Assembly: GCF_000455365.1 (NCBI RefSeq)
Contig: NZ_HG315685.1
Span: 582,461-646,460, forward strand
Reading direction: 5' to 3'
Length of the DNA stretch: 64,000 nt
Source of the DNA: Halopiger djelfimassiliensis
Lineage (GTDB): Archaea; Halobacteriota; Halobacteria; Halobacteriales; Natrialbaceae
Part shown: in pieces, positions 1 through 64,000 of the stretch
Layout: the number at the start of each line of letters is the position of its first letter
Numbering within the stretch: position 1 is the first letter of the stretch
The notes under the pieces: generated by a model
What the model was told of the DNA's origin: nothing
What the model saw: only the letters and a program-made list of their open reading frames with translations
Databases searched by the model: none
Position numbers and translations under genes: made by a program

Positions 1-1591
1 CCATGCCGTGTTCGTTCGCGGCCTCGATTACGTCCTCGTCGTTGACCGAGCCGCCGGGCTGGATCACCGCTTCGATGCCCGCCTCCGCGGCCTCCTCGAT
101 GCCGTCCGGGAACGGGAAGAAGGCGTCCGAAGCCATGACCGCGCCCTCGGCGTCTTTCCCCTCGGCGTGTTCGTCGGCCTTCATCGCCGCCAGTCGAACC
201 GCGTCGACGCGGGAGACCTGCCCCATCCCGATGCCGACCGTCTCCGTGCCGTCGGCAAAGAGGATGCCGTTGGACTTGACGTGTTTCAGGGTCTGCCACG
301 CGAAGACCATCGTCTCGAGTTCCGCCTCGGTCGGCTCGCGCTCGGTGACGATCTCGAGGTCGTCGCTCGAGATCGATTGGAGGTCGCGCTCCTGAACCAG
401 CCGCCCGCCGACGAGTGGTTTTTCGGTAACACGCTCGGTTCGATCGCCGAGTTCGCCGACATCGAGCACGCGTAGATTGTCCTTCTCGCGGAGGACCGCG
501 AGCGCGTCGTCGGTGTAACCGGGGGCGACGACGACCTCCTTGAACGAGTCGACGATCCGCTCGGCAGTCGCCGCGTCACACTCACGGTTCAGCGCGACGA
601 TGCCGCCGAACGCGCTCATCGGGTCCGTCGAGAGGGCCTGCTCGTACGCGTCGGCCAGCGAGTCGGCGGTCGCACAGCCCGCCGGATTGGTGTGTTTGAT
701 GACCGCCGCCGCGGGCTCGTCGAACTCCTTGATCAGGTTCAACGCGCCGTCGGCGTCGTTGTAGTTGTTGTAGCTAAGCGCCTTCGCGCCCTCGTTCAAC
801 TGCTCGGCGTGGACGACGCTTGCCTCGTTGCAGGTGTAATCGGCGTACACCGCGGCGTTCTGATGGGGGTTCTCCCCGTACCGGAGCGTGTCGACCCTGT
901 CGCTCGAAACGAGTCGCCGAGCGGGCAGTCCCTCGGCGTCCGGCGCGGCGGGGGTGTCCGCGTCGACCGTCACCTCGCCGGCCTCGCGGTCGACCGCGAC
1001 CCGATCCTCGGCGAACCACTTTACGGCGCGTGGGTACGCGCGGAACTCGCCCTCGTAGAGGACCCGTTCTTTTAGCGAATCCGTGTCGTCGCCCTCGTAG
1101 ACGGGGATCGGCTCCTGAGTGACGATCGGCCCCGCGTCGATTTCGCTCTCGAGGACCGAACCGTTCTCGTCGGTCGCATCGGTGACGACGTGGACCGTAC
1201 AGCCGGTCACCGAGACGTCCGCCTCGAGCGCGTCGCCCCAGGCGTCCGTGCCGGGGAACGACGGCAGCAACGATGGATGGACGTTCAGCGTCGTCGGTGC
1301 GCGCTCGAGGAAGGTATCCGAGAGGATTCGCATGTACCCGTCCAGACAGACGAGATCGAACCCGTAGTCGGACAGGGCCCCCAGCACCGCCTCCTCGTGC
1401 TCGCGGCGGTCCATTCCTTCCTCCAGTGGGACGACTTCGGTCGGAATCCCCCGTTCGGCGGCGGCCTCGAGCACCGGCGCGTCCGCGTCGTTCGTGAGGA
1501 CGACGGCGAGTTCGGCACCGCCCGGTCGTCTGTCGGCGATGTTCAACAGATTGCGCCCTCGGTTGCCGGCCATCCCGGCGATTCGCGTCAT
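1..1591 (-). CDS. purH: PurN-PurH fusion: GAR formyltransferase + AICAR formyltransferase (partial, runs off left edge)
   Basis: Two formyl-transfer steps of purine synthesis on one chain. The reading frame is open from the ATG at 1591 to the window edge (about 530 codons), so the C-terminus is missing. Residues about 1-190 look like PurN: start [18 protein letters not shown], then [11 protein letters not shown] and [13 protein letters not shown]. From about residue 230 it is the AICAR transformylase half of PurH ([39 protein letters not shown]). The MGS-like IMP cyclohydrolase domain of bacterial PurH is not seen at the N-terminus; archaea commonly use PurO for that step. It is divergent from purB, which suits purine co-regulation. 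Domain assignment is confident; the missing tail limits the call. Confidence 0.9.
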
Positions 1592-1767
1592 GATCGTATC
1601 CCCACCCGCGATCGGCAAAGCCGTTGCGGTCTCGAGCGCAAATATATCCACAACTGTGCATTACTCTCCCCCTAATATCCGAGAGTACTCTCGAGATATA
1701 CATACTCGTGGTCTTCCCGGGCCCGTGTTTCGATACCCTTTTGCACGGGGATGAAAAGAGTCCGACA

Positions 1768-3171
1768 ATGACCGACACAGACCCACTGTACGCCGTCTCG
1801 CCGCTGGACGGCCGGTACAGCGGCCGGACCGAACCCCTGTCACCGTACGCGAGCGAGGCCGCGCTCATGCGGGCCCGCGTTCGCGTCGAGGTCGAATACC
1901 TGCTCGCGCTGGCGGCCCTCGACGCGACGCCGCTCGAGATCGACCCCGACGAACGCGAACACCTGCGCGGGCTCTACGAGGAGTTCGACGAATCGGACGC
2001 CCGTCTGATCAAGACGCTCGAGACGGAGGGCCACGCCGGGTTCGACGCGACCAACCACGACGTGAAAGCAGTCGAGTACTTCGTCCGCCACCGGTTGTCC
2101 GACGACAGCGATGCCTCGGCCTGGATTCACTTCGGACTCACCAGCGAGGACGTCAACAACCTCGCCCACCGGCTGCTCGTCCGCGGTGCCGTCGAGGACG
2201 TGCTGCTGCCGGAGCTGTACGATCTGCGGGACACGCTCGCCGAAATGGCCCGCGAGTACCGCGACCTGCCGATGCTCGCGCGCACCCACGGCCAGCCGGC
2301 GACGCCGACGACGTTCGGCAAGGAGCTGGCGGTCTACGCGGCCCGCCTCGGCCGCGCGACCGGACGGATTCGGCGGGCGACCGACGACCTCCGGGGCAAA
2401 CTCGGCGGTGCGTCGGGGACCTACGCGGCCCACGTCGCCGCCTACCCCGGCGTCGACTGGCAGGAGTTCGCCCGGGAGTTCGTCACGGACCGCCTCGGTT
2501 TCGCGTTCGAACCCCTGACGACGCAGGTCAACCCCTGCGACGACCTCGCGGCGCTGTTCGACGCCGTCCGCGGGGCGAATCGGGTGCTGCTGGATCTCGA
2601 TCTGGACGTCTGGCTCTACGTCTCCGATCGCTACCTCGGGCAGGAGGCCGTCGAGGGCGAAACCGGCTCGTCGACGATGCCCCACAAGGTCAACCCGATC
2701 GACTTCGAGAACAGCGAGGGCAACCTCTCGAAGGCGAACGCCGACCTCGAGTTCCTCGCCGACTACGTCACCACCTCGCGGCTCCAGCGGGACCTCTCGG
2801 ATTCGACGGTCAAGCGCAACATCGGCGCGGCCTTCGCACACTGTCTCATCGGCTACACCAAGACGGCCGCCGGCCTCGAGAAGGTCGTTCCCAACGAACG
2901 GGTCATGCGCGAGGCCCTCGAGTCGACCCCCGAGATCATCGGCGAGGCCGTCCAGACGATCCTCCGCAGGGAAGGGCGAGAAGACGCCTACGAACGGGTC
3001 AAGGAGCTCACCCGCGGCCGGCAGGTCACGCTCGCGGACTTCCGGGAACTGTTCGACGAACTCGACGTCGACGAGGGCGTCCGTGACGAACTCCGGTCGC
3101 TGACGCCCGCGGGGTACACCGGCGTGGCGAGCGAACTGGTCGACGATCTCGATCGCACCGGCCCGAACTGA
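1768..3171 (+). CDS. purB: Adenylosuccinate lyase
   Basis: Cleaves SAICAR to AICAR and adenylosuccinate to AMP; cytosolic homotetramer of the fumarase/aspartase superfamily. 467 aa, a normal length. Visible signatures: YAVSPLDGRYSG at the N-terminus, RTHGQPATPTTFGKE in the middle, and the superfamily signature loop GSSTMPHKVNPIDFEN. The ATG at 1768 is chosen because homology begins there; the frame is open further upstream to 1624, but that part is not PurB-like. The 176-nt gap to the divergent purN-purH gene must hold both promoters. Confidence 0.95.
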   Translation: MTDTDPLYAVSPLDGRYSGRTEPLSPYASEAALMRARVRVEVEYLLALAALDATPLEIDPDEREHLRGLYEEFDESDARLIKTLETEGHAGFDATNHDVKAVEYFVRHRLSDDSDASAWIHFGLTSEDVNNLAHRLLVRGAVEDVLLPELYDLRDTLAEMAREYRDLPMLARTHGQPATPTTFGKELAVYAARLGRATGRIRRATDDLRGKLGGASGTYAAHVAAYPGVDWQEFAREFVTDRLGFAFEPLTTQVNPCDDLAALFDAVRGANRVLLDLDLDVWLYVSDRYLGQEAVEGETGSSTMPHKVNPIDFENSEGNLSKANADLEFLADYVTTSRLQRDLSDSTVKRNIGAAFAHCLIGYTKTAAGLEKVVPNERVMREALESTPEIIGEAVQTILRREGREDAYERVKELTRGRQVTLADFRELFDELDVDEGVRDELRSLTPAGYTGVASELVDDLDRTGPN

Positions 3172-3233
3172 ACGGCCCGTTGTCCGCCGTCGGTCGGCCG
3201 ACGAGCGACCGGCTCGTGGTCGCCAGACGGCGG

Positions 3234-3635
3234 TTAGCCCTCGAAGTGACGCACGTCCTGTGGCTCGATCGAGATGATGACGCGTTCGGTCTCGATCGGG
3301 TTCGGATACTCGTCCTCGCCCGTATAGCGCTTGGCCAACTCGTCGATGTGCTCGCGCGCGCCGTCGGTCGTGACCTCGTCGACCTCGCCCGTCACGGAGA
3401 GCATCCGGTAGGGATTGTCCGGATCGGTCATGCTCACGGCGATACGCGGATCGTTCCGGGCGTTTTTCTCCTTCCGGCGGTCGCGCTCGGTGTTCACGAG
3501 GAGTCGATCGGCGTCGGCGTCGTAATCGATCCACACCGGCGTCGCGTGCGGCGTGCCGTCCGGCAACAGCGTCGTCAGGTGTGCGTACGTTTCTTTCTCG
3601 AACAGGCCTTGGAAGTCGTCTGGGATCGACGCCAT
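3234..3635 (-). CDS. PPOX-class F420/FMN-dependent oxidoreductase, pyridoxamine 5'-phosphate oxidase-like
   Basis: 133-aa split-barrel flavin/F420-binding protein. The start is placed at the ATG reading MASIPDDFQGLFEKETYAHL; upstream in-frame codons to 3695 are basic and not family-like. LPDGTPHATPVWIDYD and DPRIAVSMTDPDNPYRMLSV are typical of the TIGR03618-like PPOX group. The substrate is unknown. Monocistronic, tail-to-tail with purB. Confidence 0.8.
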   Translation of the reverse strand: MASIPDDFQGLFEKETYAHLTTLLPDGTPHATPVWIDYDADADRLLVNTERDRRKEKNARNDPRIAVSMTDPDNPYRMLSVTGEVDEVTTDGAREHIDELAKRYTGEDEYPNPIETERVIISIEPQDVRHFEG

Positions 3636-3744
3636 ACCGACTCGAGGCGCTCCTGGTACTAATTCACGCACCCTTCGTAAGAAACGGTAAACCACTACTT
3701 ATTCCCGACCCGGAACGGTAGCGAAGTTATCAGGAAGGTTCACT

Positions 3745-5142
3745 GTGTCGCTACGATTGCTCCACTACGCCGACATCGAAAACGCGTACGACGATCCCGA
3801 ACGGATCGGCCGATTGGCGTCGGTCGTCCGCCGTCGTCGGGACGAAACGACGCTCGTCTGCGGTGCGGGTGATACGACCGCACCCGGCGTCCTCGCGAGG
3901 GAGACGGACGGAAAGCACGCGTGTCGGTTCTTCCGTGCCGTCGATCCCGACGTCTCGACGTTCGGGAACCACGAGTTCGATCTCGGAGCCGAGTCGCTGC
4001 GCGAACTCGTCGCCGCCACACCCCAGCAATGGGTGACGGCGAATATCCGGGTCGGTGACGGCGCTCGCCCGTTCGCAGCCGAACGCGGCGTCCAGCGGAC
4101 GGCAGTGGTGTCGGCCGGCACCGAACGCGTCGGAGTCGTCGGCGTCAGCGATCCGCGGTCGATACGGGACCACCCGGTCGCCGACGGCGTCACCGTCGTC
4201 GACCCGCTCGAGGCAGCCGCCGACGCCGTCGACGCGTGTCTCGCTGACGGCGTCGATTTCGTCGTCGTGCTCTCGCACGTCGGAACGATCGACGACGAAC
4301 TGGCCCGGCTCGAGGGCGTCGACGCCGTTCTCGGGGGACACGTCCACGACGTCCGATCGAACGTCGTGGCCGGGACGCCGGTCGTTCACGTCGGCGAGCG
4401 GGCGGAACTGGTAAGCGAGGTTCGACTGACGGAGGGGACCCCCGAGGTCGTCCTGCATCGGGTTCCGGACGCGCCCGTGGCGACGGACGTCGAAACAGCC
4501 TATCGGGAGTTGTTCGCCGAGATCGGTCTGGACGAGACGGTCGTGACGCTCGAGACGCCGGTTGCTCGGAACACTGCGGCGCGTTACCCCGAGAGCCGGG
4601 TCGGAAACACCGTGGCAGACGCCTACCGCTGGGCGGCCGGAGCCGACGTCGCCGTCTGTCACGCCGGAATGTTTCGTGCCGGCCCGCCGCTGTCCGGCGA
4701 CGTGACCGTTGGCGATCTCCGGTCGTTGACCCCGTTCGACAACGAGATACACGCGACGCAGTTGACGGGGGCGGAGCTCGTGACCCTGTTCGAGAATCTC
4801 GCGACTCCGTCGACCGGAGCGAAAGAGCCGGACGTGATCGCCCACGTCAGCGGCGCATCGCTCTCGTGGCGGCGCACGGCCGCCGACATCGAACTCGTGT
4901 CGGCGACGGTTGCCGGAACGTCGCCCGATCCCGAGGCCGCCTACGAGGTGGCCGCCCCGTCGTTCGCGTTCGCCAGCGGGTCGTTCCCGCCGCTGGCTCG
5001 GGATCGGATCGAAACGACTCACGGCCATCAACGCGACGTCCTCGTCGAGTACGTCCGCCGGCACGGGTTTCGGTCGAAGCGCGACGGTCGAATGGAGGCC
5101 GTCGTCGATACCGCCTCGGACGCGGTCGATTCGCTCCGGTAG
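3745..5142 (+). CDS. 5'-nucleotidase/metallophosphoesterase (UshA/CpdB family)
   Basis: 465 aa from a GTG start. The N-terminal calcineurin-like phosphoesterase domain shows HYADIEN, CGAGDTTAPG, FGNHEFDLG, VVLSHVG and LGGHVHD, the ordered dinuclear-metal ligand blocks. The C-terminal 5'-nucleotidase domain begins near residue 270 (ARNTAARYPESRVGNTVADA, then DLRSLTPFDNEI). No signal peptide is visible, so unlike secreted UshA it probably acts in the cytoplasm on nucleotides or cyclic nucleotides; the exact substrate is inferred only from the family. Confidence 0.85.
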   Translation: MSLRLLHYADIENAYDDPERIGRLASVVRRRRDETTLVCGAGDTTAPGVLARETDGKHACRFFRAVDPDVSTFGNHEFDLGAESLRELVAATPQQWVTANIRVGDGARPFAAERGVQRTAVVSAGTERVGVVGVSDPRSIRDHPVADGVTVVDPLEAAADAVDACLADGVDFVVVLSHVGTIDDELARLEGVDAVLGGHVHDVRSNVVAGTPVVHVGERAELVSEVRLTEGTPEVVLHRVPDAPVATDVETAYRELFAEIGLDETVVTLETPVARNTAARYPESRVGNTVADAYRWAAGADVAVCHAGMFRAGPPLSGDVTVGDLRSLTPFDNEIHATQLTGAELVTLFENLATPSTGAKEPDVIAHVSGASLSWRRTAADIELVSATVAGTSPDPEAAYEVAAPSFAFASGSFPPLARDRIETTHGHQRDVLVEYVRRHGFRSKRDGRMEAVVDTASDAVDSLR

Positions 5143-5164
5143 GGTCCGAGCGAACCCGTCGCGT

Positions 5165-6307
5165 TTATCGCGATCCGACCATCGCGGCCAGCGTCTCCTC
5201 GAGCGCGGTCGCCGCGGCCTCGACGGCGTCGACGCGGACGTACTCACGGGCCGAGTGCGCGACGGCCCCCTCGTCGTCGGCAAGCACTCCGGGGCCGAAG
5301 ACGACCGTCGGCGCGGTCTCCGCGAAGTACGCGGCCTCCGTCGCCGCGGTGAAGGGACGGACCGCGCCGCCGGCCGCGTCCGCGAGCACCTCGACGATCC
5401 GCGCGTCGGGATCGGTCTCCCAGGCCTCGAGAAACGGCGTCGGCCGGTCGGTGAACGCGAACTCGACGCCGACGTCGTCGGGCACCGCGTCCCGCAGGTG
5501 ATCGGTCAGCGCCGCGTGAAACTCGGCGGCCGTTTCGGGCGGGACGCTCCGGCGGTCGACCGTCAGCGCGCAGTCGGCCGGCACCTGATTCGTGGCCTCG
5601 CCACCCTCCACGACGGTCGGGGTGAGCGTCGCCGCGCCGAGTTGCGGGTGGGTGGGCGGCGCGTCCGGACGCTCGTCGAACGTTCCGACCGCCGCGAGGA
5701 CGGGCTCGAGGGCGGCGACGGCGTTCGTTCCCGTCTCGGGTTCGGCCGCGTGGGCGGCCGCTCCGGAGAGGCGGACGGTTCCCTGAAAGCGCCCCTTCGC
5801 GGCCGTACAGACGTCGAGTCCGGTCGGCTCGCCGACGATCACCGCGTCGGCGTCTCGAATCGGCGAGTCCGCTCTCGAGGCCAGCGCGTACGCGCCCGTC
5901 GAGAGCACCTCTTCGTCGGGGGTGATCGCGAGCGTCACCCGACCCCTCTCGGGTTCGACGGCGAAAAACGCGGTCAGCATGGCCGCGAGCGGTCCCTTCG
6001 CGTCACAGGAGCCGCGACCGCGGACGACGCCCGCGCCCTCGTCGCGCTCGAACGATACGTGCGGCGACACCGTATCGATGTGCGTGTTCAGGACGACGTG
6101 CGTCTCGGCGTTCTCGCCCGTCGGTCCCCGAGTCGCCAGCACGTTGCCGGCGTCGTCGACCCGGGCGTCGACGCCGTTCGCCTCGAGGGTCTCGCACAGC
6201 AACGTTCGCATCGGCTCGACGTCCTCGTGGGAGGGATGCTGGACGGCCGTCTCGAGGAAGGCGATGGGATCGAACCCGGGTGCGGTATCGGTCCCCGTTT
6301 CCGTCAT
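5165..6307 (-). CDS. dapE: Succinyl-diaminopimelate desuccinylase-like M20 peptidase
   Basis: Releases succinate from N-succinyl-LL-diaminopimelate in lysine biosynthesis. 380 aa. M20 metal-site blocks are visible: VVLNTHIDTVSP, GRGSCDAKGPLAAML, ITPDEEVLSTGA, VIVGEPTGL, and a distal conserved His in GAVAHSAREYV. Last gene of the dap operon; its ATG overlaps the dapF stop (ATGA). M20 enzymes are a broad family, but the operon context makes DapE much the likeliest role. Confidence 0.9.
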   Translation of the reverse strand: MTETGTDTAPGFDPIAFLETAVQHPSHEDVEPMRTLLCETLEANGVDARVDDAGNVLATRGPTGENAETHVVLNTHIDTVSPHVSFERDEGAGVVRGRGSCDAKGPLAAMLTAFFAVEPERGRVTLAITPDEEVLSTGAYALASRADSPIRDADAVIVGEPTGLDVCTAAKGRFQGTVRLSGAAAHAAEPETGTNAVAALEPVLAAVGTFDERPDAPPTHPQLGAATLTPTVVEGGEATNQVPADCALTVDRRSVPPETAAEFHAALTDHLRDAVPDDVGVEFAFTDRPTPFLEAWETDPDARIVEVLADAAGGAVRPFTAATEAAYFAETAPTVVFGPGVLADDEGAVAHSAREYVRVDAVEAAATALEETLAAMVGSR

Positions 6308-7137
6308 GATTCGGCCGGCGGTTCGATCGCCACCTCGCCCTCGAACTCGCGTTCGACGGGACCGGTCAGCGTCGCGCAGCCGCGGTCGTTGAAGCTCACG
6401 GTGAGGGTGCCACCCGGCGGATGGACGGCGACGGGATCGGCGTCGGTGCGGCCGAGTCGACGCGCCGCGACGGCGATGGCGACCGCACCGGTGCCACAGG
6501 AGTCGGTTTCGCCCTCGACGCCGCGCTCGTAGGTGCGCTGGTCGAACCCGCCTGAACCGTCGTGACTCGCCACGGTGACGTTGGTCCCGCGGGGGAAGAC
6601 GTCGGCGTGGCGAACCGGCGGGGCGACCCCCTCGAGATCGACGTCGTCTACGTCGTCGACGAACGCGACGGCGTGGGGGACGCCGGTGTTGACCACCGTC
6701 ACCTCGAGCCCCTCGATCGGTGCTTCGAAGACCGGTCCGTCTGCGTCGACGGGGATCGCCGCGGGATCGAACGTCGGCGTCCCCATTTCGATGGTGACGT
6801 CGCCGTTCGGTGTTCGATCCGCTCGCAGCGTTCCCGCTTGCGTATCGATCATCACGCTGTCGGCGTCCGTGCGTCGCATCGCCCACTCGGCGGCACAGCG
6901 CGCACCGTTGCCGCACATGGGCGCGGTCGCCCCGTCGGGTTGCACCAGCGTCATCACGACCCGCGGGGGCGTAAACGCCGGCTCGAGCGCGAGAAAGAGG
7001 ATCCCGTCGGCCCCGACGCCGTCGTCCCGGTCGCACTCGCACTCGGCGAGCGCACCCCGGTCGGGGACGTGTTCGTCCGCGTGGATAACGAGAAAGTCGT
7101 TGCCGGTGCCGTGGTACTTCTGGAATGGAACGGTCAT
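6304..7137 (-). CDS. dapF: Diaminopimelate epimerase
   Basis: Interconverts LL- and meso-diaminopimelate using two cysteines. 277 aa; both are present: Cys75 in PMCGNGARC and Cys214 in DSCGTGAVA. The N-terminus reads MTVPFQKYHGTGNDF, the usual DapF opening, which decides the start at 7137; an in-frame ATG at 7158 would overlap lysA. Starts 7 nt after the lysA stop and overlaps dapE by 4 nt. Confidence 0.96.
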   Translation of the reverse strand: MTVPFQKYHGTGNDFLVIHADEHVPDRGALAECECDRDDGVGADGILFLALEPAFTPPRVVMTLVQPDGATAPMCGNGARCAAEWAMRRTDADSVMIDTQAGTLRADRTPNGDVTIEMGTPTFDPAAIPVDADGPVFEAPIEGLEVTVVNTGVPHAVAFVDDVDDVDLEGVAPPVRHADVFPRGTNVTVASHDGSGGFDQRTYERGVEGETDSCGTGAVAIAVAARRLGRTDADPVAVHPPGGTLTVSFNDRGCATLTGPVEREFEGEVAIEPPAES

Positions 7138-7144
7138 ACGTGAA

Positions 7145-8470
7145 TCACTCCGGTTCATCGTCGGTGGGGACTCGACTCGTCTCGAGGCGGGTGACGTCCT
7201 CGACGGTCTCCCGGCGACGCGCGAGTCGGACCGCATCGCCGTCGATCACGACCGACGCGGGTCGGGGCCGGGAGTTGTACTGTGAAGCCATCTCGTAGCC
7301 GTACGCGCCTGCGTTGCCGATCGCAAGGACGTCGCCGCGTTCGGTTGCGGGCAGTTCGCGGTCGGTACAGAAAACGTCCCCGCTCTCGCAGATCGGGCCG
7401 GCGACGGTCTGTGCGATCGGGTCGCGTTCGCCGGCGGCGCTCGAGTCGGCCGTCAGGTTGCGGATCGGGTGGGACGCGTCGTACATCGCGGGCCGGAGCA
7501 GGGTCGTCATCCCGGCGTCGACGCCGACCGCGATCGTTTCGCGGGCCTCTTTGACGGTGTTGACCCGCGTCAGGAGCACGCCCGCGTCGGCGACGACGTA
7601 GCGGCCGGGTTCGATCGCGAGCGTCGCGTCGACGTCGCCCAGCGCGGACCGGGTCGCGTCGGCGACCGCCTCGAGGTCCAGCGGCTCCTCGTCGTCGCGG
7701 TAGGGGACCCCGAAGCCGCCGCCGACGTCGACGAACTCGAGGCTTCCGACGGCATCGGCGACCGAACGGGCGAGATCGCCCATCCGCGAGACGAACTCCC
7801 GGTGTGCGTCGAGTTGCTCGCTCGAGACGCCGGAGCCGACGTGTGCGTGAAGTCCGACCACGTCGAACCCGCGGTCGGCTGCGTCCGCGAGGGCGTCGAC
7901 GGCGCGGTCGGCCGGAACGCCGAACTTCGCGTGTCCTCCAGTTTCGACGTTCTCGTGGTGGCCAGCGCCGATGCCGGGGTTGACCCGCAGGCACAGCCGG
8001 CCGTCGTAGCCGCGGTCAGCCAGCCGGTCGACGGTGTCCTCGGCACCGACGGTGACCGTCAGGTCGGGGTGAGCCGCCCACGCGTCGACGACCCAGTCGA
8101 GGTCGCGGGCGGGCGGATTGACGGCCGTGTAGTGGACGTCGGCACCGGTGCCGCCCGCCTCGAGCGCCCGCCGTACTTCCCCGGCGGAGGCACACTCGAG
8201 CCCGGCCCCCGCGTCGTGGAGGGTTTCGAGGACGTCTCCGAGGGCGTTGGCCTTTACCGCATACAGGATCGCCGCGTCAGGGAACGCCGCCGTCAGACGA
8301 CGATAATTCTCACGGACCCGCTCGAGGTCGAGGACGTACAGCGGCGAGCCGTAGTCGTCGACAAGCCCCCGAAGGGCGGTCCCGTCCCAGTCTTCGAGCC
8401 GACGAACGGCGGCGGTCTCGCCCGTCGCGGTCTCGGCGCTCGGCGTCCCGGGTTCCTCCGTCCCGCTCAC
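7145..8470 (-). CDS. lysA: Diaminopimelate decarboxylase
   Basis: PLP enzyme making lysine from meso-DAP. 441 aa from a GTG start that overlaps the dapD stop (GTGA), so coupling decides the start. The PLP lysine is Lys73 in LYAVKANALGD; GGGFGVPY binds phosphate; GPICESGD carries the cross-subunit cysteine; GAYGYEMASQYNSRPRP is the C-terminal signature. Fold type III alanine racemase-like barrel plus C-terminal beta domain. Confidence 0.96.
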   Translation of the reverse strand: MSGTEEPGTPSAETATGETAAVRRLEDWDGTALRGLVDDYGSPLYVLDLERVRENYRRLTAAFPDAAILYAVKANALGDVLETLHDAGAGLECASAGEVRRALEAGGTGADVHYTAVNPPARDLDWVVDAWAAHPDLTVTVGAEDTVDRLADRGYDGRLCLRVNPGIGAGHHENVETGGHAKFGVPADRAVDALADAADRGFDVVGLHAHVGSGVSSEQLDAHREFVSRMGDLARSVADAVGSLEFVDVGGGFGVPYRDDEEPLDLEAVADATRSALGDVDATLAIEPGRYVVADAGVLLTRVNTVKEARETIAVGVDAGMTTLLRPAMYDASHPIRNLTADSSAAGERDPIAQTVAGPICESGDVFCTDRELPATERGDVLAIGNAGAYGYEMASQYNSRPRPASVVIDGDAVRLARRRETVEDVTRLETSRVPTDDEPE

Positions 8471-9303
8471 TCCCGCAACACCTCCTCGCGTTCGGTTGCC
8501 TCGAGCGTCTCCGCCTCGAGATCGGTCGCGACGACGGCGGGCTTGTACGCGCCGCCGTCGAAGAGGTCGTGATCGCTGACCGAGGATTCGACGAAGCGGG
8601 TAAAGGCACGCCGGTTCGCGGGCAGTTCGCCGTACAGGACCTCCTCCTCGACGAGGTCGTAGACCGGGATCCGCGGCGTCAAAAGCGTGTTCTCGCCGAC
8701 GACGCTGTTCTCGCCGACGATAAAGCCCGAAGTAACGCGACAGCCGGCACCCAGCGAGACGCCGTCCTCGACGACGACCGGCGCGTTCTCGACCGGCTCC
8801 AAGACGCCGCCGATGAGGGTGTTCGCGCCGAGTTTGACGTCGTCGCCGATCTGGGCGCACGACCCCACCGTATCGCAGGAGTCGACGAGCGTCCCGTCGC
8901 CGACGAACGCGCCGACGTTGACGAAGGCCGGACTCATCAGGATGCAGTCGGAGCCGACGCGAGCGCCGCGGCGAACCACGGTCCCGTCGGGCGTGTTCCG
9001 GCTCCCGCGGGCCGCGTAGTCGCTCGTGTCGGCAAGCGGCAGGACGTCGTTGTACGTGACGCCGCCGTACTCGCGCGGCTCGGTCGGTCGAAGCCCGAAG
9101 TTGAGCAGGATTCCCCGCTTGACCCACTCGTTTGCCACCCACTCGCCGCCGCGGTTCTCGGCGGCGCGGACCTCGCCGGCCTCGAGGGCGTCGAGAAACG
9201 CCTCGAGCGTCGCGTCCGCGTCTTCGCTCGCCGTCTCGGCGGTGATAGTGCCGTCGTCGTACTGTTCCCAGAGGTCGGTGATTTCGGTCTCGAGTGTGCT
9301 CAT
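8467..9303 (-). CDS. dapD: Tetrahydrodipicolinate N-succinyltransferase
   Basis: Succinylates tetrahydrodipicolinate with succinyl-CoA, which commits this operon to the succinylase branch. 278 aa, with a hexapeptide left-handed beta-helix from about residue 95 to 235 (VGSDCILMSPAFVNVGAFVG, IGDDVKLGANTLIGGVLEP, VSLGAGCRVTSGFIVGENSV). Overlaps dapB upstream by ATGA and lysA downstream by GTGA. Confidence 0.94.
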   Translation of the reverse strand: MSTLETEITDLWEQYDDGTITAETASEDADATLEAFLDALEAGEVRAAENRGGEWVANEWVKRGILLNFGLRPTEPREYGGVTYNDVLPLADTSDYAARGSRNTPDGTVVRRGARVGSDCILMSPAFVNVGAFVGDGTLVDSCDTVGSCAQIGDDVKLGANTLIGGVLEPVENAPVVVEDGVSLGAGCRVTSGFIVGENSVVGENTLLTPRIPVYDLVEEEVLYGELPANRRAFTRFVESSVSDHDLFDGGAYKPAVVATDLEAETLEATEREEVLRE

Positions 9304-10067
9304 TGGTCGATCACGTTCGCGAAGTCGTATACGCCGTTCGTTCGACCGTCGATCCAGACGGCCGCGTCGACCGCGCCCGCGGCGAAGACCGCTCGATCCT
9401 CGGCGCGGTGTGTCAGGCGGACCTCCTCGTGGTTGCCCGCGATGACGATCTCGTGTTCGCCGGTAATATCGCCCGCCCGGAGGGCGTGGACGCCGATTTC
9501 GCCCTCCGTTCGGGGCGTCACCCCCTCGCGGCCGTGCGTTCGCTCGCCGAACTCCCCGTTTGCTTCGATCGCGGCGAGCAGTCGGTTCGCGGTGCCACTC
9601 GGCGCGTCGCGCTTCGCGCTGTGGTGGGTTTCGACCAGTTCGACGTCGTATCCCGGCAGACTCCGAACGGCCTCCCCGACGGCGTTGACGAGCGCCCCGA
9701 CCCCGCGGGCGAAGTTCGGCGCGTGGAGGACTGGGATCGATTCGCCCGCAGCCTCGAGCGCTGCGGTTTCGGTCTCGTCGAACCCGGTCGTCCCGGTGAC
9801 GAACGCGACCCCGGCGTCGGCACAGGCTTGTGCGTACTCGAGCGCGGACGCCGGTCCGGTGAAGTCGATCACGACCCGCGGGTCGCGGTCGACGACCAGC
9901 GACTCGAACTCGGCAGCGGGCTCGACGGCGACCCCGGCGACCGTCTCGTCGCCGGGATCACGGTTGACCGCGAAGGCCACGTCACAGTCCTCGCGGTCCG
10001 TTACGGCGGCGATCACCTCGCGTCCCATCCGGCCGGTCGCGCCGGTGACGCCGATCCGGATCGTCAT
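9300..10067 (-). CDS. dapB: 4-hydroxy-tetrahydrodipicolinate reductase
   Basis: NAD(P)H-dependent reductase of the lysine pathway. 255 aa. The Rossmann motif is IGVTGATGRMGREV at the N-terminus; the catalytic His-His-Lys region reads VETHHSAKRDAPSGTA, followed by GREG and GEHEIV blocks typical of DapB. Overlaps dapA and dapD by 4 nt each. Confidence 0.95.
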   Translation of the reverse strand: MTIRIGVTGATGRMGREVIAAVTDREDCDVAFAVNRDPGDETVAGVAVEPAAEFESLVVDRDPRVVIDFTGPASALEYAQACADAGVAFVTGTTGFDETETAALEAAGESIPVLHAPNFARGVGALVNAVGEAVRSLPGYDVELVETHHSAKRDAPSGTANRLLAAIEANGEFGERTHGREGVTPRTEGEIGVHALRAGDITGEHEIVIAGNHEEVRLTHRAEDRAVFAAGAVDAAVWIDGRTNGVYDFANVIDQ

Positions 10068-10996
10068 CGATCACCCTCCCGGTTCGCATCGGCGTTTGCC
10101 AGCGCGGCCGACCGGTGTTCGAGGTCCGCGAGGACGCGCTCGAGATCCTCGCGGTGCGCCGCCGAGAGGCGGGTAAGCGGCGAGCGCAGGCGGGCGGGGC
10201 CGTAGTCCCGGATCTCCATCGCCTCCTTGACCGGTATCGGGTTGGTCTCGACGAACAGGTTCCGGAACAGCGGGCCGAGTTCGTGGTGGAGGGCGCGTGC
10301 GCGCCGGTAGTCACCGTCCAGTGCAGCCCCGACCATCGCACACGTCCGTTCGGGTTCGACGTTCGCGGCGACGCTGATCGCTCCCGTCCCGCCGACGGAG
10401 AGGGTCGGCAGCGTGAGCGCGTCGTCGCCCGAGAGGACGGCAAACTCCGCGTCGGCCGTACGCTCGACGATCTCGCCGATCGCGCCGAGATCGCCGCTTG
10501 CCGCCTTGTACCCAGCGACGTTCTCGTGATCGGCGAGTTCGACGGCCGTGTCCGGCTCGATCGTCCGGCCGGTCCGCGAGGGGACGTTGTAGACGATCTG
10601 TGGCAGGTCGACCGCGTCGGCGATCGTCCGATAGTGTTCGAGCAACCCGCGCTGTTCGGGCTTGTTGTAGTACGGCGAGATGAGAAGCAGTCCGTCAGCA
10701 CCCGCGTCGGCCGCGCGCTCGGAGAGTTCCAGCGCTTCACGGGTGTTGTTCGAGCCCGTCCCCGCGATGACGGGGACGTCGTCGACGGCCTCGATGACCG
10801 CCTCGACGACCCGGACGTGTTCGTCGTGGGTCAGCGTCGCCGACTCGCCCGTCGAGCCGACGGGAACCAACCCGTCGACGCCCGCCGCCTCGAGCCGCTT
10901 GGCATCCCGCTGGAGCGTTTCGAAGTCGATCCGTTCGTCCTCGTCGAAGGGCGTACACATCGCCGGAAAGACGCCCGAAAGGTCGATGTCTGTCAT
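10064..10996 (-). CDS. dapA: 4-hydroxy-tetrahydrodipicolinate synthase
   Basis: Condenses pyruvate with aspartate semialdehyde. 310 aa class I aldolase: GSTGES at 47-52, Tyr136 in YNVPSRTGR, Schiff-base Lys164 in AGYKAASGD. First gene of the operon dapA-dapB-dapD-lysA-dapF-dapE. The start at 10996 (MTDIDLSGVFPAM) matches the family; in-frame sequence upstream to 11128 is arginine-rich and not DapA-like. No obvious TATA box stands immediately upstream. Confidence 0.95.
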   Translation of the reverse strand: MTDIDLSGVFPAMCTPFDEDERIDFETLQRDAKRLEAAGVDGLVPVGSTGESATLTHDEHVRVVEAVIEAVDDVPVIAGTGSNNTREALELSERAADAGADGLLLISPYYNKPEQRGLLEHYRTIADAVDLPQIVYNVPSRTGRTIEPDTAVELADHENVAGYKAASGDLGAIGEIVERTADAEFAVLSGDDALTLPTLSVGGTGAISVAANVEPERTCAMVGAALDGDYRRARALHHELGPLFRNLFVETNPIPVKEAMEIRDYGPARLRSPLTRLSAAHREDLERVLADLEHRSAALANADANREGDR

Positions 10997-11331
10997 TGTC
11001 GTTGGGTTCGGATATCGGGTTCCGATCACCGACCGGACGTTCCGGGTCCGATCGGTGACGTTTGAAGGTCGGTCGCGCGCGGTCGGAGCGTGCCCGGGAC
11101 GGGGGTGCCACTCCCGCCGCGAGCACAATCACGCGCGTTTACGTTTCGGAAAACGAGGACGGCCGTCGCTCACGAGGGAACCAGCGCCCGGGTGAGCGAC
11201 GCGGCGCATACGTACCCGACGGGACTGGACCGACTTATCCGTTGTGTCCGTGGCGGTATTGGCCGGCCGTTACTGGGTCGGCAACGTACCGTTCCACGTA
11301 ATTTATCCCAATGCATTACTTACAGCCGTCT
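10997..11331. other. Intergenic region between dapA and htpX
   Basis: 335 nt between divergent genes. Apart from the htpX TATA box near its right end I see no tRNA, hairpin or convincing small ORF; the short ORFs on both strands have arginine-rich translations typical of antisense shadows in GC-rich DNA. The dapA promoter and any lysine-responsive site must lie here but are not recognisable by eye. Confidence 0.5.
11301..11308 (+). promoter_or_regulatory. TATA box of htpX
   Basis: ATTTATCC centred about 28 nt upstream of the ATG at 11332. It predicts a leaderless htpX transcript and supports 11332 over the in-frame ATG at 11311, which would lie upstream of the expected transcription start. 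Confidence 0.6.
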
Positions 11332-12156
11332 ATGACAGACTTCGGGCTCAAGGTGCGAATGGCGATCGTCGGGTCGATCCTGTTCGCGTTTTACATGTTC
11401 GTTGGGGCCTTCGGCCTGGCGATGTTCGGGGTTCAGGCGTGGCCGCTGGTCCTGCTCGGACTCGTCACGTTGCCGTTCATCCAGTACAAGATCGGGACGT
11501 GGTCCGCGACCAGACGTGCCGAACCGATGCCCGAGGAGGGACAGTACCAGGATATCCACCGGATGACCGACTCGCTGAGTCAGGATATGGGTATCAAAAA
11601 ACCCAAACTGATGGTCATGAACATGGGCGTCCCCAACGCCTTCGCGACCGGCCGCAAGGGCAACGGCGTCGTCGTCGTCTCGACGGAACTCATCCGGCTG
11701 CTCGAGCGTGACGAACTCGAGGGCGTCATCGCCCACGAACTCGCCCACATCAAAAACCGCGACGTCGTCACGATGGTCGTCGGCCAGTCGATCGGGATGA
11801 TGGTCGGCTGGGTCGCCTACATGATCTACATGATGGGCGACGACCGAAACATCGGCAGCATCTTCGTCGGGATGTTCATCTCGAACATCGCCCAGATGCT
11901 CGTGATGGTGTTCGTGCTCGCGATCTCGCGATACCGCGAGTACGTCGCCGACGAGGACGCCCGCCAGTACATCGGCAGCGGCGACCCGCTGGCCCGCGCG
12001 CTCGAGAAGATTTCACAGGGTGCACAGGGGCGGGAGTCGAACCTCGACGACAGCGTCAGCGCGCTGTGTATCTTCAACGCCGAGCGCGGCCTGCTCCAGT
12101 CGCTGTTCGCGACCCATCCGCCGACGGAAAAGCGCATCGAGAAACTCCGACGCTGA
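11332..12156 (+). CDS. htpX: M48 family membrane zinc metalloprotease HtpX
   Basis: Membrane quality-control endopeptidase. 274 aa. Two N-terminal membrane segments (about 10-32 and 36-52), catalytic HELAH at 135-139, two further hydrophobic segments (about 146-168 and 177-199), then the third zinc ligand region RYREYVADEDA near 200-210 and the C-terminal THPPTEKRIEKL. Complete, in contrast to the frameshifted relative at 23375-24611. The start is set by the upstream TATA box. Confidence 0.93.
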   Translation: MTDFGLKVRMAIVGSILFAFYMFVGAFGLAMFGVQAWPLVLLGLVTLPFIQYKIGTWSATRRAEPMPEEGQYQDIHRMTDSLSQDMGIKKPKLMVMNMGVPNAFATGRKGNGVVVVSTELIRLLERDELEGVIAHELAHIKNRDVVTMVVGQSIGMMVGWVAYMIYMMGDDRNIGSIFVGMFISNIAQMLVMVFVLAISRYREYVADEDARQYIGSGDPLARALEKISQGAQGRESNLDDSVSALCIFNAERGLLQSLFATHPPTEKRIEKLRR

Positions 12157-12205
12157 CCCACTGGGCGGGCTGACGGCCGACCGACGCGATTTTTTACGTT
12201 CGGGT

Positions 12206-12718
12206 ATGACACACCGAGACGTGACTGAAATCCATCCCGGTCAGCGCGTCGCCGTCCTCGTCGACGCCCAGAACCTCTATCACACCGCACAGAGCCTGCA
12301 CAGCCGCAACATCGACTACTCCGCGCTGCTCGAGAAGGCCGTTCAGGACCGGCAACTCACTCGAGCGATCGCCTACGTCATCCGCGCGGAAGCCCCCGAA
12401 GAGGAGAGCTTCTTCGATGCGCTCGTCGACATCGGCTTCGAGACGAAGATCAAGAACATCAAGACCTTCGCCGACGGGACCAAGAAAGCCGACTGGGACG
12501 TGGGGATGAGCCTCGACGCCGTGACGCTTGCAAACCACGTCGATACGATCGTCCTCTGTACGGGCGATGGGGATTTCTCCCGGCTGTGTTCGCATCTGCG
12601 ACACGAAGGCGTTCGCGTCGAGGTGATGGCCTTCGAGTCCTCGACCGCCGAGGAACTCATCGACGAAGCCGACGCGTTCCTCGATCTGGGCGAGCGCCAC
12701 GAAACCTTCCTCCTGTAA
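12206..12718 (+). CDS. NYN domain protein, LabA/DUF88-like
   Basis: 170 aa. NYN (PIN-like) nuclease-fold core: VAVLVDAQNLYHTAQSLH at the N-terminus, WDVGMSLDAVTLANHVDTIV and LCTGDGDFSRLCSHLRHEG supply the conserved acidic residues of the family. C-terminal TAEELIDEADAFLDLGE also fits LabA/DUF88 proteins. Predicted metal-dependent ribonuclease; target unknown. The frame is open upstream through htpX, but homology begins at MTHRDVTEIHPGQR. Confidence 0.85.
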   Translation: MTHRDVTEIHPGQRVAVLVDAQNLYHTAQSLHSRNIDYSALLEKAVQDRQLTRAIAYVIRAEAPEEESFFDALVDIGFETKIKNIKTFADGTKKADWDVGMSLDAVTLANHVDTIVLCTGDGDFSRLCSHLRHEGVRVEVMAFESSTAEELIDEADAFLDLGERHETFLL

Positions 12719-12810
12719 GGCAGCGATAAATAGCGGCCGCGCTCGAGTCATCGACTCCGTGCCCGCCCCGAGGAGCGATCGACCGGGACGTTTCCGTCGA
12801 TATCACCCGG

Positions 12811-12984
12811 CTACGCCCGTGACTCCTTCGCCACGCCGACGAACAGCGCGAGCGCGCCGACCACAAGCGCCGTCCCCGGAAGCACATAGCCCGGAAGCGA
12901 CAACTCGAGGACCGACGGCCCGACGAGCGTCAGGCTGCTGACCGCAAGCAGCGCGGTCCCGAGGACGATCTGTGTGAGATCCAT
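12811..12984 (-). CDS. Small two-helix membrane protein, 57 aa
   Basis: A short ORF beginning MDLTQIVLGTALLAVSSL and ending VAKESRA. Two hydrophobic stretches (about 4-22 and 33-52) joined by a loop around PSVLELSLPG, so a two-pass membrane miniprotein. Supported as real by a TATA box (ttatatag on the minus strand, about 13009-13017) about 29 nt upstream of the ATG, giving a leaderless message. Function unknown. Confidence 0.7.
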   Translation of the reverse strand: MDLTQIVLGTALLAVSSLTLVGPSVLELSLPGYVLPGTALVVGALALFVGVAKESRA

Positions 12985-13008
12985 CTCACCACGCGGATAG
13001 TGTCCCGC

Positions 13009-13017
13009 TCTATATAA
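13009..13017 (-). promoter_or_regulatory. TATA box of the 57-aa membrane protein gene
   Basis: On the minus strand reads gttatatag, about 29 nt before the ATG at 12984. Good spacing for a leaderless haloarchaeal transcript. Confidence 0.6.
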
Positions 13018-13137
13018 CGATCATGATTGGTCGTCAGAACGGTGCGGTCGGGAGCGCCGGCTCCCGACCCGCGTCGGCGGGTCGTGCCGGCGACGACGAT
13101 CGAAGGGCTTTCGACCCGCGGCGCGAAACCCCGGACG

Positions 13138-13626
13138 ATGAGCGAGCCAGCCGACGGGCACGCAGGGCTTTCGGACCTCCGAACGATCGCGGAGTACCAG
13201 TTCGGCGCGGGCGCGGGAACGGCGCTGTTTCCACCCGAGGAGTCGCTGACGATCAAACGAACGTCGTCGGGGCGTCCCCAGCAGATCCACGCCGAATCCG
13301 GCCGCATCGTCTCGTTCGGAACCGACGGCCGCTTTACCCTCGGTCTCGAGGGCGGCCGTCGGCTCGAGGCGGCGCTCGAGCACCCCGCCTACCGCGTCGT
13401 CGTCGACGACGAGAGCGAGCCGTTCGTCCGCGACGAGAAGAACGTTTTCGCGAAGTTCGTCCTCGAGGTAGGCTCGGAGGTCCGTCCCGGCGACGAGGTG
13501 CTCGTCGTCCACGAGCGCGGCGAACTGATCGCGGTCGGAACGGCGGCACTCGACGCCGAGGCGATCCGCGATTTCGAGACGGGGATGGCGGTCACCGTCC
13601 GCGAAGGGGCTCCGGCAGACGCCTAA
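13138..13626 (+). CDS. PUA domain protein
   Basis: 162 aa. The C-terminal half (about 80-155) reads as a PUA RNA-binding domain: PAYRVVVDDESEPFVRDEKN, VFAKFVLEVG, RPGDEVLVVHERGELIAVG, similar to the PUA module attached to archaeal tRNA-guanine transglycosylases. The N-terminal half (TIAEYQFGAGAG, LFPPEE) is a haloarchaeal extension. Likely tRNA or rRNA modification related; target unknown. Its stop overlaps the stop of the convergent HD gene by 4 nt. Confidence 0.8.
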   Translation: MSEPADGHAGLSDLRTIAEYQFGAGAGTALFPPEESLTIKRTSSGRPQQIHAESGRIVSFGTDGRFTLGLEGGRRLEAALEHPAYRVVVDDESEPFVRDEKNVFAKFVLEVGSEVRPGDEVLVVHERGELIAVGTAALDAEAIRDFETGMAVTVREGAPADA

Positions 13627-14240
13627 GGGAGTTTGCAGTCCCGTCCGATCTCCGCTTCGTAGCGCGCTTTGATCGCCTCGAACAACTCCTCGCCGATCGA
13701 CGTCCGGATCCGGGGCGTGGCCGTGGCGAAGAACTCGTCGAGGTTCTCGAACTCGGAAAAGGCGTCGTTTGGCTCGGTTTCGTCGTACCGATCCTCGCGT
13801 TCGTACTTGAGCGCCTGCAGGCAGTTATCGATCAGATCCATGTCCTTGACGAACGTCGCGGTGGCCGTCTCGCGCTCCTCGTACTCCTCCCAGAGCGCCA
13901 GCAGCTCCTGCTCCCGAAACGGCTCGAACAGGTCGTCGAGCGCATCCCGCTCGCGGGCCGCCTTTTCGTCGGCCGAAATCCGTTGGTCGTCACGTTTCGC
14001 GCGGGTGGCGACGTCGCCCGTGCGCGCCTCTGCGATATCGTGGACGAGCGCCATCGAAACCGCGCGGTCGCGATCGACCGCCGCGTCGGCCCGGTCGGCA
14101 TACAGCAGACACAGGGTTGCCGTCCCCCACGTGTGTGCCGCGACCGACTCCGGGGCCTCGATCCCACGGAGGACCCACCCCGTCCGGCGCTCGTCTTTCA
14201 ACGCGAGCATCTCGAGCAGGGTCTCGAGTTCGTCCGTCAT
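13623..14240 (-). CDS. HD domain hydrolase (YfbR-like 5'-nucleotidase)
   Basis: 205 aa HD-superfamily phosphohydrolase. Metal ligands appear in order: ESVAAHTWG, MALVHDIAEARTGD, and a distal Asp in FVKDMDLIDNCLQA. This arrangement and length match YfbR/HDDC2 deoxynucleoside 5'-monophosphatases. Start at MTDELETLLEML. Convergent with the PUA gene, sharing 4 nt. Confidence 0.85.
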   Translation of the reverse strand: MTDELETLLEMLALKDERRTGWVLRGIEAPESVAAHTWGTATLCLLYADRADAAVDRDRAVSMALVHDIAEARTGDVATRAKRDDQRISADEKAARERDALDDLFEPFREQELLALWEEYEERETATATFVKDMDLIDNCLQALKYEREDRYDETEPNDAFSEFENLDEFFATATPRIRTSIGEELFEAIKARYEAEIGRDCKLP

Positions 14241-14363
14241 CGGTCGGTGGTCACCGCACTTCGGGTTGAAGGCACCGATTCCGGCCACGCCGGACGACCG
14301 CGGCCGCTCGTCCGCGTCGGCCGAACGACAAAGTAAAAGGTCGCGGGTGGCGACGTGTCGGGT

Positions 14364-14741
14364 ATGTTTGGAGGAGGCGGCGGACTGAATCCGCGCAAGA
14401 TGGAACAGATGATGGAACAGATGGGGATCGACGTCGAGGACATCGACGCCGAGGAGGTCATCATCCGAACCGGCGAGTACGACCTCGTGTTCGACGACGC
14501 CGAAGTCACCAAGATGGACGCCCGCGGTCAGGAGACCTATCAGGTCATCGGCTCGCCCGAACAGGTCGAGGCCGGCACGGCCGGCGGCGATGCCGGGGCC
14601 GACGCCGATGGCGGGAGCGCGATCCCCGACGCGGACGTCGAACTCGTCGCCGGACGGGCCGGCGTCAGCGAGGACGAGGCCCGCGAGGCCCTCGAGGACA
14701 ACGACGGCGACCTCGCCGCCGCGGTCGAAGCCCTCGAGTAA
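14364..14741 (+). CDS. nac: Nascent polypeptide-associated complex protein
   Basis: Ribosome-bound chaperone, archaeal homodimeric NAC. 125 aa: basic N-terminus [22 protein letters not shown] beta-barrel about 35-70 ([20 protein letters not shown]), acidic linker, and C-terminal UBA domain ([19 protein letters not shown]). The ATG at 14364 is preferred to the in-frame GTG nine nt upstream. The tRNA methyltransferase gene follows after 5 nt. Confidence 0.95.
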
Positions 14742-14746
14742 CTCGC

Positions 14747-15529
14747 GTGTCCGAAAACGAACCCGACAGCGGGTCCGAAACGGCGGCCGGCGACGACCCG
14801 GTTCCCGTGTTACTGGTCCGTGGCGACCGCGAGTACCTCGTCGAACCCGGCGCGGAGATGGGCACCGACCTCGGCGTGCTCGAGGTCCCCGAGGACGTCG
14901 AACCCGGACAGACGCTCGAGACCCACCTCGGCGACGAGTTCCGCGTGAGGCGGCTTCGCGGCCCGGACCTGTTTCACCACTTCGAGCGGACGGGCGCGCC
15001 GATGGTGCCCCGCGATATCGGACTGGTGATCGGCGAGACCGGTATCGCCCGTGGCGACCGCGTGCTCGATGCCGGCACCGGAACCGGCGTGCTCGCGGCC
15101 TCGATGGCCCGGGCCGGCGCGTCGGTCGTCACCTACGAGCGCGATCCCGAGTTCGCGGACGTCGCCCGCGAGAACATGCGACTGGGCGGCGTCGAGGACG
15201 CCGTCGACGTCCGGACGGGCGACGTTCTCGACAGTCTCGAGGCCCTCGAGCCGTCGTCGTTCGACGTCGTCACGCTCGATACCGGCGACGCACCCGCAGT
15301 CGTCGAGCACGTGCCCGAACTCCTCGTCGACGGCGGCTTCCTCGCGGTCTACAGCCCGTTCGTCGAGTCGACCCGCGAGGTCGTCGAGACGGCCCACGAG
15401 GCCGATCTCTCGAACGTCCGCACCCGCGAGACCATCCAGCGCGAGATGCAGTTCGACGATCGCGGCTCGCGCCCCTCGACCGCTCCCGTCGGCCACACGG
15501 GCTACCTGACGATCGCACGGAACGTGTAG
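14747..15529 (+). CDS. trmI: tRNA (adenine-N1) methyltransferase TrmI-type
   Basis: 260 aa from GTG, 5 nt after nac, so probably one transcript. SAM-binding motif I is VLDAGTGTGVLAASMA, motif II region VVTYERDPEFADVARENM; N-terminal small beta domain with RGPDLFHHFERTGAPMVPRD, the hallmark of TrmI/Trm61 (m1A57/58 of tRNA). The archaeal enzyme is a homotetramer. Family and site follow known archaeal TrmI; the exact position modified is inferred. Confidence 0.88.
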   Translation: MSENEPDSGSETAAGDDPVPVLLVRGDREYLVEPGAEMGTDLGVLEVPEDVEPGQTLETHLGDEFRVRRLRGPDLFHHFERTGAPMVPRDIGLVIGETGIARGDRVLDAGTGTGVLAASMARAGASVVTYERDPEFADVARENMRLGGVEDAVDVRTGDVLDSLEALEPSSFDVVTLDTGDAPAVVEHVPELLVDGGFLAVYSPFVESTREVVETAHEADLSNVRTRETIQREMQFDDRGSRPSTAPVGHTGYLTIARNV

Positions 15530-15762
15530 CGGCTTTCTCCGTTCTCACCGTTCGAACCGCAACGAAGTCAACGACGGCGAAGTCTGCTGTCGTAATACGG
15601 CCGAGAGCGGGTTCCGGGTGCCGCGAGGAGCCGCGACCCGGGGGAGGGCAGGCGCTCCGCAGGTGGCCGACCGCGAGCGAGTGAAACGAGCGAGCGGGCC
15701 GACGGCCGACCCGGAACGATGTGAAAGGAGAGTGCTTTTGATCGAAATTCCGCCGAGGGACA

Positions 15763-15789
15763 TCGCGGACGCGCTCGCCGCGTCCGCGA
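15763..15789 (-). terminator. Hairpin downstream of the TFS gene
   Basis: A perfect 11-bp inverted repeat, TCGCGGACGCG / CGCGTCCGCGA, with a 5-nt loop, 22 nt past the TFS stop. Terminator-like structure or 3' end element. A second palindromic block (about 15669-15695, gcgagcgagtgaaacgagcg) lies farther on. The rest of 15530-15811 shows no gene. Confidence 0.5.
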
Positions 15790-15811
15790 TAGACTGCAGG
15801 GTAAAATCTCG

Positions 15812-16120
15812 TCAGTTGTCGTCTTCGCGCCACTTGTGTTCGCACTCGGTACAGATGAAAAACCGCGTCTCGGACTCGTCGGCCGACCGGATCTGTTGCA
15901 TGTACCAGTAGGCGCGGTCGTTGCCACACTCGGGACAGTGGGCGTCGGTTTCCGGCAGCGACGTCTCCTCGGAGGATTCGATGATCTCGCTGGCTTCCTG
16001 ACTGTCCGTGACGACGTACTGGTCGGCGTCGCCTTTCGGTTCGGTGTAGCCACAGCTGCCACACGTCCAGAGGCCGTCATCGGCTTTCATCATCGAGCCG
16101 CATTCGTCGCAAAATTCCAT
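15812..16120 (-). CDS. tfs: Transcription elongation factor TFS (TFIIS/RPB9-like)
   Basis: Stimulates transcript cleavage by archaeal RNA polymerase. 102 aa with two zinc ribbons: N-terminal MEFCDECGSMM ... WTCGSCG and C-terminal HCPECGNDRAYWYMQQIRSA ... FFICTECEHKW. The acidic pair essential for cleavage sits in ADESETRF of the C-terminal ribbon. Full length for haloarchaeal TFS. Confidence 0.95.
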   Translation of the reverse strand: MEFCDECGSMMKADDGLWTCGSCGYTEPKGDADQYVVTDSQEASEIIESSEETSLPETDAHCPECGNDRAYWYMQQIRSADESETRFFICTECEHKWREDDN

Positions 16121-16227
16121 CGTTGTCCGGCATACGTCGTCCGAGCGACTTAAGCGACGCGTTTAGCCCGCGGGTGGAAGTTGCCGTTCCGACTCGAGAT
16201 CGGGGCGGATCAACGTTCGGACTCGAG

Positions 16228-16545
16228 GGGTCGCTGGTGATCGGACTCGTCCTCTCGCCGTTCGGCTTTCTCAACAGTGGCTTCCAGCCGGTTACCGGCC
16301 GGCCGTCGGATCGGCCGTCGAAAACCGTTTCTCCTGATCCGGTTGGCCGGCCTCGCGGTCACCAACGCGACCTCCGTCTTCGCGGAGCTCTACGTGGCGT
16401 GGTCGTCATTCGCGGGCCGCAGGGCATCGGCGTCGCGTTCATCGTCCCGGCGTCGGTCGCGCTGGTCACCGAACTCGCGACGATCGAGAATCGCGGGGGG
16501 ACTACGGGCGTCTACGACACGTTTCGCCTGCTCGGGTTCGGTGCC
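16228..16545 (+). pseudogene. MFS transporter remnant, frameshifted
   Basis: Three consecutive stretches read as a major facilitator sugar/drug transporter if two frame changes are allowed: SLVIGLVLSPFGFLNSGF (frame 1, 16228-16303), IGRRKPFLLIRLAGLAVTN and SVFAELYVA (frame 2, about 16301-16402), then VVVIRGPQGIGVAFIVPAS and LVTELATIENRGG (frame 1 again, 16399-16545). The RIGRRKP stretch is the loop 2-3 signature of MFS proteins. No start, and no C-terminal half follows, so it is a dead N-terminal fragment in the 508-nt gap between tfs and the next gene. Confidence 0.7.
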
Positions 16546-16628
16546 CGTCGGCGGCGACGATCGACCGGACGAGATCCCGGGAGAGCGGGACGCAACGCAA
16601 AAGTACCGGATCCGCATACGTTTCGACG

Positions 16629-17141
16629 ATGACGCTTTCGGAGGAGGCCCGAGAACGGCTGGCCGACGTGGTGGAACTACAGCCGACGAAAAACGCCGAA
16701 CTACAGGAACGGTGGGGGATGGAAAGCGGCAGCGAGGTCCACCAGTACCTCGAGAACGAACTGGGCGACTACTACTTCCGCGACGACAACAGCCTGATCC
16801 GCGCCACCGGCGAGGCGGCGGACCTCGTCGATGTCGAACCCGGCATCGAGAGCGACCCGGACAGCGAGGGTGCCCCCTCGCGGATCCGCGTTCCGGAGCT
16901 TCAGGCACGGATCGTGGAGGTCCTCGCGGGACCCGACGAGGAGTCGGAAAGCGTCGTTTCCGTGTTACACTCGCTGCGGGATGCCTACGAGTACGGCGAC
17001 GACGAACCGGAAGCCGAGGACGTCCGCTCCGCGCTCCAAAGCCTCCGACGGAAGGATGTCGTCGAGGTCGAGTACCGTACCGTCCCCACCTTCCGGCTCG
17101 CCCTCGAGCGCGAGGAGCTCGAGGTTTCGGTCGCCGACTGA
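16629..17141 (+). CDS. Haloarchaeal winged-helix-like protein (DUF5797-like)
   Basis: 170 aa, MTLSEEARERLADVVELQPT at the N-terminus, with an HTH-like first half (KNAELQERWGMESGSEVHQY) and an acidic C-terminal half (VLHSLRDAYEYGDDEPEAED). I match it from memory to a conserved haloarchaeal family, DUF5797; no enzyme motifs. Possibly a DNA-binding regulator. Function unknown. Confidence 0.7.
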   Translation: MTLSEEARERLADVVELQPTKNAELQERWGMESGSEVHQYLENELGDYYFRDDNSLIRATGEAADLVDVEPGIESDPDSEGAPSRIRVPELQARIVEVLAGPDEESESVVSVLHSLRDAYEYGDDEPEAEDVRSALQSLRRKDVVEVEYRTVPTFRLALEREELEVSVAD

Positions 17142-17245
17142 CCGTCCCCGATCGGCGAGAGCAAACGGGACAGGCGAACCGTCACAGTCCGTGCGGCCGG
17201 TACCGGTCCCGATCCGGTCCAATCGCGGTCACGAAGCGGCTGCCG

Positions 17246-17692
17246 TCACCCGAACGGCCCCCAGTTCGGGAAGTGGTTGCGACGAATCGCCTCGACGATC
17301 AGCCCCGGGCCGATGACCGCCAGTGCGATCGCGGTGATCCCGCCCGGACTCGTCCACTCGATAGTCCTGTTTCGCTCGATCACGTGATAGCGCTCCCCCT
17401 GCGAGACGACGTAGCCATCGCCCAGTCTCGTCGCTCGTTCGTCGCCGTCCCGGAGGGTGTATCGCTCGCGTTCGCCCCGCAGTTCGTCGATCATCCGCTG
17501 TTCGGCGGCGGTCAACTCGTCGTACTCGACGACGCCGTACCGGTCGACCGAATCCGAAATCGGTTCGATCTCCTCGGCCGACCGCTCGTAGGTCACCTCG
17601 TACCTGACGGCGGTGATGCCGGCAAATAGCGCGAGCAAAAGCGCCGAGAGCCCGAGCATGAGCAATCCGAAGTGAAGCCATGTTTGGTCCAT
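17246..17692 (-). CDS. Two-TM haloarchaeal membrane protein
   Basis: 148 aa. Membrane helix at about 7-28 (FGLLMLGLSALLLALFAGIT), an extracytoplasmic hydrophilic domain (VEYDELTAAEQRMIDELRGE), and a second helix near 115-135 (GGITAIALAVIGPGLIVEAI). Conserved-looking haloarchaeal protein; function not recognised. A short AT-rich stretch upstream (17700-17755) is probably its promoter. Confidence 0.65.
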   Translation of the reverse strand: MDQTWLHFGLLMLGLSALLLALFAGITAVRYEVTYERSAEEIEPISDSVDRYGVVEYDELTAAEQRMIDELRGERERYTLRDGDERATRLGDGYVVSQGERYHVIERNRTIEWTSPGGITAIALAVIGPGLIVEAIRRNHFPNWGPFG

Positions 17693-17760
17693 CCGTATTC
17701 TACTACTGAATACGTGTCCCTTTACTTATTATAATCATGAAGAATTAAGTCGACAACCCG

Positions 17761-17979
17761 ATGCGGCGTTATCTATCCGCGATGGTTCTGGGAGTCGGAC
17801 TGTTTCTTTTCGCGTCGTCCGCGACGATCAGCCTCGGCGCTACGCCATCGGCAATGTCCTCCGGGAACGTTCCTCGAGGATATCGAATCGTCGGCCTCCG
17901 ATCGACGGTAAGCGGGTCCCTCGTAGTCACTCCAGCCCCGGTCGTCGTCGCCGCCGTCGCTCGGCGAGCAGCGTTTTGA
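17761..17979 (+). CDS. Short ORF with signal-like N-terminus, doubtful or truncated
   Basis: 72 aa. MRRYLSAMVLGVGLFLFASS looks like a genuine membrane or signal segment, but the remainder is featureless and the 3' end overlaps the convergent DUF5787-like gene by 53 nt. It may be the 5' fragment of a truncated secreted or membrane protein. Confidence 0.35.
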   Translation: MRRYLSAMVLGVGLFLFASSATISLGATPSAMSSGNVPRGYRIVGLRSTVSGSLVVTPAPVVVAAVARRAAF

Positions 17980-18991
17980 ACCGCGTTCCGGGGCCGCCCT
18001 CGATCGGCCACCCCTTCGTGCGCCACGCTGGGGGTTCCGGCTCGTAGAACTGACAGGAGCCGGAACACTCCGCAGCGGTCGGCTGGCACTCCTTGACCCC
18101 GCAGTAAGGAAGTAGCTGTCCGTCCCGGTCGCGGAGGTGGAAGTACCGGCAGTCGGGGCGCATCGTGTCGACGAACGAACGCCAGCCCCGCTCGTAGGCC
18201 CGTTCGGCGATCACGAGCCGACGCTCGCGTTTCCACTCGGGATCGACGTACTCGAATCGGGCCGCGGAGCCGTCCCGGTCGCCGCCGCTCGGCCGCTCGA
18301 GGATGCGCGTCCCCGGTTCTGCGACCGCAAGCGTTCGGGGGTTCCAGACCACGTCGGCCGTCAGGCTCTCGGGATCGAACGCCAGCACGCCCGCCTCGAT
18401 CGGCAGGTCCTCGAAGAGGATCGGCTCGACCCGGTCGCCGGTTCGACGGGTCGCGACCCAGACCTCGTCGGCAAGCCCTATCGCAACGTCGAATTCGAGT
18501 TGCGGGCGGAGTCGGCGGGCCGCAGACCGGTCGAGGTCGGGTTTGTTCTCGATCGCGACGACGCGCTGGAGCCAGTCGGGATAGGTCCATTTCCGGCGGA
18601 TCTGGATGCGGTTCCCCGACTTGCGGGTCTCGAGGATGCCACGGTCGTCGGCCCGGTGAACGGCCTCGCGGACGTACCGCCACGGATAGCCGGGGTGAGG
18701 GAGGGCATCACGGTAGTAAGTCCATTCCCCGGGTGCGTTTCGGACGACGTGGAGGAGGTCGCTGTCGAGGCGTTGTGGACCGAACCGTGCTCGCTCGCGG
18801 AGCGCAGCGGGATCGCACTCGAGGACGATCGTGTCCCATCGCCGGCGTTCGGTTCCGAGTTGTCGGGCGACGACGATCGTGGGGTCGCCGTTATCGTCCG
18901 GAGCGACGCTCGTCGGCGCGGGCGGCCACTCCTGCTCGGCCCAGCGGCAGGCGCGCAACTCGAAGCCGAACTCGGCGGTGTAACCGGTCAC
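17927..18991 (-). CDS. DUF5787-like protein with possible PD-(D/E)XK core and Cys cluster
   Basis: 354 aa from a GTG at 18991 (VTGYTAEFGFELRACRWAEQ). The middle shows VVAIENKPDLDRSAARRLRP followed by FDVAIGLADEVWVATRR, which resembles an E-x-K nuclease core followed by a beta strand. The C-terminus has a cysteine cluster (YCGVKECQPTAAECSGSCQF), possibly metal-binding. I recall it as haloarchaeal DUF5787; nuclease activity is inference. The frame opens further upstream, but homology-like sequence starts at the GTG. Confidence 0.65.
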   Translation of the reverse strand: MTGYTAEFGFELRACRWAEQEWPPAPTSVAPDDNGDPTIVVARQLGTERRRWDTIVLECDPAALRERARFGPQRLDSDLLHVVRNAPGEWTYYRDALPHPGYPWRYVREAVHRADDRGILETRKSGNRIQIRRKWTYPDWLQRVVAIENKPDLDRSAARRLRPQLEFDVAIGLADEVWVATRRTGDRVEPILFEDLPIEAGVLAFDPESLTADVVWNPRTLAVAEPGTRILERPSGGDRDGSAARFEYVDPEWKRERRLVIAERAYERGWRSFVDTMRPDCRYFHLRDRDGQLLPYCGVKECQPTAAECSGSCQFYEPEPPAWRTKGWPIEGGPGTRFKTLLAERRRRRRPGLE

Positions 18992-19022
18992 GCGTTGTCT
19001 TGGCGGCCGGCGCGGAAAAACG

Positions 19023-19724
19023 CTACTCGATCGGTCGGTCGATCGCCGCACTGGTGGCGACACCGAGGACTCGACAGCTGACCAGCGCCGCGTAAAACGG
19101 GATCGCCGGAAGGGCGACGACGCCGACGACCGTTACGAGACAGCAAAGGGCCACGATCGGGACGGCGAGCGGAACGAGCTGCAACACCGTCACCGCGAGG
19201 ACGTACTCGCGGCACAGCACGATCGGCTCGAGCGCGGTCCGGTCGAACGCGGACCGGAGCGCTCCCGTTCGAGCGTACACCGTCAGTGCGGCAGGCAGAA
19301 CGGTGTACACCGCAAGGGTCACGGCGGCGAAGCCGAGCGCGAGCAGGCCGGCGACGAGCGCGGCAACGAGGCTGACTCCCCAGATCGCAACCCGCCCGTC
19401 GATAACGGTCGCCAGTCCGACGAGACCGTAGTAGCCGATGGGGACGAGCACGAGGGTCACAATCGCGCCGCCGACCAGCGGTGCGAGAAGGTACGCGAGG
19501 GTGATCGCAGTTCCCCCGGCACCAGCGGCGGCGAGCTCCCGCCATCCCTCGAACGGCGGTGGCGTGTCGTCCCCGTCCAGCGTCGTCTCGAGGACCCGAA
19601 GGAGGTAGCCGGCGAGGAACACGGCCGGAACGACCAGCACGGATCCGACAACGAGGAGGCTTCCGAGGACCGTTCGCTCGAGCCACGCTCCCCGGTTCGG
19701 GTACGACAGTACGTCTGCAAACAT
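19023..19724 (-). CDS. DUF4013 family membrane protein
   Basis: 233 aa, about six hydrophobic helices. The N-terminal MFADVLSYPNRGAWLERTVL is the usual opening of DUF4013 proteins, which decides the start at 19724. Contains GYLLRVLETTLDG and FEGWRELAAAG, the conserved region after helix one. Function unknown. Confidence 0.85.
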   Translation of the reverse strand: MFADVLSYPNRGAWLERTVLGSLLVVGSVLVVPAVFLAGYLLRVLETTLDGDDTPPPFEGWRELAAAGAGGTAITLAYLLAPLVGGAIVTLVLVPIGYYGLVGLATVIDGRVAIWGVSLVAALVAGLLALGFAAVTLAVYTVLPAALTVYARTGALRSAFDRTALEPIVLCREYVLAVTVLQLVPLAVPIVALCCLVTVVGVVALPAIPFYAALVSCRVLGVATSAAIDRPIE

Positions 19725-19801
19725 CGCGTCGTCCGCGAAAGGGGAACCACACCGCAAAAACGTTCGGGGAGCGGTCCACTATATATTCGAATACCAGTTA
19801 A

Positions 19802-19809
19802 TTTATCTA
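19802..19809 (+). promoter_or_regulatory. TATA box of the RDD gene
   Basis: TTTATCTA in an AT-rich stretch, about 29 nt upstream of the ATG at 19834; predicts a leaderless message. Confidence 0.55.
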
Positions 19810-19833
19810 TCCTGAGTAAAGCCGATTGATTGT

Positions 19834-20262
19834 ATGGAAAAGCATCCTGAACCACGGATGGGGACGAACGGTAACGTCATCGGTCAACGAATGCTGGCGT
19901 TTCTGATCGACAGCATTCTCCTGTCGCTACTGACTGCCGTCCCGTTCGGAATCGGATTTATGCTGGGGGAGTCGTTCGCACTACTGATGATGCTGGTCGC
20001 TTTGGTGATCTCGCTCGTCTATCTGCTCTTGCTCGAGGGGATCTACGGCTACACGCCCGGCAAGTACATGATGGGGCTGGTCGTCGTCAAGTCCGACGGC
20101 TCCAACTGTACGATCGGAGCGTCGATCCTGCGGAACCTGCTGCGGATCATCGACAACTTCCCGTTTGCCTACCTGCTGGGTATCGCATTGATGGTCATCA
20201 CCGATGACACTCAGCGGGTCGGTGACCTGGTTGCGGATACGGTCGTCGTCGAGCGACGCTAA
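19834..20262 (+). CDS. RDD family membrane protein
   Basis: 142 aa, three hydrophobic segments. The RDD motif region reads GQRMLAFLIDSILLSLL, followed by GIYGYTPGKYMMGLVVVKSD, typical of the family, and ITDDTQRVGDLVADTVVV at the C-terminus. Some RDD proteins are linked to ion transport, but no role can be assigned here. Confidence 0.85.
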   Translation: MEKHPEPRMGTNGNVIGQRMLAFLIDSILLSLLTAVPFGIGFMLGESFALLMMLVALVISLVYLLLLEGIYGYTPGKYMMGLVVVKSDGSNCTIGASILRNLLRIIDNFPFAYLLGIALMVITDDTQRVGDLVADTVVVERR

Positions 20263-20295
20263 CGCAGGCGACACCCGCCGCGCTCGCGGCGGTGA

Positions 20296-20727
20296 CTACT
20301 CTTCGTCCTCGCGTTCGTCGAGAAACTCGTGAGCGTCCTCGAGAATCTCTCGTGGACCGTCCTGTGTGACGGTGTTTACCGCCTGTTCGTAGTCGCGCCA
20401 CTGCAGGTCGCGATGTTCGTTTGAGAGCTCCGCGCTCGCTTCGAAGGATCTCGCGATAAAGAGGTGAACGGTCTTGTGGATGGTCTTGCCGTTCGCCTCG
20501 AAGACGTAGTCGTAGTCCTCGCGAAACCCGTCGATGAGCCGGAACTCCTCGATACCTGCCTCTTCCTTTACTTCGCGGATCGCCGTCTGTTGTAGCTCTT
20601 CATCTCCTTCGACACCGCCCTTGGGAAACTCCCAGTCGCCCGGGCGGCTCTTGAGTAGAAGATACTCGCGCCGGCCCCGCGTATCGCGGAAGAGGATCGC
20701 GCCTGCGCTCGTAGCTTCGACTGCCAT
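20296..20727 (-). CDS. Nudix hydrolase, bis(5'-nucleosyl)-tetraphosphatase-like
   Basis: 143 aa. Nudix box at 37-59 (GGVEGDEELQQTAIREVKEE plus AGI) is intact. WEFPKGGVE and the late HRDLQW block resemble diadenosine tetraphosphate hydrolases. The start at MAVEATSAGAILFRD is set by homology; the upstream in-frame extension is serine/arginine-rich and implausible. Confidence 0.88.
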   Translation of the reverse strand: MAVEATSAGAILFRDTRGRREYLLLKSRPGDWEFPKGGVEGDEELQQTAIREVKEEAGIEEFRLIDGFREDYDYVFEANGKTIHKTVHLFIARSFEASAELSNEHRDLQWRDYEQAVNTVTQDGPREILEDAHEFLDEREDEE

Positions 20728-20902
20728 TAACTGTGATAACAGGTGCGACGTTAAGAGAATATCGGACTGTTCGTCCAGCGTATACTGTTTCCCGTACCGA
20801 TTTACACGAAATCGTTCGCGACGCGGAGAAATACGTTCACTGCGGGGGACGGATCTCAGCAAGTTTTTACGCACCGACCGTTCACGTTCGCACGACACAA
20901 CT

Positions 20903-21238
20903 ATGACCTTCGTGACCCGGCTCACCCTCCAGAGCGGCGACAGAGCCGCGCTCGACGGTATCGTCGAAGACATCAAATCCACCGCGGAGCGCAAAGGCGC
21001 TGCGCTGAAAGGCCCCCACTCCCATCCCCCCGAAAAACTCTCGGTTCCCCAGCACCGCCGGCTTCACGGCGACGACGACCGCCGGTTTAGCTCGTGGGAG
21101 TATACGGTTTTCACCCGCGAACTCGAGATTCACGGCCACGACGACCTCGCCCGCAGGATCGCCGCGCGGGACTTCCCCGACTCCGTTCACGTCGAGGCCG
21201 AGGTCGAACAGATCCACGGCGCTGGCCGCGGGAACTGA
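20903..21238 (+). CDS. Ribosomal protein uS10-like paralog (uS10/mL48 family)
   Basis: 111 aa. MTFVTRLTLQSGDRAALDGI, DIKSTAERKGAALKGPHSHP and a following ELEIHGHDDLARRIAARDFP follow the S10 fold (two strands, helix, the HSHPPEKL loop in place of the classical GPIPLPT, and a C-terminal helix). It is not the genuine rpsJ, which in haloarchaea lies next to the elongation factor genes. Role unknown. Confidence 0.75.
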   Translation: MTFVTRLTLQSGDRAALDGIVEDIKSTAERKGAALKGPHSHPPEKLSVPQHRRLHGDDDRRFSSWEYTVFTRELEIHGHDDLARRIAARDFPDSVHVEAEVEQIHGAGRGN

Positions 21239-21351
21239 GGACGGCCGCTTTGGAGCGGGGACGTTCTTCCTATCGTTTCAGCGAAATAACGGTTCGTTGG
21301 CCGACAAAAGGACCGGATAACTACGCGCTGGATCGTCGTGGCCTCGACTCG

Positions 21352-21882
21352 ATGGCACGTGATCCAGATCGAACCCGAATGGCGCGGCGACGAATCGTCC
21401 AAGTACTCGGTGCAGGGGCCGTCCTCGGAACCGCCGGATCGCCGGCGGTCGCGGCCACTGACGGCGAACGGACGGACGACCGACGCGACGGGGCCGGACT
21501 GATAACCGTCGAAAGCGACGCGGACTTCGAGACGACCGTCGCCCGCGTCGAACCGGCCCTCGAGGAACGCGGCCTGCTGCTCGTGACGACCGTCGATCAC
21601 GCCGCAAACGCCGCGACGGTCGGGATGGATCTACCGCCGACGACGCTGTTTCTCTTCGGGAACCCCGAGGCCGGCACGCCGCTCATGCAGGCGAATCGAT
21701 CCATCGCGATCGATCTGCCCCAGAAACTGCTCGTCTGGGAGGCAGACGGGAACGTCTTCGTCACCTACAACGATCCGCGGTATCTGGCCCGTCGGCACGG
21801 CGTAGCGGGGAGGGACGAACTGCTAGCGAATATCGACGCCGCACTCGAGGACCTCGCGGTGGCCGTCGCTCGCGGCGAGTAG
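21352..21882 (+). CDS. Exported DUF302 domain protein
   Basis: 176 aa. The N-terminus has a Tat-like stretch (MARRRIVQVLGAGAVLGTAG) with a second possible ATG at 21379. The DUF302 domain follows: LITVESDADFETTVARVEPA, LVTTVDHAANAATVGMDLPP, TTLFLFGNPEAGTPLMQA, and KLLVWEADGNVFVTYNDPRY. DUF302 proteins are small alpha/beta proteins without a settled biochemical role. Haloarchaeal secretion commonly uses Tat. Confidence 0.82.
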   Translation: MARDPDRTRMARRRIVQVLGAGAVLGTAGSPAVAATDGERTDDRRDGAGLITVESDADFETTVARVEPALEERGLLLVTTVDHAANAATVGMDLPPTTLFLFGNPEAGTPLMQANRSIAIDLPQKLLVWEADGNVFVTYNDPRYLARRHGVAGRDELLANIDAALEDLAVAVARGE

Positions 21883-21976
21883 AGACGGAGATCCCCTGTA
21901 AAAGACAGGTACCCCGTCGGCGAGCCGCCCTGTCTCGAGGTGGGGCACTTTTTACGACTCCCGACAAGGTCGACGT

Positions 21977-23254
21977 ATGAGTACGCGAGATCTCGTTTCG
22001 CTTCGTCGCGATTTGCACCGCAAACCCGAACCCGCCTGGCGCGAGTTCTACACGACCGCCCGGATCGTCGAGGAACTCGAGTCCCGCCTCGGCGATACCC
22101 TCGACGAACTCCACGTCGGTCCGGACGCGATCGCGAGCGAGCACCGTATGGCGGTCCCCGACGAAACGGAGTTGACACGCTGGTACGAACAGGCCCGTGA
22201 GACCGACGTGGACGAGGGTATCCTCGAGCAACTCGAGGGCGGATACACCGGTGCCGTCGCCGTCCTCGAGCGGGGCGACGGCCCGACGGTCGGCTTGCGG
22301 GTCGACATCGACGGCCTGCCCCGTGAGGAGGCGGACGATCCCGATCACGTCCCCGCGGCGGAGGGGTTTCGCTCGGAACACGAGGGCGCGATGCACGGCT
22401 GTGGTCACGACGCCCACGCGACGATCGGAATCGGCGTCCTCGAGGCGGTCGCCGACAGCGATTTCGAGGGGACGTTGAAGGTGTTCTTCCAGCCCGCCGA
22501 GGAGGTCGTCGGCGGCGGTAAGTCGATGGCAAAGAGCGACCACCTCGCGGACGTCGAGTACCTGCTTGCGGTCCATATCGGGCTGGATCACCCCACCGGC
22601 GAGATCGTCGCCGGGATCGACGGCTTCCTCGCGGTGTCCCATCTCGAGGCCACGTTTACGGGCGAGCCGGCCCACGCCGGCGGCCATCCCGAGCAGGGCC
22701 GCAACGCCGTGCAGGCGATGGCGACGGCGGTCCAGAACCTGTATAGCATTCCCCGGCACAACGACGGCAAGACGCGGGTCAACGCGGGCGTCGTCGAGGG
22801 CGGCAGCGCCGCGAACGTCGTTCCGGAACAGGCCCGCATCGTCGCCGAAGTCCGGGGCGAGACGACCGCCCTGATGGAGTACATGGTCGCGAAAGCCGAG
22901 CGCGTCCTCGAGTCCGCCGCCGACATGCACGAGTGCGACCTCGAGATCGAAACCGGAGCGGAGGCCCCGAGCGCGACGAGCGACGCCGCACTCGTCTCGA
23001 CGGTTGCCGACGTCGCGGAATCGGTCCCGGGAGTCGAACGGGTCCTCGAGCGCGACGAACTCGGCGGCAGCGAGGACGCGACGTATCTGATGCACGAGGT
23101 CCAGCAAAACGGCGGGACGGCGTGTTACGTCTGTGTCGGAACCGATCATCCGGGCGGCCACCACACCGCGACGTTCGACGTCGACGAGGCAAGCCTCGGA
23201 CACGGCGTCGACGTGCTCGCCGGGACGATCGAACGAATCGCCCGCGACGGATAG
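21977..23254 (+). CDS. M20 family amidohydrolase (AbgA/IAA-amino acid hydrolase-like)
   Basis: 425 aa. RRDLHRKPEPAWREFYTTAR, RVDIDGLPREE, MHGCGHDAHATIGIG (Cys/His metal ligands), FFQPAEEVVGGGKSM and GGHHTATFDVDE are the ordered blocks of the M20D amidohydrolases. The insertion GPDAIASEHRMAVPDETELT resembles p-aminobenzoyl-glutamate hydrolase subunits. Hydrolyses an N-acyl or N-aminobenzoyl amino acid; exact substrate unknown. A T-rich box stands about 25 nt before the ATG. Confidence 0.85.
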   Translation: MSTRDLVSLRRDLHRKPEPAWREFYTTARIVEELESRLGDTLDELHVGPDAIASEHRMAVPDETELTRWYEQARETDVDEGILEQLEGGYTGAVAVLERGDGPTVGLRVDIDGLPREEADDPDHVPAAEGFRSEHEGAMHGCGHDAHATIGIGVLEAVADSDFEGTLKVFFQPAEEVVGGGKSMAKSDHLADVEYLLAVHIGLDHPTGEIVAGIDGFLAVSHLEATFTGEPAHAGGHPEQGRNAVQAMATAVQNLYSIPRHNDGKTRVNAGVVEGGSAANVVPEQARIVAEVRGETTALMEYMVAKAERVLESAADMHECDLEIETGAEAPSATSDAALVSTVADVAESVPGVERVLERDELGGSEDATYLMHEVQQNGGTACYVCVGTDHPGGHHTATFDVDEASLGHGVDVLAGTIERIARDG

Positions 23255-23374
23255 CTGCTCCGTCGATCCGAAATAGCCTTGGGAATCCTGACGGGACGAA
23301 TAGCTGACAGTGCACCGTTCCAGATCGGATGACGGACCGCCGGTACGAACCGCCGCGTTCGAGGTGGAGCCTCG

Positions 23375-24611
23375 ATGAACCGGTCGATGCGGCTCAGGCT
23401 CGGCCTCTGGGTCCGGATGGCCGTCGCCAGCGTTCTCGCCGGGTTCGGACAACTCGTCGTTTTCGCGTTCGAATTCGTCACCGTAGCAGGCATGGCGTTG
23501 TTCTTCTTGGTACCACTCGAGGCGTGGCTCGCGGTCCTGTTCGTCATCTCGCTGTTGCTCACCGGGCTGTTCGGCTGCTGGCTCGTCGTCGCAGGGGTGT
23601 TTCGGCGGTGCTATCCCGCACGGACGATCTCGGATCGCATCGCCCACGACGGCGTCGCCGACGCGGTCGAAACGGTCGGCAAGACGCTGTTGGCCGCGGA
23701 AGTTCTCACCAACTGGCAGCGTCCCCTCGCTTTGCTCGTTGGAGTAGCCGTCGGGACGTTCATCGGATTCGGCCTCGCGGAGTCGATCGCGTGGCGCGCT
23801 CTCGTCGATCCGTTGGTCGCGGCAGCCGCCGTCGGCGTCCTCGTCGCGCTCGCACACCTCGCGTGGATCTGCTACACCGAGTGGACCGAGGAGGCCGCTG
23901 CGCTCCGTGAACTCGAGGAGGCTGTCCGCATCATCGAACGGCCGGACGCCGACGACAAGCGGCGGCGCGAAGCCATGCAGCGTCGCATCGATCGTCTCGC
24001 GAGACAGGCGGACGTCCCCTCGCCGACGGTCCGTCTCGGGACGTCGCCGACGCCGACGGCCGCGACGGTGGGGTATCGACCCGCGAATTCGACGGTCGTC
24101 GTCTCGAAGGGGCTGCTCGAGACCGTCGACGACCGCGAACTCGACGCCGTCCTCGCTCACGAACTCGCCCACCTCAACAATCGGGACGCAGCCGTGGTGA
24201 CGGCACTGTCGATACCAGCGGCACACGCGAACGCGCTGATCGAGCGCTACGACCGCCCACCCGGCCGTGGCTCTCCCGTCCGGCCTGATCATCGTACTCG
24301 TCCGCTGGTGTGTTGCGGTCGTCGCCCGCTATCGGGAGTACGTCGCGGACCGAGGAGCGGTCGCGATCACCGGGGATCCCGCGGCGCTGGCCGGTGCCCT
24401 CGAGACGCTCGATACCGAACTCGAGCGCCGCCCGTCGGCCGATCTGCGAGAACACCGATCTACGGCGGCGTTCTCGATCGTCCCGCCGCCGTGGGAGAAA
24501 CACCGGTTCTTCGATCGAACCCGGCGGTTCGTCTCGCGGACGCTGTTCGGCACGCATCCCCCGACCGAGAGACGGATCGAGCGGCTCCGGTTCGCGGGAG
24601 CCGACGGCTGA
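23375..24611 (+). pseudogene. HtpX-like M48 metalloprotease, frameshifted
   Basis: The 5' part (23375 to about 24262, frame 2) encodes four hydrophobic segments and VLAHELAHLNNRDAAVV with the HELAH zinc site. The 3' part (about 24267-24611, frame 3) encodes LIIVLVRWCVAVVARYREYV, ADRGAVAITGDPAALAGALE and FGTHPPTERRIERLRF. Together they make one HtpX-type protease, but a +1 shift near 24262 separates the HELAH from the downstream zinc ligand. The frame-2 ORF runs on into arginine-rich antisense sequence. The inter-motif distance is a little shorter than in the intact HtpX at 11332. A base-call error is possible; otherwise it is an inactivated paralog. Confidence 0.75.
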
Positions 24612-24614
24612 CGG

Positions 24615-26024
24615 CTAGTATTTCGGGTCGGCCCCGGTCGTCTCGTAGATTTCCTCCATCAGGTCGTCGCGGCGTCGTTGCCAGTGCTCGAGCCCGGCGG
24701 GATGGGAGGGATACGCCTCGTACAACTCGAGCAGTTCGTCGGCGCGGCGCTTGGTCCGGAAGAGGTTCAGGATCGTCTCCCAGTGGCCGTAGCTCTTGTA
24801 GAGGCTCTCGAGGGCGAGTTTCGGGCCGATGCTCGTGCTGCCGGAGTACAGCGCCTCGGCGAGTTTTTCGCCGGGCATCGCGGCCAGCAGCCCCATCAGG
24901 TCGTCGACGTCGACGGCCGTCGAGAGGATGTTGTAGACGTCGAGCGCGGCGTAGCGCGCGCCGAAGTGGTCCATCACGCGCTCGTTGTACTCCCAGAGGG
25001 CCTTCTCGCCGTAGTCGCCGGCCGCGATGGCCTCGACGATCGCCTCGGCGGCGTACTTGCCGGCGTACGCGGCTCCGGCGATCCCACCCCCGGTCGTCGG
25101 GTTGACGTGGCCAGCGGCGTCGCCGACGGCCACGTATCCGGGGTGGACGGCGGAGTCGTACGGTCGCCGCGTCGGGAGCGCCGCGCCGAGCTTGTCGTCG
25201 ACCTCGGCCCCGTCGAACTCCGGCCGACGCTCGAGGTCGCGTTTGAGGTCGTCGACGAGTTGCATCGGCTCTTCGGTCATCTGGAAGCCGAGTCCGGCGT
25301 TGATCTCCGTGTCGGTCCGCGGGAAGTACCAGAGGTAGCCAGCGGCGCGCTCGGTCGGCTTGAACACCAGCGCGTCCGACCAGTCAACGGGGTCGTCGAC
25401 GCGGACGATCTCGCGGTAGGCCGAACAGAAGTGGGTGTAGTTGACGTTCGTGTCGAACGTCGACTCCGCGAAGTCGACGTTGTCCTGCAGGATCGACAGC
25501 GATCCGGCGGCGTCGACGACGAACTCGGCGTCGTACGTCCGCGACTCGCCGTCGTGGATCGCCTCGACGCCGGTCACCCGCCCCGTCCCGTCTTCCTGGC
25601 ACACGTTCGTGACGACGGTGTCGTAGTGGATCTCCGCACCGGCGTCTTCGGCTCCGTCGATGATCCGGCGGCCGTACTCCCAGCGGTCGATGACCGCGAG
25701 TTCGCCGGGGATCGGGATCTCGAGGACGGTGTCCTCCTGTGGGATCTCGAAGCGGCCGTGGTCCACGCCGGTGTTCGTGAACGCGGGCTCGATCCGTGAC
25801 TTGGGAATCGACTCGGGGAAGGCGTCGGCCCCTTTCAGCGCGTCCCCGCAGGCGATGTGTCCGGCCTCCGACTCGGACTTTCGCTCGAGAACGACGACGT
25901 CGTACCCTTCGCGCGCGACGGTCGCTGCGGCGTAACAACCCGCAGTTCCGGCACCGACGACGACCACGTCCGGCGATCGAGTTTCGGTCGTCGCGGCGGC
26001 GGCCGACTGTTCCTGCGTACTCAT
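24615..26024 (-). CDS. Geranylgeranyl reductase family flavoprotein
   Basis: 469 aa FAD enzyme that saturates isoprenoid chains of archaeal lipids or menaquinone. FAD-binding VVVVGAGTAGCYAAATVARE near residue 20, HIACGDALKGADAFPE, and VGDAAGHVNPTTGGGIAGAA (second nucleotide motif). The N-terminus MSTQEQSAAAATTETRS is a normal extension. Monocistronic. Its stop lies 4 nt from the end of the frameshifted protease gene. Confidence 0.9.
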   Translation of the reverse strand: MSTQEQSAAAATTETRSPDVVVVGAGTAGCYAAATVAREGYDVVVLERKSESEAGHIACGDALKGADAFPESIPKSRIEPAFTNTGVDHGRFEIPQEDTVLEIPIPGELAVIDRWEYGRRIIDGAEDAGAEIHYDTVVTNVCQEDGTGRVTGVEAIHDGESRTYDAEFVVDAAGSLSILQDNVDFAESTFDTNVNYTHFCSAYREIVRVDDPVDWSDALVFKPTERAAGYLWYFPRTDTEINAGLGFQMTEEPMQLVDDLKRDLERRPEFDGAEVDDKLGAALPTRRPYDSAVHPGYVAVGDAAGHVNPTTGGGIAGAAYAGKYAAEAIVEAIAAGDYGEKALWEYNERVMDHFGARYAALDVYNILSTAVDVDDLMGLLAAMPGEKLAEALYSGSTSIGPKLALESLYKSYGHWETILNLFRTKRRADELLELYEAYPSHPAGLEHWQRRRDDLMEEIYETTGADPKY

Positions 26025-26096
26025 ACCAACACTGTCTATACCCCGGTAAGAAAACGTTTTATGGTCGATCCGTCGCCGCAGGGAGGCCACAATCCC

Positions 26097-27848
26097 CTAG
26101 AACGGGTAGTGGATCGCCTGCGAAGCGACGAGCAACCACGTGACCAACAGGGCGTTGACGAACGCGCCGGTCCAGATACGGCCCGTGTGGTGGAAGCAGT
26201 ACGTCGACACGACGGCGATGACGGGCAACAGTGCGACGAACTGGATGGCAATGATCGTCTGCAACGCCGTGAACGGGACCGCAAGCGACCCGGTCGCGAA
26301 CAGGACCCCGTACTGGACTGCGAGCAACAGGACGAAGCCGCCGGTCAGTACGACGGCGTTCGTCGTTATCGCTCGGGGGAGCGACCGCGTCGTCTCCGAC
26401 GTTCGAAGGCGACCGTGGAGCAGGACCTCGAGCGCGACGAAAAAGGCGAGGAACGCGGGTAGATACGTCAGGAAGATGCGCCAGTGGAGCGCCGACATGA
26501 GTTTCAATCCGAGTACCCAGACCCGGAAGTCGGTCATGAACAGCGTATCGACGAGCCACAGCAGACCGTAGAGGCCGCCGACGACGCCGACGGCGGCCGC
26601 GAACGACCGGCCGATCGTTGCGAGGCCGGTGCCGGCGTCGAGACCGTACCGTTCGTCGGTCAGCGACCGGCCACTGTTGCGGTGCCACGATCCGAACAGG
26701 CCGGCGATAACGGCGGCGTTCGCGAGCGCCCAGAGGACGATCCCGTTGGTCTCGCTTTGGGGTGTCACCGCGGTCACCGGTATCGATTCGCTGCCGACGA
26801 TCAACGCCGGATAGTAGAGCACGACCGGGATCAGGGCCGCGAGCGCGGCTGCGACGTACCAGCCTCGATCGCGGTTCGCGACCGCCGCGGGCAGCGGTCG
26901 CGTCAGCTCCTCGAGCGGGTCGGTTCGCACCACGACGGCGCTGGCCGGCAACAGGAAGAGGAAGCCGCCGACCAACGCGAGTGCCGTACCGATCTCCTTC
27001 CAGTACCAGAGTTGCCCCTCGGGTTCGTGGTTGCCGTCGAGGGTCCGGTGTGTCCAGTCGACGGTCTCCGCGACGGCCGACGGCGAGTGGTGTACGCCGG
27101 GGTGAGTCGTTCCCGGCATCGAGAGGTATCGCGCCGTCCCGTCGTCAGCATTGCCGTAGAGCCGCCCTTCTTCGACGGGTTCGTCGGAGCCGAACACCGA
27201 CTGGAGCGTTTCGCTTTCCGGCGTAGCCGGGGCGGTCTCGGACCCCCACATCAGCCAGTGGAACCCGTCGTACTGGGCGAAGACGACGCCGAGGTTCCGC
27301 GGGAACGTCTCGTTGCCCTCGGGCGCACCCGCGGTGCCAGTCGACGAGCCGACGAGCGCGATCGACTCGTAGCTGTCCGGATGTTCCGCGGCAGCCGAAA
27401 CCGCCGCCCAGCCCCCCATCGAGTGCCCCTCGAGCCCGATGTTGTCCTCGTCGACGAGTTCGTGGTCCGCGAGGTACTCGAGCGCCGGCGGGCCGCCCCA
27501 GCCGTGGGCGTGGGCCGGCGGATCGGAGTACCCGTGTCCCGGCTGGTCGATCGCGAGCACGACGTGTCCGGATCGGGCGTATTCGATCGCGAAACTCGAC
27601 TGGGTCTCTTTCGAGTTGATGTAGCCGTGGATCGCAAGCACGCCCGGCGCGGGATCGTCCTCGCTCGCTCCGTCGGGAACGTAGAGGTAGCCGTCTATCG
27701 TTCCCCCGTCCGGCGTCTCGATTTCGACACGCTGTACGTCGACTTCGCCGCCCGCTGTCTGCCCCCAGAAGGCGAGCGCACTGCCCCCGAAGAGCAACAG
27801 CAGCGAACAGACGAGTATTCCTACTTGCGTTCTGGTTATCGTTGTCAC
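26097..27848 (-). CDS. Membrane-anchored alpha/beta hydrolase with polytopic C-terminal domain
   Basis: 583 aa. N-terminal membrane anchor about 8-28; alpha/beta hydrolase about 38-285 with AIHGYINSKE, nucleophile elbow GHSMGG at 141-146 (Ser143) and a candidate catalytic His in PGTTHPGVHH. From about 292 the protein has roughly eight hydrophobic helices with no enzyme motif. Fusion of an exported-side hydrolase to a polytopic domain is seen in haloarchaea; the substrate is unknown. Confidence 0.82.
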   Translation of the reverse strand: MTTITRTQVGILVCSLLLLFGGSALAFWGQTAGGEVDVQRVEIETPDGGTIDGYLYVPDGASEDDPAPGVLAIHGYINSKETQSSFAIEYARSGHVVLAIDQPGHGYSDPPAHAHGWGGPPALEYLADHELVDEDNIGLEGHSMGGWAAVSAAAEHPDSYESIALVGSSTGTAGAPEGNETFPRNLGVVFAQYDGFHWLMWGSETAPATPESETLQSVFGSDEPVEEGRLYGNADDGTARYLSMPGTTHPGVHHSPSAVAETVDWTHRTLDGNHEPEGQLWYWKEIGTALALVGGFLFLLPASAVVVRTDPLEELTRPLPAAVANRDRGWYVAAALAALIPVVLYYPALIVGSESIPVTAVTPQSETNGIVLWALANAAVIAGLFGSWHRNSGRSLTDERYGLDAGTGLATIGRSFAAAVGVVGGLYGLLWLVDTLFMTDFRVWVLGLKLMSALHWRIFLTYLPAFLAFFVALEVLLHGRLRTSETTRSLPRAITTNAVVLTGGFVLLLAVQYGVLFATGSLAVPFTALQTIIAIQFVALLPVIAVVSTYCFHHTGRIWTGAFVNALLVTWLLVASQAIHYPF

Positions 27849-28019
27849 TGCAGAGGACTGTCGTTAACAATGGTGGATAAAAATGGTGATTACAATAAAT
27901 TTCTTCACTATAGTGTGTTTTAGCTAAACTATGTTAAACCAATGGTCGTGACTTTCGTCCCATCAGTCACGACAAAAGCGTAATAAAGAGTTTTAGTGAG
28001 GTCTTTCGTAGCGACCAGT

Positions 28020-28355
28020 ATGACGGAGTACACTGTCGAATTCGTCGGCACCGGCGAGACGATCACCTGTTCGGACAAGGAAACGATCCTCAGCCGGTGT
28101 CTCGAGGAGGGTATCGCTCAGGAATACTCCTGTCGGGTGGGGATGTGTCTGGCGTGTTCGGCCGAAATCGTCGACGGGGAGGTCACGCAACCGGCCGCTC
28201 GCGGACTCACCGAGGAGGAAGCAGAGCAGTACGCGCTGACCTGTATGGCACGGCCACAGTCCGATCTGAAACTCGATCGCGGGAAATATCCGCCGAGTAT
28301 CGAGAACGATGTCGATGCCTGCGGGGACACCGAACCGGCAGCCGCCGACGACTGA
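28020..28355 (+). CDS. fdx: 2Fe-2S ferredoxin, plant type
   Basis: 111 aa electron carrier. Cluster ligands Cys38, Cys43, Cys46 (YSCRVGMCLACSAEI) and Cys75 (LTCMARPQ) match the C-x4-C-x2-C ... C plant-type pattern. Shorter than the 128-residue halobacterial ferredoxin because the acidic N-terminal insertion is lacking. The AT-rich 171-nt upstream region has a T-rich box about 27 nt before the ATG. Confidence 0.9.
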   Translation: MTEYTVEFVGTGETITCSDKETILSRCLEEGIAQEYSCRVGMCLACSAEIVDGEVTQPAARGLTEEEAEQYALTCMARPQSDLKLDRGKYPPSIENDVDACGDTEPAAADD

Positions 28356-28466
28356 ACCCGGCGTCGAGAGGGAGCGGCCGCGGGTTTTCGATGGGTGTCG
28401 GACTGCCGACGGTGGAGTTCGGGCCGTCGCCGACCGTCGGCCCCTGTCTGCAAAGGGGTAGGTCGA

Positions 28467-29621
28467 TCAGTCGACGAAGTCGATGTCGTCGCCCTGCATC
28501 TCCGGCTGGACGGACTCGCCGTCGGGTCGGCCGTAGATCTGGGGCGACTGGACGCCCGTGACGACGATCATCGTCCGCATGCTTCCTTCGAGGGTTTCGT
28601 CGATGGAGGTCCCCCAGATGATGCGGGCGTCGGGGTCGATCCGGTCGTAGATCTCCTCGACGACGCCTTCTGCCTCCTCGATGGACATGTCGTTGCCGCC
28701 GGTGACGTTGACCAGCGCGGAGCTCGCCCCCGAGATGTCGACGTCGAGAAGCGGCGAGCGAAGCGCGGTCTTGACCGAGTCCTCGGCTTTCGCTTCGGAG
28801 TCGGCTTCGCCGAGTCCGATCATGGCGACGCCGCCGCGTTCCATGACGGTGCGGACGTCGGCGAAGTCGAGGTTGACGAGGCCGGGCTTGGTGATCAGTT
28901 CCGTAATCCCCTTGACCGATCGCATCAGGACCTCGTCGGAGACCTTGAAGGCCTGTCGGACGGGGAGTTTCCCCACCGAGTCGAGCAGCCGGTCGTTGGG
29001 GACGACGATCACCGTATCGGAGACGTCACGCAGGCGCTCGAGGCCGGCCTCGGCGTTCGTCCGTCGCACTTCTCCCTCGGCCGTAAACGGCGTCGTGACG
29101 ATCGAAATCGTCAGCGCGCCGGCCTCGCGGGCGGCCTTGGCGACGACGGGCGCGGAGCCGGTTCCGGTGCCGCCGCCGAGGCCGGCCGTGACGAAGACCA
29201 TATCGGAGCCGTCGATGGCGTCGTAGATGTCCTGCTGGCTCTCGAGGGCGGCTTCCTCGCCCACTTGCGGCAGGGAGCCGGCACCGCGGCCGCCGGTCTT
29301 CTCTTCGCCCATCAGGATCTTGGTGTCGGCATCGATCTCGACGAGGTGTTGCACGTCGGTGTTGGCTGCGACGAGTTTCGCGCCGTGGATTCCTTCCTCG
29401 TGCATCCGGTTGATGGTGTTGCCACCGGCACCGCCGCAGCCGACGACCGTGATATCCGTCTGGAGGTCCTGCAGAACGTCTTTCAGTTCGTCGTCGGTCA
29501 TCGTCCCGGTTTGCCGGCCGCTCCCGCTCGTTGACTCGTCCGCCGACTCCGACTGGCCGTCTTCGGGGGCCGGCTCCCCGTCCTCGGCCTCGTCGATGGC
29601 GTCGTCGATGAGTGAGTCCAT
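28467..29621 (-). CDS. ftsZ1: Cell division protein FtsZ1
   Basis: Tubulin-like GTPase that forms the mid-cell ring. 384 aa. GTP-binding loop GGGTGTG at 149-155, nucleotide site [15 protein letters not shown] near 60, and catalytic loop [11 protein letters not shown]. The N-terminal [14 protein letters not shown] and the acidic C-terminal tail DDIDFVD identify the FtsZ1 rather than the FtsZ2 paralog. Single-gene transcript. Confidence 0.94.
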
Positions 29622-29779
29622 TCTTGGCCCCTTCTAAACGATGGAGCATAATTACCTTTCCCCTACACGTCAGCCATCTGTCTGACACGTTATGGGCAGG
29701 TTACCTATCGATTTACGATAACATAGAATCCGGGTGCCTGATAGAGATAGTTCGTCATTACTGTTCGATACAGGACCAG

Positions 29780-31123
29780 TCACAATGGGAATCGACGCGT
29801 TCGCTCCGTTCGAACTCTCTCCGGACTGACCGTTTCGCCGTCGACGGTGACGGGCTCGCCGTCGGCGAGCGTGCCGAACTTCGGCCCCTCGGGGACGCCC
29901 GCCTCGCGGGCGAGGGCCGGATCGAAGCCCGTCTCTTCCGCGACGACGGCGTCGTCCTCGATCGTAACCGTCTCGAACTTCGACTCGAGGACGGCGGCTA
30001 ACTCCTCGACGATCGCTGCCCGCGACTCCGCCGGGTCGTTCGAGTCGCCCGCCGGAAGTGCCGCCCGATCCCCGACGCGGCTGCCGCCGTTTTCCGTCGC
30101 GAATGCGACGCTATAGCGTTCGACGATCTCGCGGACGGTGTCCGGATCGATCCCTTCCGCGGCGTCGATCAGGGCTGCCGGCAGGTCGACGACGGTAAAG
30201 GAGTCGCCGCGGCGGTCGCCAAAGCGGGTCCCGTCGTCGACGGATCCGAGGTCCGTCTCGACGGCGTCGACGAACTCGAGCGGGCGGTCGCCGACCTCGC
30301 GCAGCCAGGTCTCGCTGACGATCCGATAGCCCTCGGCTTCGATCGTCTCCGCGAGGACCGGCCAGTCACCGTCGAGAAGCGCGACCTCGGCGTTGCTCGC
30401 CTCGAACGTGGCCTCGATAACCCCTCGGTTGGTTCCGGGATGATCGAGCGTCTCGAGCGCCCAGTCGGCCGCGATGTGCCCGACCGTCCAGGGTGTCTCG
30501 CGGACGATCCGCTCGAACCGCGGTGCGTAGTGGTTCCCCCCGAAGCCGACGAGCTGGCGGCTCCCGTGGGGTTCGACGCCGCGTAACTCGAGGATCGCAC
30601 GGGCGACGGCCGCGGCACCCGCGGGGTCGTCCCACTGCTCGGCGTCGCTGCCGAGTTCGGCGAACAGCGACGGACAGCCGACGTCGGTGGGGCCGTGATG
30701 GGTACACTCCATGCCGACGTCGTACCCGTCGGGCGCGTACTCGTCGAAGGCCTCGAGCAGTCGGGCGAGCGCGTTCGGACAGGCCTCGGCGACGGCGTGA
30801 TCGTCGCCCCCGAACTCCGCCGGGCCGACGTTCCCCGTGAAATGGCCCGTCAGCAGCGGTCCGGTATCCCCGGAGTGTCGCGATGCGAAAACGAGCAGGT
30901 CGGGGTCGCAGTCGAACGCGTCGACGGGGCGCTCGAGTTCGAGGTGGAGGTCGTCGAACGAACGGAGTTCCGCGCCGTCGATCCGGTAGTAGGTTCCGCC
31001 GCCGTCGGCTGCCGGCCGGGTGTCGTCGGTCCGTTCGTCCCAGTCGGCGTGCTCGCGGAGGCGGTCGCAGATGTGCTCCGAGGCGCGGTCCGCGTGGCTC
31101 TCGACGATCGCCAGCTCGGTCAT
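29780..31123 (-). CDS. dtdA: D-aminoacyl-tRNA deacylase (archaeal DTD2)
   Basis: Removes D-amino acids from mischarged tRNA. 447 aa from MTELAIVESHADRASEHICD. Signature blocks: LLVFASRHSGDTGPLLTGHF, VGMECTHHGPTDVGCPSLFA and VGFGGNHYAPRFERI, characteristic of the archaeal/plant DTD2 (GEK1) family. The haloarchaeal protein carries an extra C-terminal region beyond about 280 residues. Confidence 0.93.
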   Translation of the reverse strand: MTELAIVESHADRASEHICDRLREHADWDERTDDTRPAADGGGTYYRIDGAELRSFDDLHLELERPVDAFDCDPDLLVFASRHSGDTGPLLTGHFTGNVGPAEFGGDDHAVAEACPNALARLLEAFDEYAPDGYDVGMECTHHGPTDVGCPSLFAELGSDAEQWDDPAGAAAVARAILELRGVEPHGSRQLVGFGGNHYAPRFERIVRETPWTVGHIAADWALETLDHPGTNRGVIEATFEASNAEVALLDGDWPVLAETIEAEGYRIVSETWLREVGDRPLEFVDAVETDLGSVDDGTRFGDRRGDSFTVVDLPAALIDAAEGIDPDTVREIVERYSVAFATENGGSRVGDRAALPAGDSNDPAESRAAIVEELAAVLESKFETVTIEDDAVVAEETGFDPALAREAGVPEGPKFGTLADGEPVTVDGETVSPERVRTERTRRFPL

Positions 31124-31265
31124 ACCGGAGTTCACGAGTCGGGGCCAGTAACGTCGTCGGTTTTCCTCGGGGTTCCACGTCGGTGCGGCGGTGCGAGGGA
31201 GGGGCGCGGCTTTTTCTACCGTAGTGTGCTACTAGCCACCACTATTCGATACCGTCTTCACGCAC

Positions 31266-33332
31266 ATGACAGAGCATTCATCGAACCGAAACGATCCCGC
31301 CGCCGACTCACACACTGCACCCGAGATCGGACCGACGCTCGAGGACGCACTCGGCGGTCTCGAACTGGTGGCGATCGCCGACGATCACGCCGTCTCAGTG
31401 CTCGATCCAGACGGATGCGTCAGGGCGTGGAACGAAGGAATGCAGCGACTCACCGGATACGACGGCCCCGAAATTCTGGGCATGCACTATCGGACCCTCT
31501 TTCCGGCAGGACCGCGCGAGGCCGGGCGACCGGATCACCTGCTCGAGCGGGCCAGAGCCGAAGGACACGCCGAGGACGAGGGATGGCGGATCAGAAGCGA
31601 CGGACGCCGGCTCTGGGTCCGTGACGTGATCGCGCCGGTCCGGAACGACACGGTCGCCGACGAAACCGGCCCCGCGGAGGAACTGGTGGGATACGCGTGG
31701 TGTCTCCACGACCGCACCGAGAAACGCGAGCGCGAGCGGGAACTCCGCGAGGAGCAGGCGCTCACCGAGAGTATCTTCGCGGCACAACCCGACCTCGTCT
31801 ACGCGTTCGATGCCGAGGGTAACTACCTCGAGTGGAACGATCGCGTTCCGGAGGTAACCGGGTACACGGAGACGGAACTCGCGGAGATGGACCCGCTCGA
31901 GTTCGTCGCTCCCGATCACCGGGACCGGATCGCCGACGCGATCGGGCGGATTCTGGAGACGGACGAGCACGTGACCGCCGAAGCCGACCTCCTCACGAAG
32001 GACGGAAGCCGGATCCCCTACGAGTTCAACAGCGCCAGGATCGTCGGCGGCGACGGGCACGTCCGCGGCTTTACCGGGGTCGGTCGCGACGTCAGCGACC
32101 GAAAGCATAGAGAGCGGGAACTCGAGCGCCTCGAGCGTCTCAACGGGGTGATTCGGGTGATCGACGAGACCATGGTCGCGGCGGAAACGCGGGAACAGAT
32201 CGAAACCGCGGTCGTCGAGGAGTTCGCCGCCGCCGACGCGTATCGCTTCGCCGGCATCTGTCGCGCCGACACCGATGACACGTCCGATCGACGGGCGTGG
32301 CAGGCCCGCGTCCGGGCGGGGGCCGACGCTCCTGGTGCCGACGATGTCCTCCCGTCGTTTCTCGAGCCGCCGGCCGAGAGTGAGACACGGCCGCCGCTCG
32401 ACACCGGGGCCGTCCAGTGCTACCGGACGCTCCGGGACAGCGCCGTCGACGCGTGGCGAGCCGACGCCCGCGAGCGCGACTACGGCGCGGTCGCGGTCGT
32501 TCCGATCGTCGCGAGCAATCGACTGTACGGGGCGCTCGTGATCGCCGCCGTCGAGCCGACGGCGTTTACCGACCGCGAGCGTGAAATCCTCCGGGAGTTC
32601 GGCGGGACGATCGGCCACGCGATCAACGCGATGGAGGTCAGACAGCTCCTCTATACGGACACCGTCGTCGAACTCGAGTTCGAGTCGGCCGACCGGCGGG
32701 CCGTCTGTATCGATCTGTCGGCACGTGTCGGGTGTCAGGTGACGCTGGAGCATGTGGTGGCGCTGGCCGACGAGGAGTTCGTCTACTACGTCAGCGTGAC
32801 CGACGTCTCTCCCGAACGGCTCCGGGAACTCGCTGCGAAGCAGCCGTCGATCCGGGAGGTTCGGGCGATAGATAGCACGAGCGGGGCACGCGAAAGCCAC
32901 TGGGAAGTCGTCGTCACCGGGTCGACATTACCGGGACTGCTCGCGGATTACGGGGCCCGGATTCGGTCCCAGACGGCCGCCGACGGGATCTCGACGATCC
33001 GCATCCTGGCCAGTCCCGTCGCTGACGTTCGCGAACTCGTCGAGGCGGTGACCGTCGCCTATCCCGATACGCGGCTGGCCTCGAAACGGACCGTCGAGCG
33101 ACCGCCCGTGACGCGTGGCGACTTCCGTCGCGCTGTCGGGGATTCGCTGACGGCAAAACAGCGGACGGCGCTCGAGACGGCCTACTACGGCGGCTACTTC
33201 GAGTGGCCGACTCGAAACAGCGACGCTAGCGAGCTCGCCGACCGACTCGGGATCGCACGCCAGACCTTCCATCAGCATCTCCGTGTCGCACAGAACAAAC
33301 TACTGGCGGCGTACTTCGAGGCCGCGATCTGA
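31266..33332 (+). CDS. Bat-like PAS-PAS-GAF-HTH10 transcriptional regulator
   Basis: 688 aa. PAS 1 about 38-150 (VSVLDPDGCVRAWNEGMQRL), PAS 2 about 168-280 (VYAFDAEGNYLEWNDRVPEV), GAF about 290-440, a bacterio-opsin-activator N-terminal-like sensor module (TVVELEFESADRRAVCIDLS) from about 455, and a C-terminal HTH-10 with LTAKQRTALETAYYGGYFEW and LADRLGIARQTFHQHLRVAQ. Likely senses redox, light or a small ligand and controls transcription; no target is visible. Confidence 0.9.
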   Translation: MTEHSSNRNDPAADSHTAPEIGPTLEDALGGLELVAIADDHAVSVLDPDGCVRAWNEGMQRLTGYDGPEILGMHYRTLFPAGPREAGRPDHLLERARAEGHAEDEGWRIRSDGRRLWVRDVIAPVRNDTVADETGPAEELVGYAWCLHDRTEKRERERELREEQALTESIFAAQPDLVYAFDAEGNYLEWNDRVPEVTGYTETELAEMDPLEFVAPDHRDRIADAIGRILETDEHVTAEADLLTKDGSRIPYEFNSARIVGGDGHVRGFTGVGRDVSDRKHRERELERLERLNGVIRVIDETMVAAETREQIETAVVEEFAAADAYRFAGICRADTDDTSDRRAWQARVRAGADAPGADDVLPSFLEPPAESETRPPLDTGAVQCYRTLRDSAVDAWRADARERDYGAVAVVPIVASNRLYGALVIAAVEPTAFTDREREILREFGGTIGHAINAMEVRQLLYTDTVVELEFESADRRAVCIDLSARVGCQVTLEHVVALADEEFVYYVSVTDVSPERLRELAAKQPSIREVRAIDSTSGARESHWEVVVTGSTLPGLLADYGARIRSQTAADGISTIRILASPVADVRELVEAVTVAYPDTRLASKRTVERPPVTRGDFRRAVGDSLTAKQRTALETAYYGGYFEWPTRNSDASELADRLGIARQTFHQHLRVAQNKLLAAYFEAAI

Positions 33333-33422
33333 CGCGTTGTGTCGGTGACCCGGTCGTACTACCGGGTCGTACCAGACAACGCTGGTACACTCCTTACCCG
33401 TCCTCGTCGTCAGTATCACCCA

Positions 33423-34748
33423 ATGAGTTCATGTCCCGCTTCCCGCGATGACACGACCGTTGCGTTCGATCTTCTCGCTCCGTCGCAACGGCGGCACGTG
33501 CTCGCGGTCCTTCTCGAGCAGTTCGACGCGGCCGGATCGCCGACGGGGGACCCTCTCACGATCGAGACGCTTGCAACCGAAGTCGCGGCCCTCGAGCACG
33601 ACACACCGATCGTCACTGACGACCAGTGTACCCGAACGCAGGTCACGCTCGTCCACGTCCACCTGCCACGACTCGAGGACGTCGGCGTCGTTCGCCTCGA
33701 AACCGACGGCGGGACGGTTCGACCGAACGACCATCCGATCTTCGACGCCGAGTGGGTCCGCTCGCTGCTTGCGAACCCGACCGACGGTGCCGTCGGCAAC
33801 CGCGAGCGACTCGATCGAACGCTTGAGGTCCTCCGGCCGCCGCACCGTCGCCGGCTCTGTTCGGTTCTGGCCGGCCAGCGACGCCCGGTCTCCGTCGCCG
33901 ATCTCGCCGCGTTGCTCGTGACGGCGGAACACGAGATGCGACTCGTCGATGTCTCCGAATCGGAGTGTCGGGCGACGACGACGGAACTCGTGTACAGTTC
34001 GTTACCGGCACTTTCGGACGCGGGGTTACTGGAGTACGACGAGGGGGCCGACGAGGTCGCTCTCGTGGGCGATGCGCCACAGTGGCACACCGACTGGATG
34101 GCCGCGAGCCCGCTCGGCGAGATATCGGCCCTCCTCCGGCCGGAAACGGATCGCTCCGCGTCCGGCTCGAGCGAACCCGACGCGGATGACAGCGTCGAGA
34201 CCGACTCACTCCCCGGGTCCGACACCGCTGACGCCGGGGAGACGGGCGCTTGCTGGACGATCGAAGGGACGGAGCAGGTCCTCGCCCGCGGCCGGGAACT
34301 CATCGAAAGCGCCGAATCGGAACTGTTCGTCATGCTCCCGGACGCGGCGATGATCCAGCGGGGCTGTCTCGAGGGCTGGTACGAGGCGACCGAACGCGGC
34401 GTCGACGTCTCCGTCGGCTCGCGCTCGCCGCGGGTTCGGGACACCGTCCGGTCTGCGGTTCCGGACGCGACCGTTTGCGAACCGCGGTTCGACTGGATCA
34501 ACGTCCCGGTCGACCGACTCCATCACGGCCGCGTCGTCTTCGCCGACCGCGAACGGGTGTTGCTCGTGACGGTCGACGACTGCGAGCCGGACGCATCGCC
34601 GCGGCTGACCGCGATCACCGGCGAAGGTGCCGAAAACCCACTCGTGTCGCTCGTGTGCGAACACATCGGCCCGCGGCTGGATCAACTGGACGCCCGGCGC
34701 GAACGGGCGGACGAGTCGGACGGGACGGCCACGTCGCTTCCGATGTGA
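33423..34748 (+). CDS. Two tandem DUF7344-like wHTH domains plus TrmB-like C-terminal domain
   Basis: 441 aa. Two winged-helix modules (about 13-110 and 150-240), each with the pattern FDLLAPSQRRHVLAVLLEQ then TLVHVHLPRLEDVGVVRLE. After an acidic linker, the C-terminal domain (about 280-420) reads VLARGRELIESAESELFVML and RLHHGRVVFADRERVLLVTV, similar to the TrmB sensor/PLD-like fold. Probable regulator. It lies 90 nt after the Bat-like gene, and a joint role is possible. Confidence 0.72.
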   Translation: MSSCPASRDDTTVAFDLLAPSQRRHVLAVLLEQFDAAGSPTGDPLTIETLATEVAALEHDTPIVTDDQCTRTQVTLVHVHLPRLEDVGVVRLETDGGTVRPNDHPIFDAEWVRSLLANPTDGAVGNRERLDRTLEVLRPPHRRRLCSVLAGQRRPVSVADLAALLVTAEHEMRLVDVSESECRATTTELVYSSLPALSDAGLLEYDEGADEVALVGDAPQWHTDWMAASPLGEISALLRPETDRSASGSSEPDADDSVETDSLPGSDTADAGETGACWTIEGTEQVLARGRELIESAESELFVMLPDAAMIQRGCLEGWYEATERGVDVSVGSRSPRVRDTVRSAVPDATVCEPRFDWINVPVDRLHHGRVVFADRERVLLVTVDDCEPDASPRLTAITGEGAENPLVSLVCEHIGPRLDQLDARRERADESDGTATSLPM

Positions 34749-34755
34749 CCGTCCA

Positions 34756-35700
34756 TCAGAGAAACAGCAGCGAAAGGAAGACGCCGTAGCCGACGACGAG
34801 GGCGGCCCCGTCGAGTCGAGTGAGGCGGCGGCCGTACCCCATCATCGCGACCAGCAACACGGTAAAGACGATCAGGACGGGGAGTTCGAGACGAAGCGTG
34901 CTCGGAGCGATGTCGATCGGCGTGATCAGCGCGACGACGCCGAGTACGGCGAGGACGTTGTAGATGTTCGAGCCGACGACGTTTCCGATCGCAAACCCCG
35001 TCTCGTCGCGGACGGCACCGACGACCGAGGCTGCCAGTTCCGGCAGCGAGGTCCCGAGCGCGAGCACCGTCAGTCCGATAACCAGATCCGGAACTCCGAG
35101 GGCCGACAGGACCCCGGTACCGCCCGAAACCAGCCATCGAGACCCGATCACGAGCGCGATCAGCCCGCCGATCACGAGCGCCCCGTCCCGGAGTGTGATC
35201 CCCCCGCCAGCGTCCGGTTCGTCGATCATCGGGGCCGGATCGGCGTTGACGTAGTACAGCAGGTACACGGTAAAGCCGGCGAGGACGAGCAAGAAGATCC
35301 CTCCCTCGAGACGGCCGATCGTGCCGTTGGCACCGAGTGCGACGAGCAGGAACGCCGCAAGCACCATGAACGGGACGTGGCGTCGCATAACCGTCTCGCT
35401 GACCGACAGCGGTCTGACGAGCGCGGAGATACCGAGCACGAGCCCGATGTTCGCGATGTTCGAGCCGACGACGGCACCGAGACCGATGTCGGTCGAGACG
35501 TCGAGCGCCCCGATGGTCGCGACGAACAGTTCCGGCGCGGTCGTCGCGAACGCGATCACCGTCACGCCGACGGTCGACGCTCGAAGGCCGATCCCCAGCG
35601 CGAGTCGGCCCGCTCCGGCGACGAGCAGTTCGGCACCGGCATACAGCGCGACGATGCCACCCACCAGCAGGAGAACGTAGAGCGGGGTTCCCGAGAGCAT
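34756..35700 (-). CDS. Calcium/sodium:proton antiporter, CaCA family (YrbG-like)
   Basis: 314 aa, about ten membrane helices with the two inverted alpha repeats of CaCA exchangers: VIAFATTAPELFVATIGA followed by GLGAVVGSNIANIGLVLGIS, and VLALGTSLPELAASVVGA followed by AIGNVVGSNIYNVLAVLGVV. Exports Ca2+ or Na+ by antiport; ion preference not determinable. Tail-to-tail with the previous gene, 7 nt apart. Confidence 0.9.
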   Translation of the reverse strand: MLSGTPLYVLLLVGGIVALYAGAELLVAGAGRLALGIGLRASTVGVTVIAFATTAPELFVATIGALDVSTDIGLGAVVGSNIANIGLVLGISALVRPLSVSETVMRRHVPFMVLAAFLLVALGANGTIGRLEGGIFLLVLAGFTVYLLYYVNADPAPMIDEPDAGGGITLRDGALVIGGLIALVIGSRWLVSGGTGVLSALGVPDLVIGLTVLALGTSLPELAASVVGAVRDETGFAIGNVVGSNIYNVLAVLGVVALITPIDIAPSTLRLELPVLIVFTVLLVAMMGYGRRLTRLDGAALVVGYGVFLSLLFL

Positions 35701-35842
35701 GCCGGCGAGTACTCAGGACCGTCGTATAAGCGGCCCGGAGTCGCCCTTCCATGAGAGTTGTGACCGAGCCGCGAGCATCGAGTGATGGTGTCGAACGGTT
35801 CCGAGTCGTTATGGTCCTGCCCCGTCGAGTACAGGGAGAGCT

Positions 35843-36652
35843 ATGGCTATGGACGTCTTCGGGCTGCTCGGAAACCCGGTCGGTCACTCGCTGTCGCCGC
35901 CGATGCACGAAACGGCCTACGACGAACTCGGACTCGAGGCCCGGTACGTGACCTTCGAGCCGGAACCCGACGACATCGGGGCCGCGATCACTGGTGCCGA
36001 CGCGCTCGAGATCGCGGGTCTGAACGTGACGATCCCGTTCAAGCAGGCGGCTCTCGAGCACGTCGAACCGGACGAGCTGGCGGCACGGATCGGCGCGGTC
36101 AACACGATCGATTTCTCGGGGTCGGGACCGCCGACCGGTCACAACACCGATGCCGTCGGGGCCCTGCGGTCACTGCGAAACCACGGCGTCACGATCGAGG
36201 GTGCACGCGCGGTCGTCGTCGGGGCCGGCGGCGCGGGTCGCGCGATCGCGTTCGGGCTCGCCGATGCGGGTGCGACGGTCACGGTCGCAAACCGGACCGA
36301 ATCGAAAGCCCGCGATCTCGCCGCGGCGGTCCCGGACGCCACCGGTCGCGGACTCGAGGACCTCGAGCCGTTGCTTGCGGACGCCGACGTGCTGGTCAAC
36401 GCCACCAGCGTCGGCATGGAGGAAGACGCAAGCCCGGTCCCGGCAGACGCGCTTCACGGCGACCTCGCGGTGCTCGACGCCGTCTACCAACCGCTCGAGA
36501 CCCGATTGCTCCGCGACGCGGCGGCGGTCGGCGCGACGACGGTCGACGGGGCATGGATGTTACTGTATCAGGGCGTCGAAGCGTTCGAACTGTGGACGGG
36601 ACTTGATGCACCGGTCGAGGCGATGAACGAGACGCTGCGGGCGCAGCTGTGA
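35843..36652 (+). CDS. aroE: Shikimate dehydrogenase
   Basis: NADPH-dependent reduction of 3-dehydroshikimate. 269 aa. Substrate-site GNPVGHSLSPPMHETA and NVTIPFKQAALEHV (catalytic Lys), NTDAVGALRSL, and NADP-binding VVVGAGGAGRAIAFGLADAG followed by ANRTESKA. The alternative ATG at 35849 (MDVFGLLG) is equally likely. Together with aroD and DHQ synthase elsewhere in the window it feeds chorismate to the nearby pab-like genes. Confidence 0.94.
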   Translation: MAMDVFGLLGNPVGHSLSPPMHETAYDELGLEARYVTFEPEPDDIGAAITGADALEIAGLNVTIPFKQAALEHVEPDELAARIGAVNTIDFSGSGPPTGHNTDAVGALRSLRNHGVTIEGARAVVVGAGGAGRAIAFGLADAGATVTVANRTESKARDLAAAVPDATGRGLEDLEPLLADADVLVNATSVGMEEDASPVPADALHGDLAVLDAVYQPLETRLLRDAAAVGATTVDGAWMLLYQGVEAFELWTGLDAPVEAMNETLRAQL

Positions 36653-36704
36653 CGTGATGGGACGCTAACGTGATTTCAGGCCGGACGTGTCTTGTATCAG
36701 ACGA

Positions 36705-36711
36705 ATTTAAG
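36705..36711 (+). promoter_or_regulatory. TATA box of the HhH protein gene
   Basis: ATTTAAG about 29 nt before the ATG at 36737, good spacing for a leaderless transcript. Confidence 0.5.
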
Positions 36712-36736
36712 TGATCGTGACGACTATATCTGGATA

Positions 36737-37381
36737 ATGGCAATCCTCGAAAAGCTGAAATCGTTGTTGGGGCTCGACGATTCGGGCCCGGAGCCACGGG
36801 GTTCTCGAGAGGTGGGCGTCACGGTCGAACGGGAGGGGGGAACCGATTCCGAGGCGTCCGCGGACGCCGAACGCGACGACCGCGGAGCACCCGCGTCGGC
36901 GACGGCGTCGGCCGACGAGGACGATTCGACGACCGAGAGCGCCGAGGAGTCGGCCGCTGCCGGGAGCGCTGCGTCCGGGTCGACCGATTCGATGGTCGAG
37001 CCGACCGACGAACCCGCGGAGGCGGCCGAACCGGCGGAAGCGACGGGACCGACCGAAACGGACGCGGCACCGACCGAAGAAAAGACGCCCGACCGTCCGG
37101 CCCACACCGAATCGACCGCGACGGACGAAGCGTCCGCCAAGCAAGCGGCCGACGAAGCCGAGATGACGGACGATTCGGAACCGGAGCAACCCGAGGGGGA
37201 GACCGCCGAACCCGTCGATTCCATCAAGGGGATCGGGCCGGCCTACGCCGACCGCCTCGCCGACGCCGGCGTCGAGACCGTCGCCGACCTTGCCGCCGCG
37301 GACGCGGCCGAACTCGCCGAGGGAACCGATATCTCCGAGAAGCGAATTCAGGGCTGGATCGACAGGGCCGAAGTCCGATAG
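36737..37381 (+). CDS. Helix-hairpin-helix protein with long acidic linker
   Basis: 214 aa. A short N-terminal helix ([17 protein letters not shown]), then about 130 residues rich in Glu, Asp, Ala, Thr and Ser, then a C-terminal HhH pair ([20 protein letters not shown], then [16 protein letters not shown]), the module found in DNA repair and ribosomal L21-like HhH proteins. Probably binds DNA through the tail; the linker is typical of halophilic disorder. No partner visible. Confidence 0.75.
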
Positions 37382-37454
37382 GCACCCCGTTTACCGACGC
37401 CGTTCGACTGCCCAAACCGCAAGAGGATTAGGCTCCGGGCTCCTCTCGAGGAGC

Positions 37455-39044
37455 ATGAGCGATCCACGCGTCGTCACGACGCTCGACTCGTTCCGGGCGG
37501 CCGCACGCGAGGTGTCCGCCCGCGACGGGTCGGATCCGGACCGGCGTCGGACGGCGACGCGTGGCGGACTCCGCGTCCCCGTCGAGGTCCGCGTCACGGT
37601 TGCCGATCCGTTTTTCGCCTATCGACGTGCTCGCGGGGAGACCGGCGGCGTTTTCCTCGAGACGACCGGCGGCCAGCCCGGCTGGGGCTACTTCGGCGTC
37701 GATCCCGTCGATCGCCTCACGGTCGGTCCCGACGCGGTCGCGTGGACGCGGGGGGCGGATTCCGAGAACGCATCGCCGACCCTCGCCGCACTGGAGGGGC
37801 TTTTAGAGAGCGATCGGCTCGCCCGCGGCGACTGCGAGGTCCCCTATCCCTGCGGCGCGGTCGGCTGGCTCTCCTACGACGTCGCACGCGACCTCGAGGC
37901 GCTCCCCTCGTCGTCGGTCGACGACCGCGGCCTGCCGCGACTCGAGGTCGGCGTCTACGACCGGCTGGCGGCGTGGGAGGAGCCGACCGACGGCGACGAC
38001 GCGACGCTCCGGATTACGGCCTGTCCGCGGGTCGATGCCGACGGGGACGAACCCGCGGACGCCGCGCTCGAGGCCGCCTACGAACGTGGCCGGGAGCGCG
38101 CGCTCGAACTCGCTCGAGCCGTCCGCGACGGCGATCCGTCGATCGGCGAGTCGCCGGCCGCGACCGCCGCGGCGACCTTCGAGAGCGAGTGCGGCCGCGA
38201 GGCCTTCGCGGACCGGGTGCGACGGGCCAAGGAGTACGTTCGGGACGGCGACACCTTTCAGGCGAACGTTTCACAGCGGCTGGTCGCGCCCGCCGCGGTC
38301 CATCCGGTCGCGGCCTACGCCGCCCTGCGGCGGGTCAATCCAGCACCCTATTCCTGTCTGCTCGAGTTCCGGGCGGCCGATCTGGTGAGCGCGAGTCCGG
38401 AGTTGCTTCTCGAGCGGGACGGCGACTTCGTTCGGACGGAACCGATCGCCGGGACCCGCCCGCGGGGCGAGACGCCCGCGGAAGACGCCGCGCTCGAGGA
38501 GGATCTGCTGACCGACGAGAAGGAACGGGCCGAACACGCGATGCTGGTCGATCTCGAGCGCAACGACCTCGGAAAGGTCTGCGAGTACGGATCGGTGACG
38601 GTCGACGAGTACCGTCGGATCGATCGGTACTCCGAAGTGATGCACCTCGTCTCGAACGTCACCGGTCGACTCCGGCCGGCCGCGAGTCTCGCCGACGCCG
38701 TCGCGGCCGTCTTCCCCGGCGGGACGATCACCGGCGCGCCGAAGCCACGGACGATGGAGATCATCGACGAACTCGAGGCGACGCGGCGGGGACCGTACAC
38801 CGGCAGCGTCGGGATCTTCGGGTTCGACGGGCGTGCGACGCTGAACATCGTCATCCGGACGCTCGTCCGCCACGCCGACGAGTACCACCTCCGCGTCGGG
38901 GCGGGGATCGTCCACGACTCGGAGCCGCACCGCGAGTACGACGAAACCCTCGACAAGGCCCGCGCGCTGATCACCGCCGTCGACGAAGCGCTCGGCGAGC
39001 GGGCGGCAATGGCGCTCGAGGACGACGGAGGGAAGCAGTCATGA
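37455..39044 (+). CDS. pabB: Aminodeoxychorismate/anthranilate synthase component I
   Basis: Chorismate-utilising enzyme, 529 aa. Conserved blocks: [44 protein letters not shown] (330-337 region), [34 protein letters not shown] and [20 protein letters not shown]. The motif at 330 is PIAGT, the anthranilate-synthase form, rather than the PIKGT typical of bacterial PabB, so trpE2 is an alternative. Context (pabA overlapped by ATGA; a class IV aminotransferase beyond the island) favours the folate/PABA role. Confidence 0.8.
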
Positions 39045-39673
39045 CGGAGATGCTGGTGATCGACAACTACGATTCGTTCGTGTACAACCTCGTCCAGTAC
39101 GTCGGGGAGATCGCGGACGAGGTCGTGGTTCGTCGAAACGACGAGATCGACCTCGCGGGCGTTCGCGCCCTCGATCCGACGGGGATCGTCGTCTCGCCGG
39201 GGCCGGGGACGCCCCGGGAGGCCGGCGTTTCGATCCCGCTGTTCGCCGACACCGACTATCCCGTCCTCGGGGTCTGTCTGGGCCATCAGGCGCTGTGTGC
39301 CGCACACGGCGCGCCGGTCGGCCACGCGCCGGCGGTCGTCCACGGGAAGCCGTCGACGATCTCCCACGACGGCGAGGGCGTCTTCGACGGGTTGCCCTCG
39401 ACCGTTCGGGTCGGGCGCTATCACTCGCTTGCGGTCGAGCGGAAGGACCTCCCGGACCCGCTCGTGGAAACGGCGCGGACGACCGACGAACGTGGCGTGT
39501 TGATGGCGGTTCGCCACCGCGAGAAACCACACGTCGGCGTCCAGTTTCATCCCGAAAGCATCCTCACCCGACGATGCGGGGCCGCCGACGGGAACAGTGA
39601 CGGGATTTCGCTTTCGCTCGGCAAACGGATGATCGAAAACTTCTGTCGGCTCGCCGCTCGAGCCGACGGGTGA
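39041..39673 (+). CDS. pabA: Aminodeoxychorismate/anthranilate synthase glutamine amidotransferase
   Basis: Class I glutaminase supplying ammonia to component I. 210 aa. Nucleophile Cys79 in [10 protein letters not shown], oxyanion loop [12 protein letters not shown], His/Glu pair in [11 protein letters not shown]. Overlaps pabB by ATGA. The expected third gene, a class IV lyase/aminotransferase, is not next to it but at 51583, beyond the accessory island. Confidence 0.9.
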
Positions 39674-39709
39674 CGGAGCGGTCGGCCGGGAGGACCGATC
39701 GGTGAGCCG

Positions 39710-39922
39710 CTACCGATCCGCGTCGATCACCGTCACCTCGTCGGAACCGATCACGACGCGGTAGCCCTCGTACTCGAAGCGAACGCGAACGTCGGCGTTC
39801 GACTCGAGGACGGCGGTCAGCGCCTCGGGATCGATGGAATCGTATAGCGGTGGCAACGCCGTCCGATCGCGGTCCTCACGGGCCGCGATTCGTGCGAGTG
39901 CCGTGACGAGGGCGGGATGCAT
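39710..39922 (-). CDS. Solo HalOD1 output-domain protein, copy A
   Basis: 70 aa, consisting only of a halobacterial output domain 1 (HalOD1): LPPLYDSIDPEALTAVLESN and VRFEYEGYRVVIGSDEVTV. HalOD1 normally sits after receiver or PAS domains; here it is alone. The ATG at 39922 is chosen because all three copies then start at the equivalent place, overlap the upstream zinc-ribbon gene by 47 nt and encode exactly 70 residues. A TTG 24 nt upstream is an alternative. Confidence 0.75.
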   Translation of the reverse strand: MHPALVTALARIAAREDRDRTALPPLYDSIDPEALTAVLESNADVRVRFEYEGYRVVIGSDEVTVIDADR

Positions 39923-40055
39923 CGTAGTCGTCGGGGAGTTCGACAACAGTCAGCGAGAACGTTGCTTCGCAGTCCGGACACGTTGCCGGCTCATCGGTCG
40001 TCGTAGTATGAACATCGGTGCCGCAATCGCAGTGGAGTGTAATTCTCGAGACCAT
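39876..40055 (-). CDS. 59-aa zinc-ribbon protein, copy A
   Basis: MVSRITLHCDCGTDVHTTTT followed by a second C-x2-C (TCPDCEATFSL) gives a four-cysteine ribbon; the C-terminus reads RHGTRTNRGP. Overlaps the HalOD1 gene by 47 nt in another frame. Resembles small haloarchaeal putative zinc-binding proteins; function unknown. Conservation in three copies with the same length argues it is translated. Confidence 0.7.
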   Translation of the reverse strand: MVSRITLHCDCGTDVHTTTTDEPATCPDCEATFSLTVVELPDDYDASRPRHGTRTNRGP

Positions 40056-40346
40056 GTGTAACTCGGTTTCAGGCCCCGACGCAGCGGAACGCGATCCAGC
40101 GAGAGATCCAGCGGCAGCTACGACTGTGTCGGCGGGACGTCGGCAGGTCTTTATTTCGCCAACGCCAATGGTGGATTGCTCCCGCTTTGCGGGGGTGTCG
40201 TGCGAGCCGGAGTGTGTGCTTGGTGGCCAGACTCCGGCTCTGCGCACTTTCGTGCGCGTTTGTGTGGTACGCAATCTATCCTAAAGAACGTTAGGATATT
40301 GACCGGTTGGTCGGTTTCGATAAAACGCAATGCCCCTACGGGGGCA
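40056..40346. repeat. Multi-hairpin conserved non-coding block, copy A
   Basis: About 290 nt, conserved with copies B and C, without a credible ORF. Contains in order a TATA-like cttTATTTcg (about 40150), hairpin CCCGC/GCGGG (40181-40193), stem GAGCCGGAGT/ACTCCGGCTC (40204-40240), GCGCAC-tttc-GTGCGC (40242-40257), TATCCTAA-agaacg-TTAGGATA (40277-40298), GACC-ggtt-GGTC (40301-40312) and TGCCCC-tacg-GGGGCA (40331-40346). Either a structured RNA or a terminator/end sequence. The remaining 40347-40523 up to the channel gene holds a GCGCGCG-type hairpin near 40359 and no gene. Confidence 0.7.
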
Positions 40347-40523
40347 GGGGTAATTGCGCGCGCAGATCGCGCGCCGCGCTGGGAGAAAGGCAAAATTGCC
40401 GAAGTGAGAGATATAGAGTGAAAGTAGTAGACAAGCCGGGGCCGTGCCAACTAAAACTAGCGGAGACAGTTAGGAGGTGGGTAATCGGGATCACTGTCGT
40501 GCCTTAGGCGATAGCGGCAAAAA

Positions 40524-42182
40524 TCACGAGGTCGGGACCGTCCGCTCGAACTCCTGAATCGCGTCGTCGCTCCCCGCGACGATCACCTGGTCGTCGGCCT
40601 CGATAGCGGTCTGTTCGTCGGTATGGACAGTGCCGCCGCGCGAGACGCCGATCACGGTCCATCCCCGCTCGGGGTTGCGACGAGTGTCCTTCAGCGACTC
40701 GCCGGCGAACGGTGCCGCGTCGGCCCGAATTAGGCGAATCTGGTTCGTCGGCGACATGACCTGTTCGCCGTGGACCTCCGCCGCGACCAGCCGAGCGGAC
40801 ACCTGTTGAATGGAGAGAACGTAGTCAGCGCCCGCTCGAAACGCTGATCGCGTCTTCTCGCTATCGGTCACGCGTGCAAGGATCTCGACGTCGCTCGAGA
40901 GCGAGCGGGCGATAGCGATGGTCATCAGTGCGGTCGAATCGGTGCCGACGGTGACGACCAGGGCCGATGCGTCGTCGATGCCGGCTTCGCGGAGCGTTTC
41001 CGGTTCGGTGACGTCGCCGACGACATCGGGATTCCGTTCCGCCGAGTCGTCGATAGTCGTCACCGAGACGTCCGCCGGGAGCGTGTCGACAGCTGCGGTT
41101 CCGCCCTCGCCGAAGCCGGCGACGATGAGCTGTGAGGGGGTCTGGATGCGCCGCGACTGAGCACCCGCGATTTCGTCCGTGATTTCGTCTATCTCGCTCC
41201 TCGGTCCGGCGACGACCAGCACGGTATTGGGCGTGAGTTCGTCGCCGGGTGACGGCGGCAGGTGCAAGTCGCCGTCGAACCACCCGGCGACCAGCGTCAG
41301 GTTCGGGTGGTTCACGACCGGCGAGTCGCGCACTCTGACGCCGTGGAGCGGGCTATCCCGTCGGACGAGGATCTCGCGGACGTCGACCTCGTCGCCGTCG
41401 GCTCGGTCGGGCACCGTGACCGGCGTCGCCGCTTTCTCCGCCAACCGCTGGCCAATCAGCGCGTGCGGGGCGATACTGCGGTCGACGCCGACCTCCGCCA
41501 GTGCTGCCTTGCGGCGCGTCGACTCGGTGAAACTGATCACCCGCAGGTCCTCGTTGGCTTCCAGCGCCGTCAGGACGATGCTCGCGGTCTCGTCACCAGC
41601 GTCGGTGATGAGCAGCGACGCTCGATCGATCGTCGCACGGTCGAGGTCAGTGCGTTCCTCGGGATCGCCATGGATAGCCTGATAGCCGTCGTCCGAGAGC
41701 CGCTTCGCATCCTCCTCGTCGGATTCGATGAGGACGTAGTCGATATCGAGTTCCTCGAGTTCGTCGAGAAGCAACTCGGTATCATGCTGGTACTCCGCGA
41801 TGACGACGTGGTCGTTCTTGGTCGTGAGGCGGTCGGAGAGGTCCAGCGGCGTCCGCTCGAAGAGCGGGATGACCAAGACGCGTAGCGTGACGAACCCGAT
41901 GATGACCCCCGTCACCTGGATCGACACCATTAGGATGTTCATCACCGGCGTCGCCCAAGGCGCATCCGCTCCGAATCCGGTCGTCGTCATCGTCTCGACG
42001 ACCGTCTGGAACGACCGAAAGATAGACTGGGGGCGATTCTCGAGCGTTTGCATTCCCCAGTTGTAGACGACCGTGTAGAAGAGGACAACCAAACCGAGAC
42101 CGACGACGAATAGCGCTAACAGTCGTTGGCGTTGCGTCAGATCGCGCGGGTGCAGTCCCTCGATGTCCCGAAACTCGCGCAT
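40524..42182 (-). CDS. Two-TM potassium channel with tandem RCK (TrkA-N/TrkA-C) domains
   Basis: 552 aa. Helix about 22-45, pore loop TVVETMTTTGFGADAPWA (filter TTTGFG instead of TVGYG), helix about 78-105, RCK 1 from about 120 (NDHVVIAEYQHDTELLLDEL), TrkA-C about 260-330, RCK 2 from about 345 (SQLIVAGFGEGGTAAVDTLP) and TrkA-C to the end. The ATG at 42182 is preceded by a strong GGAGGA, which decides it over the GTG at 42200. Probably gated by nucleotide or ligand; K+ or related cation flux. Confidence 0.88.
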   Translation of the reverse strand: MREFRDIEGLHPRDLTQRQRLLALFVVGLGLVVLFYTVVYNWGMQTLENRPQSIFRSFQTVVETMTTTGFGADAPWATPVMNILMVSIQVTGVIIGFVTLRVLVIPLFERTPLDLSDRLTTKNDHVVIAEYQHDTELLLDELEELDIDYVLIESDEEDAKRLSDDGYQAIHGDPEERTDLDRATIDRASLLITDAGDETASIVLTALEANEDLRVISFTESTRRKAALAEVGVDRSIAPHALIGQRLAEKAATPVTVPDRADGDEVDVREILVRRDSPLHGVRVRDSPVVNHPNLTLVAGWFDGDLHLPPSPGDELTPNTVLVVAGPRSEIDEITDEIAGAQSRRIQTPSQLIVAGFGEGGTAAVDTLPADVSVTTIDDSAERNPDVVGDVTEPETLREAGIDDASALVVTVGTDSTALMTIAIARSLSSDVEILARVTDSEKTRSAFRAGADYVLSIQQVSARLVAAEVHGEQVMSPTNQIRLIRADAAPFAGESLKDTRRNPERGWTVIGVSRGGTVHTDEQTAIEADDQVIVAGSDDAIQEFERTVPTS

Positions 42183-42188
42183 TTGGTG

Positions 42189-42194
42189 TCCTCC
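42189..42194 (-). promoter_or_regulatory. Shine-Dalgarno site of the K+ channel gene
   Basis: GGAGGA on the minus strand, 6 nt before the ATG at 42182. Unusual among the leaderless genes of the window, and it selects the start. Confidence 0.65.
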
Positions 42195-42399
42195 AGTCAC
42201 CGTCGATAGTATCTCCGATCGATTAAATTGCCGGTTCTATCCGGACGATTCGTCGTCACCGCGTATCGGTCCTCGAGCGCGAGCGGTACGATACCCGGAA
42301 ATCGTTCTCTGACAGCGTCGAGAGAATCACCGACAGAGACGACCGCGAATCGGTCGACGGGACACGCCATTTATTGTCACGCCCTCGCTTTGATGACGT

Positions 42400-42894
42400 A
42401 TGACCGTCTATGAGAGCGACCTCCCCGGCGTCGGGAAGAAGTTCGAGATCGAACTCGATGACGGGGAGCGCCTCGTCATCGTGACCCACAACACGGGGAA
42501 ACGAGAGGTGTATCTGAAAGCGGACGCGGATGCGGACAGCGAGAAGGTCTTCGAGGTGTCGGATCGGCTGGCCCGAAAGATCGGCACGATTCTGGAAGGG
42601 GCGTACTTCCAGCCGGTGCAGGCCGAACAGGTGGAGACGATGCTCTCCGACGATACCTACCTCGAGTGGTACGGCGTCTCCGAAACCGCCGAGGTAGCCG
42701 GGAAGACCCTGGCTGAGGCGAACATCCGCGACGAGACGGGCGTCTCCATAGTCGCCATTCAGCGCGGCGAGGAACTGATCTCGCCGCCGACGCCGGAGAC
42801 CGTCCTCGAGGTCGGTGACACGCTGGTCGTCATCGGCGACCGCGAGGACTGCACCCAGTTCGAGGAACTGCTCGGAGCCGGACTCGACGAGTGA
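42400..42894 (+). CDS. KhtT-like TrkA-C protein, regulator of the adjacent K+/H+ antiporter
   Basis: 164 aa. N-terminal domain MTVYESDLPGVGKKFEIELD ... GERLVIVTHNTGKREVYLKA matches the YhaT/KhtT N-terminus; the C-terminal TrkA-C (RCK_C) domain is about 85-160 (LAEANIRDETGVSIVAIQRG, LEVGDTLVVIGDREDCTQFE). The antiporter gene follows after 34 nt, as in bacterial khtTU. Likely binds a nucleotide ligand and gates efflux. Confidence 0.88.
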   Translation: MTVYESDLPGVGKKFEIELDDGERLVIVTHNTGKREVYLKADADADSEKVFEVSDRLARKIGTILEGAYFQPVQAEQVETMLSDDTYLEWYGVSETAEVAGKTLAEANIRDETGVSIVAIQRGEELISPPTPETVLEVGDTLVVIGDREDCTQFEELLGAGLDE

Positions 42895-42928
42895 TTGCGC
42901 CGAATGTTCCTGCCCGAGGTGAGCGCTA

Positions 42929-44260
42929 GTGGCGACTGAAACGGCCCTCGTCGACGTCGGCATCCTCTTCGCCGCGGTCGCCCTCGTCGGGGTCGTCTCG
43001 AATCGGATCGATCAGTCGGTGATCCCGTTTTATATCATCGTCGGCGTCCTGCTGGGATCGAACGTACTGGGTGAGCTCCCCGCCCTCGCCGGCAGCGAGA
43101 TCGGAATCGGTGCGGTCGCCGTCACCGTTCCCGAGGTGACGATCGGTGGCGTCGATCTCCTAGCCGCAGTCGGCGGCCTCGCACTCGGCGAAACCGACTT
43201 CATCGTCGTCGGCGCGGAGATCGGGATCGTCCTCCTCCTGTTCTTTCTCGGCCTCGAGTTCAATCTGAGTCGATTGATCGCGAGCAAAGATCGGATCGGC
43301 AAAGCAGGATCCATCGATCTGGTCATCAACTTCGGTATCGGGCTGGTGTTCGGCTATCTCGTCTTCGGTGGCTTCCTCGCGGCCTTCCTGACGGCGGGCA
43401 TCGTCTACATCTCCTCGAGTGCGATCATCACGAAGTCACTGATCGATCTGGGCTGGATCGCCAACGACGAGTCCGAACCCATGCTCAGCACGCTCGTCTA
43501 CGAGGACCTGTTCATCGCCGTCTACCTGGCGATCGCGTCCGCACTGCTTCTGGGCGGCGGTGATATCGGGGAAGCTGCGGGACAGATCGGGATCGCGGTC
43601 GGGTTCATCCTCGCGTTGCTCGGGCTCGTCACCTTCGGGACCGGCTTCTTTCAGCGCTTTCTCGACGCCGACACGAACGAGTTCATCGTCGTTCGGGCAC
43701 TCGGCGTCACGATCCTCGTCGCCGGGATCGCGCTCGCACTAGGTGTCAGCGAGGCTGTCGCCGCCTTCTTCGTCGGCATGGCCTTCTCCTCGACCGATCA
43801 CGTCCACGACCTAGAGCGGCTGCTCGAGCCGCTGCGAGACGCGTTCGCAGCGATCTTCTTCTTCTGGATTGGGCTCGTCACTGATCCTGGGCTGTTCATG
43901 CTCTCGATTCTCGGGATGATCGTCGCTGCCGTGATCGTGACGACGCCGACGAAGATCGTGAGCGGCTACCTCGGTGGACGGATATACGGCCTCGATGATC
44001 GCCGATCGCTACGGGTCGGACTCGGAATGACCACCCGCGGCGAGTTCTCGCTGATCATCGCGAGCCTTGCCCTCTCCGGGGCCGGAAGCAGCATGGCAGC
44101 GGAGACGGCCCAGACCATCTACGCCTTTACCGTCGGCTACGTCCTCGTCATGAGTATTCTCGGGACGTCGCTCATGCAGTATTCGAGCCGGATCGAACCT
44201 GTCGCTGTGTCACTGCTCGAGCGGGCCCGCAGCGGAACTTCACGGTCGACTACCAATTGA
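42929..44260 (+). CDS. CPA2 family K+(Na+)/H+ antiporter, KhtU-like
   Basis: 443 aa from GTG, with GAGGTGAG about 6 nt upstream. About 12-13 membrane helices; VLLLFFLGLEFNLSRL, YISSSAIITKSLIDLGW (CPA2 helix region) and FFVGMAFSSTDHVHDLERLL, then GLGMTTRGEFSLIIASLALS. Ends with the Na_H_exchanger domain and has no RCK tail of its own, consistent with relying on the KhtT-like partner. Confidence 0.9.
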   Translation: MATETALVDVGILFAAVALVGVVSNRIDQSVIPFYIIVGVLLGSNVLGELPALAGSEIGIGAVAVTVPEVTIGGVDLLAAVGGLALGETDFIVVGAEIGIVLLLFFLGLEFNLSRLIASKDRIGKAGSIDLVINFGIGLVFGYLVFGGFLAAFLTAGIVYISSSAIITKSLIDLGWIANDESEPMLSTLVYEDLFIAVYLAIASALLLGGGDIGEAAGQIGIAVGFILALLGLVTFGTGFFQRFLDADTNEFIVVRALGVTILVAGIALALGVSEAVAAFFVGMAFSSTDHVHDLERLLEPLRDAFAAIFFFWIGLVTDPGLFMLSILGMIVAAVIVTTPTKIVSGYLGGRIYGLDDRRSLRVGLGMTTRGEFSLIIASLALSGAGSSMAAETAQTIYAFTVGYVLVMSILGTSLMQYSSRIEPVAVSLLERARSGTSRSTTN

Positions 44261-44316
44261 ACGAGTAGTGCCGAACTACTCCCATGTGAATTCATTACAC
44301 AGATACAGCGCGAAAG

Positions 44317-44336
44317 CCCACGAGTTTACTCGTGGG
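44317..44336 (+). mobile_element. Hairpin resembling the right end of an IS200/IS605-IS1341 type element
   Basis: Perfect 8-bp stem CCCACGAG-ttta-CTCGTGGG preceded by gaaag. Right ends of haloarchaeal IS605/IS1341-type elements often carry such a cccacga...tcgtggg hairpin (from memory). No TnpA or TnpB coding sequence is visible nearby, so at most a scar; it could equally be the terminator of the antiporter gene, 57 nt upstream. Confidence 0.35.
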
Positions 44337-44585
44337 ATCTCCGGCTACTGCCGCTGTGGATCGTTGGTATCGCCATCGCGGCCGCGATCGAATGGTCTCC
44401 CGAACCCGTGGCGAGTCGATCACGGACACGAGTCCGAGTCGCCGGACCGCGTTCTCGAGCGATTTTCCGGCGTTCGTGGACTCGACAGCGAGAATCGTCT
44501 CGCTGTCCCTCGATAGGGAGGACTTCGATATCACGAATCGACAACTTCGCGAAGGGCTCAGCAGATAGTGTGCGCTCACACTACG

Positions 44586-44593
44586 ATTTATGA
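44586..44593 (+). promoter_or_regulatory. TATA box of vapBC
   Basis: ATTTATGA about 28 nt before the ATG at 44617. The spacing supports a leaderless vapB start rather than the in-frame ATG at 44590, which lies inside the box. Confidence 0.6.
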
Positions 44594-44616
44594 ACGGCGG
44601 CCTCGTAGTCCCGTCT

Positions 44617-44868
44617 ATGAGTAGTGAGCGCGTCGACTCCGAGAGCAAGGTTTCGGGGAATCAAGCGAACATTCCCGCCCGCATCCGCCGTGAACTCGAC
44701 ATCGACGACGGCGACAAACTCCGCTGGCGCGTCGAGGACGACGGCACGCTCCGCGTCACGGTCGTCCAGCAGCGCAGCGGGACGTTCGGCGGCTTCGACG
44801 GCTACGACGGCGATCGGACGACAGCCGTAGAGAGCGACCACGACGCGTGGGGCGTCGACGTCGAATAG
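44617..44868 (+). CDS. vapB: VapB-type antitoxin, AbrB/SpoVT DNA-binding domain
   Basis: 83 aa. SESKVSGNQANIPARIRREL followed by IDDGDKLRWRVEDDGTLRVT is the swapped-hairpin AbrB fold; the C-terminal tail GGFDGYDGDRTTAVESDHDA probably wraps the toxin. Directly abuts vapC (TAG then ATG). Likely autorepresses the operon through the AbrB domain. Confidence 0.88.
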   Translation: MSSERVDSESKVSGNQANIPARIRRELDIDDGDKLRWRVEDDGTLRVTVVQQRSGTFGGFDGYDGDRTTAVESDHDAWGVDVE

Positions 44869-45303
44869 ATGCCGCGTGCACTCGTCGATACGACCGTTCT
44901 CTTCGCGGCGGCGTACCGCCGTGACAGCGCCCACGAGGATGCCCTCCCGATCCTCAGGGGAATCGACACCGGTGCCCTCCCGGAAGCGGTGATCCTCGAT
45001 CACGTCCTCGCAGAGACGCTCAACGGGCTCACGACCCACGCGGGCCACGACGCCGCCGTCGACTTTTTCGATCGGATCGAAGAGAATACGCGATTCCACA
45101 TCGACTCACTGACGGCGGACGAGTTTGCCGCGGCGAAAGCACTCTTTCGGCAGTACGAGCGCTTCTCGTTCGTCGATGCCTGTATCGTTGCCTACATGCA
45201 GGGCGAGGGGATCGGGTACTGCTACGCCTTCGACGACGATTTCGACGCTTCCGAGGACATCTCCCGTCTCGACGTCGCAACGAACCCGTATCGACCGGAG
45301 TGA
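44869..45303 (+). CDS. vapC: VapC toxin, PIN domain ribonuclease
   Basis: 144 aa. PIN acidic residues are in order: Asp7 (RALVDTTVLFA), Glu49 (DHVLAETLNG), Asp103 (RFSFVDACIV), and Asp122-124 (AFDDDFD). Predicted Mg2+-dependent RNase, neutralised by VapB. The C-terminus LDVATNPYRPE is echoed by a remnant at about 46760-46790 next to unit C. Confidence 0.88.
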   Translation: MPRALVDTTVLFAAAYRRDSAHEDALPILRGIDTGALPEAVILDHVLAETLNGLTTHAGHDAAVDFFDRIEENTRFHIDSLTADEFAAAKALFRQYERFSFVDACIVAYMQGEGIGYCYAFDDDFDASEDISRLDVATNPYRPE

Positions 45304-45398
45304 CCGAGACGCGATCCTCTCGGAATCTTCCGACAGCCCGAGGGACAACGGCTCGAGAAAAGGGGAGTGGTCGTCAACCGATCCGAATCGACGACCGG

Positions 45399-45611
45399 TC
45401 ACCGATCCGCGTCGATCACCGTCACCTCGTCGGGACCGATCACGACGCGGTAGCCCTCGTACTCGAACCGGACGGTAACGTCCGCGTTCGACTCGAGGAC
45501 GGCGGTCAGCGCCCCGGGATCGATGGAATCGTACAGCGGTGGCAACGTCGTTCGGTCGCAGTCCTCACGGACCGCGATTCGTGTGAGTGCCGTGGTGAGT
45601 GCTGAATGCAT
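45399..45611 (-). CDS. Solo HalOD1 output-domain protein, copy B
   Basis: 70 aa, MHSALTTALTRIAVREDCDR then LPPLYDSIDPGALTAVLESN and VRFEYEGYRVVIGPDEVTVI. Nearly identical to copy A in the second half. Starts 47 nt inside the overlapping zinc-ribbon gene. Convergent with vapC. Confidence 0.75.
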   Translation of the reverse strand: MHSALTTALTRIAVREDCDRTTLPPLYDSIDPGALTAVLESNADVTVRFEYEGYRVVIGPDEVTVIDADR

Positions 45612-45744
45612 CGTAGTCGTCGGGGAGTTCGACAACAGTCAGCGCGAACGCTGCCTCACAATCGGGACACGTTGCCGGCTCGTCGGTCGTCGTCATATCG
45701 ACGTCGGTACCACAGTCGCAGTGGAGTGTAATTCTCGAGACCAT
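45565..45744 (-). CDS. 59-aa zinc-ribbon protein, copy B
   Basis: MVSRITLHCDCGTDVDMTTT, then TCPDCEAAFAL; same length and layout as copy A and C. The overlap with HalOD1 B is again 47 nt. Replacements relative to A are scattered through both frames of the overlap. Confidence 0.7.
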   Translation of the reverse strand: MVSRITLHCDCGTDVDMTTTDEPATCPDCEAAFALTVVELPDDYDAFSTHHGTHTNRGP

Positions 45745-46036
45745 ATGTTACTCGGTTTGCAGGCCCCGACGCAGCGAAAGGCAATCCAGCGAGCGACCCA
45801 GCGGCAGCTACGACTGTATCGGCGGGACGTCGGCAGGTCTTTATTTCGCCAACGCCAATGGTGGATTGCTCCCGCTTCGCGGGGGCGGATGTGTGAGCCG
45901 GAGTGTGTGGTTGGTGCTGTACACTCCGGCTCTGCGCACTTTCGTGCGCGTTTCTGCGTTACGCAAGCAACCCTAAAGAACGTTAGGATATTGACCGGTT
46001 GGTCGGTTTCGATAAAACGCGATGTCCCTACGGGGG
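45745..46036. repeat. Multi-hairpin conserved non-coding block, copy B
   Basis: Same order of elements as copy A: TATA-like cttTATTTcg (about 45840), CCCGC/GCGGG (45871-45883), a perfect 12-bp stem GAGCCGGAGTGT/ACACTCCGGCTC (45895-45932), GCGCAC/GTGCGC (45934-45949), CCTAA-agaacg-TTAGG (45972-45987), then a CCC-tacg-GGG end. Confidence 0.7.
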
Positions 46037-46207
46037 TATCGACGACGCGCCGGCTGGCGTGATTTGCTCCGTGTATTTCTGGTCATTCCGACGGGCATCA
46101 CGGATCGCTTTTCGGTTATCGTCTGTCATCGCTCGGGCTTTCACTCGTTTCATGCGTTCACTGTACTGATAAAACTCTGCCCCAAGCTCGAGGGAGAGTC
46201 GCTCCCG
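46028..46207 (-). pseudogene. Unidentified gene 3' fragment between the hairpin block and the CRISPR array
   Basis: On the minus strand the frame directly after the degenerate CRISPR repeat reads SRERLSLELGAEFYQYSERM, KRVKARAMTDDNRKAIRDAR and RNDQKYTEQITPAGASSIPP then TAG. The charged helical composition looks like real protein, but there is no start (a stop lies within the repeat) and I do not recognise it. The stop falls in the end hairpin of block B. Confidence 0.45.
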
Positions 46208-46498
46208 ACTTCAACCTTCCAAGGGTTCGTCTGAAACCAGCGCGTCCACCACGTCGAACGGCGACCCGGTGCTTCAACCCCACAAGGGTTCGTCTGAAAC
46301 CCGATGGAGACCTCGAGATCGATCTCGCTCCCGGAGCTTCAACCCCACAAGGGTTCGTCTGAAACTGCTTTGAGTGGCTTCGGGATGCTGGTCATCCCGT
46401 GGCTTCAACCCCACAAGGGTTCGTCTGAAACCGGTTTCGAAAGAGCGTATCGACACTGAGCGAAAGCCGCTTCAACCCCACAAGGGTTCGTCTGAAAC
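46208..46498 (-). CRISPR. CRISPR array, 5 repeats and 4 spacers
   Basis: 30-nt repeats at 46208-46237 (degenerate), 46271-46300, 46336-46365, 46402-46431 and 46469-46498; spacers of 33, 35, 36 and 37 nt. On the minus strand the repeat begins GTTTCAGACGAACCC and ends GGGGTTGAAGC, the haloarchaeal type I-B form. The degenerate copy marks the leader-distal end, so transcription is leftward. No cas gene is in the window; Cas proteins would have to act from elsewhere. Confidence 0.95.
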
Positions 46499-46620
46499 CA
46501 TGCGGAAACTCCGCCTGTGAGCACCCATGCAGGGTACTCTCATAAATTGGTTTCCGTCGACCGGGAGTAGCCCTCAGAACCCGGGGGGTCGATGGAAATC
46601 GGAGTCATCGTAATCGGTTC
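46499..46620 (-). promoter_or_regulatory. CRISPR leader with TATA box
   Basis: Region upstream of the first perfect repeat. On the minus strand it contains ccaaTTTATGag (46541-46550), about 43 nt before the repeat, which would start transcription about 18 nt before the first repeat. No gene. Confidence 0.6.
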
Positions 46621-46699
46621 CGACTCCCGTTTCGTCTCTCTCAAACGTCGGATGGAGCTTCGTCGACGGAGTGGGACACGTCGGTTCCTCCGCTGTCTC

Positions 46700-46795
46700 C
46701 CTCGCTACCCGTCTCTATTGCCTCTTGCGCGCTCTCGCCGGCCTCGAAGACGTCTCCCCGACGTCACAACGAACCCGTTTCAACCGGAGTCATCG
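46700..46795 (+). pseudogene. VapC-like C-terminal remnant beside unit C
   Basis: The sequence gacgtcacaacgaacccg, then caaccggagtcat, matches the end of vapC (gacgtcgcaacgaacccg, then gaccggagtga), in frame encoding LPDVTTNPFQPE versus RLDVATNPYRPE. Upstream similarity fades quickly (a weaker match around YCLLRALAGLEDVSP in another frame). It shows that unit C was once flanked by a PIN gene, as unit B still is. 46621-46885 has no other gene. Confidence 0.5.
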
Positions 46796-46885
46796 GGACG
46801 CGTTCCTCTCGGAATCTTCCGACAGCCCAGCAACAACGGCTCGAGAAAAAGGGGAAATCGTCCGTCGATTCGAATCGACGACCGG

Positions 46886-47098
46886 TCACCGATCCGCGTC
46901 GGTCACCGTCACTTCGTCGGGACCGATCACGACGCGGTAGTCCTCGTACTCGAACCGGACGGTAACGTCCGCGTTCGACTCGAGCAGTGCGGCCAACGCC
47001 TCGGGATCGATGGAATCGTACAGCGGTGGCAACGTCGTTCGGTCGCAACCCTCATGGGCCGCGATTCGTGCGAGTGCCGTGACGAGGGTGGGATGCAT
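46886..47098 (-). CDS. Solo HalOD1 output-domain protein, copy C
   Basis: 70 aa, MHPTLVTALARIAAHEGCDR then LPPLYDSIDPEALAALLESN. Same size and 47-nt overlap as copies A and B; an additional ATG lies 9 nt upstream (47107). Confidence 0.75.
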   Translation of the reverse strand: MHPTLVTALARIAAHEGCDRTTLPPLYDSIDPEALAALLESNADVTVRFEYEDYRVVIGPDEVTVTDADR

Positions 47099-47231
47099 CG
47101 TACTCATCGAGGAGTTCGACTACTGTCAGCGCAAACGTTGCGTCGCAGTCCGGACAGGTGGCCGGCTCATCGGTCGTCGTAGTATGAACATCGGTACCAC
47201 AGTCGCAGTGGAGTGTAATTCTCGAGACCAT
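47052..47231 (-). CDS. 59-aa zinc-ribbon protein, copy C
   Basis: MVSRITLHCDCGTDVHTTTT, then TCPDCDATFALTVVELLDEY and a terminal RHGTRTNRGP. The four zinc-ligand cysteines are kept in all copies. Confidence 0.7.
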   Translation of the reverse strand: MVSRITLHCDCGTDVHTTTTDEPATCPDCDATFALTVVELLDEYDASHPRHGTRTNRGP

Positions 47232-47518
47232 ATGTTACTCGGTTTGTAGGCCCCGACGCAGCGGAACGCACTCCAGCGAGTGACCCAGCGACAGCTACGA
47301 CTGTGTCGGCGAGACGTCGGCAGGTCTTTATTTCGCCAACGCCAATGATGGATTGCTCCCGCTTCGCGGGGGCGTATCGTTGAGCCGGAGTGTGGGGTTG
47401 GTGCTGTACACTCCGGCTCTGCGCACTTTCGTGCGCGTTTCTGCGTTACGCAAGCAACCCTAAAGAACGTTAGGATATTGACCGGTTGATCCGGTCGGTG
47501 TCGCTCCGGCGACGGGAT
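47232..47518. repeat. Multi-hairpin conserved non-coding block, copy C
   Basis: Hairpins CCCGC/GCGGG (47358-47370), a perfect 12-bp GAGCCGGAGTGT/ACACTCCGGCTC (47382-47419), a GCGCAC/GTGCGC stem and CCTAA/TTAGG as in B. Shared sequence ends near 47488; a different nested hairpin (GATCC...GTCGC-tccg-GCGAC...GGATC, 47488-47518) takes the place of the end hairpin, 8 nt from the stop of the membrane-protein gene. Confidence 0.7.
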
Positions 47519-47525
47519 CAGGACT

Positions 47526-47789
47526 CTATGTCCAAGGAAAAATCCCTCCGATTGAAATAAGCGCCAATACAGACAAAATAAGAGAAAGAGCGTACTGGTG
47601 ATCGTCCATCCAATCCCGAACACTGGATGACGATAACCAAGATATACAGAGGAGTGAGATAGCGAATAAGCCAATAGCAGTTACAAAGTTATTTATAACA
47701 ATCATCAAGGCACCGACTACGAGCGAGCCGATTCCAGTGATGATAACGCCAATCAGTTGGGATTTTGTTGGATCGTGCCCACTAGACAT
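47526..47789 (-). CDS. Small membrane protein, possible immunity partner
   Basis: 87 aa with three hydrophobic helices (about 11-28, 32-50, 67-84): LIGVIITGIGSLVVGALMIV, FVTAIGLFAISLLCI, SLILSVLALISIGGIF. AT-rich codon use, like the upstream secreted protein gene 69 nt away on the same strand. Size, topology and position fit a bacteriocin immunity protein; this is inference from context only. Confidence 0.6.
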   Translation of the reverse strand: MSSGHDPTKSQLIGVIITGIGSLVVGALMIVINNFVTAIGLFAISLLCISWLSSSSVRDWMDDHQYALSLILSVLALISIGGIFPWT

Positions 47790-47858
47790 AATTATATGTT
47801 TACTAATTATGTATGTATTAAAAACGCCGATTGGGATGTCTATTGGTGTATACAGTGC

Positions 47859-48950
47859 TTATTCACACGGAACAGCAATATACCAATATTCTGTGTCTCC
47901 CCGAGTATTCGTCTCTTCAAATACATACGCATATCTGAAAGTACAACTAGTGTCCTCCTTAAATGCATTTACTAATTCAGTTACTGTACAAGAAGCGACG
48001 GTTGCAACTACACCGCCGCCAACTATAGCAAGTGTACCGGCTCCAGCACCGACGCCAGTTAGGGTGATGCCGATACCACCACCAATAGTTAACGCGCCAC
48101 CATAGGCACACGCTCGTTGCAGATCTACCGTAAAGCTGTACTCTGCATCGATATTATTCATTTCATCTTTGAGATCTTCTGGTGGTTTTCTTTCAGGTGT
48201 TGGATCTAAGTCAACGTTCTCAATTATTGGTTCCGATTGTTCATATGCCTCCTCAGCCCAATCAGAGGCTTCATCCGTTAGGTAATCTGCAGTTTCTGTG
48301 AACGTGTCTGCCGTATTACTTATGATCTCTTTACCAGAATCAATAACTGACTCAGCTGCTTCTCGGATATCACTCCAACCGGGAATGTTTATCTGTGGCT
48401 GAGGGGAGTCTGAAGGATAATCACTAGATCCAGGGAACCGCGCAATATATCCTTTTTCTTCTTCCCTAAGTATTTCATCACTAGTATAAAGTGTTCCAAG
48501 TGGGCGATCTTCATTTGAGGCTCTTACCCAAAGTTCAAGTTCCGAAGCATCACCGCTGACTGAATAGCCAGAAATATCTACTGAAAGCGAGTCATCCTGT
48601 TTGTTATCGGTTGGTATGTGAGCAACAAGACCACTGTCATCGAACCTCTCGTGTTTTTCATCTACTTCATAGACGACACCTTCTTCAAACTGAGGAATGA
48701 AATCACCCTCAACAATCATTTTTTCAACAGAACCGTACTGTTTAGACTTGGTGATCTCATTAATAAAGTGTTCCTTTCTCTCATTAGAGACTTCATGGAT
48801 GTGGTTTTCTTGAGAGTTTTCCTTATCATCAGCAGCAGCAATCCCTGTAACAGCAACTGAACCTAGACCGAAACTAGCGATTGACCGAAGAACATCTCTT
48901 TTGGTTGCATTTCCGTTCGCCACTTCTTTACGACCATATCCATCGGACAT
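47859..48950 (-). CDS. Exported glycine-rich cysteine protein, halocin-like candidate
   Basis: 363 aa. N-terminal export signal (TKRDVLRSIASFGLGSVAVT, a twin-arginine-type motif with Lys-Arg, then GIAAADD). A long hydrophilic middle (about 45-275), then a C-terminal 83-residue part with a glycine-rich hydrophobic run (GGALTIGGGIGITLTGVG and on to about 320) and cysteines at 281, 321, 336 and 362. The layout (Tat signal, long pro-part, hydrophobic Cys-bearing C-terminus) recalls halocin C8 precursors, without evident sequence identity. GC is far below neighbouring genes. A minus-strand TATA-like tttaata lies about 30 nt upstream (about 48980). Confidence 0.6.
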   Translation of the reverse strand: MSDGYGRKEVANGNATKRDVLRSIASFGLGSVAVTGIAAADDKENSQENHIHEVSNERKEHFINEITKSKQYGSVEKMIVEGDFIPQFEEGVVYEVDEKHERFDDSGLVAHIPTDNKQDDSLSVDISGYSVSGDASELELWVRASNEDRPLGTLYTSDEILREEEKGYIARFPGSSDYPSDSPQPQINIPGWSDIREAAESVIDSGKEIISNTADTFTETADYLTDEASDWAEEAYEQSEPIIENVDLDPTPERKPPEDLKDEMNNIDAEYSFTVDLQRACAYGGALTIGGGIGITLTGVGAGAGTLAIVGGGVVATVASCTVTELVNAFKEDTSCTFRYAYVFEETNTRGDTEYWYIAVPCE

Positions 48951-49559
48951 AGCATATGGATGTTATAACACTGCATATTAAACCCTATTATTAAGGGAAT
49001 CTACTAAGTACACATAGTTCATAATTTTAATTTTTAACTAATCGTGTATATGGGTCTCCTCAAATTGTATTAGAATATATAAGGCCCGAATTATCCTACC
49101 GCTGTTCGATTCTTTCCTCAGTCACCAACATCCCTCAAGGAGTCTTATATCTCGAAAAGCGATCCTCCAGTCACAGAATCATTCGAAACGAGTCGTCAAA
49201 GCAGTCCTGAGCAGCACTACCGACGGTCCCGCGCAACGACTCCGCCCCCTCGAGAAACGCGCGGTCGCGATTCGCCTGCGAACCCGTCGTCCACCTCGCA
49301 TGTCGTCCCCGAACACCTGCTGCACGCAATTTATCCTAAAGAACGGGCGGATACTGATCGGTTTGTCGGTTGTCGGACGGACGAACCGCGATGTCTTCGG
49401 GCAGGGGACTCGCGTGGCGCATGCTCTGCGCGCCACGCGAGCGCGAAGACATCCGACCGGAACGGTAGAGCAACGTTTCCCCACCGGTAGGGTGACCGGA
49501 GTCTCGATACCCCCTCGAGTCCACGTCGAATTCCACCGATCGACCAAGGTCTTGCTGTA
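48951..49559. other. Gene-poor region, AT-rich then GC-rich
   Basis: 609 nt. 48951-49170 is AT-rich and holds the promoter of the secreted-protein gene. 49180-49559 is GC-rich with hairpin element D. An ORF at 49179-49547 on the minus strand has an implausible arginine-rich translation and spans the hairpins, so it is not called. Confidence 0.5.
49318..49510. repeat. Hairpin element D, partial relative of blocks A-C
   Basis: Starts with cacgcaatttatcctaaaga then a gatcggtttgtcgg-like stretch shared with block A. It ends in a nested inverted repeat: outer GATGTCTTCG (49390-49399) with CGAAGACATC (49444-49453), inner CGCGTGGCGC (49411-49420) with GCGCCACGCG (49430-49439). It lacks the HalOD1/zinc-ribbon genes. 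Sequence after the hairpin (acggtagagcaacgtttc, accggtagggtgaccgga) is shared with element E. Confidence 0.6.
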
Positions 49560-49880
49560 CTACCGGGGTGGGTCTGCATCGTCACCGAAGCCACTCCCGT
49601 ACGTTTCGAGCACTTCTGTAACGGTGACTTCGTACGCGTCGTACCACTCGGTCCACCGCTGTTTCGCCCGTTTGTGGTCCGGATCCGCTCCAAACGAATC
49701 GAGCGCGTCCAGCGACTCCCAGTAGTAGACGACGAGAACCTCGCCACTCTCGGGGTCGTTCCACGTGCGTTTGCCGAGATACCCGTCCGTCGCTTCGGCA
49801 GCCGCTTGTATCGCGTCGTTCAACTCGTGGAACTCCGCATCGTACTCCCCCGGATCGAGGCGGAACGTAACGAGATACAT
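49560..49880 (-). CDS. Antibiotic biosynthesis monooxygenase (ABM) domain protein
   Basis: 106 aa dimeric ferredoxin-like fold. MYLVTFRLDPGEYDAEFHEL, ATDGYLGKRTWNDPESGEVL and VVYYWESLDALDSFGADPDH follow the ABM pattern, with the W-x-S-x-x-A-L block. Such proteins include heme-degrading and quinol monooxygenases; no specific substrate can be given. The 233-nt gap to the next gene must hold its promoter. Confidence 0.82.
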   Translation of the reverse strand: MYLVTFRLDPGEYDAEFHELNDAIQAAAEATDGYLGKRTWNDPESGEVLVVYYWESLDALDSFGADPDHKRAKQRWTEWYDAYEVTVTEVLETYGSGFGDDADPPR

Positions 49881-50113
49881 CGATACCTGTTCGAGCGTCC
49901 TCGTAGATAAGAATTTTTTCTATGGACGTACGGTCTCGCTACAGGATACTACCTGACCCAGAGTCCGTCTTCCGTTTTTGCTTCTGGCTCGTCTCACCGG
50001 AACCTGCAAATCTATGTATCGCTACGTAATATTCTCGTTATGGTTTCGTTATGACCGACTGAACTGTAATAGAAGCGCTGACACCACGCGAGCGGATCCT
50101 TATTAATTAATAT

Positions 50114-51298
50114 ATGACACGAAACGATGACCCTTCCCACGAGAACCGATTCGCGACGATCGCTGTTGGGGCAACTGAGAACGCGATGCACCCCCACAAA
50201 GGCGGAACAAACGACGTCATCCCCCCGATCCACCTCTCGAGCACCTTCGAGTGGGCCAGCGGGGACGACGCCAATGAACACGACTACTCGCGCGAGAGCA
50301 ACCCGACGCGGGCGGCCCTCGAGGAGCAGTTAGCCCGCCTCGAAGGCGGCGAGCACGGACTGGCGTTCGCCTCGGGAATGGCCGCCATCTCGACGACGAT
50401 GCTGTCGCTGGTCCCGCCGGGAGGGCACCTCGTCTCGTCGGACTCTCTCTACAGCGGGACCGAAAAGCTGCTCACGGAACTCGTCGCCGGGCACTTCGGC
50501 GTCGACGTCGAGTTCGTCGACGCCCGCGAGCCCGAAAACGTCGCCGCGGCAGTCGATTCGGAAACCGACTTGATCTGGGCAGAGACACCGACGAACCCGT
50601 TGCTACGCCTGTGTGATATCCGCTCGATAGCCGACATCGCCGACGACCACGACGTCCCGTTCGGGGTCGACAGCACGTTCGCGAGCCCGTACTTCCAGGC
50701 TCCGCTCGAGTTGGGTGCCGACATCGTCGTCCACAGTACCACCAAGTATCTCAACGGACACTCCGACTCGATCGGCGGTGCCGTCATCACCGATGACGAT
50801 GCGGTCTTCGAGAAGCTGGCGTTTTCCCAGCGGATCGGGCTCGGGAACATGCTCTCGCCGTTCGACTGCTACCTCGTCGGACGAGGCATCAAAACGCTGC
50901 CGGCACGGATGGAACACCATCAGGAGAACGCAATGGCGGTTGCTCGCCTTCTCGAGGGCCACGAGCGGGTCGCCCGTGTCCACTATCCGGGTCTCGAAAG
51001 CCACCCGCAACACGACCTCGCGGCCGAACAGATGTCGGGGTACAGCGGGATGCTTTCCTTCGAGTTCGACGGCACGCTCACCGAAATCGAAGCATTCGTT
51101 GCGGGCCTCGAGATGTTTACCCCCGGGGCCAGCCTTGGCGGCGTCGAGAGCCTCGTCGAGGTGCCGTCGCTGATGATCCCCGACGAGGTCAGCCACGGAT
51201 CGGCCACCGCGGCCGTTCCCGATAACTTGGTCCGGATGTCGGTCGGCATCGAACACGTCGACGACCTCTGCGAGGACGTTCGGACGGCGCTGCCGTAG
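50114..51298 (+). CDS. Trans-sulfuration PLP enzyme (cystathionine gamma-synthase/lyase, methionine gamma-lyase family)
   Basis: 394 aa fold-type I PLP enzyme. PLP Lys211 in STTKYLNGHSD; YSRESNPTRAALEEQLARLE, FASGMAAISTTMLSLV and WAETPTNPLLRLCDI are the family blocks. The exact reaction among CGS, CGL and MGL cannot be set from sequence. The ATG at 50114 lies only a few nt after an AT-rich box (50099-50110), so the promoter or start is uncertain. It lies in the accessory island between elements D and E. Confidence 0.88.
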   Translation: MTRNDDPSHENRFATIAVGATENAMHPHKGGTNDVIPPIHLSSTFEWASGDDANEHDYSRESNPTRAALEEQLARLEGGEHGLAFASGMAAISTTMLSLVPPGGHLVSSDSLYSGTEKLLTELVAGHFGVDVEFVDAREPENVAAAVDSETDLIWAETPTNPLLRLCDIRSIADIADDHDVPFGVDSTFASPYFQAPLELGADIVVHSTTKYLNGHSDSIGGAVITDDDAVFEKLAFSQRIGLGNMLSPFDCYLVGRGIKTLPARMEHHQENAMAVARLLEGHERVARVHYPGLESHPQHDLAAEQMSGYSGMLSFEFDGTLTEIEAFVAGLEMFTPGASLGGVESLVEVPSLMIPDEVSHGSATAAVPDNLVRMSVGIEHVDDLCEDVRTALP

Positions 51299-51420
51299 GC
51301 GCGAACGGGACAGGGGAATTGCGCAGCGCACGCGCCGCGCGAGCGCGAAGACGGACCGATACGGGACGGTAGAACAGCGTTCTTCCACGGTAGGGTAACC
51401 GGAAAATCCGTCTCCGACGT
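51299..51420. repeat. Hairpin element E, relative of D, right side of the island
   Basis: Begins right after the PLP-enzyme stop. It shares caggggaattgcgc with the end of block A, gcgcgagcgcgaagac with D, and acggtagaacagcgttc and cacggtagggtaaccgga with D. GC-rich imperfect palindrome around 51322-51350. The rest to 51582 shows no gene. Confidence 0.55.
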
Positions 51421-51582
51421 CCCCGCTGGGAGTCATGTGCCATTCCCGAGTACGCATGCGAGCACGCTTCGGCCGTGGTCATCGCCTCGAGAGCGCGGTG
51501 CGGCGGAGTCACGACCGTCGGACGGTGGGTTCATAGTCCTCCGGGCGCGACGAAGGGACGAACGCGACGGCGATCGCACGCT

Positions 51583-52455
51583 ATGACCGACGACCGCATC
51601 TACCACGTCGACGGCGAACTCGTGCCCGCGAGCGAGGCGACCGTCAGCGTCGACGACCGCGGGTTCCGGTACGGCGACGGGGCGTTCGAGACGATGCGGG
51701 CCTACGGCGGGACGGTCTTCGAGTGGCAGCGCCACGTCCGACGCCTCGAGCGGACCTGCGAGGCGCTGTCGCTCGAGCACGGACTCACGGCCGCCGATCT
51801 CCGGAGCCGGATCGACGAGACGCTCGCGGCCAACGATCTCGAAGACGCCTCCGTCCGGCTCTCGATCACCCGCGGGGTTCAGCCGGGGAAACTCACCCCG
51901 CAACCGGCGGTCGATCCGACGGTCGTCGTCTACGTCAGCCCGCTCCCGCGGGGTGGACTCGAGGGGAAGCCGGTCTGGGACGAGCCGGCGACCGTCGAGA
52001 CGGTCGAGACGCGCCGCGTGCCCGACGAGGCGGTGCCGGCCGGCGCGAAGACGCACAACTACCTCGCCGGGATCCTCGCCCGGACGGAACTGTCGGAGGT
52101 CGCCGACGAGGCGCTCCTGTGTGATCTGGATGGACACCTCGCCGAGGGGGCCACCAGCAACCTCTTTTTCGTCCGCGACGGCGAGGTTCACACGCCGTCG
52201 ACCGACGGCCCCGTGCTGCCGGGGATTACCCGCGAAATCGTCCTCGAGTTGGCGCGCGAGGTCGATCTGCCGGTCCACGAGGGCCGGTACGAACCGGACG
52301 ACGTGCGTCGGGCAGAGGAGGCGTTTCTCACGAATCGGACGTGGGAACCGCGGCCCATCGAAACGCTCGACGGCGACCCGATCGGCGGCGGTTCCGTCAC
52401 GGACCGCCTCTCGAGACTGTACGACGAGCGCGTCGAGCGGACGTGTTACGAGTAG
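51583..52455 (+). CDS. pabC: Class IV PLP aminotransferase/lyase (PabC-like)
   Basis: 290 aa. DDRGFRYGDGAFETMRAYGG, then AKTHNYLAGILARTELSEVA (PLP Lys in the AKTHNYL block), EGATSNLFFVRDGEVHTPS and LPGITREIVLELAREV are class IV signatures shared by aminodeoxychorismate lyase, BCAT and D-amino acid transaminase. Proposed as the third pab gene because pabB-pabA lie on the same strand just across the island. A branched-chain role is an alternative. Confidence 0.78.
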   Translation: MTDDRIYHVDGELVPASEATVSVDDRGFRYGDGAFETMRAYGGTVFEWQRHVRRLERTCEALSLEHGLTAADLRSRIDETLAANDLEDASVRLSITRGVQPGKLTPQPAVDPTVVVYVSPLPRGGLEGKPVWDEPATVETVETRRVPDEAVPAGAKTHNYLAGILARTELSEVADEALLCDLDGHLAEGATSNLFFVRDGEVHTPSTDGPVLPGITREIVLELAREVDLPVHEGRYEPDDVRRAEEAFLTNRTWEPRPIETLDGDPIGGGSVTDRLSRLYDERVERTCYE

Positions 52456-52509
52456 GTGACCGTCGGCGTTTCGTAACGTTCACGATAGCCGATCGAAAAC
52501 CGGGGGGTG

Positions 52510-52953
52510 ATGGACAGCGACTCACGGATCGCGTCGCTTACGGACGTGCCGACCGAGTCGACGTTTCTCTTTCGTGTCGCCACCGAGTCGGGTGAGAGAC
52601 GGGAGGCGATTCTCGTCCGCGACGGCCGGTCGGCGTCGAGCACGGACGAAGGCGATATCGACGTTCACTGCTGGTTGAATTACTGCCAACACTTCACACA
52701 CATCAAGCTGGACAAGGGAACCGGGGCGGCGATGCGAAACGGCGAACTCGTCTGTGAGAACCACGGCGCGTACTTCGAACCCGACTCCGGCGTGTGCACG
52801 TTCGGCCCCTGTGAGGGGGCAAGGCTGCCCGGACTCGAGGTGACCGTTCGGGACGGCGGCGTCTACCTGACCGACGACGAATACGAGTTCGTCGGTCCCG
52901 GACCGATCGACGACGGCGACGACCTCACGTCGACGTCGAACGTCGAGTTCTAG
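52510..52953 (+). CDS. Rieske 2Fe-2S protein
   Basis: 147 aa soluble Rieske domain. Cluster ligands: Cys59-x-His61 (NYCQHFTH) and Cys82-x2-His85 (LVCENHGAYF). The second half, TFGPCEGARLPGLEVTVRDG, is the usual loop after the cluster. No membrane anchor, so a ferredoxin-type electron carrier or oxygenase component. The GTG 3 nt upstream is an alternative start. Its stop overlaps the convergent DUF7344-like gene by 4 nt. Confidence 0.88.
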   Translation: MDSDSRIASLTDVPTESTFLFRVATESGERREAILVRDGRSASSTDEGDIDVHCWLNYCQHFTHIKLDKGTGAAMRNGELVCENHGAYFEPDSGVCTFGPCEGARLPGLEVTVRDGGVYLTDDEYEFVGPGPIDDGDDLTSTSNVEF

Positions 52954-53312
52954 CGAGTCACGACGGGGGTGACCAGATCTCGCTCCTGATCGTACTCGAC
53001 GAGACCCGCCTCGACCAGCCGTGGTAAGTGGTCGTGATACAGCGAGATATAGACGTTCGCAACGCGCTCGGCCGAGAGCTCCGTTACCGTCCGGCCGGTT
53101 TCGCGGACGGCCACCTCTTCGGCCGCGTCCGGAAGCGTGAGTTCCTCGTCGTACCTGTTCATCACCTCGAGAAACAGCCGTCGGCGCGTGCTCGCGAGGA
53201 GTTCGAACGCGTCGTCGATCGCTTCGGGCGGTTCGTCGCGGCCGTCGAGCCACTCCAGCACCGCCAGTACGAACTCGGCGCAGTCGAACTCGGAATGGGA
53301 CGTGGAAGTCAT
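52950..53312 (-). CDS. DUF7344 winged-helix protein
   Basis: 120 aa, single domain: AIDDAFELLASTRRRLFLEV, then VANVYISLYHDHLPRLVEAG and LVEYDQERDLV. Same fold pattern as each module of the tandem protein at 33423. Likely transcription regulator. Convergent with the Rieske gene with a 4-nt stop overlap. Confidence 0.8.
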   Translation of the reverse strand: MTSTSHSEFDCAEFVLAVLEWLDGRDEPPEAIDDAFELLASTRRRLFLEVMNRYDEELTLPDAAEEVAVRETGRTVTELSAERVANVYISLYHDHLPRLVEAGLVEYDQERDLVTPVVTR

Positions 53313-53517
53313 GGTATCCTCCGTTCCCCTCGAAACGGCCGGATCCTACGACGACCGGGCTGAGAGACGAAAATCGTCGGTCGCCGGTGAATACGAGCGG
53401 CGGATTCCTGTTCGCTCGAGGGTTCGTATCGGGTTCTCGACCCGCCACTAAATATTAGTGTCGAATCCGTTTCAGATATCCTTCCACGCGGGAGTGTCAG
53501 TATCGTGTGACAGTCCG

Positions 53518-53808
53518 CTATTCGACGGTGAAGGTCGGTTCGGTGAGCGATTCGCTCTTGCAGGACGGACACCGCGAGGGGAGGTTCAGCAGGTCATCGA
53601 AGTCGTCGAAGCCACACTCCCGACACGTCGGCGGGGCGACGAGCAGCTGTTCGCCGTTTCGCTCGACCGATCGAGAGACGTGTTCGACGTGGCCGACCAC
53701 GGCGTGTGGCGTCAGGTCGAGCTGGGTTGCGAGTTCGCTCGGCGTCGCCGGTTCCGCACGCAGCGCGTCGGCGAGTCGTTGCCGCGTCGTTTCGTCGGCT
53801 TCTCGCAT
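53518..53808 (-). CDS. HTH and zinc-ribbon transcription regulator
   Basis: 96 aa. wHTH at about 5-50 (TTRQRLADALRAEPATPSEL, DLTPHAVVGHVEHVSRSVE), then a C-terminal ribbon CRECGFDDFDDLLNLPSRCP with SCKSES. This HTH plus zinc-ribbon layout is common in archaeal small regulators. Target unknown. Confidence 0.82.
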   Translation of the reverse strand: MREADETTRQRLADALRAEPATPSELATQLDLTPHAVVGHVEHVSRSVERNGEQLLVAPPTCRECGFDDFDDLLNLPSRCPSCKSESLTEPTFTVE

Positions 53809-53946
53809 ACGTCGATAGAGGGGCGTCGTTCTTTTACCGTTTTGCCATCGGGGGAAGACGTCCCTTCGGGCCCGCGGTCGACCCGGGCCGGCGGCGAAAC
53901 CCGCGGAAGGGCAAGTGACTTACACCCCGCCGATGAACACGGGTGC

Positions 53947-54921
53947 ATGAAGGCCGTCGTCCTTGCAGGCGGGTATGCAACCCGAATGTGGCCGATTACC
54001 AAACATCGGCCCAAGATGTTCCTCCCGATCGGCGATTCGACCGTCATCGATCGCATCTTCTCGGAACTCGAGGCAGACGATCGGATCGACGAGGTTTACG
54101 TCAGCACGAACGAGCGGTTCGCCGCCGACTTCGAGGCCCACCTCGCCGACAGCGAGTTCGAGAAACCCCGGCTCTCGGTCGAAGAAACGACCGAGGAAGA
54201 CGACAAGTTCGGCGTCGTCGGTGCGCTCGCACAGCTGATCGACCGCGAGAACGTCGACGACGATCTCCTGATCATCGCCGGGGACAACCTGATCAGCTTC
54301 GACGTTGCGGACTTCCTCGATTACTTCCAGGACCGAGACGCCCCCACGCTCGCCGCCTACGATGTCGGCTCCCGCGAAAAGGCCAAATCCTACGGACTCG
54401 TCGACCTCGAGGACGACCGCGTCGTCGACTTTCAGGAAAAGCCCGACGATCCCAAGAGCACGCTGGTCTCGATCGCCTGCTATGCGTTCCCCCGGGAATC
54501 GCTGTCTCTGCTGCCGACGTATCTCGAGGAGGGGAACAATCCGGACGAACCCGGCTGGTTCGTCCAGTGGCTGCAAAACCGCGAGTCGACCTACGCCTAC
54601 ACGTTCGAGGGTGCGTGGTTCGACATCGGCACGCCGGAGAGCTATCTCGACGCCGTCGCCTGGCACCTCGGGGGAGACTCGATCGTCGCCGACTCGGCGA
54701 CGCTCGAAAACGCCTCGATCGGCGACAACGTCCACGTGATGGGCGAGGTAACCCTCGAGAACACACGTCTCGATCACGCCGTGATCTTCCCGGAGGCGAC
54801 GGTCCGGGACGCCGACATCCGACGCTCGATCATCGACGAGGGGACCCATCTCGAGGAACTCGACCTCGCGGGCGCGCTTATCGGTGCCCACACGACGATC
54901 ACGAACGGCTCGCCGGAGTAA
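53947..54921 (+). CDS. Sugar-nucleotide (glucose-1-phosphate thymidylyl/uridylyl-type) transferase
   Basis: 324 aa. Nucleotide-binding MKAVVLAGGYATRMWPITKH, RPKMFLPIGDSTVIDRIFSE, active-site block IIAGDNLISFDVADFL, EKPDDPKSTLVSIACYAFPR and FDIGTPESYLDAVAW, then a C-terminal left-handed beta-helix (ATLENASIGDNVHVMGEVTL). Makes an activated sugar for glycan or S-layer glycosylation; which sugar is unknown. The start is the family-typical MKAVVLAGG. Confidence 0.88.
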   Translation: MKAVVLAGGYATRMWPITKHRPKMFLPIGDSTVIDRIFSELEADDRIDEVYVSTNERFAADFEAHLADSEFEKPRLSVEETTEEDDKFGVVGALAQLIDRENVDDDLLIIAGDNLISFDVADFLDYFQDRDAPTLAAYDVGSREKAKSYGLVDLEDDRVVDFQEKPDDPKSTLVSIACYAFPRESLSLLPTYLEEGNNPDEPGWFVQWLQNRESTYAYTFEGAWFDIGTPESYLDAVAWHLGGDSIVADSATLENASIGDNVHVMGEVTLENTRLDHAVIFPEATVRDADIRRSIIDEGTHLEELDLAGALIGAHTTITNGSPE

Positions 54922-55039
54922 TCCACGCCGCCGACCTCCAGACACGACACTCGCGGTGAATCGCTTCGGGGTCAAGCCCCGGGGCATTCGCCTCGACCGC
55001 CTGTAAACATTTAATCAAGGGGAGTCCTTAGCTGGTCAC

Positions 55040-55654
55040 ATGCTCGACGTCCTCCTGGGGAACATGCCGCTTTTGCTCCTTTCCGTGGGGCTCGTACTGA
55101 TGGCGCTCGAGGCCATCTCGCCCGGCGCGCACTTCATCGTTATCGGTGTCGCGCTGGTCGGGGCGGGGTTGATCGGTGCGATCGTCCCGCTCTCACTCAG
55201 CCCGCTCGTTCTGGCCGCGCTCACGCTCGTTATCGGACTCGCGGCCGCCTACGTCTACCACGAATTCGACTTCTACGGCGGAAAAGGCACCGCACGGACG
55301 ACGGATTCGGACTCGCTGTCCGGCGCGACGGGGTACGCTACGGAGACGATCACGACCCGCGACGGCGAGGTCAAACTCGAGGAGGGCGGTTTCTCCCCGT
55401 ACTTCAGCGCGCGAACGACCGGCGGCACGATCGAAGCGGGCGAAGAGATCATCGTCCTCGATCCGGGCGGTGGCAACGTGGTCACGGTCGCCTCCCTCGA
55501 TGCCATCGGCGAGGACGAGATCGATCGTGCCCTCGCGGCGGAGGAAGCCGACTCGGGAGCGGCGTCCGATCCCGACCCTGACGTCGAGACCCCCGTTTCC
55601 GAATCCGATACTGATGACTCGGTGACTGGTAAGGAGACGGAAAAGTCCGACTGA
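55040..55654 (+). CDS. NfeD-like membrane protein
   Basis: 204 aa. Two or three N-terminal helices (about 8-90), then a soluble OB-fold domain (LSGATGYATETITTRDGEVK, FSPYFSARTTGGTIEAGEEI, IVLDPGGGNVVTVA) and an acidic tail. NfeD proteins pair with SPFH/stomatin proteins, and the next gene is one, 118 nt downstream. Thought to help organise membrane microdomains. Confidence 0.87.
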   Translation: MLDVLLGNMPLLLLSVGLVLMALEAISPGAHFIVIGVALVGAGLIGAIVPLSLSPLVLAALTLVIGLAAAYVYHEFDFYGGKGTARTTDSDSLSGATGYATETITTRDGEVKLEEGGFSPYFSARTTGGTIEAGEEIIVLDPGGGNVVTVASLDAIGEDEIDRALAAEEADSGAASDPDPDVETPVSESDTDDSVTGKETEKSD

Positions 55655-55772
55655 GACGGCCCGAATCGGCAGCGTCCCGTTCCCGACGCGACCGGTACAC
55701 GGATCGGTGACTGATCACAAATGTCGGCTTGACAAGGGAACGTTTTTCCCTCCACTCCCACAAGACCGAAAT

Positions 55773-56933
55773 ATGGTCGGAGAACTGTTTCCCATGCAAG
55801 CTACCGGTGGTGCGTTGTTGTTCATCGGTGCGCTCGTCTTCGTCGTCGTCATCGCCGCGTTACTCAGCGCGATCGAGATCGTCGACGCCTACGAGAAACG
55901 AGCGCTGACCGTCTTCGGCGAGTACCGCAAACTGCTCGAGCCGGGGATCAACTTCGTCCCGCCGTTCGTCTCGAACACCTATCGGTTCGACATGCGAACG
56001 CAGACGCTCGACGTCCCCCGACAGGAAGCGATCACGCGGGACAACTCGCCAGTCACTGCCGACGCCGTCGTCTACATCAAAGTGATGGACGCCAAGAAGG
56101 CGTTCCTGCAGGTCGACGACTACAAGAAGGCGGTCTCGAACCTCGCACAGACGACGCTGCGTGCCGTGCTGGGTGATATGGAACTCGACGATACGCTGAA
56201 CAAACGACAGGAGATCAACGCCCGCATCCGCCAGGAACTCGACGAACCCACCGACGAGTGGGGGATCCGCGTCGAGAGCGTCGAGGTCCGCGAGGTCAAC
56301 CCCTCGAAGGACGTCCAGCGCGCGATGGAGCAACAGACCTCCGCGGAGCGGAAACGCCGCGCGATGATCCTCGAGGCACAGGGTGAACGCCGCAGTGCCG
56401 TCGAGAAGGCCGAAGGTGACAAACAGAGCGAGATCATCCGCGCACAGGGTGAAAAGCAGAGCCAGATCCTGGAAGCACAGGGTGACGCGATTTCGACGGT
56501 CCTGCGCGCTCGCTCGGCCGAATCGATGGGCGAACGCGCCGTCATCGACAAGGGCATGGAGACGCTCGAACAGATCGGCCAGAGCGAGTCGACGACGTTC
56601 GTCATGCCGCAGGAACTGACCTCGATGGTCGGCCGCTACGGCAAACACCTCTCCGGCAGCGATGTCAAGGAGGACGGCCACGAACTCGAGAGCCTCGAGT
56701 TCGACGAGGAGACCCGCGAGCTGATCGGTCTGGACGACATCGCCGAGATCATCGGTGAGATCGACGAGGAGGCGGAGATGGACGTCGAAGCGATGGAACA
56801 GGAGGCCCAGGCGATCAAGGAGGGCGAGGATCCCGCGGAGATCTCCGATCCCGAGGACGTTATCGAGGAGATGGATCAGGATTTCCAGGGACAGACCGAC
56901 GGCGGTACCGACAGCCAGTCGACCGACGACTGA
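55773..56933 (+). CDS. SPFH/stomatin-prohibitin domain protein
   Basis: 386 aa. N-terminal membrane helix about 12-30, SPFH domain about 30-220 (YEKRALTVFGEYRKLLEPGI, then FVPPFVSNTYRFDMRTQTLD), a coiled-coil ERKRRAMILEAQGERRSAVE to about 280, and an acidic C-terminal tail. Start at MVGELFPMQ. Probably acts with the upstream NfeD protein in membrane domain organisation and protease scaffolding. Confidence 0.9.
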   Translation: MVGELFPMQATGGALLFIGALVFVVVIAALLSAIEIVDAYEKRALTVFGEYRKLLEPGINFVPPFVSNTYRFDMRTQTLDVPRQEAITRDNSPVTADAVVYIKVMDAKKAFLQVDDYKKAVSNLAQTTLRAVLGDMELDDTLNKRQEINARIRQELDEPTDEWGIRVESVEVREVNPSKDVQRAMEQQTSAERKRRAMILEAQGERRSAVEKAEGDKQSEIIRAQGEKQSQILEAQGDAISTVLRARSAESMGERAVIDKGMETLEQIGQSESTTFVMPQELTSMVGRYGKHLSGSDVKEDGHELESLEFDEETRELIGLDDIAEIIGEIDEEAEMDVEAMEQEAQAIKEGEDPAEISDPEDVIEEMDQDFQGQTDGGTDSQSTDD

Positions 56934-57090
56934 TCGGCAATCGCCGGCCGACACGGTCACGGAAGCGAGCGAACCATCCGGTGTCGGTACTCCGCTCCAA
57001 CCCGTCCCGATTCGGGACGGTCTCGAGCGCGAGAGCAAAGCGGAGCGAAACCTGTTTTACGGTTCGTCCCGTCGGTAGTGGTAGATAGAC

Positions 57091-57708
57091 ATGACATCGC
57101 CCGACAGGGTCGACGACGACAAACGATCGACCCTGCGCCGCTTTGCCGCTCTGGGTGCCGCCGCTCCGTTTGCCGGCTTTTCCGATTCAGCGTCGGCTGA
57201 TACCGGTGAAAGCGACGCTCGCGATGCCATTGCTGGGTATCTCTCGACGACGCCCGGCGCACACTTCTCGAAAATCCGGGACGATCTCCAGCTCGGGACC
57301 GGTGAAACCCAACACCATCTCCGCCGACTCGAGGACCTCGACGTAATCGAACGTTACCGCGACGGCGATTACAAACGGTTCGTCCTCGCCGGCCGGTTCG
57401 ACGAGTTCGAAAAGCAGGCGCTTGGCTACCTTCGCCGGGAGACCCCCCGCGGAATGCTCGTCGAACTCCTGTTGAATCCCGACGCGACCGCCGGCGACCT
57501 CGCGAAAGCGCTCGACGTCTCTCCGCCGACGGTCAGCAAGTACGCCGGGGAACTCGAGGAGGCGGGACTGCTCTCGCGGAACGACGGCTACGCGGTCGAA
57601 CGGCCCGAGACCGTCCTGTTGCTCGTCGTCCGTCACGCCGACTCATTCGGCGAACGGGCGACGCGGCTCGCCCGGAACGCGAATCATCTCCTCGAGTACG
57701 ACGGCTGA
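57091..57708 (+). CDS. Tandem winged-helix regulator with signal-like N-terminus
   Basis: 205 aa. wHTH 1 about 48-100 (HFSKIRDDLQLGTGETQHHL) and wHTH 2 about 115-180 (LVELLLNPDATAGDLAKALD, VSPPTVSKYAGELEEAGLLS). Unusually for a DNA-binding protein, the N-terminus reads STLRRFAALGAAAPFAGFSD, a Tat- or anchor-like stretch. Likely a membrane-associated regulator, or the real start is internal; no later ATG precedes the first HTH. Confidence 0.75.
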   Translation: MTSPDRVDDDKRSTLRRFAALGAAAPFAGFSDSASADTGESDARDAIAGYLSTTPGAHFSKIRDDLQLGTGETQHHLRRLEDLDVIERYRDGDYKRFVLAGRFDEFEKQALGYLRRETPRGMLVELLLNPDATAGDLAKALDVSPPTVSKYAGELEEAGLLSRNDGYAVERPETVLLLVVRHADSFGERATRLARNANHLLEYDG

Positions 57709-58362
57709 TTACGGCTCGACGAGATCGTGCAGTTCGATCAGCGATCCGAGTTCGTAGGTCGTCCCTTCGGGACGGTCGAGCAAGCGGTTGTGCGATCGGC
57801 GGACGAACGCGGTCTCGAGTCCGGCCGCTCGCCCGGCGACGACGTCTTTCGGTGAATCGCCGACGTGGAGCCCGTCGTCGACGCCGAGTTTCGAGAGGGC
57901 GTCGTCGATGTAGTAGGAATCGGGCTTTCGTCGCCTGAACCCCTCGAACGTGGGGTCGCGGCCGCGAACGACGTCGAACTCGATGGGAAGGGAGTCGGCG
58001 ACGAACTCGGCCGTTCGATGGCGGTTATTGCTCACGAGGCCGACTGTCGTCCGATCGGCGAGGGCGGCGATCGCATCGATATCGTCGTACACTCCACGCT
58101 CGCCTGAGCGGATCCGTTCGTGCGTGTGCTCGGAGGCGGCCGCCTCCTTCAGCGCCCAGAACCGGTCGGGATCGAGTTCGAGTTCCCGGCAGCGCTCGCG
58201 GACCGAGTCGATCCCGTGGCGTCGGAGGTCGCGTCGCTGTGCTGGGGTTGGATCGGCTTCCAGTTTCGCGAGCGCCTCGTCTGCGGCAGCGGCGTACACT
58301 TGCGGATCGGTCCGGGGGCCCTCGAGAATGATCCCGTCCATATCGAAAAGAACCGTCGTCAT
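57709..58362 (-). CDS. HAD superfamily phosphatase
   Basis: 217 aa. Motif I LFDMDGIILEG with nucleophile Asp7 and Asp9, motif II LVSNNRH, motif III and IV blocks KPDSYYIDDALSKL and HVGDSPKDVVAGRAAGLETA. Phosphoglycolate-phosphatase-like with a helical cap. Substrate unknown. Stop abuts the convergent wHTH gene. Confidence 0.88.
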   Translation of the reverse strand: MTTVLFDMDGIILEGPRTDPQVYAAAADEALAKLEADPTPAQRRDLRRHGIDSVRERCRELELDPDRFWALKEAAASEHTHERIRSGERGVYDDIDAIAALADRTTVGLVSNNRHRTAEFVADSLPIEFDVVRGRDPTFEGFRRRKPDSYYIDDALSKLGVDDGLHVGDSPKDVVAGRAAGLETAFVRRSHNRLLDRPEGTTYELGSLIELHDLVEP

Positions 58363-58440
58363 TCGTCGGTCCGGTCGTCCCGGCGGGTAATAGAAACTGC
58401 GACGTCGTCGGCGGGCGGAAACCGACTCGTCGCGGAACGC

Positions 58441-58674
58441 CTAGACGTTTACCTTCCAGGTGGTGCTCGAGGAGTAGCCCCACTTTTCGATTTCGACGTC
58501 GTAATCGCCTTCCTGGAGGGCAGTAATGTTCGAGCCGACCTCTTTCGCCGTCATACCCAGCTCCTGACCGATGAGACGGGACTTGAAGTAGGTCTTCGTT
58601 GCGGCGTTTTCACGGAGATACTGAAGGATCTGCCGTTGTTTACTCGTGAGGTCGGGGGCCATTGCAGTGCTCAT
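58441..58674 (-). CDS. Small wHTH protein, DUF7123-like
   Basis: 77 aa. LTSKQRQILQYLRENAATKT, then FKSRLIGQELGMTAKEVGSN is a winged helix; the C-terminus VEIEKWGYSSSTTWKVNV completes the wing. Conserved small haloarchaeal protein; likely DNA-binding. 58675-58952 downstream shows no gene. Confidence 0.78.
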   Translation of the reverse strand: MSTAMAPDLTSKQRQILQYLRENAATKTYFKSRLIGQELGMTAKEVGSNITALQEGDYDVEIEKWGYSSSTTWKVNV

Positions 58675-58952
58675 ACTCGTTGGGACGGCAGGAACGCCCT
58701 TAGGGGGTTTGGTACGTGCGGTTAACCCGCCGCCTTCCTGCGGTTTTCACACCGAGTAATCGGTTAATAATCGAGTGGAAAGGTGGTCTTGGTACGGCCG
58801 GTTAATACGTCTCCGTTGACGACTCTCTGGGGGCCGTGAGCGTTTCGGACCGCCAACGTGACGGTATCCGCCAGCCGTCTCCCCCACCCCGAAGTAACGA
58901 ACCCTTTCGCCACGCTGGAGGCGGGACTCGGGAAGCGATGGGAAGCCACCCG

Positions 58953-59471
58953 CTACGACCGGTAGTGTGTCGTTCGGAAGGGGCCGAACGCACACGCGAC
59001 GGCTTCGCCGAGCGCCCGCTTTCGGTCCGTTAAGCCGTCGGTAAGGACGCCGGCGGCCCCCTCGCTTTCGGCGATGCCGTTGGTCCCGAGCAGGTCGTCC
59101 ATCACCGGGCCGAGTTCCGCCCCGTCCTCGAGCCGCCGCGCGACGGAGTCGGGGAGGCGAAGCGTCGGGCCGCTTCCGCGCTCCGTCCGGTTTCCGTCGG
59201 TGACGGCCGCCCACATGATCAGCGAGAGCCCGGGGACGCCCTCGAAACGAGCGACACCGCCCTCGAGTCCGACGCCGTAGTCGGCGTCGGTGGCGTCGAG
59301 CGCGCGGCGTGCGCGGGTTTCGGCTCCGTCGGCGGTTTCGGCGACCGACCACGGCTGTTCCGGAACGCCGGAGTCGACCGCCGCGGCGGTCACGGTCGGG
59401 TCGAACCGCTCGAGCGTTCGTTCGACCGCTTCGATCTTGACGGGGTTCGTGCTTCCGACTGCGACGTGCAT
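58953..59471 (-). CDS. Inosine/xanthosine triphosphatase, YjjX/DUF84 family
   Basis: 172 aa. MHVAVGSTNPVKIEAVERTL, ARRALDATDADYGVGLEGGV and DDLLGTNGIAESEGAAGVLT, then LTDGLTDRKRALGEAVACAF match non-canonical purine NTP phosphatases of the DUF84 family. Cleans ITP and XTP from the nucleotide pool. Confidence 0.88.
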   Translation of the reverse strand: MHVAVGSTNPVKIEAVERTLERFDPTVTAAAVDSGVPEQPWSVAETADGAETRARRALDATDADYGVGLEGGVARFEGVPGLSLIMWAAVTDGNRTERGSGPTLRLPDSVARRLEDGAELGPVMDDLLGTNGIAESEGAAGVLTDGLTDRKRALGEAVACAFGPFRTTHYRS

Positions 59472-59709
59472 ACCCGAACAGTGGGCTGACCGCCATTTGG
59501 GTGCGCTGGTTCGTCGGTTCTCCCCGGCGCGGAGAACTCAGCTTCAATGTTTGGATTTTTCATACCAGTTCCGACGAATTACCCGCTTTCGGGGACCCTC
59601 GAACGGGGATTCCGAAACTCTTAAAGCCTGGGTCTTGAAACGGAGTAGGTAACGAATCCGTCCGGGCTTTTGCGATCCGTTGTCCGGGCAGCACTCGCCA
59701 TCCCATCGT

Positions 59710-60702
59710 ATGACCAACGCACCATCGAACACGAGAGTACGACGTAACGAACGCGAACAGAGCGCGGAGACGAGCGAGAACGAAACCGAACGCGAACAGG
59801 ACGATCTGGCCTGCCCCGAGTGTGCGGGGAACCTCGTCGTCGACGACGAGCACGGTGAAACCGTCTGTGAGGACTGTGGACTGGTCGTCGAAGAGGACTC
59901 GGTCGACCGCGGTCCCGAGTGGCGGGCCTTCGACGCCACCGAGAAAAACGAGAAGTCCCGCGTGGGCGCGCCCACGACGAACACGATGCACGACAAGGGG
60001 CTCTCGACGAACATCGACTGGCGGAACAAAGACGCCTACGGGAACTCGCTCGGATCGCGCCAGCGCGAGAAGATGCAGCGACTGCGCAAGTGGAACGAGC
60101 GCTTTCGAACCCGTGACTCCAAGGAGCGCAACCTGAAACAGGCGCTTGGCGAGATCGACCGGATGGCCTCCGCGCTCGGCCTGCCGACGAACGTCCGCGA
60201 GACGGCCTCGGTCATCTACCGCCGTGCGCTCGACGAAGACCTCCTTCCCGGCCGCTCCATCGAGGGTGTCTCGACTGCCTGTGTCTACGCCGCCGCCCGT
60301 CAGGCCGGCGTCCCCCGCAGCCTCGACGAGATCGCCGACGTCTCCCGCGTCGAGAAAAACGAAATCGCCCGCACCTACCGCTACGTGGTTCGGGAACTCG
60401 GCCTCGAGGTCCAGCCGGCCGACCCCGAAAGCTACGTTCCCCGGTTCGCGTCGGGACTCGACCTCTCCGACGAGGCCGAACACCGCGCCCGCGGACTCCT
60501 CCAGAACGCCAAGGAGAAGGGCGTCCACTCGGGCAAGTCGCCGGTCGGCCTCGCGGCCGCTGCCGTCTACGCCGCAGCCCTGTTGACCAACGAAAAGACG
60601 ACGCAGGCGGCCGTCTCGGACGTCGCCGACATCTCCGAAGTGACCATCCGGAACCGCTATCACGAACTGCTCGAGGCAGAGGAGAGCCTCGGGCTGGCGT
60701 AA
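59710..60702 (+). CDS. tfb: Transcription initiation factor IIB (TFB)
   Basis: 330 aa. N-terminal zinc ribbon (Cys35, Cys38, Cys53, Cys56; LACPECAGN and VCEDCGLVV), B-reader/linker about 70-120 (RGPEWRAFDATEKNEKSRVG, TNTMHDKGLSTNIDWRNKDA), two cyclin-like repeats, and a C-terminal HTH (AVSDVADISEVTIRNRYHEL). Haloarchaea carry several TFBs; which paralog this is cannot be told. Start at MTNAPSNTRV. Confidence 0.95.
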   Translation: MTNAPSNTRVRRNEREQSAETSENETEREQDDLACPECAGNLVVDDEHGETVCEDCGLVVEEDSVDRGPEWRAFDATEKNEKSRVGAPTTNTMHDKGLSTNIDWRNKDAYGNSLGSRQREKMQRLRKWNERFRTRDSKERNLKQALGEIDRMASALGLPTNVRETASVIYRRALDEDLLPGRSIEGVSTACVYAAARQAGVPRSLDEIADVSRVEKNEIARTYRYVVRELGLEVQPADPESYVPRFASGLDLSDEAEHRARGLLQNAKEKGVHSGKSPVGLAAAAVYAAALLTNEKTTQAAVSDVADISEVTIRNRYHELLEAEESLGLA

Positions 60703-60749
60703 CTCGCCGGAACGATACCGTTTTTCGACCGTCGCGTACAGTATCAGTC

Positions 60750-61433
60750 ATGGCTCTTGCGTTCGATTCGTTCGTCCTCGCAGCGTCGACCGCCGATCTC
60801 GCGGACGGCGACGATCCGACGGTACGCGAACACGCCGATGCGGTCGAGTTCCGAATGGATCTCGCCGCGGACCCGCTGGACGCGCTCGCGGACTACGACG
60901 GCACGGTACCGATCCTCGCGACCAACCGCGCCGAGTGGGAAGGCGGCGAGGCAAGCGACGAGCGACGGCTCGAGACGCTCGCCGAGGCCGCCCGATTCGA
61001 CGCCGTCGGGGCGATCGACGTGGAACTCGAGGCGATCCTCGACGGGGACGCCGACGACCTCCTCGAGACGGCCCGTGCTCGCGACGTCGCAGTGGTCGCG
61101 TCGGCCCACGACTTCGACGGAACGCCGCCGCGACCGCAACTCGTGCGAACGCTGACCGAAGCGGGCAAGTACGCCGACGTGGCGAAGCTCGCGGTCACCG
61201 CCCAGTCGCGAGCGGATACGCTGGCGTTGCTCTCGGCGACCGAGCAGTTGACGGCCCACGGCGACGCCGTCGCGACGATGGCGATGGGGGAGATCGGACG
61301 CCACACGCGGGCGGTCGCGCCGGTGTACGGGTCGAGGATCGGCTACGCGCCCGTGGACCCGGCGGACGCGACTGCCCCCGGACAGTACGACCTCGAGACG
61401 CTGTCGAAGCTGGTGTCCCGGCTTCGGGATTGA
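60750..61433 (+). CDS. aroD: 3-dehydroquinate dehydratase, type I
   Basis: 227 aa TIM-barrel. EFRMDLAADP (33-42), His120 in VASAHDFDG, Schiff-base Lys146 in ADVAKLAVT, and GSRIGYAPVDPADATAPGQY near the C-terminus. Shorter than bacterial type I enzymes, as usual in haloarchaea. Third step of the shikimate pathway; DHQ synthase lies about 2.3 kb downstream on the other strand. Confidence 0.93.
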   Translation: MALAFDSFVLAASTADLADGDDPTVREHADAVEFRMDLAADPLDALADYDGTVPILATNRAEWEGGEASDERRLETLAEAARFDAVGAIDVELEAILDGDADDLLETARARDVAVVASAHDFDGTPPRPQLVRTLTEAGKYADVAKLAVTAQSRADTLALLSATEQLTAHGDAVATMAMGEIGRHTRAVAPVYGSRIGYAPVDPADATAPGQYDLETLSKLVSRLRD

Positions 61434-61508
61434 GACGGCCCCCGGTATCCAGTCAGGGAAAAGAGAAATCGGAATGTTAAGGGCACGCCTCACCTAGGCT
61501 CACGTACG

Positions 61509-61919
61509 ATGACATGGCTCCGTGCGCTTGTCGCCGCTGGTCTCTCGTTGCTCATGCCCGGTGCGGGGCATGCCTTCAACCGGGACTGGCTCCGTGCCGC
61601 CCTGTTCGCCGGCCTGTTCATCACGGCGGCTGCGATCTTTCTTCCGACCGAACAGATCGCAGCGACCGAATCGATGGCCGAGAGCATGGACGTCGTCGCC
61701 GCGGAGACCGACACGAGAGCGCAGTTCCTGTTTTCCTTTATCGCGCTGTTTGCGGCCCTCGATGCGACGTTTCGGGCACTGGAGTTCCCGCCGACGTCGG
61801 CCGGATCGAGCGAGGGCCCGACCTGTCCCGAGTGCGGGAAAGAACTCGACGAAGACCTCGAGTTCTGTCACTGGTGTACTGCTCGACTCGAGCCCGAAGA
61901 CGGTCCGGCGCGCCCGTGA
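61509..61919 (+). CDS. Membrane protein with C-terminal zinc ribbon
   Basis: 136 aa. Three hydrophobic helices (about 3-22, 30-46, 70-88) then a C-terminal ribbon CPECGKELDEDLEFCHWCTA. Common haloarchaeal small membrane family; function unknown. Confidence 0.8.
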   Translation: MTWLRALVAAGLSLLMPGAGHAFNRDWLRAALFAGLFITAAAIFLPTEQIAATESMAESMDVVAAETDTRAQFLFSFIALFAALDATFRALEFPPTSAGSSEGPTCPECGKELDEDLEFCHWCTARLEPEDGPARP

Positions 61920-62078
61920 ACGGACGATCACGGCGACGGCGGATCGGGTCGTGGCTCGTGTGACCGGTCGCCGCGGGATATACCCACGCTAGTACGATCC
62001 CGTCGGAGCCCTTTTGCCGGCTCGCCGGATACGAACGCCAGCGTCGGCTACCGCGGATGACCGACGGGAGTGAGTCGA

Positions 62079-62231
62079 ATGCGAACGAACGGAACGACCA
62101 GTGTTGAGACGGCCGCTATCGAGTTCGATCAGTACGTCCGCTACGCGGACGGCGACGGGACGATCATCTGTGACCGCACGAACCCGACAGCGTGGATCCG
62201 GTCGACGGAGCTGTGGCCGTGCCGTCGGTAA
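62079..62231 (+). CDS. 50-aa haloarchaeal small protein, DUF7331-like
   Basis: Very short ORF: VETAAIEFDQYVRYADGDGT, then IICDRTNPTAWIRSTELWP. The DGDG-x-I-x-C/Y-x-x-x-N-P-x-A-W core matches from memory a small haloarchaeal family (DUF7331). It faces the convergent RnfC-like gene 10 nt away. Confidence 0.6.
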   Translation: MRTNGTTSVETAAIEFDQYVRYADGDGTIICDRTNPTAWIRSTELWPCRR

Positions 62232-62241
62232 CCGGTTCGGG

Positions 62242-63474
62242 TTACCGACATCGGTGACAGACGAACTCGGTCGGATCGACGGCTTGTAACTGCGACTCCG
62301 GGAGGTAGCGGCCGCACTCGGCACACCACGTCCAGTAGACGTGATACGCGTCGAGTTCGCCGCCAGCACTCGTGTCGGCGCGTTCGATCGTGATCGAGCG
62401 CTCGTCGACGCCGGTGACCGTTCCGTCGATCGGGGCGTGCTGGGCGATGCTGATTCCGTCCGCCGGGCGGGCGATCATCTCGCCGGCTTCGATCCCGTCA
62501 CCGGACTGGACGATCGGTTCGCTCGGCGTGACCACTCCCTCGAAGTCGGGATTCGTGATCAGCGGCACTTCGACCCGGTCCGGCTCGAGCGTCGCCGTCG
62601 GCTCGGTTTCGTGGGCCGACTGTTTCCACGCCGCCGGCGCGAGGACGTTGACCCGCCCGCCGCTCCCGAGGCGGTTCTCCTCGACGACCGACTCCTCCAT
62701 TACGAGCAGACAGTTCGTCCGCTTGCGGACGCCGAACGCGGCCGGCGACTGGTCGATCTCGAAACACCAGCCCGGCCCGCCGTCGAGCAGTACCTCGTTG
62801 GAATCGATCCCGTCGGTCCGGCCGGCCGCCTCGAGCAGGGCCGTCGCCGGGGTGCCGATCGGGACCTCGAGAAACCGGTGGGTCGGGACGCGGCCGTCGA
62901 CGTGGACGAACTTCCGGGTCGTCGGCTCGCCGTCGGCGAGCGCGCGGTAGACGTTCAGAAGCGTCTCGGTGTTCTGGACGATCCAGCCGTGGTCCATCGG
63001 TAACTCGTCGCCTTGCATGACGGCGTCCGCGACCAGTCGCATCAGCACGCTTTCCATCCCGTACTCGTATCTGTCGTCGGTGTAGGCGACGACGATCCCC
63101 GTCTCACGCTCGTCGACCGGTAGATCAGCCGGTTCGTAGATCGTGGCGTTGGTTTCGTTCTCGAGCGGCCCCAGCCACTCCTCGCGATCGGTCGCCTTCG
63201 CGGCGATGACGATGCGATCGAAGGCGTGATCGAGCAACCCGTCGAACAGCGCCGTCAACTCCGCGGTTCGCTCCCGGCCCAGCCACTTGTCCATGTAGTA
63301 GTTGGGTTCGCTCTCCTGGTGGTTGACCAGCAACGAGTCGACCTCCTCGAGCCGTTCCCACTTGGCGTAGCTCGGGAACCCGGCTCCACCGGCCCCTGCG
63401 ACGCCTGCGTTTCGGAGTGTCACCGCGTACTCGGGCAGTTCGAACGCTCGGAGTCGGTCTCGAGTGACGCTCAT
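62242..63474 (-). CDS. RnfC/NuoF-like protein with SLBB-type and barrel domains
   Basis: 410 aa. GVAGAGGAGFPSYAKWERLE near 24-43 is the glycine-rich FMN/NAD motif of NuoF/RnfC/PduS proteins; LLVNHQESEPNYYMDKWL follows. The C-terminal barrel-sandwich hybrid reads AGEMIARPADGISIAQHAPI then DGTVTGVDER. It ends in two C-x2-C pairs (WCAECG, VCHRCR) that could bind Zn or an Fe-S cluster. No other complex subunits in the window; electron-transfer role inferred. Confidence 0.75.
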   Translation of the reverse strand: MSVTRDRLRAFELPEYAVTLRNAGVAGAGGAGFPSYAKWERLEEVDSLLVNHQESEPNYYMDKWLGRERTAELTALFDGLLDHAFDRIVIAAKATDREEWLGPLENETNATIYEPADLPVDERETGIVVAYTDDRYEYGMESVLMRLVADAVMQGDELPMDHGWIVQNTETLLNVYRALADGEPTTRKFVHVDGRVPTHRFLEVPIGTPATALLEAAGRTDGIDSNEVLLDGGPGWCFEIDQSPAAFGVRKRTNCLLVMEESVVEENRLGSGGRVNVLAPAAWKQSAHETEPTATLEPDRVEVPLITNPDFEGVVTPSEPIVQSGDGIEAGEMIARPADGISIAQHAPIDGTVTGVDERSITIERADTSAGGELDAYHVYWTWCAECGRYLPESQLQAVDPTEFVCHRCR

Positions 63475-63691
63475 CTCTCGGCTTGCCTCACGAGAGCAAC
63501 CTGCATAGGTTTTGGTTACAATTGGGCTAAAATACGGGATACTCTACTCGTTAACGGGGTTTTCACTGTAAAGACGCCGTATCTTCACCGCTGTTGGGAG
63601 TCGGATGGGCGGTTCCGTCGAACATCACCCACGGTAGTGTGGTATGATAGCAATAACCAGCGTTAGTGCGGCGGGGAATCGACCGATCGGT

Positions 63692-64000
63692 CTACTTCTC
63701 GATAATACTCTCCTCGACGGCCTCGCCGAAGTGGCGTGCCGTGTCCTCGTAGTACAGCAGGAGTTCGTCGCCGGCCTCGAGATCCGTTACCGCGGTACGT
63801 CCCTCCGCGGTGGCGACCTTGATCGTCTCGGCGTTTTGGAGCAGCGTCTCGACGCGGTCGCCGTCGTCGGTCTCGAGCGCGACCCGGAACATCGGCCGCT
63901 TTTCGATCTTGACGCGGCCGACGATCGCTTCGCGGGTGTGCCCGTCGGTGTCGACGATCTGGACCTCGTCGCCGCTTTGCAGTTCCGAGAGGTACTTCGT
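63692..64000 (-). CDS. aroB: 3-dehydroquinate synthase II (archaeal), C-terminal part
   Basis: Partial, runs off the right edge (ORF open at 64000). Visible C-terminus: TKYLSELQSGDEVQIVDTDG, then HTREAIVGRVKIEKRPMFRV, ALETDDGDRVETLLQNAETI and LLYYEDTARHFGEAVEESII. These are the C-terminal signature of the archaeal NAD-dependent DHQ synthase, which converts 2-amino-3,7-dideoxy-D-threo-hept-6-ulosonate to DHQ. The reading frame continues unbroken beyond the window, so the internal Met at 63892 is not the start. Confidence 0.9.
   Translation of the reverse strand, partial: TKYLSELQSGDEVQIVDTDGHTREAIVGRVKIEKRPMFRVALETDDGDRVETLLQNAETIKVATAEGRTAVTDLEAGDELLLYYEDTARHFGEAVEESIIEK

What the first reader, a model, noticed from the sequence alone, without database searches (positions are those of the whole stretch)
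47526..48950. Halocin-like exported protein with a small three-helix membrane partner in an AT-rich islet
The 363-aa protein has a Tat-like signal, a long hydrophilic pro-region and an 83-residue C-terminus with a glycine-rich hydrophobic run and four cysteines; an 87-aa three-helix membrane protein follows 69 nt downstream. Composition is clearly lower in GC than all surrounding genes, indicating transfer. The layout is that of a microhalocin/bacteriocin and immunity pair, but I see no direct sequence identity to halocin C8, so it would be a new family.
Basis: partly seen in the sequence, partly recalled or inferred. Interest (0 to 1): 0.72.

Follow-up and report, generated by a model that had tools for sequence, protein, structure and literature searches.

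The report
Halocin-type toxin precursor with membrane partner
A salt-loving archaeon carries a small foreign-looking gene pair that most likely makes an exported peptide antibiotic, joined to the same kind of self-protecting carrier as the known halocin C8 but with an unrelated toxin end, plus a small membrane protein that probably protects the producer.

Summary
A 363-aa protein with a Tat-like (KR) signal ends in an 83-residue, 4-Cys, glycine-rich hydrophobic segment. An 87-aa three-helix membrane protein follows 69 nt downstream. Both lie in a 43% GC islet; the large gene has the lowest GC3 of 40 ORFs in the window.

With the signal removed, the pro-region is remotely homologous to that of halocin C8 precursors (hhalign 92%, score 44 against a shuffle maximum of 10). 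The shared part includes a predicted helix-loop-helix at the place where one was reported essential for HalI self-immunity. The C-terminal domain is not related to mature halocin C8. The same pro-domain also carries a third Cys-rich C-terminal type. In two genomes pro-domain and toxin-like domain are separate adjacent ORFs.

All four Cys are conserved in relatives. In 8 of 9 loci with this C-terminus a small membrane gene follows. Its family differs with toxin subtype, and it stays intact beside wrecked toxins in three lineages, as expected of immunity genes.

I file it as a new toxin type within a halocin-C8-like precursor architecture. Killing, processing and immunity are inferred. Structure prediction was uninformative.

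The parts
47859..48950 (-). Exported precursor, 363 aa
   Evidence: ORF; relatives L002, L003, L025 with all four Cys invariant
48825..48950 (-). Tat-type signal region (res 1-42; KRDVLRS ... AAADD)
   Evidence: sequence; relatives keep (K/R)R-x-(F/V/I)-L-(R/K)-S
48594..48821 (-). Pro-domain (about res 44-119) homologous to halocin C8 precursors; predicted helix-loop-helix at res 52-79 (48714-48797)
   Evidence: hhalign 92%, P 5.9e-7, score 44.4 vs shuffled max 10.0; two-way HMM hits
48141..48383 (-). Acidic helical linker (about res 190-270), conserved in the window-type family (PPEDLKDEMNN etc.)
   Evidence: alignment A1; helix res 150-197 of the submitted fragment in a low-confidence model
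47862..48110 (-). C-terminal toxin-like domain, res 281-363, Cys 281/321/336/362, Gly/Ala-rich hydrophobic stretch
   Evidence: not homologous to the mature halocin C8 domain
47526..47789 (-). Partner, 87-aa three-helix membrane protein, probable immunity protein (type A)
48976..48982 (-). TATA-box-like TTTAATA, 32 nt upstream of the ATG (inference only)
   Evidence: sequence; no test of function

Best explanation
The pair is a transferable haloarchaeal bacteriocin (halocin) unit. The 363-aa precursor is folded in the cytoplasm and exported by the Tat system. Its pro-domain, a relative of the HalI part of halocin C8 precursors, keeps the C-terminal domain harmless, probably through the helix-loop-helix. 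A protease outside the cell then frees a peptide of about 83-100 residues with two disulfides and a Gly-rich hydrophobic hairpin, which inserts into membranes of related archaea. The 87-aa three-helix membrane protein protects the producer's membrane from that peptide. Shown here: gene layout, conserved cysteines, pro-domain homology, non-homology of the toxin end to halocin C8, a small membrane gene in 8 of 9 loci whose family differs with the toxin subtype, and partner genes outlasting toxins. Inferred: export, cleavage, pore or membrane action, and immunity.
For: Pro-domain homology to halocin C8 precursors with the Tat signal removed: C8-type profile finds L002 at E 3.5e-4 and the window at 0.023 (best shuffled decoy 0.043); reverse profile finds C8 precursors at 8e-5 (best decoy 0.18); with circular members removed, hhalign 92.2%, score 44.4 vs 150 column-shuffles max 10.0. 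Four Cys invariant. Small membrane ORF directly downstream in window, L002, L003, L025, L117, L128, L129, L132 (8 of 16 non-C8 members) and 13 of 31 C8-type loci, against 1 of 72 background genes. C-terminal types A, B and C go with partner types A, B and C. Partner B is intact beside truncated or broken toxins in Natrinema pallidum contig 35 (L026), G387 (L086) and Halobacterium salinarum DSM 3754 (L167), with dN/dS about 0.2-0.3. Partner A also occurs beside an unrelated Cys-rich precursor with the same pro-domain (L117). Low GC/GC3, transposases next to relatives.
Against: No activity data of any kind. Partner A genes mostly stand alone in other haloarchaea, so the family may have another job. 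Partner B is less conserved than the toxin C-terminus (62% vs 84% between G005 and N. pallidum), which is not what a strict lock-and-key pair predicts. Toxin/partner concordance rests on only about three independent pairings. Several pro-domain members have no recognisable partner (L083, L095, L009, L133, L137). Single-sequence AlphaFold model was uninformative (pLDDT 35).
Confidence: 0.7

Rival explanations
1. The toxin reading is right but self-protection comes from the HalI-like pro-domain alone; the membrane protein has another role, such as helping export or processing.
For: In halocin C8 one gene encodes both toxin and immunity (PMC3831642), and the bona fide halocin C8 loci L054-L057 lack a small membrane partner. 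The pro-domain here is homologous to theirs.
Against: Partners stay intact where the toxin is wrecked (L026, L086, L167) and occur without any toxin; an export or processing helper would have no reason to persist.
Confidence: 0.15
2. A non-toxic Tat-exported surface or matrix protein whose C-terminus associates with the membrane through the small partner.
For: No toxicity data; the hydrophobic Gly-rich stretch could be a membrane association segment.
Against: Rare and patchy (4 intact or nearly intact copies in 125 family genomes, several remnants), low GC, transposase neighbours, pro-domain shared with halocin C8 precursors, and unrelated Cys-rich ends on one carrier, which fit a toxin arsenal better than a structural protein.
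Confidence: 0.1
3. The membrane protein is a generic haloarchaeal small membrane protein that lies next to the precursor by chance.
For: Type A partners occur alone in about 20 genomes with ordinary neighbours.
Against: Small membrane genes follow 21 of 47 members of the wider group vs 1 of 72 background genes; type A partner recurs in N. pallidum contig 72 next to a 60%-identical toxin remnant and beside the L117 precursor.
Confidence: 0.07

Closest known systems
Halocin C8 precursor ProC8 (HalI + HalC8; TIGR04449 domain)
   Same: Tat-type signal, homologous pro-domain including the region of the HalI helix-loop-helix, Cys-rich hydrophobic C-terminal peptide, often a small membrane gene downstream in the wider C8-domain family
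   Different: C-terminal domain not homologous (no TIGR04449 match, hhalign 0.1%), 4 instead of about 10 Cys, extra acidic helical linker, longer protein
Bacterial class II bacteriocin plus membrane immunity protein pairs
   Same: Small hydrophobic Gly-rich toxin followed by a short multi-helix membrane protein gene (comparison from general knowledge)
   Different: No sequence relation beyond a sub-threshold Pfam hit (Bacteriocin_IId E 0.078, below cut-off, on the partner rather than the toxin); large Tat-exported pro-domain instead of a double-glycine or Sec leader
HapP/HFX_0892 protease-activated precursor of Haloferax mediterranei (PMC12893001)
   Same: Secreted haloarchaeal precursor activated by an extracellular serine protease
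   Different: There the N-terminal fragment is the active part; sequence relation not tested here

Membership tests
Halocin C8 peptide family (TIGR04449) | C-terminal halocin C8-like domain above the model cut-off | tested here: not met
   No NCBIfam hit for the window protein; own genome has no TIGR04449 match; hhalign CT vs C8 mature domain 0.1%, 31 of 60 shuffles as good
Halocin C8-type precursor architecture | Twin-arginine type signal peptide | tested here: met
   By motif only: KRDVLRS + hydrophobic core + AAADD; relatives KR/RR; KR instead of RR, and export itself not tested
Halocin C8-type precursor architecture | HalI-like pro-domain | tested here: met
   Signal-free profile comparisons
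Halocin C8-type precursor architecture | Proteolytic release of a C-terminal peptide | not testable with these tools
   Needs mass spectrometry of supernatants
Halocin (functional class) | Kills or inhibits haloarchaea | not testable with these tools
   No activity data
Bacteriocin-immunity pair (functional class) | Small membrane gene adjacent and kept with the toxin | tested here: met
   8 of 9 window-type loci have a small membrane gene downstream; enrichment vs background
Bacteriocin-immunity pair (functional class) | Partner confers protection | not testable with these tools
   Indirect only: persistence beside wrecked toxins

The most novel reading that the evidence does not exclude
Haloarchaea run a modular toxin platform: one ancient Tat-exported, self-neutralising pro-domain is fused to at least three unrelated Cys-containing toxin types (halocin C8, the window type, and a third Cys-rich type), paired with exchangeable small membrane immunity proteins. 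In some genomes the pro-domain and toxin are separate adjacent genes, the toxin lacking its own signal, which would mean the pro-domain carries the toxin through the Tat pore in trans.
Probability: 0.5. Interest if true: 0.72.

Novelty: new variant of a known kind. Interest (0 to 1): 0.55.

Why it matters
Halocins are thought to be nearly universal in haloarchaea but few are known at the sequence level. A shared carrier/immunity domain gives a handle to find toxins that share nothing with halocin C8, and it separates two questions that halocin C8 mixes in one gene: what the pro-domain does and what a separate membrane protein does. The split-gene relatives allow a direct test of neutralisation and Tat hitch-hiking in trans.

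Tried and rejected
Known-family searches of both proteins (Pfam, NCBIfam, PHROGs, PADLOC): nothing significant. Plasmid and phage records: no match for the precursor; the partner was searched in plasmids only. IMG/VR viral contigs (precursor profiles only): none. First genome-contig scan with the whole-protein profile: none; second, with the C-terminal profile, gave N. pallidum and H. salinarum. Solved structures: nothing. Single-sequence AlphaFold of the mature precursor: pLDDT 35, pTM 0.19, discarded; relatives fetched by the genome search are not on the tool's list of allowed inputs, so no alignment-based model was made. Homology of the toxin end to halocin C8 or to the third Cys-rich group: tested, rejected. 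Weak TIGR03062 hit of the partner (17 bits vs cut-off 102): rejected. Empty-site search in relatives by flanking genes: no conserved synteny in the genomes sampled, inconclusive. Bacterial promoter scan: no more hits than shuffles and not suited to archaea. Makarova 2019 and Mei 2008 could not be read.

Full report
What is there. The window lies in a haloarchaeal genome (G000), in the same family as Natrinema: G034, which shares family f1 with the window genome, has contigs of the same number and length as Natrinema pallidum DSM 3751. On the minus strand a 363-aa ORF (48950..47859) is followed after 69 nt by an 87-aa ORF (47789..47526). The first has a Tat-like signal of the KR type, a hydrophilic pro-region, an acidic helical linker and an 83-residue end from Cys281 with Cys at 281, 321, 336 and 362. 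The second is called as three TM segments. GC is 43% in both; GC3 of the large gene is the lowest of 40 ORFs.

Relatives. A scan of 391 Halobacteria and 125 genomes of the window's family found four intact or nearly intact genes of the window type: the window itself, G005 (34% identity) and two in G321. It also found 3' remnants in N. pallidum contigs 35 and 72, in G104 and in G387. A separate scan added a broken copy in Halobacterium salinarum DSM 3754. The four cysteines are invariant in the four longer sequences. The C-terminal domains fall into A (window, N. pallidum 72, G104), B (G005, N. pallidum 35, G387; the H. salinarum remnant also reads as B) and C (G321 twice, six Cys); A and B are clearly homologous (37-39%, z 15-17).

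The partner. Behind A (except the G104 remnant, which has no recognisable partner) stands a partner of the window family, behind B a different family beginning MNYGIV or MNYAIV, behind C a distant relative of B's partner; A and B partners show no similarity (z 0.9-2.3). In N. pallidum 72 the partner itself is broken into two frames. So the toxin domain stayed recognisable while the membrane gene was exchanged. There are only about three independent pairings. In three lineages (N. pallidum 35, G387, H. salinarum) the toxin is truncated or stopped but partner B is intact, with dN/dS about 0.2-0.3 between these copies. Partner A homologues occur in 26 of 391 genomes, mostly alone. One of them (L117) follows a different Tat-type protein with a Cys-rich end and the same pro-domain. 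Persistence after loss of the toxin is what an immunity gene does; an export helper would not be expected to persist. The alternative, that this is a general small membrane protein family recruited here, is not excluded for type A.

The link to halocin C8. The window protein does not match TIGR04449, the halocin C8 domain, which occurs in 43 of 391 genomes. Yet the first search already returned a C8-domain precursor through residues 15-128 (L006/L027). To test this without the signal peptide I cut signals and toxin ends, built profiles and used shuffled and real ORF decoys: hits in both directions above decoys. With extra non-C8 members, and with the C8 proteins first found through the window removed, hhalign gives 92.2%, P 5.9e-7, score 44.4; 150 column-shuffles reach at most 10.0. 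The aligned part starts with a helix, a short loop and a second helix by predicted pattern (window res 52-79), then strands. For halocin C8 one gene encodes toxin and immunity (PMC3831642), the precursor leaves by the Tat pathway (PMC11509114), and by its title Mei et al. 2008 found the helix-loop-helix at the N terminus of HalI essential for immunity (reference list of PMC11509114; paper itself not held). That the shared segment is the same element is inference from position and predicted pattern.

Modularity. The window-type toxin end is not homologous to mature halocin C8 (0.1%; 31 of 60 shuffles as good) nor detectably to the third Cys-rich group found on the same pro-domain (L117, L129-L133, L095, L083, L009). 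It is probably related to the second ORF of L014 and L128 (48.6%, 0 of 60 shuffles). In these two genomes the Tat signal and pro-domain form one ORF and the toxin-like domain the next, 1-2 nt later, with no obvious signal of its own. Small membrane ORFs follow 8 of 16 non-C8 and 13 of 31 C8-type members against 1 of 72 background genes, once the three window-type loci are taken out of the background.

Mechanism proposed. Tat export of a folded, self-neutralised precursor; extracellular cleavage; membrane insertion of the Gly-rich hairpin in competitors; protection of the producer by the pro-domain and the membrane partner. Export, cleavage, killing and protection are inference from families, not shown.

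Mobility. G005 and the G104 remnant lie next to related transposase genes (DDE_Tnp_1 Pfam match for the G005 gene), and an IS1595-like transposase gene lies near the N. pallidum contig 72 remnant. The flank to the left of the islet is a direct duplication in the window. The same flank (81-87% identity) stands next to the toxin remnant in N. pallidum contig 72. The islet may therefore travel with its flank by recombination.

Novelty. The class (halocin precursor with Tat signal and pro-domain) is known. A new non-homologous toxin end on that carrier, exchangeable membrane partners and split genes are, as far as I could check, not described in the papers held; Makarova et al. 2019, which by my memory of its abstract expanded the halocin C8 family, could not be read. 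Hence 'new variant of a known kind'.

Noticed in passing
window 46208-46498: Mini CRISPR array of five repeats (RF01337 CRISPR-DR24) with four spacers; cas genes not looked for.
   Followed up: partly
window 45270-46036 and 46759-47495: Direct duplication about 1.49 kb apart (86-95% in pieces), each copy with a HalOD1-domain ORF; the CRISPR array lies between and the toxin islet directly follows the second copy.
   Followed up: partly
window 44590-45303: MazE-like antitoxin and PIN-domain toxin gene pair.
   Followed up: no
L128 1285-2468 and L014 (minus strand of locus): Split arrangement: Tat signal plus pro-domain ORF, then a Gly/Cys-rich toxin-like ORF 1-2 nt later without its own signal, in two genomes of different families.
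   Followed up: partly
L167 4845-5459 (Halobacterium salinarum DSM 3754): Intact type B partner beside a broken toxin, next to a rhodopsin/transducer gene pair.
   Followed up: partly
L116, L122, L111 and similar: Solo small membrane genes of the partner A family, often with GC below that of the locus and some near transposases; possible orphan immunity genes.
   Followed up: no
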